Positions 1 through 23,672 of a stretch of 23,672 nucleotides of DNA are shown here, one piece after another. Each line of letters opens with the position of its first letter. Positions within the stretch are counted from its first letter, which is position 1. The stretch covers positions 786 through 24,457 of IMG/VR virus record IMGVR_UViG_3300030109_004508. The stretch is one strand, 5' to 3'. Both the position numbers and the translations under genes were made by a program. Below the pieces are notes generated by a model, which saw nothing but the letters and a program-made list of their open reading frames with translations, did not search any database and was not told the origin of the DNA. The DNA comes from a virus.

Positions 1-377
1 ACTTCAACTGTCATATTATTCCATTTTTCATATAAAGAATTAGCCTGTGATTTAGTCAGATTAGATTCATGTGCTGCGTTTTTAAACCAATCTTGAAGGT
101 TGTCATCTAACTGTACACCTTCAGGTGCTTTAAATTCGTAACCATTTGCATCTTCTGGTCGTCCTAGTTTTTGATAAACTTCGTTCCAACCATCTTTATC
201 ATCAGATTGTGGTATTGGTATTCTACCACCTAACATCTTTTGAGAATTGACCAACTGACTTGCGAGTGACTCTACGTCTTTCGTCTGTTCGATTACCTGA
301 GTATTTCTAATATCCTCTGGTAAACTTTGTTTCCAATCAGAGGACACATTCTCTTGTACTTCGGATGTGCTATCCAT
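1..377 (-). CDS. Phage scaffolding / capsid assembly protein, N-terminal part
   Basis: This is the first ~125 residues of a protein that runs off the left edge of the window. The ATG at 375-377 is preceded by a strong AAGGAGG at 384-390, which fixes the start. The acidic, glutamine-rich head is followed by the stretch 'YQKLGRPEDANGYEF', a signature of phage capsid-assembly/scaffold proteins, which guide coat protein into procapsids and then leave or are degraded. Its place just after portal and the Bbp19-like gene fits the usual order portal - scaffold - major capsid. The start overlaps the end of the upstream gene by 8 bases, suggesting translational coupling. The family call rests on the LGRP..GYEF motif and gene order; the C-terminus is not seen. 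Confidence 0.7.
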   Translation of the reverse strand, partial: MDSTSEVQENVSSDWKQSLPEDIRNTQVIEQTKDVESLASQLVNSQKMLGGRIPIPQSDDKDGWNEVYQKLGRPEDANGYEFKAPEGVQLDDNLQDWFKNAAHESNLTKSQANSLYEKWNNMTVE

Positions 378-576
378 CTTCGACCTCCTTTACTAAGTCT
401 TTTATTTTTGATGTAACTCTAAGAACAACTGAGCGTTGTCCTTCATTAAAAGCCGTCTGATATGGGTCTGGATCAAACGATATGCGATCACGATAGCCAA
501 GAAAGTCTTTTAATACTCTTCGACCTTGCTCTGAACCAAACGTAATGGCGTAATCTTTATTAGTCGCCTTCGGCAT
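370..576 (-). CDS. Bbp19-like small phage structural protein
   Basis: A 68-residue protein between portal and scaffold. Residues ~34-52 read 'FDPDPYQTAFNEGQRSVVL', matching the pattern (D-P-Y...F-x-E-G-x-R) of Bbp19-type proteins found in the head modules of BPP-1-like and related podoviruses. The exact role of that family is not established; it is thought to be virion-associated. The start lies 17 bases inside the portal gene and the stop overlaps the scaffold start, so the three genes are tightly coupled. Family assignment is from motif memory and gene order. Confidence 0.6.
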   Translation of the reverse strand: MPKATNKDYAITFGSEQGRRVLKDFLGYRDRISFDPDPYQTAFNEGQRSVVLRVTSKIKDLVKEVEDG

Positions 577-2134
577 CTGCTATATTCTTAATTGCTTTAG
601 TACCTTCCATAGCTGTTTGTAAGGCTTGTTGTTGTGCCATTTGTTGCGCTCTTTGTTGTCTAAGAGCATCTTTTTCTTCTAGTGAGCGTTGTAGTCTATC
701 AGGCACACCATATAGTGTTGCTGTTTCTTCTGCTACTTTATCAAAGTCAACACAATCTAAAATATCTGGATTAACCTGTGATACAGGTATTAAAGAACCA
801 ATCCACCTTTCAATAGCTGAAATTTCATTAAGTCTTTGCGCTCTAGCTACCGGCCCGATAAATTTAACATTGACTTCGTTGCCTTGTAGGATTTCAGGTA
901 TCTCACCTAATGCGTTTTTCCTTAACATGATGTTAAAGACACGATTTAGAATTGGTTTTAAATATTCCATTTCCATGCGACCTAATGTCGGCCCGATTAA
1001 TCGTTGCATGAGTTCAAAACGTATCTGAACTTCAGTCGCAGTCATTTGTGGCCCTTGTTGCATCTGAAGTTGATCAGACATAAATATTTGTTTGATACTT
1101 GTGCGTAGGTCTTGTACTTTTAGTTGTGTAACATCGTAACGAGAGTTAGACAACAAAGGTCTTATTTTATCTATTAAGTCTGCTCTTATATAATTTTGTG
1201 CAGCAGGTGTTAGTTTTAATTTACCACCTACTCCTTCATCTGGTACTCCCAAAGGAGGGTCAATATCTTTTGCCCAAGCCTTTAGTTCTAGTTCAACTGC
1301 TCTGTTTAAAGTTCTTATATCAGGGATTGCAGTAAAACCAGGACTTCTTGCATACTTCTCTCCAGATGCTTTTGACCATCTAGGAACAGCATAAGGAAAT
1401 TCTTTATAACCGCCTTCTTCTAATAAGTGTTTTGTTTCTACTTCATAGTAGTAAGATGCAAAAGGCATATTCTTTTTAGCTTTACCTTTCTTATCTCTTG
1501 GTTCGACTACATGCAGAAATTCGTGCATTTCATCAGGCTTATCTTTTATTTTATCTCTTAACTTTTCAGATAGTTTATTTCTACCCCATTTAAGTTCTGC
1601 CTGTCTTGCTGTCCATTCAAATTTTCTAAATACAGTATCTACTATGCCATCCTGATTTTCAGCAGGATATATATTAGATATGAAGAATGATTTAAACATA
1701 AGTCCATTAAATTGTTCTTGGCTACCCTGATTTTCTTCACAAAGCAAAGTAGCAATACCAACAGAACCCATGTCTAAATAATTCTCATGTGACTCTGAAC
1801 GAAAGTTAGAATTGTTAATTGCAGCAAACATTTTCTCTGCTGCCATACCACTCCATTCTTTGACTTCCTGATCTTCTCTTAGTTCCTCATCTTCCACCTG
1901 AATACCAAACCATAATGCAGATGATGGAGTTAATGTACCCTGAAGTGATGCACCTAGTAATTCATTAGCATGTATGGCTGTTGAATCATATAACTTAACA
2001 ACTCTTGATTCACCTCTTGCTCTTTTAGTAGTTACTTCTGCTTTTCTTGGGAGGATGTAATCAGCTATACGCTGCCATCTTTCTTCCCAATTTCCTCGAT
2101 TCTTTAGGTTAGATAATCTTTTAAAATGGCTCAT
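560..2134 (-). CDS. Portal protein (podovirus head-to-tail connector)
   Basis: A 524-residue portal protein of the head-tail connector family. It forms the dodecameric ring at one capsid vertex through which DNA is packaged by terminase and to which the tail attaches. The N-terminal region (about residues 10-85), with 'W.ERW..IADYILPR' and 'LYDSTAIHANELLGASLQG.LTP', is typical of the family. A later block, 'MQQGPQMTATEVQIRFE' (about 360-376), is the conserved 'TATEV..R' segment, and the C-terminus is Gln-rich (QQRAQQMAQQQ), as is common. Length is normal. The ATG at 2132-2134 has AGGA upstream, in the end of the preceding 75-residue gene (2-base gap). Next to TerL and scaffold this is a standard packaging/head module. 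Confidence 0.9.
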   Translation of the reverse strand: MSHFKRLSNLKNRGNWEERWQRIADYILPRKAEVTTKRARGESRVVKLYDSTAIHANELLGASLQGTLTPSSALWFGIQVEDEELREDQEVKEWSGMAAEKMFAAINNSNFRSESHENYLDMGSVGIATLLCEENQGSQEQFNGLMFKSFFISNIYPAENQDGIVDTVFRKFEWTARQAELKWGRNKLSEKLRDKIKDKPDEMHEFLHVVEPRDKKGKAKKNMPFASYYYEVETKHLLEEGGYKEFPYAVPRWSKASGEKYARSPGFTAIPDIRTLNRAVELELKAWAKDIDPPLGVPDEGVGGKLKLTPAAQNYIRADLIDKIRPLLSNSRYDVTQLKVQDLRTSIKQIFMSDQLQMQQGPQMTATEVQIRFELMQRLIGPTLGRMEMEYLKPILNRVFNIMLRKNALGEIPEILQGNEVNVKFIGPVARAQRLNEISAIERWIGSLIPVSQVNPDILDCVDFDKVAEETATLYGVPDRLQRSLEEKDALRQQRAQQMAQQQALQTAMEGTKAIKNIADAEGD

Positions 2135-2136
2135 AC

Positions 2137-2364
2137 TTATCCTAATAAAGTTTTAGTGTTTACATTTTCATCATTAATTAAACCTTGAGGTGAAGTATTA
2201 ATTGTTGCCAAAAAACCTCTGTTTTTCTTTTTTTGATCAGCAATAGTTTTATTGGCTATACTTTCTGCATCTGAACTAATCTTTTTTTGAGGTACTAATG
2301 GAGGTGTTTCAACTTTTGGTTTGCCACCAAATACACCTTTTATAGTCTCTTTTATTACTGACAT
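2137..2364 (-). CDS. Small basic phage protein between terminase and portal
   Basis: A 75-residue, lysine-rich protein I do not recognise. It starts at an ATG with GGAG about 8 bases upstream, inside the last codons of the large terminase gene, and ends two bases before portal. The middle (about 25-48) is rich in Lys/Asn/Gln with no membrane segment or Cys motif. Small proteins at this position are common in podovirus packaging modules and are often head-associated, but nothing here shows that directly. Tight packing on both sides supports it as a real gene. Confidence 0.6.
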   Translation of the reverse strand: MSVIKETIKGVFGGKPKVETPPLVPQKKISSDAESIANKTIADQKKKNRGFLATINTSPQGLINDENVNTKTLLG

Positions 2365-2366
2365 AA

Positions 2367-3803
2367 CTATTCTCCGTAAGGGTCAAAATCATAATCTGCG
2401 GTTTCACTTCGCAATCTAACTTCTTCTGTTCTTGCAAAGCGTAAACTCTGCATGGCATATCTTGTAGCAGACATTAAGTCATCTCGTTCAGCAACAATCT
2501 TGCCGTCTTTTCTGTGGTACATTTGAAATTCCTCAAACCATAAAGGACAATTACTAAAGACTTTAAATCTTCCAGTTTGCATCCTTGTCATAATTTCAAA
2601 TACACCAGGCTCTATTGAGTTACCACCCTGTCCTTCTTTCTGACCAGGAGCAGGGGGATTAGAAAACTTTTCGTAGTGCATGGCGATACCTTGCTTTCTG
2701 TATTGGTCAGCAAGGGTTACACCTGAAGTTTGTCCATCCTGTCTCATGCCATCGTGAGGCCACATGACAGGAATCCACTCTCCTCTGGTTTTAATTGCAG
2801 CACCATGAATAATTGGACTTTCCTTTCTCTCTCTGTATACGTCATAGACGTATGCAATATCTGAGTCAGGGTCTAGTGCAATCCATACTGCTGCGGTTGG
2901 GTGATCCCATCCAAAATCCAATCCACATATTTGTTTGTAATAGGAAGGAATTTTAAACGGCTCAATTCTTATATCATCAGGGGGAATAGGATAGACTAAT
3001 CCTGAACCTAATACTGGAATCCCTTTTGATCTTAATTCTCTTTCGTGTGCCGGTAACGCACCTAATATTTGCTCTTTAGTATCTTTATCTAAGTGAGGAG
3101 CATCATCCCAACTAGCTTGTACTAAGGCTTGTCCTTTTTTTATATCATGTAAGAAGTTTGATACTACATTAGTCACACCAGACTCAGGGGTAAATGTCAT
3201 ATAGACTAATCCACCTGTATCTGCGGTACGAGTTACCGCCTGTGAATAAATACTTTGGTCGGGTTCTTCATCTAACCAGATGACATGTAACTTCTCAGCC
3301 ATCCATTTCTGATAACCCATCTCGTAGGCTTTAAAACCTACTCTTGATGTTCCACCTGAAACATGTCTGATAATGACCGAGTTAAATGCGTTTGGCACTC
3401 CTGGTTTTCTTGTGCTGTCCACTATGCAACTTTTGGGAATAGCACCTGTGCCGAAAGACGATGGATCGTCTGGTTGGCCGAATAACTCTCGTTGGCATAC
3501 ATCCCTCGTTGTTTCATTCGACTCACCACCACACCAAGCTCTAATTGGTTCAGCAAACTTCTTTCCCTTCCACCAATCAGGGTATAGTCCTGTTAAGTGA
3601 TAGGATAGTTCTACTGCGCCAGAGTAAGTCTTGCCTACTCTGTTTGCTGCCATGAGTAATCTCTGGTTATTCTTTTTACCGAGATTATGAAATCTTTTTT
3701 GATAGGGGTAAGGCTGATAGAAACTTAATTTATTATTATTCTTGTGTTCCTCTAATTGAGTGTGTAGTTCAACTAGCCTTTTCTTTTCTTCGATGGATAG
3801 CAC
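2367..3803 (-). CDS. Terminase large subunit (packaging ATPase-nuclease)
   Basis: A 478-residue TerL, the motor that pumps DNA through the portal and cuts it. Visible motifs: Walker A 'AANRVGKT' (about 52-59), Walker B 'VIWLDEE' (174-180, D178/E179), the coupling-like 'MTFTPESG' (202-209), and the RNase H-type nuclease start 'CGLDFGWDHPTA' (D296), followed by 'MWPHDGM' and a C-terminal 'DDLMSATRYAM'. This set is typical of podovirus terminases. The start is GTG at 3801-3803 with AGGA about 9 bases upstream; no ATG exists in frame before the upstream stop. A strong promoter (3850-3878) lies about 40 bases upstream, so TerL, portal and scaffold probably form one late transcript. Confidence 0.93.
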   Translation of the reverse strand: MLSIEEKKRLVELHTQLEEHKNNNKLSFYQPYPYQKRFHNLGKKNNQRLLMAANRVGKTYSGAVELSYHLTGLYPDWWKGKKFAEPIRAWCGGESNETTRDVCQRELFGQPDDPSSFGTGAIPKSCIVDSTRKPGVPNAFNSVIIRHVSGGTSRVGFKAYEMGYQKWMAEKLHVIWLDEEPDQSIYSQAVTRTADTGGLVYMTFTPESGVTNVVSNFLHDIKKGQALVQASWDDAPHLDKDTKEQILGALPAHERELRSKGIPVLGSGLVYPIPPDDIRIEPFKIPSYYKQICGLDFGWDHPTAAVWIALDPDSDIAYVYDVYRERKESPIIHGAAIKTRGEWIPVMWPHDGMRQDGQTSGVTLADQYRKQGIAMHYEKFSNPPAPGQKEGQGGNSIEPGVFEIMTRMQTGRFKVFSNCPLWFEEFQMYHRKDGKIVAERDDLMSATRYAMQSLRFARTEEVRLRSETADYDFDPYGE

Positions 3804-3849
3804 TAATATATTCCTGCTTAACTTGTTCTAATATATTATTCATCTAATT

Positions 3850-3878
3850 TGTATAGTAAGAGAATAAACTTTTGTCAA
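3850..3878 (-). promoter_or_regulatory. Leftward sigma70-type promoter before TerL (late promoter copy A)
   Basis: On the minus strand: -35 TTGACA (3873-3878), a 17-base spacer, -10 TATACA (3850-3855). The last 10 spacer bases plus -10 (ATTCTCTTACTATACA) are identical to copy B at 14516-14544. The predicted start falls at about 3843, where an ATG opens a 24-codon leader ORF that overlaps the TerL GTG in another frame. The exact -35, ideal spacing and duplication are seen in the sequence; the late-promoter role is inferred from the genes downstream. Confidence 0.75.
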
Positions 3879-4198
3879 CCTGTCTTTTTAGATTTTATAT
3901 CCACTACCTTATCATCTGTTACTTTAGTTTTAGCTTTTGCCATTAAAGCATTATATTCAGTTTCAATCTCTGAATTGTTCATATCATTTGTTGTGTAGGT
4001 AATATCAGATAACTGAGGCATTAATCTGCCGATCTGATTCTTTAAAGCATTAACCTGTGTAGCATTAGCTTCTATTTCACCCAAAGCTATCTTAGCCTCT
4101 CTGTTTAGAAGTTTAGTTAGCCTGGTTGCAACTAAGCCTCTGGCATTATGAATTTGCCGGTTCGTTAGTTTTGGGTCTGCATCTTTTTTTGTAGCCAT
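3875..4198 (-). CDS. Putative terminase small subunit
   Basis: A 107-residue protein directly upstream of TerL. The N-terminal half 'LTNRQIHNARGLVATRLTKLL' looks helical and basic. A polar helical segment follows, with a Lys-rich tail. Size and position match small terminase subunits, which form DNA-recognition rings and hand the genome to TerL, but I see no diagnostic motif, so position carries most of the call. The start is ATG at 4196-4198, with AAGGAAT a few bases upstream. The 3' end overlaps the -35 of the TerL promoter. Confidence 0.45.
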   Translation of the reverse strand: MATKKDADPKLTNRQIHNARGLVATRLTKLLNREAKIALGEIEANATQVNALKNQIGRLMPQLSDITYTTNDMNNSEIETEYNALMAKAKTKVTDDKVVDIKSKKTG

Positions 4199-4207
4199 AC
4201 ATATTCC

Positions 4208-4912
4208 TTATGTTTCATTTATTCGTTTTTCTGCTAATTCAAAATATTTTTTGTCTTTCTCTATTCCTATAAAATTTCTGTTCAAGTTCTTACAAGCAAC
4301 ACCTGTACTGCCTGAACCCATTGTAAAGTCTAAAACAGTATCGTTTTCTAGTGTGTAGGTTTTGATTAAGTATTCTAGTAAAGGTACTGGCTTTTGTGTT
4401 GGGTGTACTTTATTTTTATCTCTATTAAATTCTATTAATGTTAATGGATAACGAACTCCATTATTTTCAGTAACAATATTTAATTTACTGTCTTTATTAT
4501 AAATTGATGTTCCTCCACCTTTTTTAATTGTGTAAGGTTTCCCAACTCTCATTTGTGGATTATACTTATGAGGTTTTTTACAAAATACCGAAATAGTTTC
4601 TATGTTTTTTAAAGGATATTTTTTAGAATTTAAAAATCCAGTTCCTTGTTTTTTATTCCAATACCAATCGTACTTAAACCATTCAATATTTGATATTCTT
4701 AAGAAACTACTAAAAGGTTCACTACCAAATAATGCAATACAACCATTGTCTTTAATAACTTTTTTAAGTTCTTTCCACATTAAATCAAATGGAATGATGC
4801 TATCCCACTTACATTGTGTTGTTCCATAAGGCGGATCAGTTAAAATTAAATCTATTGAATTATCCCGTAACTTTGGCATTTCTGCCAAACAATCACCTAG
4901 TATTAATTTCAT
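4208..4912 (-). CDS. DNA adenine-type methyltransferase (beta class)
   Basis: A 234-residue amino-methyltransferase that transfers a methyl group from S-adenosylmethionine, most likely to N6 of adenine. Catalytic motif IV 'TDPPYG' is at residues 25-30 and the SAM-binding motif I 'DFTMGSGSTG' at 195-204; this order (catalytic first, SAM site at the C-terminus) defines the beta class. 'HPTQKPVPLLEYLI' before motif I is the conserved motif X region. DPPY rather than SPPY favours adenine over N4-cytosine. No restriction enzyme is adjacent, so it is an orphan phage enzyme, plausibly protecting phage DNA from host restriction. The target sequence cannot be read from the protein. The start overlaps the end of the upstream XF1762-like gene by 20 bases. 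Confidence 0.9.
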   Translation of the reverse strand: MKLILGDCLAEMPKLRDNSIDLILTDPPYGTTQCKWDSIIPFDLMWKELKKVIKDNGCIALFGSEPFSSFLRISNIEWFKYDWYWNKKQGTGFLNSKKYPLKNIETISVFCKKPHKYNPQMRVGKPYTIKKGGGTSIYNKDSKLNIVTENNGVRYPLTLIEFNRDKNKVHPTQKPVPLLEYLIKTYTLENDTVLDFTMGSGSTGVACKNLNRNFIGIEKDKKYFELAEKRINET

Positions 4913-5396
4913 TCTTTTTATATTTTGATATAGGCATAATTTCTGGTTTAGGGTTTAAATCTTTCCACCATTTTATTTTTTTTTCGTATGTGCAATCAAC
5001 ATTCCTATCTCTAGTATTCCAACCAGAGCCATTATGAGATGACTCTTTATACTCCCACCCAACAGCTTTTAAACTAGAACCTGATTCTTTTTGCAAAGTA
5101 GTAGTTTGTATTTTTGCATATCCTAGAATTTTAGCTGTTTTTGCAGCAGCACCTAAAAGAATACTACAAGCATTAAAAGTACCATTAGTTGCTAATCTGG
5201 TTATCTCTAATACAAATTTCTGATCAGTTAATCTTGCTATTGGCCTGGAACAAATAGCAACACCTACTAGTTCCCCATCATTGTTAATACATCCTAAAGA
5301 AAACCTATGACCAACAGCAGGTTTATGGTGTCTATGCCATTTTTGTATTGCACCATTAGCCTCTGATAAATCTAGTGGAATGATAGTAAGTGGGAT
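4893..5396 (-). CDS. XF1762-family phage protein with no canonical start codon
   Basis: A ~167-residue reading frame resembling the XF1762 family, a widespread phage protein of unknown role with an acetyltransferase-like look. Diagnostic parts are 'PLDLSEAN...WHRHHKP.VGHRFSLG', 'LVGVAICSRPIAR', 'LEITRLATNGTFNACS.LLGAAAK.A' and 'TLQKESGSSLKAVGW'. The frame is fully open from an upstream TGA at 5418-5420, but the region where the protein should begin contains no ATG, GTG or TTG. The first family residues fall exactly at ATC (5394-5396), within TAATC, where a coupled TAATG would be expected; GAGAGGG lies six bases upstream. Either ATC is used, a former ATG has mutated, or it is made by -1 frameshifting from the upstream gene at GGGTTTG. 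Coordinates assume the ATC. The first ATG/GTG/TTG far downstream would remove most of the conserved domain. Confidence 0.7.
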   Translation of the reverse strand: MPLTIIPLDLSEANGAIQKWHRHHKPAVGHRFSLGCINNDGELVGVAICSRPIARLTDQKFVLEITRLATNGTFNACSILLGAAAKTAKILGYAKIQTTTLQKESGSSLKAVGWEYKESSHNGSGWNTRDRNVDCTYEKKIKWWKDLNPKPEIMPISKYKKNEINTR

Positions 5397-5596
5397 TACA
5401 AACCCTCTCTGATTTGTTCAGTACGACATCGTTTTGGTGTTGTTTTGGAATAATCACGGCTTTTAGGACGTAATTGATACAATGGGCAACCTTTGGAAGT
5501 ACAACCCTCAATTTGCTCTAAACGAGTACCTTTTGAGTATTTATCGTAAATACACTCAGTACACATTTTATTTATGGCTAAACGTAAGGATGCCAT
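5396..5596 (-). CDS. Cys-rich small phage protein (zinc-ribbon-like)
   Basis: A 66-residue protein starting 'MASLRLAINKMCTECIYD' with cysteines at 12, 15, 32, 37 and 57 and the stretch 'GCTSKGCPLYQLRP'. This matches a common family of small phage and prophage proteins (two Cys pairs, then C-P/A-L-x-x-x-R-P) that probably bind zinc; function unknown, and it often sits beside XF1762-family genes. The ATG at 5594-5596 is preceded by GGAGGG at 6-7 bases, so I prefer it to the TTG 27 bases further upstream. It ends GGT-TTG-TAA, and the last six coding bases are part of the slippery heptamer discussed for the next gene. Confidence 0.72.
   Translation of the reverse strand: MASLRLAINKMCTECIYDKYSKGTRLEQIEGCTSKGCPLYQLRPKSRDYSKTTPKRCRTEQIREGL
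5399..5405 (-). promoter_or_regulatory. Candidate -1 frameshift slippery heptamer G-GGT-TTG
   Basis: Minus strand reads G GGT TTG TAA in the frame of the Cys-rich gene. This fits X XXY YYZ with the stop codon as the next codon. A -1 slip gives GGG TTT GTA ATC, which is exactly the frame of the XF1762-like gene that lacks a start codon. The AGAGAGG just upstream could act as a stimulatory Shine-Dalgarno. I see no strong hairpin immediately downstream, which weakens the case. Confidence 0.4.
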
Positions 5597-5970
5597 TTTC
5601 AACCCTCCGGTGAGTGGAGACAACTATATATATAACGTGGCGCGAAAATTTCGGGGTATGGGGTAGTTGAAAAAAAATATTTTTCCAATTTGAATTAATA
5701 AAATCAACAACTTAGATCATTATAGAGGATATAATACTCCATCAATACCAACAATATCAGCAGCTTACATTATATTGAGCCAGATTAATGACCGCGATCA
5801 TATAGAATTGCCGATCATTCTGTATATTTTGGAACGAGTGAGTGCTTAAGGACTCTATTGTTCTAACCCTATCTATATGAACCATAAAGCCATTAATAAG
5901 GTTAATAAGGCTTTTTGTTCTTATTTGGAAGTTTTAATGTTTTCTTTGTTTTTTTATTGGTCATAATTCA
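5597..5970. other. Non-coding block between divergent operons
   Basis: No convincing gene on either strand. The part nearest the leftward genes has TATATATATA (about 5623-5633), a plausible -10 for the Cys-rich gene, and the palindrome CGAAAATTTCG at about 5642-5652. A perfect TATAAT lies on the plus strand at 5730-5735 without a good -35. CGATCAT occurs twice at about 5794 and 5812. The block ends with a rho-independent terminator (5886-5916) that has no gene in front of it, so a small plus-strand RNA between about 5740 and 5916 is possible. Confidence 0.4.
5886..5916 (+). terminator. Rho-independent terminator with no upstream gene
   Basis: Stem AAAGCC (5886-5891) with GGCTTT (5909-5914), continued by ATTAA/TTAAT around a TAAGG loop with a two-base AA bulge, then TTTTT. 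The U-tract is on the plus strand. No plus-strand CDS precedes it in this window, so it may end a non-coding RNA or stop read-through into the DnaA-box region. Confidence 0.6.
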
Positions 5971-5973
5971 TTC

Positions 5974-6015
5974 TTATCCACAGAGTTATCCACATCCAGG
6001 AGGTAGTTATCCACA
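5974..6015 (+). other. Cluster of three perfect DnaA boxes, candidate origin
   Basis: TTATCCACA occurs three times in the same orientation, at 5974-5982, 5986-5994 and 6007-6015. Start-to-start spacing is 12 and 21 bases, about one and two helical turns. Each is a perfect match to the strong DnaA box TTATNCACA. The following ~120 bases (6016-6138) are very AT-rich, suitable as a duplex-unwinding element. Host DnaA binding is therefore expected; whether it starts replication or controls the rightward operon is inference. Confidence 0.7.
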
Positions 6016-6036
6016 GGTTATTAAAAATATAAATAG

Positions 6037-6052
6037 TGTGATGTAGTTCACA
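6037..6052. promoter_or_regulatory. CRP/FNR-superfamily type operator TGTGA-N6-TCACA
   Basis: TGTGA (6037-6041), six bases, TCACA (6048-6052): a perfect dyad equal to the CRP consensus core. It lies between the DnaA boxes and the first rightward gene. A -10-like TATAAC at 6114-6119 follows, without a good -35, which would put the dyad near -81, a position used by class I CRP activation. That the host makes a CRP-like protein is inference. Confidence 0.5.
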
Positions 6053-6138
6053 TTTTAATAATATTGTTATATAAAAGGCTTGTATTAATAATTAGTATTC
6101 AAAGTGTATTTTGTATAACTAAATAGAGGTCAAATAAT

Positions 6139-6282
6139 ATGAAAAAATCAAAGGTAATAATTAAGAAAAAAGATAGACCTGTATCTTTTACAGTTAAGAA
6201 TGTAGACACCGGCAAAATGGTTAAAGTCAGTACTGTTGGCGGTCTGTTATCAATAAATAATAGGAGTAATAAAAATGGGTAA
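6139..6282 (+). CDS. Small basic protein, first gene of the rightward operon
   Basis: A 47-residue protein beginning MKKSKVIIKKKDRPVSFTVK, strongly basic at the N-terminus, with a beta-like 'SFTVKNVDTGKMVKVSTVGG' middle. Not recognised. The ATG at 6139 has AGAGG about 9 bases upstream, and the gene overlaps the next start by 8 bases (ATGGGTAA), so the two are coupled. As the first gene after the DnaA-box/CRP-dyad region it would be among the earliest rightward products. Confidence 0.6.
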   Translation: MKKSKVIIKKKDRPVSFTVKNVDTGKMVKVSTVGGLLSINNRSNKNG

Positions 6283-6538
6283 ACATGATTTTTGCAGAGG
6301 TTTATTAGCACAAATTAGACCATATGTAGAACAACACGTTCCTATTGCACTAAGAAAAACAATGTGGACGTATATACATAGATTGGGTTATCAATCGCAA
6401 GGAGAGTTTCACTTAGGCGAAGGTAGTAATGTAGCTTTCTATAATCTTAATGATGCTTGTTGTCACTACCACGCAAGGTATCAAGGATGGGCAAAATATC
6501 TTGAAAGTATTGGTGTAGAATTTGATGATGATGTTTAG
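6275..6538 (+). CDS. Hypothetical phage protein, His/Cys-containing
   Basis: An 87-residue protein, not recognised. It has a helical first half (RGLLAQIRPYVEQHVPIALRKTMWTYIHRLGY) and a 'DACCHYHARYQGWAKYL' segment with clustered Cys/His that could bind metal, and an acidic tail. It starts at ATG 6275 with AGGAG upstream and overlaps the preceding gene. Its stop codon (6536-6538) lies inside the 5' strand of stem II of the hammerhead ribozyme that follows, so self-cleavage would trim this gene's mRNA shortly after the stop. Confidence 0.6.
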   Translation: MGKHDFCRGLLAQIRPYVEQHVPIALRKTMWTYIHRLGYQSQGEFHLGEGSNVAFYNLNDACCHYHARYQGWAKYLESIGVEFDDDV

Positions 6539-6613
6539 TCGAAACGTCTGGCTCATTTATTTGAGTCAGACTTCAATAGGAGTTGACCTCCCTATTCTGA
6601 TGAGACAGGTCAT
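6531..6613 (+). ncRNA. Type II hammerhead self-cleaving ribozyme
   Basis: The order matches a type II (stem II-open) hammerhead. Stem II 5' strand GTC (6538-6540) is followed by the core GAAA (6541-6544). Stem III is a 10-bp hairpin (6546-6555 with 6562-6571, loop TTTATT, one G-U pair). Then U16.1 (6573, pairing A6544) and H17 (C6574) mark the cleavage site. Stem I follows (6575-6580 with 6591-6596, then a bulged C and 2 more pairs, loop TTGAC). The core CTGATGA (6597-6603) comes next, then GAC (6604-6606) closing stem II. Outer pairs with mismatches extend stem II to 6531/6613. One deviation: the 15.2-16.2 position is a C-U mismatch (6545/6572) instead of C-G. Hammerheads of this type are known in phage and marine metagenomic DNA. 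Predicted cut after 6574 would separate the 6275-6538 mRNA from the 6646 gene. Confidence 0.8.
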
Positions 6614-6645
6614 ATATCAATAAATAATACAAGAGGTAAACAACT

Positions 6646-7098
6646 ATGAAATTAACAAAAGAACAAAATAATGAAATAGAAAGCATTAAAGAACCGCTTG
6701 ATGAAAAACAAAAGGCTGTTTTTGATACCGCTTTCTATTTCAAATTTTTAACAAAAGGTAGATCGTTTTCTGACTCTATACACTCAGCAAAATGTGCTGT
6801 ATTTGATATTCATCCTAGTGCTGAAGAAAGCAATAGAGATCGAGAAAAAGCCTTTAAAGTTGATTGGAGTAAAGAAGATATTAGAAGTTACAGCGATCAA
6901 GAATTAAGTCTTTTAGTATTTAATACAGAATGGCTCTATAAAGTAGCATTAAATAATGATACAGATAAATTTCTAACAATTATCAATAATCTCTATACTT
7001 ATAGAGAAGAACAATTAGTTGATTTACTTGAAACTAGGGCTGAAGAATTAAACGAATTAATTATCGAAGATATATACTCAAATAGTGGAAAAGATTAA
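6646..7098 (+). CDS. Hypothetical phage protein, acidic and helical
   Basis: A 150-residue acidic protein, predicted largely alpha-helical, with no motif I can name. The C-terminal ~40 residues (YREEQLVDLLETRAEELNELIIEDI) look like a coiled or helical segment. The ATG has AAGAGG about 9 bases upstream (ACAAGAGGTAAACAACT). It is the first gene after the hammerhead ribozyme, so its mRNA would start with a 5'-hydroxyl end about 70 bases before the start codon if the ribozyme cuts. Confidence 0.6.
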   Translation: MKLTKEQNNEIESIKEPLDEKQKAVFDTAFYFKFLTKGRSFSDSIHSAKCAVFDIHPSAEESNRDREKAFKVDWSKEDIRSYSDQELSLLVFNTEWLYKVALNNDTDKFLTIINNLYTYREEQLVDLLETRAEELNELIIEDIYSNSGKD

Positions 7099-7099
7099 A

Positions 7100-7153
7100 A
7101 TTAGTAAAATATAACCGATCTATTTGATCGGTTATGCTGTACTAATTTAGTAC
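7100..7153 (+). repeat. Stacked hairpins in the 7099-7173 intergenic gap
   Basis: A perfect 10-bp stem ATAACCGATC/GATCGGTTAT (7111-7120, 7126-7135, loop TATTT) is followed by a 7-bp stem TGTACTA/TAGTACA (about 7138-7154). The 5' segment ATTAGTA (7100-7106) can pair instead with TACTAAT (7140-7146), so the second hairpin has an alternative partner. No U-run follows, so it is not an ordinary terminator. It lies in the 5' leader of the DUF3427 gene and may control mRNA stability or translation. Confidence 0.55.
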
Positions 7154-7173
7154 AATAAAGAGGAGATATAACT

Positions 7174-7599
7174 ATGACATTACAAAAAGGCAAAAAATAC
7201 ATGAGGGCAAACATCCCGCCTCTATTTGATCTTGAATTTAATCAAGGCTTATGGAATAGCGGCCATATATGCCCTAAGGCAATAAACGATCAAATATTAC
7301 TAGTTACTATGAATAAAAAGAATATTTATAGATATCTAGATAATTCTGATTATCATGATAAGGCTAATGGCAAGACCTTCATCTGGTCAAGTCAAGCCTC
7401 AACTACTGTTGAAAGTAAAAAAGGTCAAGCGGTTATTAATCATGTTAAGAATAATTCAAGTATTCATTTATTTGTTAGGAATTCTAAACTTGATCAATCT
7501 GGTAAGGCTGCGCCATTTGAATATTTTGGCAAATTACAATACATGAGCCACAATGGTGAATGCCCTATTAGTTTCAAATTCAAATATTTGGAGGCTTGA
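7174..7599 (+). CDS. Stand-alone DUF3427-domain protein
   Basis: A 141-residue protein that resembles the DUF3427 domain usually found at the C-terminus of large superfamily-2 helicase/nuclease proteins. Matching blocks are the start 'Y.RANIPPLFDLEFNQGLWNSG', 'ILLVTMNKK', 'FIWSSQASTTVESKKGQAVINH', 'IHLFVRNSK' and 'PFEYFGKLQY', in the expected order and covering nearly the whole domain. Here it stands alone. DUF3427 is thought to be a PUA/SRA-like beta-barrel fold, a type often used to read modified DNA bases; that use here is inference. It ends 2 bases before the ArdC gene, so they are co-translated. SD GAGGAG and the ATAACT-ATG leader precede it. Confidence 0.65.
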   Translation: MTLQKGKKYMRANIPPLFDLEFNQGLWNSGHICPKAINDQILLVTMNKKNIYRYLDNSDYHDKANGKTFIWSSQASTTVESKKGQAVINHVKNNSSIHLFVRNSKLDQSGKAAPFEYFGKLQYMSHNGECPISFKFKYLEA

Positions 7600-7601
7600 T
7601 C

Positions 7602-8480
7602 ATGAAAGAAAAAAGCAACAAAGTAGAAGAACTAAAAACTAATGTTACTAATATGCTTATTGATAATATCAATGAATGCCTTGCTAGTGATTGGAAAAAA
7701 TCTTGGATCAATGTAGGTAAACCTCCATACGATCCAGTCTCCGATCATTACTATCAAGGCTTCAACATGCTTTCATTGTCATTATTAACCGCTTTCAATG
7801 GCTATTCTTGCGCTGAATATGCGACCTTTAATCAATGGAAAAAGATCGGCTTTGTTCCAAGTAAAGGATCAAAAGGCTTGAGTGCTTTACAGCCTTTGAT
7901 GAGAAAAGGCACAGATAAGGAGTCTGGCGAAGATATTACTTTTATAGGCGGTTTTCGAGCCTATGCCGTTTTCAATGCTGATCAAGTTGTAGATATTGAC
8001 AATGGTGATCCTTATAAACCTGAAAATTTAGACGTTCAATTGAATGAGAATGATCGCATTAAAAAGGCCGAAAAATTCTTTAATAATTGCAAGGTCAAAA
8101 TGGTAGAAAATGGCGATGTTGCATGTTATATCCCTAGTAAGGATAAGATCATGATGCCAACATTAGAACAATTTGATAATGGTAAATCTTATTATGCAAC
8201 ATTGTTCCATGAACTAACCCATGCAAGTGGTCATAAAGATAGATTAAATCGCGATCTTAATAATGGCTTTAATGCGAAAGGCTATGCCTATGAAGAATTG
8301 ATCGCAGAGATTGGATCGGCTTTTATAATGTCTCACTTAGGATTAGACCATAAACCAAGAAAGGATCATGCTCCATACTTAAAAGGATGGCTGAAAGGCT
8401 TGGAAAATGATATTAATTTCATTTTTAAGGCATCGGCTCAATCTGGTAAGGCATTAGACTTTTATAATAAAATGCAATAG
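7602..8480 (+). CDS. ardC: ArdC-like antirestriction protein
   Basis: A 292-residue protein with the ArdC layout: an N-terminal single-strand DNA binding domain (about 5-125; 'W.KSW...G.P..P.S...Y.GFN.L.L' and 'YATFNQWKKIGFVPSKGSKG') and a C-terminal zincin metalloprotease-like domain with 'HELTHASGH' (H203, E204, H207) and the downstream 'YEELIAEIGSAFI' (E235 as likely third zinc ligand). ArdC proteins of plasmids such as pSa protect incoming DNA against restriction; length matches (~297). I choose the ATG at 7602, which has TTGGAGG (7588-7594) 7 bases upstream, over an in-frame TTG at 7596. The stop is 18 bases before a strong terminator, so this gene ends the first rightward operon. Confidence 0.9.
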   Translation: MKEKSNKVEELKTNVTNMLIDNINECLASDWKKSWINVGKPPYDPVSDHYYQGFNMLSLSLLTAFNGYSCAEYATFNQWKKIGFVPSKGSKGLSALQPLMRKGTDKESGEDITFIGGFRAYAVFNADQVVDIDNGDPYKPENLDVQLNENDRIKKAEKFFNNCKVKMVENGDVACYIPSKDKIMMPTLEQFDNGKSYYATLFHELTHASGHKDRLNRDLNNGFNAKGYAYEELIAEIGSAFIMSHLGLDHKPRKDHAPYLKGWLKGLENDINFIFKASAQSGKALDFYNKMQ

Positions 8481-8498
8481 ATAGACCTCCGCCTCATT

Positions 8499-8528
8499 AA
8501 AGCACCAGAAAATGGTGCTTTTTTTTTG
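8499..8528 (+). terminator. Rho-independent terminator after ardC
   Basis: Perfect stem AGCACCA (8501-8507)/TGGTGCT (8513-8519), loop GAAAA, flanked by A pairing with T, followed by nine T residues. Clear intrinsic terminator on the plus strand. Confidence 0.92.
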
Positions 8529-8820
8529 TCTGTAATATATCCAATATTTAGCTAATTGTTAAAAATCTCTAAAAAGCGGTCTAAAATGCTCTATATTAAA
8601 TTTTGATATTCAAATGAATATTACTATTAAGTAAGCTGTAAAAACTCCATATGGATAAATTAGGTGCATTGTTTTCATATTTTCATGTTTTCTTATGTAT
8701 AACAGAATATAAAAATATGCTTTTTTGGTGCTTTTTCTTTTTGTTTAATAAAATTTATTGTTTTATTAGATAAAATAAAATATTATTGAAATCCCTGAAA
8801 CTATTGGAGAACTATATCAA
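8529..8820 (+). promoter_or_regulatory. AT-rich leader with promoter and operator-like dyad
   Basis: No gene. A plus-strand promoter candidate is TTGATA (8603-8608), 16 bases, TATTAA (8625-8630). The dyad ATATTC-AAAT-GAATAT (8606-8621) fills its spacer and so would be an ideal repressor site. The next gene encodes an Arc-like RHH protein, so autoregulation is a reasonable guess. A second T-rich GGTGCTTTTTCTTTTT (about 8727-8742) repeats the 3' arm and T-tract of the terminator at 8501 but lacks the 5' arm. The remainder is simple A/T sequence. Confidence 0.4.
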
Positions 8821-9006
8821 ATGTCGAGCAAAATTAAGAAGAAAATTGGTAGACCACAAAAGTATAACCAGGAAACTAAATTTAGGTGTTTCAGAATACC
8901 GAACAACCTGGATAAAAAAATTACACTCATGGCCTCAGATAAAAAAATATCAATGAATGAAGTTATTGTTAATGCACTTGATAATTTTTTCTACGGAGAA
9001 AAATAA
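8821..9006 (+). CDS. Ribbon-helix-helix (Arc/CopG-type) DNA-binding protein
   Basis: A 61-residue basic protein. After a Lys-rich arm (KIKKKIGRPQKYNQ) comes 'FRCFRIPNNLDKKITLMASDKKISMNEVIVNALDNF': a beta strand, then two helices with the conserved S-M-N-E-V/I, the layout of Arc/MetJ/CopG repressors. Such proteins dimerise and insert the strand pair in the major groove. ATG follows GGAGAACTATATCAA. It opens the second rightward transcription unit, downstream of a promoter whose spacer contains a palindrome. Residues 'KYNQET' are encoded by the same 20 bases as in the integrase gene. Confidence 0.75.
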   Translation: MSSKIKKKIGRPQKYNQETKFRCFRIPNNLDKKITLMASDKKISMNEVIVNALDNFFYGEK

Positions 9007-9008
9007 CT

Positions 9009-9341
9009 ATGAAACATATATGCGGTTGCGATACTGACAGCAAATGGGAACAAATGATCGAACAATCTAAGAATGAAATAGGCAAGGATTTACTTGCTAA
9101 TTTTTATGACTCAAGTCATGGCAATGATCTTTGTCCTAGTATGGCTAATGACTATTTAGGCATACAAATTTTTATTGATTATCCTTTTGAAGAATCGGAA
9201 TGGGATAACATTAAAGATTATAGTAAATACACCATGCACTTTTTCGATAAAGAGCATAATTTTAAAGATAACGTAGTTCATTTTGACAAAATAGATGAAG
9301 TTAAATTAGCTATTGAAGTAATAAGAGGATCAAAACAATGA
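9009..9341 (+). CDS. Hypothetical phage protein
   Basis: A 110-residue acidic protein I do not recognise, starting MKHICGCDTDSKWEQMIEQ. Two early Cys (5, 7) and aromatic-rich 'IFIDYPFEESEWDNIKDYSKYTMHFF' are the only visible features. ATG 9009 is 2 bases after the RHH gene stop, with GGAG in the end of that gene. Its last codons overlap the next ATG (ATGA). Confidence 0.55.
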   Translation: MKHICGCDTDSKWEQMIEQSKNEIGKDLLANFYDSSHGNDLCPSMANDYLGIQIFIDYPFEESEWDNIKDYSKYTMHFFDKEHNFKDNVVHFDKIDEVKLAIEVIRGSKQ

Positions 9342-9439
9342 AAGCACTAATAGAGTTTACAGTTGAAGTTCCTATGATTTATTTCATTCCGATGCTTTGT
9401 TGTACGATAGCATTGTTGATGGAAAAATTTGATCTATAA
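9338..9439 (+). CDS. 33-residue single-span membrane protein
   Basis: A very short ORF beginning with ATGA overlap on the upstream gene, preceded by AAGAGGA. Residues about 8-27 (TVEVPMIYFIPMLCCTIALL) form one hydrophobic span, followed by a short charged tail. The ATGA overlap, SD and membrane span support it; function unknown. Confidence 0.5.
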   Translation: MKALIEFTVEVPMIYFIPMLCCTIALLMEKFDL

Positions 9440-9458
9440 ATAACCAGGAGAAATAACT

Positions 9459-9851
9459 ATGAAACAATTAAACCTTACTTATTTAATTACACCTTGTCAT
9501 GGATATTTAAAGGTAACCAAACAAACATTTTTTGAAGATATGAAATTCAATGGTGGTGAATTTTCAAAATTTTCTTGGCAAAGCCGTGATGGTGATATGT
9601 TATATCTGGAAGAGGACTGCGATATGCCAAAATTCATAGGACTAGCAAAAGGAAAAGGTTATGACATTAACATTACAGAAAGATCAATTGGTTGGGATAT
9701 TGGTCATACTGGCATTGAATTATCTGGTCAATTTTCAGACCGGAGTATACATAGTAAATCTTCCGTATTTTCATTAAAGGCAAGAGACGTTCACTCTCAG
9801 CGTGATGAAATAGAGGCAGAACGAATATGGAAAGCTATCAAGGCAGATTAA
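9459..9851 (+). CDS. Hypothetical phage protein
   Basis: A 130-residue protein, not recognised. It is predicted mixed alpha/beta with many aromatic and Gly residues (HGYLKV, 'FNGGEFSKFSWQSRDGDMLYLEED', 'GWDIGHTGIELSGQF'). The C-terminus 'WKAIKAD' is encoded by 21 bases identical to part of the MGYTNYW gene at 11013, suggesting the end of this gene was patched from that family by recombination. AGGAGAAATAACT-ATG gives the start. Confidence 0.55.
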   Translation: MKQLNLTYLITPCHGYLKVTKQTFFEDMKFNGGEFSKFSWQSRDGDMLYLEEDCDMPKFIGLAKGKGYDINITERSIGWDIGHTGIELSGQFSDRSIHSKSSVFSLKARDVHSQRDEIEAERIWKAIKAD

Positions 9852-9868
9852 TTATAGGAGATAAAACT

Positions 9869-9994
9869 ATGAGTAAATTAAATAAAGGTAAATTAATTGG
9901 CACATGTGGCGTGGATTCTGGTCAAATTTTGATCATTGTAATACCTAATTGTCTCAAAAGAGACATGATCACATGGGGAGAGAATCACACATGA
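9869..9994 (+). CDS. Short VDSGQ-motif protein, probably truncated
   Basis: A 41-residue ORF with AGGAGATAAAACT-ATG upstream and an ATGA overlap with the next gene. 'GTCGVDSGQILIIVIPNCL' resembles the start of a widespread small-protein group with 'G..GVDSGQL.I.DPCYL'. Those proteins are usually longer, so this looks like a shortened copy. Function unknown. Confidence 0.45.
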   Translation: MSKLNKGKLIGTCGVDSGQILIIVIPNCLKRDMITWGENHT

Positions 9995-10200
9995 GAAAGA
10001 AAATAGAAATTGAAAAAACAGTACCAGGAAAAATATCCGGTAATGTTCATGTGTTAGATGCCGATACTTTTTGCAATAACAATAAAGATTGTTTACCAGA
10101 AACTTGCATAACAAGTATTAAAAATTTAAAGAAGGGTAAAACTGTCAAAATAGAATTACCAAACTATCCAAAATTAACTATCAAATTATACGGAGAATAA
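9991..10200 (+). CDS. Hypothetical small phage protein
   Basis: A 69-residue basic protein, not recognised; 'GKISGNVHVLDADTFCNNNKDCLPETC' holds three Cys. The true start is the ATG at 9991 with GGGGAG 9 bases before it, overlapping the previous stop (ATGA), rather than an in-frame TTG at 9949. The C-terminus 'KLTIKLYGE' is read through the GGAG that serves as SD of the next gene. Confidence 0.5.
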   Translation: MRKKIEIEKTVPGKISGNVHVLDADTFCNNNKDCLPETCITSIKNLKKGKTVKIELPNYPKLTIKLYGE

Positions 10201-10202
10201 CT

Positions 10203-10625
10203 ATGGGGTACACAAATTATTGGTATCAAGAAAGACCATTCACTGATACTGAATGGGCAGTAATCAAGTCAGAGTATTGTTATCTTGTAGGACAACATGA
10301 ACTGCAAAACGAAATGTCTAAACTTCTTTTTGTTGATGAAGGAGGAGATATAGATACAGAAATAATCTTAAATGGCATTGGTCAAGATAGTCATGAAACA
10401 TTCTGTCTATATAAAGATGGTAATTTGGAAAGAATATCTTTATATGAAGATGATGATATACACTACAACTTCTGCAAAACTGCTGAAAAAGCATATGACA
10501 TTATTGTTTGGCATTTGCTTATGACAGCCAGAGTTGTTGCTCCAGATGCAATCTCAATAAAACGAGATAGAGTTGAAAGCCAGGAGTTTTTCTGTAACCC
10601 AGATAGGAGAAATAACTATGAGTAA
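10203..10625 (+). CDS. MGYTNYW-family phage/bacterial protein, copy 1
   Basis: A 140-residue protein of the family that begins M-G-Y-T-H/N-Y-W, found in phages and bacteria, function unknown. Conserved blocks: N-terminal MGYTNYW, 'W..IKSEY.YL', 'I.LNGIGQDSHE.F' (about 58-72) and 'YNFCKTAEKAYDIIVWHLL' (about 91-109). It is paralogous to the gene at 11013. GGAGAATAACT precedes the ATG. The stop overlaps the next start by 8 bases. Confidence 0.6.
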   Translation: MGYTNYWYQERPFTDTEWAVIKSEYCYLVGQHELQNEMSKLLFVDEGGDIDTEIILNGIGQDSHETFCLYKDGNLERISLYEDDDIHYNFCKTAEKAYDIIVWHLLMTARVVAPDAISIKRDRVESQEFFCNPDRRNNYE

Positions 10626-11010
10626 TAATCCAATCGAAAAAATAGCTGAAAACTGGTTGACCGCCACAGGGAACAGTTTAGAAGATACAGTTGGACACAC
10701 TTTGTTGTCACTTGGTCAACTGATAATTACACAAATGCAACCTGATGGTGCGTACTACATTGAAATAAAGGACAAGAAAGGAATTACAAAAATATTTACT
10801 TATGAACCTGACTATGATGAATTGCGAGAATCTATTGATAAAGGTTTTGCTGAGATTCAAACAACATCTGCGGAAGGCACTTGTCAATTAGTATTAATGT
10901 TTCAATGTTTAGAGTTCGTTATTTTGGCAGATAATACTGTAATTACTAGGTACGAAGATAATGTTTCTGGCACATCAGAGGCTTTTTTTCCATACGAGAC
11001 AGGAGAATAA
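10618..11010 (+). CDS. Hypothetical phage protein between the two MGYTNYW copies
   Basis: A 130-residue protein starting MSNNPIEKIAENWLTATGNSLEDT. Not recognised; predicted mixed alpha/beta, acidic. I choose ATG 10618 because AGGAGAAATAACT lies directly before it; an upstream in-frame ATG at 10573 has no SD and would run through the previous gene. Together with 10203 and 11013 it forms the arrangement paralog - unrelated - paralog. Confidence 0.55.
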   Translation: MSNNPIEKIAENWLTATGNSLEDTVGHTLLSLGQLIITQMQPDGAYYIEIKDKKGITKIFTYEPDYDELRESIDKGFAEIQTTSAEGTCQLVLMFQCLEFVILADNTVITRYEDNVSGTSEAFFPYETGE

Positions 11011-11012
11011 TT

Positions 11013-11387
11013 ATGGGGTACACAAATTATTGGCTACAAAAAAAACCTTTCAGCGATCCTCAATGGAAAGCTATCAAGGCAGAATATTTATATTTGATAG
11101 AACAGAATAAAGTTACTAAACTTTTTGTTGATCAAACTGAAGATATTGACAATGACATAGTGTTAAATGGTGTTAGTCAATATGAACCTTTCTATTTGAG
11201 TAAGAAAATAAAAGAACCACGCTATGAAGGTGATAATGTAGCCTTTAATTTTTGCAAAACTGCTTACTTGCCTTATGATCTTATTGTGTGGCACTTGCTT
11301 GTATTTGCAAAAGCGGTAGCACCAGGAAGTATCACAATTTCGAGAGATCGAAACGAACCAGACTTACACAACTTACTAGGAGAATAA
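11013..11387 (+). CDS. MGYTNYW-family phage/bacterial protein, copy 2
   Basis: A 124-residue paralog of the 10203 product. Shared blocks are MGYTNYW, 'W.AIKAEYLYL', 'IVLNGVSQ.EPF', 'FNFCKTA..PYDLIVWHLL' and 'A.AVAP.SI.I.RDR'. It is 16 residues shorter, mostly in the region after the first block. DNA identity around the start, including the SD leader and first 22 coding bases, is almost complete between copies while the rest has diverged, as expected for an old duplication with constrained ends or a later patch. The SD leader is GGAGAATAATT. Confidence 0.6.
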   Translation: MGYTNYWLQKKPFSDPQWKAIKAEYLYLIEQNKVTKLFVDQTEDIDNDIVLNGVSQYEPFYLSKKIKEPRYEGDNVAFNFCKTAYLPYDLIVWHLLVFAKAVAPGSITISRDRNEPDLHNLLGE

Positions 11388-11389
11388 CT

Positions 11390-11644
11390 ATGTCATTATA
11401 TTTTAGAAATCTCTCAATTACTGAGAAAAGAGTAGAAGAAGATTATTACTCAGAGAAATTAAAAAAGAGTATTAAGTATAAAAAGCCAAAAGTAACTACT
11501 AAGGTACTTTATGAAAATAAATGGGTTGGGAATATCGGTGATCTATACGACAAAATCAAATTCATTACCGAAGAACATGGCTCACACTTGTACGGCAAAG
11601 GTCATACTTTGACTATTAAAGTAGAACCAGAAATAGATTATTAG
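11390..11644 (+). CDS. Hypothetical basic phage protein, end of rightward operon
   Basis: An 84-residue Lys/Tyr-rich protein, not recognised. The first 45 residues are highly charged (KRVEEDYYSEKLKKSIKYKKPK). ATG 11390 has AGGAGAATAACT; a longer in-frame version from 11288 would overlap the previous gene fully and is rejected. It meets the leftward gene at 11641 tail to tail with a 4-base overlap and no intrinsic terminator between. Confidence 0.55.
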   Translation: MSLYFRNLSITEKRVEEDYYSEKLKKSIKYKKPKVTTKVLYENKWVGNIGDLYDKIKFITEEHGSHLYGKGHTLTIKVEPEIDY

Positions 11645-11895
11645 AAACTCTTTCTGATTATCTGAAACTTAGTAACTGTACTTTTGATCACCTCTGACAA
11701 GCCACCCATGCCCTTGTCGGAGGTGATAACGTTCATAAGGAAGTACCTGGTGTCGTCCTCTTTTACTAACCACCCGATAGCCTTGCACTCGACAGGCGGT
11801 TCATTTAATTCCTCTTTCTCAAGCCACCCTCCATCGCCTTGATGATCTAGAAAAAAAATCAATGCTAGGGGGAATTTTTGGTACTTATAGGGCAT
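11641..11895 (-). CDS. Conserved small phage protein (W-L-E-E / GW family)
   Basis: An 84-residue protein that resembles a common group of small phage proteins with 'W.D....GWLE.EEL....' followed by 'AIGWLVKEDD...F.M.....' and a C-terminal 'I.K..I..I..L'; role unknown. Here: 'GGWLEKEELNEPPVECKAIGWLVKEDDTRYFLMNVIT'. The coding sequence contains a 15-bp inverted repeat (11687-11727). Start ATG 11893-11895 overlaps the end of the upstream membrane-protein gene. Confidence 0.5.
   Translation of the reverse strand: MPYKYQKFPLALIFFLDHQGDGGWLEKEELNEPPVECKAIGWLVKEDDTRYFLMNVITSDKGMGGLSEVIKSTVTKFQIIRKSF
11687..11727. repeat. 15-bp inverted repeat at the convergent junction
   Basis: ATCACCTCTGACAAG (11687-11701) pairs with CTTGTCGGAGGTGAT (11713-11727); one position is G-T, all others Watson-Crick, loop 11 bases. 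It lies inside the 11641-11895 gene, 43 bases after the end of the rightward operon. Neither side has a T-tract, so it is not a classic terminator, but it could block or stabilise the 3' end of the rightward transcript. Confidence 0.6.
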
Positions 11896-12097
11896 TAATT
11901 ATTCCATTGGTAGCTATGATTGCTAACACGATCTGTAAAGTTAATAAGTAATATGCTTGGATTAATTTTGCGAACCATACCCATAAAATATCAGCCAATA
12001 AATTTAACGACCACCCCACCAAGTATTTTTCTTCTGATATTAGATAGACAGCTATAATAGTTATGGCAGTCGAAATTGCTTCTAATTTTTTTATCAC
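11885..12097 (-). CDS. Small two-span membrane protein
   Basis: A 70-residue hydrophobic protein with two probable spans (about 8-32 and 46-66) and a 'GWSLNLLADILWVWFAKLI' middle. The pattern recalls small PnuC-like or DUF membrane proteins seen in phages (W..sL.ad.lW..a), but the match is weak. It overlaps the exonuclease-like gene by 4 bases (ATGA) upstream and the next gene downstream. Confidence 0.45.
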   Translation of the reverse strand: MIKKLEAISTAITIIAVYLISEEKYLVGWSLNLLADILWVWFAKLIQAYYLLTLQIVLAIIATNGIINAL

Positions 12098-12867
12098 AAT
12101 TTTACTTCAGCATAATAATCCTTTAAGGCTTTTGTCTCTTGATGCCACTTGTGGCAATCATTACAACTTTTCCGCCGGTAAACCCTAGTTAATGTGAATT
12201 TCGGTTGCGATCTGAATATAGTATTATCCGAACCACAATTAGGGCAACAATCTGTTGTGCCTTGCCAGAAGTTCATGTTTGGAAATTGTTTCATATAAGG
12301 ACGAAGTCTGGTAAAAACACGCTCCAACGACAAAATATCGCCTTTACAGTAATGCACCATTTCCTTGAGTGCTTTAGTCCTAGTATTTAGATTGCTATGC
12401 TGAGACACAATATCTTTCCACATAGCCCAACCGCGTGTCGGAACTTTACCTTTACCTGATAAATGTTTGTCGAGGAAATCTAGTCTGAAATAATCAAAAC
12501 CAAATTTTCTTGCCTGTTTTAAAGTATCAATGGCGGTCAATTTTGGTAGTGATTTTAACCCATAATAAATACACCGAGCCTCAATTTTTGGGAGGTCGAA
12601 CCGATCTCCGTTTTGGTGAACCAGGATGTGATTATTCTCACCGCAATCCATTAGAACTTTGTGTAACTCTACAATAACTTTCTTGTCATTTCGTGGTTGT
12701 CGTGGATTGATCTGTACACTATGAATAGTTTTATTACCAGAATATTTCCATGCAGCACAAGCTATTGTTGTTGTCTGTTCGTTAAAGTCGTGAGGGATAT
12801 AATCTGTTTTTGCAGACCAATGGTGTGACAACATCGGTAACGTCTCAATATCCCAATACAAAAACAT
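12094..12867 (-). CDS. RNase H-like 3'-5' exonuclease with C-terminal zinc ribbon
   Basis: A 257-residue protein of the DEDD exonuclease/RNase_H_2 type. Exo I 'YWDIET' (D6, E8); Exo II 'HQNGDRFDLPKI' (D88/D91); Exo III 'YCKGDILSLERVF' (Y173, D177), which makes it DEDDy. This core matches stand-alone phage and bacterial exonucleases that degrade single-stranded DNA or RNA ends. Residues 207-238 hold CCPNC...CNDC, a zinc ribbon likely for nucleic acid binding. It lies between small membrane proteins of the lysis region rather than with the replication genes. The ATG is at 12865-12867. Confidence 0.75.
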   Translation of the reverse strand: MFLYWDIETLPMLSHHWSAKTDYIPHDFNEQTTTIACAAWKYSGNKTIHSVQINPRQPRNDKKVIVELHKVLMDCGENNHILVHQNGDRFDLPKIEARCIYYGLKSLPKLTAIDTLKQARKFGFDYFRLDFLDKHLSGKGKVPTRGWAMWKDIVSQHSNLNTRTKALKEMVHYCKGDILSLERVFTRLRPYMKQFPNMNFWQGTTDCCPNCGSDNTIFRSQPKFTLTRVYRRKSCNDCHKWHQETKALKDYYAEVKL

Positions 12868-12868
12868 T

Positions 12869-13027
12869 TTACCAACTACCTATAACAAACCCCATGATAA
12901 AATAGCCAACATACCAAATAAATCTAGGCAAAGTTTCTAATATGATTGTCCAGTCTGTCCACAATTCTTTGATTTTATTTAACATTATGTTCATCCCATC
13001 TTCTGTTAATTCGATTAATTCTTTCAT
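12869..13027 (-). CDS. 52-residue membrane protein near the lysis genes
   Basis: A short ORF (MKELIELTEDGMNIMLNKIKE...) with an amphipathic N-terminal half and one strong membrane span at about 33-51 (LPRFIWYVGYFIMGFVIGSW). It lies between the exonuclease-like gene and the holin, where accessory lysis proteins are common, so it could be an antiholin or spanin-like component; this is inference from position. No strong SD is seen at this ATG, suggesting coupling to upstream translation. Confidence 0.5.
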   Translation of the reverse strand: MKELIELTEDGMNIMLNKIKELWTDWTIILETLPRFIWYVGYFIMGFVIGSW

Positions 13028-13112
13028 TCGTAAGTCATTGTTTCTTCGTTATTCTGGTAGATGCTGTAATATCTCTTTTCAATATAAATGCGAATTTCAG
13101 CCTCTCAGGAGG

Positions 13113-13496
13113 TCATTTTTTCCATGCTCGAACAGATTGTTCTGCTGACCGACCCACCACATAACCTCCAAGACCTATTTTCAATAAATCCCACATGTCA
13201 GGCGGTATCTCAAGCATTGGTGCGTTTTCCATGAACAACGAAAGGTACGGATAAATGATGTAATTGTTAGCAATAATTATCCCAAACAAAATCATAATAC
13301 AAGGTCGCCAGTTTGACGTTAGCCAAGACTTGCTTTGTGCCTCTGCAATTATGATGTCAGCTTGTTTTTCAAACTCTTTAAATGATCCATCAGCAATCAT
13401 TGATTGAAACTCAAGCTGTGCCTCTTGCTGTTTTTCCTTATCAGGGAATAACCGCTTTATAAGAGTGTTAGCTAATGGTGCTAATATCTGTATCAT
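13113..13496 (-). CDS. 3-TM holin (gene-transfer-agent type)
   Basis: A 127-residue protein matching the GTA_holin_3TM family: an amphipathic N-terminal region (APLANTLIKRLFPDKEKQQEAQLEFQ), a Glu/Lys/Ala helix, then 'SWLTSNWRPCIMILFGIIIANNYIIYPYLSLF' and a last hydrophobic 'LLKIGLGGYVVGRSAEQS'. 'SW.....RP..M' and 'GGY..GRS.E' are characteristic. Holins open the inner membrane so the lysozyme can reach the cell wall. The lysozyme gene lies 229 bases upstream in the same operon, so the pair forms a lysis cassette. It overlaps the small gene upstream by 4 bases. Confidence 0.85.
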   Translation of the reverse strand: MIQILAPLANTLIKRLFPDKEKQQEAQLEFQSMIADGSFKEFEKQADIIIAEAQSKSWLTSNWRPCIMILFGIIIANNYIIYPYLSLFMENAPMLEIPPDMWDLLKIGLGGYVVGRSAEQSVRAWKK

Positions 13497-13723
13497 CTTA
13501 CTCTCGCTATTGTTTCATTTGGTAACATTTGTCTCACTCTACAATGAGGTCGAACATATTTAATTCCTTTATCCTTGAACGTATCATTTAAAAAATCTTT
13601 GAATCCTTGATTAGTTTTAAATTTGGCACACTCTATCGCTGTTGGGAAAAAGTAGCTTGTGTTTAACTCGTCAACTCTCCCATCGTAATAATAAAGTACC
13701 AGGATAATGACGAATTTACTCAT
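13493..13723 (-). CDS. Small lysis-cassette protein with possible N-terminal anchor
   Basis: A 76-residue protein between lysozyme and holin. It begins with a short hydrophobic stretch (MSKFVIILVLYYYDG), then 'SYFFPTAIECAKF', a pattern (F-P/S-x-x-x-C) shared by many small marine phage proteins of unknown role. It could be an accessory lysis or exported protein given the position; no catalytic motif is seen. Start and stop overlap or nearly touch both neighbours. Confidence 0.5.
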   Translation of the reverse strand: MSKFVIILVLYYYDGRVDELNTSYFFPTAIECAKFKTNQGFKDFLNDTFKDKGIKYVRPHCRVRQMLPNETIARVR

Positions 13724-13724
13724 G

Positions 13725-14165
13725 CTAACCTTGAACCAATAAGTCCATCTCCTCTGCTGTTCTGTTTTTTAATTGTTCGCCACGCTTTGAACTCATTAGT
13801 TCAACACCTGCGCCAATCCAATCGTTATTCTGTATCGCTGCAATCATGCGTTTGAATTGCATGAATCTATTTCTGCCTAAATTAAACATAACGCTTGTTA
13901 AAGCTGTCTTTCTGTTATCGCTGAAGCTGTTCCAATCTGCAAATATTTGATCTAAAGCACACGTTGCCCATTCAATATCATTTTTTAAACACAATTCTGC
14001 CGTACATTCTGTTGCTCCGTCCTCTATTAATGCAACTATTTCATCTGGCATGAAAGGAGTGTTGTCTATATTTCTACCATAAAAAACTGTCCTCTTACCG
14101 GCAGTACACTTATAAACCTCTAGTCTCAGTCCTTCGTGCTTTTTGATGAAGTCAATTAGGCTCAA
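13725..14165 (-). CDS. Endolysin, T4-type lysozyme (GH24)
   Basis: A 146-residue muramidase that cuts the MurNAc-GlcNAc bond of peptidoglycan. The family motif 'KKHEGLRLEVYKCTAGKRTVFYGRN' gives E11, C20 and T26, with the E-8-C-5-T spacing of the Cys variant of the T4 lysozyme triad (P22/R21-type rather than E-D-T). 'SVMFNLGRNRFMQFKRMIAAIQ' and 'SSKRGEQLKNRTAEEMDLL' are the conserved C-terminal blocks. No signal-anchor is visible, so release probably depends on the holin. The start is TTG at 14163-14165, overlapping the upstream stop (CAT-TGA), which places E at residue 11 exactly as in T4; no ATG fits. Translation is probably coupled to the small upstream gene. Confidence 0.92.
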   Translation of the reverse strand: MSLIDFIKKHEGLRLEVYKCTAGKRTVFYGRNIDNTPFMPDEIVALIEDGATECTAELCLKNDIEWATCALDQIFADWNSFSDNRKTALTSVMFNLGRNRFMQFKRMIAAIQNNDWIGAGVELMSSKRGEQLKNRTAEEMDLLVQG

Positions 14166-14317
14166 TGGATCGAACTAGATTCAGGTTCAGCAACATAAAT
14201 GACCTCATGTGTGGTCATTAAATTACGAATCTCTGTAAAAATTAAATTGTTATATGTAACTTGGGCAGTCAAATGGTTGATTGCCTCAATTAAGTCTGCA
14301 TTAGTGTCTGGTGTCAT
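14162..14317 (-). CDS. 51-residue hypothetical protein before the lysozyme
   Basis: Starts MTPDTNADLIEAINHLTAQ with an ATGA overlap on the upstream small gene and ends overlapping the TTG start of the lysozyme. Acidic, no recognisable motif. GGGG about 10 bases upstream may serve as SD. The overlaps on both sides are the main evidence; it likely drives translation of the lysozyme by coupling. Confidence 0.5.
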   Translation of the reverse strand: MTPDTNADLIEAINHLTAQVTYNNLIFTEIRNLMTTHEVIYVAEPESSSIH

Positions 14318-14487
14318 AGGTGTAGTTCCCCTACCGCCTCCTCTAAAAGCTGTACAGTTTCTTTAATATCATCGAAATATTTATCAGCCAGGTCATAGCG
14401 TTTTTGAATAAGGGATTTTTTGCCGTTTGAGGTTAGGTTGATAATATCGTCAATGTATTCTTCTCTTGTTTTTTCGTCTGAATACAT
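14314..14487 (-). CDS. 57-residue hypothetical protein, first gene of the lysis transcript
   Basis: A charged helical protein (MYSDEKTREEYIDDIINLTSNGKKS...), probably coiled-coil-like in its second half (KRYDLADKYFDDIKETVQLLEEAV). It lies about 28 bases after the -10 of promoter copy B, so it opens the late lysis transcript. No SD is obvious before the ATG. Function unknown. Confidence 0.5.
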   Translation of the reverse strand: MYSDEKTREEYIDDIINLTSNGKKSLIQKRYDLADKYFDDIKETVQLLEEAVGELHL

Positions 14488-14515
14488 AATTGTATAAAAT
14501 TTACTCTATACTATA

Positions 14516-14544
14516 TGTATAGTAAGAGAATTTTATTCTGTCAA
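14516..14544 (-). promoter_or_regulatory. Leftward sigma70-type promoter before the lysis genes (late promoter copy B)
   Basis: Minus strand: TTGACA (14539-14544), 17 bases, TATACA (14516-14521). The -35 hexamer and the 16-base block ATTCTCTTACTATACA are identical to copy A upstream of TerL. Just downstream, CTATAC-TATAT-GTATAG (about 14506-14522) forms a dyad overlapping the -10 and start region, a possible operator absent from copy A. Confidence 0.75.
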
Positions 14545-14545
14545 G

Positions 14546-14827
14546 CTATTCTTTATGATCTACTTTTACTGTTTCTTCCTTAATAGATTCATCTGCAAGT
14601 CTGTAATAATAGCTATTATCTGGTATGAAATTCTTATCTTTTATAACAGGTCGTTCTCCTCCCCCCTTTACCACTAATGTGCCACCAAAATGATACTTCT
14701 TTCTTGCCGGTGAACAGTCATTACAAACATCGGATTTTTGATATGTACCCATACCTTGCTTAAAATGTATTCTGTCTTTTGTTTGATGGCATCTTACACA
14801 TGTTTTCACAAATGGATATTTACTCAT
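14546..14827 (-). CDS. Small zinc-finger-like protein
   Basis: A 93-residue protein with CVRC (10-13) and CNDC (about 35-38), a four-Cys zinc-ribbon spacing ('KTCVRCHQTKDRIHF' ... 'DVCNDCSPARKKY'), typical of small phage proteins and of HNH-adjacent fingers. The C-terminal half is basic then acidic. It overlaps the NinG-like gene by 4 bases. The end of the gene abuts promoter copy B, so replication-region transcripts run into the late promoter here. Confidence 0.55.
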   Translation of the reverse strand: MSKYPFVKTCVRCHQTKDRIHFKQGMGTYQKSDVCNDCSPARKKYHFGGTLVVKGGGERPVIKDKNFIPDNSYYYRLADESIKEETVKVDHKE

Positions 14828-15267
14828 TGATAGCCTTGAAATTCAATTCTGCCTTGTTCCCCATAATCTCTCAATTCCCTCATTTCTTTTAATTGTTTTT
14901 TATAGTGCTTTGCAGCCTCTTTTTCAAAAGTTTTCCAACCACTAATGGGTTTATATGCTTGGTGTTTTAATTCGGTGAGCATTTCAGCCATGCCTTCACC
15001 CATGATTTCAATGAAAATCTTATTATGAAGGTAAGGATTTTCTTCTACTTCTGCATGACATTTTGCACATAAGCATAAAGAATTTTCTGGACGATAGCGT
15101 GTTGCTTTATATTTTCTGCCGATAAAATGTGATTGGTGCATACCTCTATCACCACAAGTCATACGACCATGTTGACTAATGATTCCGCAACCAGGATATT
15201 CGCAAATCCAATTTGCTCTTTCCCTCACACATTTGCTTAAATATATATCAGCCTGTGTTAGTTTCAT
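14824..15267 (-). CDS. ninG: NinG/Rap-like recombination nuclease
   Basis: A 147-residue protein resembling lambda NinG (Rap), a Holliday-junction and branched-DNA nuclease that aids Red-mediated recombination. Seen: 'DIYLSKCVRERANWICEYPGC' with C13, C22, C27, then 'QHGRMTCGDRGMHQSHFIGRKYKATRYRPEN' (H44, H47, N62) and 'CLCAKCH' (65-71), followed by 'GMAEMLTELKHQAYK'. The Cys/His pattern and 'SHFI.R...ATR...N' are the family core, an HNH-like site. It lies in an operon with a NinB-like protein and the replication genes, as in lambda. Confidence 0.75.
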   Translation of the reverse strand: MKLTQADIYLSKCVRERANWICEYPGCGIISQHGRMTCGDRGMHQSHFIGRKYKATRYRPENSLCLCAKCHAEVEENPYLHNKIFIEIMGEGMAEMLTELKHQAYKPISGWKTFEKEAAKHYKKQLKEMRELRDYGEQGRIEFQGYQ

Positions 15268-15776
15268 AAGTTACCTAAAGCACCCCTAACATTTTCAGGC
15301 AATTTATCTTCTTCCAACCAATCATTCAATTCTTCACGATGTTTTTGCCGAACATTTTCATTAGTTCTATCGTTGACACCTACAAATTCTGGTAATTCTT
15401 GCCAATGAGTAACATGTGATAATCCATAAGGTTTATTATCGTTGTCTAAACTCCATTCTCGATCCTCAAATGGTGTATGCATATAACCAATTTTTATCTC
15501 TTTATCCATAGTTAGTACTAACACCCTTTGTTTTTCTGGAGGATAAGATTCTCTGATTGATTTCCAATGAACAACTGGTATGACTTCTTCATCTATTGAA
15601 TGGTAAAAACACCAACCATTTTCATTCAGCATTTCAATAAATTTGACTACTGGTTCGCTCTGCTCTTGCAGATAAAGCATCAAATCTAAATCATTGTCGA
15701 ATCCAAGATCATTGAGTATTTGATCTTTGGTATCATTTACATATTCGTGGTACTGCGGATTGATCGGACTATCCAT
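15264..15776 (-). CDS. DUF551-containing phage protein
   Basis: A 170-residue acidic protein. Residues about 72-130 carry the DUF551 pattern: 'WKSIRESYPPEKQRVLVLTMDKEIKIGYM' and 'VTHWQELPEF', common in phage and prophage proteins, function unknown. The N-terminal 70 residues are not recognised. ATG overlaps the NinB-like gene by 8 bases. Confidence 0.65.
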   Translation of the reverse strand: MDSPINPQYHEYVNDTKDQILNDLGFDNDLDLMLYLQEQSEPVVKFIEMLNENGWCFYHSIDEEVIPVVHWKSIRESYPPEKQRVLVLTMDKEIKIGYMHTPFEDREWSLDNDNKPYGLSHVTHWQELPEFVGVNDRTNENVRQKHREELNDWLEEDKLPENVRGALGNL

Positions 15777-16155
15777 ATTTCACCTCGTCAGGTTGAGTTA
15801 AATTAACTCCTCTTCCGGCATAATGCTGATAACAAGCATCTAAATATTCCTGAAATTCCCTTTTTGTCATTACAGAAGAAATAGGAATAAATTCCATGAG
15901 TTCAACTTGGTTTTCATAAAGCATTTCTTCTGGTGTTGCGTGGCTTATTATTTTGTTCCACTTTTCTATAAAATTTTCTTTCCTTTTTAATATTGGTAAA
16001 CCATACAAAAACTTACACTGTCTTTGTTCTTCCTCAACTGAGTATTCACTTAACTGTTCAGCAGCCTCTTTTGCCCACAACCATTGAAGATTGTTCTGCT
16101 GACCACTACGCATAATAGCTTTTGGTAATTCATAACCACACTTAGGACATTTCAT
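15769..16155 (-). CDS. NinB/DUF1367-like recombination protein with zinc-binding head
   Basis: A 128-residue protein. It starts 'MKCPKCGYELPK', a CxxC knuckle, then 'RSGQQNNLQWLWAKEAAEQL', 'YGLPILKRKENFIEKWNKI', 'YENQVELMEFIPISSVMTKREFQEYLD' and 'GRGVNLTQP'. These blocks match a phage family annotated as DUF1367 or NinB-like; the QN..LW and '.F.EYL....A..GV' parts are also reminiscent of lambda Orf/NinB, a recombination mediator acting on SSB-coated DNA. Position next to a NinG-like gene favours a recombination role. Precise family choice is uncertain. Confidence 0.55.
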   Translation of the reverse strand: MKCPKCGYELPKAIMRSGQQNNLQWLWAKEAAEQLSEYSVEEEQRQCKFLYGLPILKRKENFIEKWNKIISHATPEEMLYENQVELMEFIPISSVMTKREFQEYLDACYQHYAGRGVNLTQPDEVKYG

Positions 16156-16439
16156 CTTTTTACAGTATAGGCCATAGTGCCAGTTTGTGTATTAGCAATA
16201 AAATATTGTACATCTGGTTTTGTTATCGCTAATTTTGATTCGTATGGCTTAACACATAACCATTCAGAATGACACTGATCTAGTAATGTGACATTGCAAA
16301 CAGTATTTTGCACAGTTTGTAATTCTTCTTCATTTTTTATAATTGTATAAATTTCTGGCAAATCAATTTTAATCATATTGGTGTATGAAGATGGCAATGC
16401 AATACAAAGCACAAATAAATTTTCTAATATCGTCACCAA
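16152..16439 (-). CDS. Hypothetical phage protein with hydrophobic N-terminus
   Basis: A 95-residue protein. MVTILENLFVLCIALPSSYTN could be a signal peptide or short anchor; the rest has four Cys and a C-terminal 'IANTQTGTMAYTVKR' beta-like tail. Not recognised. It overlaps its neighbours by 4 and 7 bases. Confidence 0.5.
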   Translation of the reverse strand: MVTILENLFVLCIALPSSYTNMIKIDLPEIYTIIKNEEELQTVQNTVCNVTLLDQCHSEWLCVKPYESKLAITKPDVQYFIANTQTGTMAYTVKR

Positions 16440-16624
16440 GATTTATCCCCATCATTAAGCACAGCTAAATCTAGTCTTTTTTCTGTTCTACTTTGTACAA
16501 TCTTGTAATTTTTTACTGTTGGTATATATACGAATCCTTTTAAATTTAAACTTTCTAAACTTAACAAATATTCTTGCAATGCTCTGTCGCATTGTTCTTG
16601 ATTAATTTCGACATCAGCTTTCAT
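16433..16624 (-). CDS. Hypothetical small phage protein
   Basis: A 63-residue protein (MKADVEINQEQCDRALQEYLLSL...), not recognised, amphipathic N-terminal helix and a basic middle. Overlaps the previous small membrane gene by 11 bases. Confidence 0.5.
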   Translation of the reverse strand: MKADVEINQEQCDRALQEYLLSLESLNLKGFVYIPTVKNYKIVQSRTEKRLDLAVLNDGDKSW

Positions 16625-16715
16625 GTGTACACCATGTCAATATATATGCCAATATAAAAATAATAATTAATATTGGTAGTAGTAAAATAAATTTAATCGT
16701 GTCTGTTATGTACAT
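16614..16715 (-). CDS. 33-residue single-span membrane protein
   Basis: A short ORF almost wholly hydrophobic: after MYITDTIK comes a run of ~22 Ile/Leu/Phe residues (about 9-29), then TWCTHES. It overlaps the genes on both sides by 23 and 11 bases. The overlaps and the clear span support it, but the AT-rich DNA could produce such a run by chance. Confidence 0.4.
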   Translation of the reverse strand: MYITDTIKFILLLPILIIIFILAYILTWCTHES

Positions 16716-16881
16716 TGGATTGTTCTCTAGCTTTTGACATTTTATCTCTGATACATTCAATTAAATAAAGTTCTGCTTTAGCATCTCTTTTCTCAGTTGG
16801 TTCATCTCTGCCCTCAAGTTGGTGTTTTCTGTTTTCCAACAAATCTGCAATCAAATCCCACTCGTAAATATCAAAGTGCAT
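16693..16881 (-). CDS. Hypothetical small charged phage protein
   Basis: A 62-residue helical protein (MHFDIYEWDLIADLLENRKHQLEGRDEP...), strongly charged, not recognised. It begins three bases after the end of the cytosine-methyltransferase-like gene. Confidence 0.5.
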   Translation of the reverse strand: MHFDIYEWDLIADLLENRKHQLEGRDEPTEKRDAKAELYLIECIRDKMSKAREQSNVHNRHD

Positions 16882-16884
16882 AGG

Positions 16885-17466
16885 TCACCCCCATTGTTCA
16901 GCCATAGCATTAGCTATTCCATCTAATGTTCGTGATCTATTTTTCCACCTATATATTGACGGACTTTCGTTATGACAAATTGCCCACTTGTTTCTTTCAT
17001 GCTTATCCTTTGGCGGTTTTAGATCGCTTGTCGCTTGTAATGGTTCTAAATTCTTTAGCCAAAAACAAGTTGCCTTTAATGCCTGATGCCCGAACTGGTA
17101 AGGTTGAATAATTTGATGAGGCTTTTGCCATAAAGTAGATAACCTTGAAATTGGATTTTCAATACATATCTTATCAATGGGTAACTCCCATAAGGCTTTT
17201 ACAAAATGTAATGACATAAGTTGTGCCTCTTTTCTCCATGTTATATTCATCCACCTCGCTCCGGCTACTGTTAAAAATGTGCAGTCAGGATGAAATATCG
17301 CTAAATCCCAATGTTTTTTTATAATATCGTTACTCAAAACATTCCTCTTAAAATGATTACCTTCTATCTCAGTTTCCAAATAATCGCATGACCAGGCATC
17401 ATGTCCCTTTTTTTTAAAAGCCTCTCTCACTTTGCCCGAAAATTCGCAGCCAATTAATACCTTCAT
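16885..17466 (-). CDS. Phage DNA cytosine methyltransferase-like protein
   Basis: A 193-residue protein of a common phage family usually annotated as DNA cytosine methyltransferase. The N-terminal 'MKVLIGCEFSGKVREAFKKKGHDAWSCDYLETE' is a SAM-binding-like Rossmann start (FSG...A...G..A.S.D), 'WDLAIFHPDCTFLTVAGARW' takes the place of the catalytic PC motif, 'KICIENPISRLSTLW' corresponds to the ENV motif, and 'PYQFGHQALKATCFWLKNLEPL' is a family hallmark. Most relatives read HPPC; here it is HPDC. It is smaller than true C5 methyltransferases and lacks a clear target-recognition domain, so activity is uncertain. It overlaps the gene upstream by 4 bases. Confidence 0.75.
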   Translation of the reverse strand: MKVLIGCEFSGKVREAFKKKGHDAWSCDYLETEIEGNHFKRNVLSNDIIKKHWDLAIFHPDCTFLTVAGARWMNITWRKEAQLMSLHFVKALWELPIDKICIENPISRLSTLWQKPHQIIQPYQFGHQALKATCFWLKNLEPLQATSDLKPPKDKHERNKWAICHNESPSIYRWKNRSRTLDGIANAMAEQWG

Positions 17467-17636
17467 GTAAATGTTATTTTCTCTAACCTGACCCCATTGG
17501 GTAAATTTTCTTCGGTGTAGAAAACTTGTTTAAATTCAAGTAAAACTCTTTCCAAGTCTGGCGATTTTTGTTTAATCTTTTTCCAGAGTTTTTGTTTCTC
17601 ATAGGGTTTGAGTTGTCTAACATTTATTTTCCTCAT
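17463..17636 (-). CDS. 57-residue basic protein after the helicase
   Basis: A Lys-rich ORF (MRKINVRQLKPYEKQKLWKKIKQ...) with ATGA overlaps at both ends: with the helicase stop upstream and the methyltransferase-like start downstream. The double overlap is good evidence that it is translated. Not recognised. Confidence 0.55.
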   Translation of the reverse strand: MRKINVRQLKPYEKQKLWKKIKQKSPDLERVLLEFKQVFYTEENLPNGVRLEKITFT

Positions 17637-18544
17637 ATCAAAAACATTCCTCGTTTAAATTCTTCTGGTGATAAAGGCATACTTGTGTAACTTGGTAGAA
17701 ACTGGAATGATGTATCTAGCCACAAGCCGTATGTAATATCGTCTTTACCTTTTCTCTGACTGTCTAACTTTAGGTATAGATCAGGTTCGTCAGCATCGCT
17801 ATCTCGATTTCTTGATACCATGAAAATGTTATCAGCTATGTTAGGGATAGAGGATGTGCCGAATATATCGTATCTACTTGGCGTTTTTGCTCTGTTGTGG
17901 TCAGGCTTACGAAAATGTGTAACCAAGTGAACTTGAATGTCGTACATTTTTGCTAAGTTCTTTAGCGATACAATAAAATCTTTGTACATTTTATGAACCA
18001 AATTATTGTCTTTTGCATGTTCCACATGAATCATCATTAAACTGTCGATCATAACGTGGTTCGCATTCAAGACTTCAGCAGAATATGCTATGAATCTTTC
18101 AACCTCACGGATGCCTATGGTTGATTGGTGTTCCAAAAACCAGAGTTTTCTAAAGAGTAAATCTGCAAATTCAGTTGACTGTTTGGAAGTGAAATCCTGT
18201 GTGCCGGTAAAGGCTGAACACATCCTGTCATAAGTATCTTCGATAGGCATTTCAAATGATGCAATAGAGACTACCTGATTTTGTAGTGCTAATGACATGA
18301 GACAGAATCCTGTCAACATCGACTTCATTGACTTGGTTTCACCTGCCCACAACGTCAGCTCCTGTGGTCTAAAGTTGAATGTGGCATGTGTCTTTTCAAA
18401 AGGTAAATAAAAGAGTTCCCCATCATCAACCTTTAATCTTCTTTCATTCGATTTGATGGCGACAGTTTTGGTGTTGCGAATGTTTCTACCAGGATCATAT
18501 CGTGGCTTGAAATTCTTATAGTCAGAAGGGTTGACTATGTCCAT
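17633..18544 (-). CDS. DnaB/RecA-like replicative helicase ATPase with altered Walker A
   Basis: A 303-residue RecA-fold ATPase of the phage DnaB-like helicase group. Seen: 'LTLWAGETKSMKSML' as Walker A (G68 to S75), 'VVSIASFEMPIEDTYDRM' (typical of DnaB-like: SFEM...RM), Walker B 'HVMIDSLMMI' (D167), 'VHLVTHFRKP' (motif H4-like, 206-213) and 'YDIFGTSSIPNIADNIFMVSRN', the conserved 'GSS.I...AD' segment. It lacks an N-terminal DnaG-interaction domain. The usual Gly before the Walker Lys is Met (GETKSMKS instead of GxxxxGKS). It overlaps the initiator gene by 10 bases, as expected for a loader/initiator-helicase pair. Confidence 0.8.
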   Translation of the reverse strand: MDIVNPSDYKNFKPRYDPGRNIRNTKTVAIKSNERRLKVDDGELFYLPFEKTHATFNFRPQELTLWAGETKSMKSMLTGFCLMSLALQNQVVSIASFEMPIEDTYDRMCSAFTGTQDFTSKQSTEFADLLFRKLWFLEHQSTIGIREVERFIAYSAEVLNANHVMIDSLMMIHVEHAKDNNLVHKMYKDFIVSLKNLAKMYDIQVHLVTHFRKPDHNRAKTPSRYDIFGTSSIPNIADNIFMVSRNRDSDADEPDLYLKLDSQRKGKDDITYGLWLDTSFQFLPSYTSMPLSPEEFKRGMFLI

Positions 18545-19170
18545 TTTATAGATTCCTTTTGTTTTATTTCATCTTCCCATCTAGCACCATTGATGTAGGT
18601 TGTGGGCAAAGGTATAAATTTCTTTTCACAACCATCGTACCTATTTTTAATATCATCAATAGCTTTTTGTTGGTCTGTTTTATTTAACCTCTCGAATGCA
18701 ATTTTAGATTTTTTCTTGTTTTCTTTTCGAGGATAACGATCCCAAAAGGTATCAAAATTTGAACTATCTTTAGTTCTTCTTTTCTCTTCTCTTGGTAACG
18801 TTTCAATCGTTACATTTCCGTTACATTTATTTCGACTGTTACTTACCCTTTTTGCAGTTAAAATGCGGTTCTTAGCGGTACTGCCGTTGTGTCTATCGAA
18901 ATTTGTTAGTGTAATGTTGTTGTTCTTTTCGACCATCCAACCACTCCAAATCATCGCATCACAAAACCCTTTCAAACATACGTTACTATCGAGTAACGAT
19001 TTTGTAACGCTTGGAGCGTTACCATTTTCGGTCTGTCTGTCGAACCAAATCCATACTCTGAGTAGTTTTCCGATGACGGCATCTGGATCAATTTCTAGCC
19101 GTTCCGCTAATGCCCACACCTCCGGCTTGTCTGGTGTGCAATTCTCGAATTTGATCCAATCCCCTGCCAT
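18535..19170 (-). CDS. Phage replication initiator / helicase loader (lambda O-like layout)
   Basis: A 211-residue protein. The N-terminal domain 'AGDWIKFENCTPDKPEVWALAERLEIDPDAVIGKLLRVWIWFDR' is a winged-helix initiator start found in many phage replication proteins. The C-terminal part 'FDTFWDRYPRKENKKKSKIAFERL' and 'PLPTTYINGARWEDE' is the typical tail that contacts the helicase. It would bind the origin and deliver the helicase encoded next. Palindromic CGTTAC/GTAACG repeats lie within the coding sequence (18981-19022 and 18795-18842). The start ATG is immediately after a terminator-like hairpin and has no Shine-Dalgarno, although the N-terminal family match supports this start. Confidence 0.8.
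   Translation of the reverse strand: MAGDWIKFENCTPDKPEVWALAERLEIDPDAVIGKLLRVWIWFDRQTENGNAPSVTKSLLDSNVCLKGFCDAMIWSGWMVEKNNNITLTNFDRHNGSTAKNRILTAKRVSNSRNKCNGNVTIETLPREEKRRTKDSSNFDTFWDRYPRKENKKKSKIAFERLNKTDQQKAIDDIKNRYDGCEKKFIPLPTTYINGARWEDEIKQKESIKWT
18795..18842. repeat. CGTTAC repeat cluster 2 inside the initiator gene
   Basis: GTAACG (18795), CGTTAC (18808), CGTTAC (18819) and TGTTAC (18837). The first two form a 19-bp inverted repeat with a 7-base centre; the second and third are direct repeats (CGTTACATTTc/a) 11 bases apart. Looks like weaker initiator sites beside the palindromic cluster at 18981. Confidence 0.5.
18981..19022. repeat. Two perfect palindromes (iteron-like), candidate replication origin
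   Basis: CGTTACTATCGAGTAACG (18981-18998) has 7-bp arms around ATCG, and GTAACGCTTGGAGCGTTAC (19004-19022) has 8-bp arms around TGG. The four CGTTAC/GTAACG units start at 18981, 18993, 19004 and 19017, close to one helical turn apart. They lie inside the initiator coding sequence, as the lambda iterons lie inside gene O. Another GTAACG is at 19369-19374 near the rightward promoter. Binding by the initiator is inferred. Confidence 0.65.
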
Positions 19171-19179
19171 ATTAAAAAG

Positions 19180-19233
19180 AAGGGCAGTCTTTCGACCGCC
19201 CTTTTCTAGGAGGGCAAGTGTTTGACCACTTGC
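19180..19233 (-). promoter_or_regulatory. Attenuator-like leader of the replication initiator
   Basis: Read on the minus strand: hairpin 1 GCAAGTG/CACTTGC (19214-19233), then hairpin 3 AAGGGC/GCCCTT with an inner GTC/GAC (19180-19203) followed by CTTTTT and, 4 bases on, the initiator ATG. An alternative hairpin 2 pairs GCCCT (19211-19215) with AGGGC (19198-19202) and excludes both others. This is the terminator/antiterminator layout. The terminator ends about 10 bases before the start codon and there is no SD there. Confidence 0.6.
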
Positions 19234-19390
19234 AACTATGAATTATTGTTTGCATTATGCCATGAATTAATGTAAAACTCATCATGGAAAAACAGAATAA
19301 CAGAAAAAAGGACTATTGCAAACTATTTTAGGAAAGAGGCATAAGTGTATGAAATATAATACATTAACGTAACGAACTAGGAGGTTACAA
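19234..19390 (+). promoter_or_regulatory. Divergent promoter region between replication and recombination operons
   Basis: No gene. On the plus strand TATAAT at 19355-19360 is a perfect -10 without a good -35; GTAACG (19369-19374), the initiator-gene repeat unit, lies at the expected start site and may be an operator. AGGAGG (about 19380-19385) is the SD of the 19391 gene. A minus-strand CATAAT-like -10 near 19254 could serve the initiator leader but has no clear -35. Confidence 0.4.
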
Positions 19391-19597
19391 ATGTCTCAGC
19401 TTACTTTGTCTGAATTAGATGAACCAAATGGAGAATTAGTACAGAACGAAAGTAGGGAGTTGATTGAGCGTGTCTCTGAATGGTCTAAAAAAGACCTGAA
19501 AGAACTAGCTAAACGCATCAAAGAGAAAACTGGAGTAAATATTCTGTGTACCGATGGCGTTGTCACTAACGTAAGGAAGGTGAGCCATGACCAATAA
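19391..19597 (+). CDS. Hypothetical small acidic phage protein
   Basis: A 68-residue helical protein (MSQLTLSELDEPNGELVQNESRELIERVSEWSKKDLKELAKRIKE...), not recognised, with AGGAGG seven bases before the ATG. It opens the rightward recombination operon and overlaps the next gene by 11 bases. Confidence 0.6.
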   Translation: MSQLTLSELDEPNGELVQNESRELIERVSEWSKKDLKELAKRIKEKTGVNILCTDGVVTNVRKVSHDQ

Positions 19598-19841
19598 TAT
19601 TACTCCGATCAGACCACCAAAAAAACTCACTCAAGACGAAATAATCAGGCAAACCATTGACGAATTTGCAACGGGAAATCACTCTCAATATTCAGAAATT
19701 GCAGAGGAAGTTTGGAATGATTTTGATGTTGTTGAATTGCTGATGGTTGTTGCAGAAAATGATGGCGATTTTGCAATGATTGGCGAAAGAGTGAATGCGT
19801 ATGTGTTCGATATGATAAAACACAAATTGAAGGAGAATTAA
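19587..19841 (+). CDS. Hypothetical small acidic phage protein
   Basis: An 84-residue acidic protein (MTNNITPIRPPKKLTQDEIIRQTIDEF...) ending two bases before Erf. Not recognised. The 'EEVWNDFDVVELLMVVAENDGDFAMIGERVNAYVFDMI' part is helical and acidic and could mimic DNA or contact Erf; this is a guess from position and charge only. Confidence 0.55.
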   Translation: MTNNITPIRPPKKLTQDEIIRQTIDEFATGNHSQYSEIAEEVWNDFDVVELLMVVAENDGDFAMIGERVNAYVFDMIKHKLKEN

Positions 19842-19843
19842 AA

Positions 19844-20467
19844 ATGGCGACAAAAAAACAAAATAAAGAAGGCAAACAAAACATTTGGCAAAAAATACAT
19901 TATGTTATGAAAAATGCAGGGTATATTCAGAGAAAAAAATCTAGTATGCCCTACAAAACTGTAACACATAATGATGTTACAGATTCCGTTAGAAAACAAA
20001 TAACGGAAGTGGGTTTAATAATAATTCCTGAAGTCACAAGTAATAGTAGAGAAGGAAATATTCATAGTGTCGTAATGAGTATTCATATTATGGATATTGA
20101 TAGTGGCGAAACTTTGGAAATAAAAGGTTTTCCTGGTACTGGAATTGATCCTCAAGACAAAGGATATGGTAAAGCTATCTCTTATGCTTTCAAATACATT
20201 TTACAAAAACTATTTCTTCTTGAAATAGGCGATGATGAAGAGGTTGAAAGACACCAAATAAAAGCAATCGAGCCTACTAAAGAAGTTGATCCAGAAGTAA
20301 AGAAAGAGTTAGAGGAATCTGCTGAACAAGGAGTAGCATCCCTTAGAGCAAAATTAGATGAACTGAAAGGTGAAAAGTTAGATGGAGTTGAACATGATTT
20401 GCTAGGAAGTTACATCGCTACTGCGAAAAAGGCAGATGAAAAAGAGGCAAATAGAAATGTTGAGTAA
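19844..20467 (+). CDS. erf: Erf-family single-strand annealing protein
   Basis: A 207-residue recombinase of the ERF superfamily (P22 Erf and relatives), which anneals complementary single strands during phage recombination and genome circularisation. Core evidence: 'YVMKNAGYIQRKKSSMPYKTVTHNDVTDSVRKQITEVGLIIIPEV', 'HSVVMSIHIMDIDSGETLEI.G.P' and the ERF signature 'GTGIDPQDKGYGKAISYAFKYILQKLFLLEIGDDEEVE' (about 98-136). The C-terminus is a Glu/Lys-rich linker-like tail. SD AAGGAG before the ATG at 19844. The exonuclease gene begins inside its last codons, so the pair is made together. Confidence 0.85.
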   Translation: MATKKQNKEGKQNIWQKIHYVMKNAGYIQRKKSSMPYKTVTHNDVTDSVRKQITEVGLIIIPEVTSNSREGNIHSVVMSIHIMDIDSGETLEIKGFPGTGIDPQDKGYGKAISYAFKYILQKLFLLEIGDDEEVERHQIKAIEPTKEVDPEVKKELEESAEQGVASLRAKLDELKGEKLDGVEHDLLGSYIATAKKADEKEANRNVE

Positions 20468-21098
20468 AGATAGAGACGGAAGGATTACAGGTTCATCAGC
20501 CGGTGCTTGTATGGGAGTAAACAGGAATTGTAATAGGAAACAAGCCTTTCGTAGAATTATAGGAATAGAAAAATTTGAGGGAAATGAGGCTACTCAATGG
20601 GGGAGTGACAATGAGGTCAATGCTCTAAATACTTTTGAAAGTAATCTTGGTGTTATATGTGAAGAAGTTTTAGACGATCAACAATTTCATATACACACTA
20701 AACATAATTTTCTTGGCTGTACTCCCGATGGGTTTACCTTATGGAGCATATTACCCATAGATAATGAAAGATCAATTATAGAGTTTAAATGCCCTTATCC
20801 TGATTGGAAGGGTAGAATCCCTGATGAACCACGACCTGATTACTATGCTCAAGTTCAATTTAATATGGAGATTTGTGGTTGTACAGAGTCTTATTTAACC
20901 TTTTATATGCCTGAACAAATAAGAGTGTTTCGTATTGCACATGATCCTGAGTATGTGAAAATAATGCTCGAATACTTAGAAGATTTTTATCACACGTTTA
21001 TAGAAACAAAAACAGAACCGCCAAGATTTTCAAAATCGTCACCAAAACCAACCTTACCAGAAATGAAATGGGAGATTATTTATGACAGACAATACTAG
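20457..21098 (+). CDS. YqaJ-type 5'-3' exonuclease (lambda Exo fold)
   Basis: A 213-residue nuclease of the YqaJ/lambda exonuclease group, which resects double-stranded ends to give single strands for the annealase. Motifs: 'ITGSSAGACMGVN' with following 'WGSDNEVNALNTFESNLG' (E53), 'NFLGCTPDGFTL' (D91), 'SIIEFKCPYPDWKG' (E109, K111) and 'PDYYAQVQFNMEI' (Q region), in the right order with the PD-(D/E)xK core intact. Start ATG 20457 is chosen for its SD AAAGAGG and 11-base overlap with erf; the in-frame ATG at 20436 lacks an SD. Erf plus YqaJ make a two-component recombination system. Confidence 0.85.
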   Translation: MLSKDRDGRITGSSAGACMGVNRNCNRKQAFRRIIGIEKFEGNEATQWGSDNEVNALNTFESNLGVICEEVLDDQQFHIHTKHNFLGCTPDGFTLWSILPIDNERSIIEFKCPYPDWKGRIPDEPRPDYYAQVQFNMEICGCTESYLTFYMPEQIRVFRIAHDPEYVKIMLEYLEDFYHTFIETKTEPPRFSKSSPKPTLPEMKWEIIYDRQY

Positions 21099-21408
21099 AA
21101 AAAAGAGTACAAACATATCGCCTAGTGGTATGTACCCTCAAGTAACTCACCCTAATGCACCTGATTGGGTGATTAGACCTGTTTCCTCAATTACAGTTTA
21201 TCCGGCTTTGTTATTAACATGGTTGCAAAACGAGAGTTGGTGGAAAAAACACGTTCAGAAAACAGATAAAAGTGGTAATGAATGTATTGTATTTAATATT
21301 AAAAAAAGTATAGAAAATGATAAGTTTGGAAATGAGGCATATTATTTGTCTTTATGGCAAAAAGAGAATAAAGAGAATGATGATGATTTTTCAGAGTTTT
21401 TAAAGTAA
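21082..21408 (+). CDS. Hypothetical phage protein after the exonuclease
   Basis: A 108-residue protein, not recognised, with a Trp-rich centre ('WVIRPVSSITVYPALLLTWLQNESWWKKHVQK') and an acidic C-terminal tail (KENKENDDDFSEFLK) resembling SSB-type acidic tails. It overlaps the exonuclease by 17 bases and the next gene by one base. An accessory recombination role is possible by position; not shown by motif. Confidence 0.5.
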   Translation: MTDNTRKKSTNISPSGMYPQVTHPNAPDWVIRPVSSITVYPALLLTWLQNESWWKKHVQKTDKSGNECIVFNIKKSIENDKFGNEAYYLSLWQKENKENDDDFSEFLK

Positions 21409-21566
21409 TGTTAAATTTAAATGGCGATGTTGAATATGCTGCTATTTATCTTGGAATCTTTATCTTTGGTTCTACTTGGCTGTTCTGTTCTACTTATGCC
21501 AAGCATAAACCTGATTTTGATGTCATCTGTAAGGTAGAAAACGCTTGTATTGTTGAACAAAAATAA
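21408..21566 (+). CDS. 52-residue membrane protein
   Basis: TAATG overlap with the preceding stop. One hydrophobic span at about 11-30 (AAIYLGIFIFGSTWLFCSTY), then a short tail with two Cys (ICKVENACIVEQK). No motif recognised. The overlapping start supports translation. Confidence 0.5.
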   Translation: MLNLNGDVEYAAIYLGIFIFGSTWLFCSTYAKHKPDFDVICKVENACIVEQK

Positions 21567-21569
21567 GAT

Positions 21570-21627
21570 ATGCTTACCCTCTTTATATAGATGGTGTCGC
21601 TAAAATGGTAAAAAAGGGGGTGAGCAT
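21570..21627 (+). promoter_or_regulatory. 15-bp hairpin masking the integrase ribosome binding site
   Basis: ATGCTTACCCTCTTT (21570-21584) pairs along its full length with AAAGGGGGTGAGCAT (21613-21627), with two G-U pairs and a 28-base loop. The 3' arm contains the SD (GGGGGTGA) and the first two bases of the ATG at 21626. Formation would hide the integrase start. Confidence 0.6.
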
Positions 21628-22513
21628 GTCGCCAACAAATGAATTATTTAGTAATGCAGCTAGTAGATGGCTTGTATTAAGAAGAAAAAACCTCAGAGAA
21701 AATACCTATAAAAAGTATAACCAGGAAACTTCTATCCTTTGTAAAGCACTTGGTAAACATACTGTCGGTAGTTTAGTGGAATATCCAAAACCTATTTTGG
21801 ATTATTTGAAAACATTAAATGTTACCAAGAAAACAATAAGTAACAGATTGATTCCGCTAAAAGGTATCTATGATATGTTATCTGTCGAAACTAATATGCA
21901 GATAACATACCCATTAAACAATGCTAATATTTCAATGTTTCTGGACATAAAAAAATCGACCTATGTGGTCGATCCGTTTAGTTTGAAAGAGATTGAAAAA
22001 ATATTAAGTAAAGCCGGAAAAATGAAAAATGCTTTGGAAGTTTCTTTTTTTACAGGTCTAAGACCTTCTGAATTACATGGATTAAAATGGGAAGATATAG
22101 GCGAAGATGAAATAAGGGTTAGTAGGAGATTGATTAATGGGAAAGAGGATGATCCTAAAACAGAATCAAGTAGAAGAAGTGTTGCTATTGTTATTAATGG
22201 TAATCCTACTAGAGCAAAAACAGCTTTAAACAATCAGAAGTTAGTCTCTAGCTTTAATGAATATGTTTTCCCCGAACAGGTTACTAACCAAGAGTTTAAA
22301 AGAATTTGCCGTTTAGCCAAAGTACCTTACAGAAATATATATCAAGCTAGACACAGCTTTGCTAGTAACATGCTTTTAGTCCATGCTCCTAGAGAATGGT
22401 TAGCTAAACAAATGGGTCATAAAGATACGACTATGATAGCAGAAAGATATGGTAAATGGATTAAAGACTCAGATATTACATTGTCTGGTAATTATATAAC
22501 TCAATCTTTTTGA
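21626..22513 (+). CDS. int: Tyrosine-family integrase
   Basis: A 295-residue site-specific recombinase. A SAM-like core-binding domain (about 5-100) precedes a catalytic domain with 'FFTGLRPSEL' (R146), 'DDPKTESSRRSV' (K178), 'YQARHSFASNML' (R242; the box-II first position is Tyr239 rather than the common His), 'MGHKDTTM' (H265) and nucleophile Y275 in 'AERYGKW'. It would insert phage DNA at attB. The arm-type N-terminal domain of lambda Int is short or absent. I prefer ATG 21626, with SD GGGGGTGA, to the in-frame ATG at 21605, which has none. The gene runs in line with the recombination operon. No attP core can be identified from one side alone. Confidence 0.9.
   Translation: MSPTNELFSNAASRWLVLRRKNLRENTYKKYNQETSILCKALGKHTVGSLVEYPKPILDYLKTLNVTKKTISNRLIPLKGIYDMLSVETNMQITYPLNNANISMFLDIKKSTYVVDPFSLKEIEKILSKAGKMKNALEVSFFTGLRPSELHGLKWEDIGEDEIRVSRRLINGKEDDPKTESSRRSVAIVINGNPTRAKTALNNQKLVSSFNEYVFPEQVTNQEFKRICRLAKVPYRNIYQARHSFASNMLLVHAPREWLAKQMGHKDTTMIAERYGKWIKDSDITLSGNYITQSF
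22494..22513 (+). repeat. 20-bp direct repeat, left copy (end of int)
   Basis: ATATAACTCAATCTTTTTGA covers the last codons and stop of the integrase gene and matches 18 of 20 bases at 23273-23292, the last codons and stop of the GNAT gene. Both proteins end -ITQS-F/S. The repeats bracket the two genes 22545-23292. Confidence 0.6.
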
Positions 22514-22544
22514 GGGTGCAAATTTAAATATAGGAGAGAGTTGT

Positions 22545-22739
22545 ATGATTATTAAAGTTAAATACAAGAGGATGTCTTTCATTAAAGCTACTAAAAAGGA
22601 ATATACTCAAATAACACGAGTGCCAGATTATAAATTGTTTGATGTAAACAATCTCTTAGAGTTTGTTAATAAGTTTGATGAGTGGAAAAGTACAAATTGT
22701 ACTTATAATGACGAGATAATATCAATTGTTAATGTATAA
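22545..22739 (+). CDS. Hypothetical small phage protein
   Basis: A 64-residue basic protein (MIIKVKYKRMSFIKATKKEYTQ...), not recognised; AGGAGAGAG precedes the ATG. It overlaps the GNAT gene start by 8 bases, so both are expressed as a unit between the 20-bp direct repeats. Confidence 0.5.
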   Translation: MIIKVKYKRMSFIKATKKEYTQITRVPDYKLFDVNNLLEFVNKFDEWKSTNCTYNDEIISIVNV

Positions 22740-23292
22740 ACAAGATGATCTAGGAACAACAAGACAAGCAATATTAGCAGATGTTCCTTATGTTGTAGAT
22801 TTAAGTAAAAAAGAAAATCATTGTTTAGGTTTTATCCCAAAGATGGCTTACACATCAGCCGTAACAGGAATAAAAGATGGTAAAAGATGGAGTAATGTTT
22901 GTAATGATAAATTGTTTGTAATTGAGTGCAACAAAGATTTAGTTGGATTTTGTTTGGCAAGTTTTGGTTTACCACATAAACAAATTAGACATGGCAAAAT
23001 AGCACAAATATGTTTGCAAGAAGATGCAAGAAAATTATTAAGAGGAAGATTATTATTAGATGCAGTTATTGAATATGGGTATTCTGTTTTTACTGTTGGT
23101 TGGTCTTGTGGGTGTGCAGATGATTTAGAAAGTAATTTTTTTTGGAAAGCTATGGGTTGGATAAAAGTATCAGAAAGGAAAGGAATTTCACACACTAACA
23201 CATGGAAACAAACAAGCAAAAGAAAAATTAATATCTACAAGTATGATATACATGATTTGTTTTTAAATAACAATATAACTCAATCCTCTTGA
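22732..23292 (+). CDS. GNAT-type acetyltransferase-like phage protein
   Basis: A 186-residue protein of the acetyltransferase fold. 'TRQAILADVPYVVDLSKKENHCLGFIPKMAY' is the N-terminal GNAT-like opening common to a phage group, 'NKDLVGFCLASFG' is the beta4 region, 'HGKIAQICLQEDARKLLRGRLLLDAVIEYG' is the acetyl-CoA-binding motif A area and 'SNFFWKAMGWIKV' the final conserved block (N/FF.A.GW). The 'R-x-x-G-x-G/A' loop is not perfect. Substrate unknown; phage GNATs may modify host or nucleic-acid substrates. I choose ATG 22732 (overlapping the upstream stop) over an in-frame TTG at 22726. The 3' end overlaps the leftward gene at 23280 by 13 bases. Confidence 0.7.
   Translation: MYKQDDLGTTRQAILADVPYVVDLSKKENHCLGFIPKMAYTSAVTGIKDGKRWSNVCNDKLFVIECNKDLVGFCLASFGLPHKQIRHGKIAQICLQEDARKLLRGRLLLDAVIEYGYSVFTVGWSCGCADDLESNFFWKAMGWIKVSERKGISHTNTWKQTSKRKINIYKYDIHDLFLNNNITQSS
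23273..23292 (+). repeat. 20-bp direct repeat, right copy (end of GNAT gene)
   Basis: ATATAACTCAATCCTCTTGA, 18 of 20 bases identical to 22494-22513, 779 bases away in the same orientation. It also covers the 3' end of the convergent holin-like gene. Confidence 0.6.
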
Positions 23293-23501
23293 CCAAACAT
23301 TTTATCTAACTTTCTTGTTTCGTTTCTGTAGTTTAAATGCTTATATGTTAGTGAAACCAATAAACTACAAAAAGCTATTCCTAAAGCTATTGGTGTTGCG
23401 TAGTGATCCACATAAGCTAGGAAACAGGTCAGTCCTGAACAAGAATAAAGAGTAAAATCTATCGCTTTAACTACTGCTTCAGGGTGCTTGTACATGATCA
23501 T
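23280..23501 (-). CDS. Holin-like two-span membrane protein
   Basis: A 73-residue protein with spans at about 13-31 and 36-54 and a charged C-terminus ('YKHLNYRNETRKLDKMF'). This hairpin layout with a basic cytoplasmic tail is that of small class II phage holins (HP1-like). The window also has a GTA-type holin at 13113, so this would be a second holin or an antiholin; neither is proven. The ATG at 23499-23501 overlaps the upstream stop by 4 bases (ATGA); a second ATG at 23493-23495 is possible. Confidence 0.5.
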   Translation of the reverse strand: MIMYKHPEAVVKAIDFTLYSCSGLTCFLAYVDHYATPIALGIAFCSLLVSLTYKHLNYRNETRKLDKMFGQED

Positions 23502-23672
23502 TCAGCCGATTTATCGTTGCCGTTCAAACCAGATTTATGAAAATTTTTTATTGTAAAATCTGACACATCATCAGCGTAATACTCTGGCGGTAAAGCATGT
23601 TTCACTCTTATAAAGTTGTAAGCATTAGTCCATTTTTTACGCTGAAAATAATACAAGAGAAAATTTTGTAAT
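23498..23672 (-). CDS. Partial phage protein, C-terminal 57 residues
   Basis: An open frame from the right edge to TGA at 23498-23500, ending ATGA-overlapped with the holin-like gene. Visible part: 'RKKWTNAYNFIRVKHALPPEYYADDVSDF' and an acidic-polar tail (SGLNGNDKSAE). Not recognised. Position suggests the end of another leftward late transcript, likely structural, that continues beyond the window. Confidence 0.5.
   Translation of the reverse strand, partial: LQNFLLYYFQRKKWTNAYNFIRVKHALPPEYYADDVSDFTIKNFHKSGLNGNDKSAE

Follow-up and report, generated by a model that had tools for sequence, protein, structure and literature searches.

The stretch analysed here, in the following called the window, comprises 23,672 nucleotides (positions 786 to 24,457) of IMG/VR virus record IMGVR_UViG_3300030109_004508. 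This record is a 24.5-kb virus contig carrying integrase and head-tail connector genes, and its terminase is nearest to TerL of the Pelagibacter phage EXVC032P (58%). The following features were located on the plus strand.

6139..6282, plus strand: open reading frame of 47 codons, first of the operon, overlapping the start of the following gene (read from the sequence)
6275..6538, plus strand: open reading frame of 87 amino acids, immediately 5' of the ribozyme, no known family
6538..6612, plus strand: predicted type II hammerhead ribozyme, from stem II through the end of the pseudoknot (match to covariance model R1, see below, at 6536-6614)
6646..7098, plus strand: open reading frame of 150 amino acids, 3' of the ribozyme, beginning 39 nt past stem II, no known family
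7174..7599, plus strand: open reading frame with a DUF3427 domain, member of the ribozyme operon
7596..8480, plus strand: ArdC-like antirestriction gene (ArdcN and MPTase-PolyVal domains; phrog_7245)
8499..8521, plus strand: hairpin with a T run, resembling an intrinsic terminator, probable operon end

Together these features seem to constitute a short operon, which would run from about 6139 through the 87-aa frame, the ribozyme, the 150-aa frame, the DUF3427 gene and the ArdC-like gene to the putative terminator at 8499-8521. The label "early", given to this operon in the first-pass annotation, is plausible.

Several further features were noticed in the window. Three perfect DnaA boxes (TTATCCACA at 5974, 5986 and 6007) lie within 5974-6015, no other perfect ones being present in the window; together with the A/T-rich stretch behind them, they mark a candidate replication origin just 5' of the ribozyme operon. 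A 33-nt direct repeat (6241-6273 and 6608-6640, 76% identical, spacing 367 nt) contains the exact 15-nt core TATCAATAAATAATA. Its copies bracket the 6275 gene and the ribozyme, and the second one starts within the pseudoknot tail. This repeat may be the mark of a duplication, or of the insertion of a gene-plus-ribozyme unit. Just past the stop codon of the 150-aa gene there is a 10-bp hairpin (7111-7135) with a T run on the minus strand only. The open reading frames at 10203-10625 and 11013-11387 are related (MGYTNYW...) and apparently represent a duplicated gene; the first of them, which was scanned, belongs to no known Pfam family.

Architecture of the predicted ribozyme

The site at 6538-6612 on the plus strand reads GTC GAAA C (10-bp hairpin) U UC / AATAGG AGT TGACCT C CCTATT CTGATGA GAC AGGTCA. 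Its parts are listed below.

6536-6538, plus strand: TAG stop codon of the 6275 gene, the G being the first base of stem II
6538..6540, plus strand: 5' strand of stem II (GTC), pairing with GAC at 6604-6606; stem II has 3 bp and is open
6541..6544, plus strand: core G12-A13-A14 and A15.1 (GAAA), from the sequence
6545..6572, plus strand: C15.2 (6545) x U16.2 (6572) mismatch, enclosing the stem III hairpin, from the sequence
6546-6555/6562-6571, plus strand: stem III, 10 bp with one G-U
6573..6574, plus strand: U16.1 (6573) and H17 (C6574); cleavage predicted at 6574/6575 by homology to hammerheads
6575..6596, plus strand: stem I hairpin of 6 bp (6575-6580/6591-6596), capped by loop I
6584..6589, plus strand: pseudoknot strand in loop I (TGACCT), perfect complement of 6607-6612; relatives have the same layout
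6597..6603, plus strand: core CTGATGA (C3 to A9), from the sequence
6604..6606, plus strand: 3' strand of stem II (GAC), from the sequence
6607..6612, plus strand: pseudoknot strand in the tail (AGGTCA), directly 3' of stem II

All elements named in the first-pass annotation (GTC-GAAA, stem III, cleavage site, stem I, CTGATGA and GAC) can be read from the sequence in the order given there. The conserved hammerhead core is present, with CTGATGA at 6597-6603, GAAA with A15.1 at 6541-6544, U6573 and C6574. H17 is a C also in 117 of 133 relatives (among the matches listed). Stems I and III are closed by loops and stem II is open, which is the type II topology; since stem II is open and all hammerhead parts are present, the motif is of type II. 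Two details of the earlier reading had to be changed. The upstream stop codon had been placed in stem II, and this holds for the G of TAG (6538) but not for the remaining bases of the stop. Stem I had been described as 6+2 bp; the 6 bp stand, whereas the extra 2 bp fit better into a 6-bp pseudoknot.

This pseudoknot, overlooked in the first reading, connects loop I with the 3' tail (6584-6589/6607-6612), and all six of its pairs are Watson-Crick. The type II consensus includes a loop I/3'-tail pseudoknot, which most members have (PMC3088659). As an independent feature, the predicted pseudoknot supports the type II assignment more strongly than any other single observation. When the site was shuffled with the core words fixed, equally good stems arose in 3 of 60,000 shuffles and the complete pseudoknot in 236 of 60,000.

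Family membership of the motif

A search with the Rfam type II covariance model had been proposed as a check, and it turned out negative, with a score below threshold at the site. With RF02276 the site went unreported, even when E-values up to 10 were allowed and a stretch of 191 bases was searched, and Rfam at its gathering threshold and at permissive thresholds gave only chance matches there. The same model also misses the motifs of the IMG/VR loci L048, L030, L095 and L093, and its gathering threshold of 37 bits was set by curators for searching and does not define the structure.

IMG/VR was scanned with the core words GTCGAAA ... CTGATGAGAC, which gave at least 120 stretches with at least 141 distinct motifs. 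Under a fixed rule, stems III and I were found in 133 of the 141 distinct core-word matches listed, compared to 0.74% of shuffled inserts; a pseudoknot of at least 4 bp was present in addition in 93 of these 141 (0.25% of shuffles). Since 133 of the 141 listed matches have the stems and only 0.7% of shuffles do, the type II hammerhead class, as predicted from sequence, is abundant in phage DNA. Rfam itself reported 13 type II hammerheads in 12 of the scanned loci, and some motifs pass the gathering score. The motif set is therefore real, and the Rfam model simply insensitive. The core word CTGANGA alone was not more frequent than expected by chance. A second hammerhead, with CTGAAGA in place of CTGATGA, was observed at L144:1086-1152, on a contig that also carries a motif with the C-U mismatch described below. 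It escaped the fixed-core pattern, and thus the census is a lower bound.

From an alignment of 80 related phage motifs (A2), with the window excluded, the covariance model R1 was made. R1 found one match only in the window (E up to 10), at 6536-6614, with 58.9 bits and an E-value of 1.4e-14, which is partly circular. The search for the relatives had used 17 core bases of the window, and only motifs with the stems and a pseudoknot of 4 bp or more were admitted to A2, so that both the E-value and the pair counts overstate the support. This circularity does not affect the shuffle test that was run on the window's own site. Across the 80 relatives in A2, stems I and III and the pseudoknot covary strongly, with 370 cells changed on both sides compared to 107 in shuffles; 89.6% of cells were paired, compared to 64.8% when shuffled and 30-39% when slid. 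All six pairs of stem I covary. Stem II is invariant in A2 because it was fixed by the search pattern.

The R1 score, the consensus pseudoknot and the intergenic, same-strand context bear out the earlier identification of a type II hammerhead in a phage operon. Its sequence, pairings, pseudoknot, covariance-model family membership, position and orientation are established. The predicted ribozyme is real and a typical representative of a class that is known and common.

Relatives of the locus

The only relative of both flanking genes found in IMG/VR is on a 48-kb contig, in which the ribozyme is unchanged and identical at the site; a divergent relative of this locus, in which covariation might show, did not turn up. 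No further ribozymes were found in the window or in this contig. The flanking genes had no match in named phages, either as DNA or as protein, and the ribozyme locus therefore has no annotated relative. Two contigs with about 95% identical terminase DNA (L137 and L143) depart from the window near position 4215, or match it only briefly past that point; neither has the ribozyme. Since close relatives are without the whole segment, the ribozyme segment is accessory. The window region 4216-11873 is replaced by different DNA in these two contigs and appears as a variable accessory region. No ribozyme was found in the cultured Pelagibacter phages EXVC032P, with the closest TerL (58%), and EXVC031P, with the closest ArdC.

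Predicted processing of the operon mRNA

We consider it likely that the type II hammerhead splits the mRNA of the accessory operon between co-directional genes, 5' of the ArdC-like gene. Cleavage, its speed, the chemistry of the ends and the effect on mRNA fate are inferred from sequence. Once transcribed, the motif would fold into a three-way core of stems II, III and I, in which the pseudoknot between loop I and the tail would hold stems I and II next to each other. Self-cleavage would then occur after C6574. The upstream mRNA would end 36 nt past the stop codon with the 10-bp stem III hairpin and a 2',3'-cyclic phosphate. The downstream mRNA, encoding the 150-aa, DUF3427 and ArdC-like genes, would start 71 nt ahead of the next start codon, with a 5'-OH and the hairpin of stem I. 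Hairpins at 3' ends hinder exonucleases, and RNase E prefers 5' monophosphates; both new ends would therefore be expected to slow decay. A likely use would be that the two parts of the polycistronic mRNA are translated and decay separately, with hairpins on both new ends. Perreault et al. (PMC3088659) had earlier suggested that polycistronic mRNAs of phages are cut.

Placement of the ribozymes at stop codons

The position of 134 motifs (the 133 among the matches listed and that of the window) relative to same-strand frames of at least 80 codons ending nearby was analysed. The six-frame gene calls were crude and placed many antisense open reading frames over the motifs, and stop-codon distances with an antisense control were therefore used instead. 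A same-strand reading frame ends near the 5' edge of the ribozyme in 100 of the 134 motifs listed, compared to 27, at scattered positions, in the antisense control. In 83 of those 100 motifs, the distance between stop codon and stem II is -1 to +5 nt, and in 27 of the 134 listed a TAG donates its G to stem II exactly as in the window. Downstream frames mostly start 15-40 nt past stem II. The idea that CTGATGA might provide the start codon of the downstream gene was discarded: an in-frame ATG occurs in about 30% of motifs, which is the chance expectation. In L039 and L041, consecutive motifs set apart single short genes. Seven type II hammerheads, all on one strand, were observed within 3 kb between short genes at L041:8400-11325, and this locus is a good test case for ribozyme punctuation.

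Antirestriction genes occur among the genes next to the motifs, ArdC-like in 3 of 67 upstream and ArdA-like in 3 of 67, and so do anti-repressors and DUF932/ATPase genes (small sample). No structural families were seen among the neighbour families listed (the first 25). Distal genes of the same contigs belonged to 112 PHROG families, portal and replication genes included, compared to about 30 for the neighbours (both samples small).

The placement at stop codons bears on a switch-like version of the preferred reading, the confidence in the two overlapping. A ribosome finishing the upstream gene would cover stem II and GAAA, so that cutting would occur only when this gene is poorly translated. 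Both the base shared by TAG and stem II and the 83 of 100 listed motifs with a stop within -1 to +5 nt point in this direction, and from the size of the ribosome, a terminating one would be expected to cover the 5' strand of stem II. However, phage genes are tightly packed and an abutting stop may just save space, and the downstream side needs room for a ribosome-binding site. We regard such a switch as unlikely.

A more general proposal would be a punctuation system for accessory operons in which antirestriction genes are frequent. Phage type II hammerheads would be placed by rule at the upstream stop codon, each generating both the 3' end of the message before it and the 5' end of the message after it, and the stop overlap would let termination gate cleavage. 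This proposal is tentative and on the doubtful side. The stop-codon rule could be a product of compact phage genomes and not of function. No paper stating such a rule was found in the literature covered, which includes only a minor part of the subscription literature.

The C-U mismatch and competing folds

The C15.2 x U16.2 mismatch had been noted before as unusual and as a possible cause of slow cleavage or mark of decay. It is indeed rare, being present in 2 of 133 motifs of the first set (among the matches listed), but at least three further motif groups (L048/L080, L030 and L144/L146) share it. In all other respects these motifs are canonical, and at least six stem III pairs follow the mismatch in each of them; the mismatch alone is therefore no sign of decay. 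Lying beside A15.1-U16.1, it may slow cleavage. The hammerhead fold, calculated without the pseudoknot, has -21.3 kcal/mol, compared to -29.4 kcal/mol for the best nested fold of 6525-6620, and stem II has a pairing probability of at most 9% in nested-fold predictions, which omit the pseudoknot. Because nested folding ignores the pseudoknot and tertiary contacts, this energy gap is a caution and not a refutation.

Mismatch and competing fold could together mean that the element, although descended from hammerheads, cuts too slowly or not at all, so that the operon mRNA stays whole. The mismatch adjoins the conserved A15.1-U16.1 pair, the nested fold has the lower energy as long as the pseudoknot is left out, and phage variants with slow or no cleavage have been reported (PMC3088659). 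Yet the core bases, stems and pseudoknot are all intact, which would not be expected of a decaying element, and the mismatch seems to be tolerated in canonical motifs of unrelated contigs. A slow or dead ribozyme is thus quite improbable. A chance arrangement of core words and hairpins with no ribozyme history, to which the lacking Rfam match at the site and the chance frequency of CTGANGA by itself might point, can practically be dismissed in view of the rarity of the stems and the full pseudoknot among the 60,000 shuffles, the stems in 133 of the 141 public matches listed and the sole R1 match in the window.

Two points matter beyond this locus. The Rfam model misses the motif of the window, so that the class is undercounted in current annotation. 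The position at stop codons in the 134 motifs listed and the ArdA/ArdC neighbours offer a concrete and testable clue to why these ribozymes are retained in phages, a question that dates back to 2011.

Comparison with known systems

Type II hammerheads of phages have been known since 2011. Published hammerheads of phages and prophages, some of them flanking ardA, cut in vitro and in E. coli (PMC3088659). The window motif agrees with the type II family RF02276 (PMC3088659) in the order of the stems, the core bases, the short open stem II and the closed stems I and III, as well as in the loop I/3'-tail pseudoknot and the intergenic site in a phage genome. It differs in being missed by Rfam, in its longer stem III (10 bp), in its A/T-rich stem I and in the C-U at 15.2/16.2.

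Phage theta ribozymes, which are HDV-like, resemble it in being phage-encoded and self-cleaving, as predicted for the window motif, and in the RNA-processing role proposed for them. They have another fold and catalytic core and are associated with tRNAs (PMC10879173), in contrast to the protein-coding operon of the window. The prophage hammerheads of Agrobacterium tumefaciens (PMC3088659), for which cleavage is known, likewise lie in a phage operon with an antirestriction gene nearby. There, ardA is accompanied by three ribozymes, whereas in the window there is a single ribozyme and the ArdC-like gene lies two genes further downstream.
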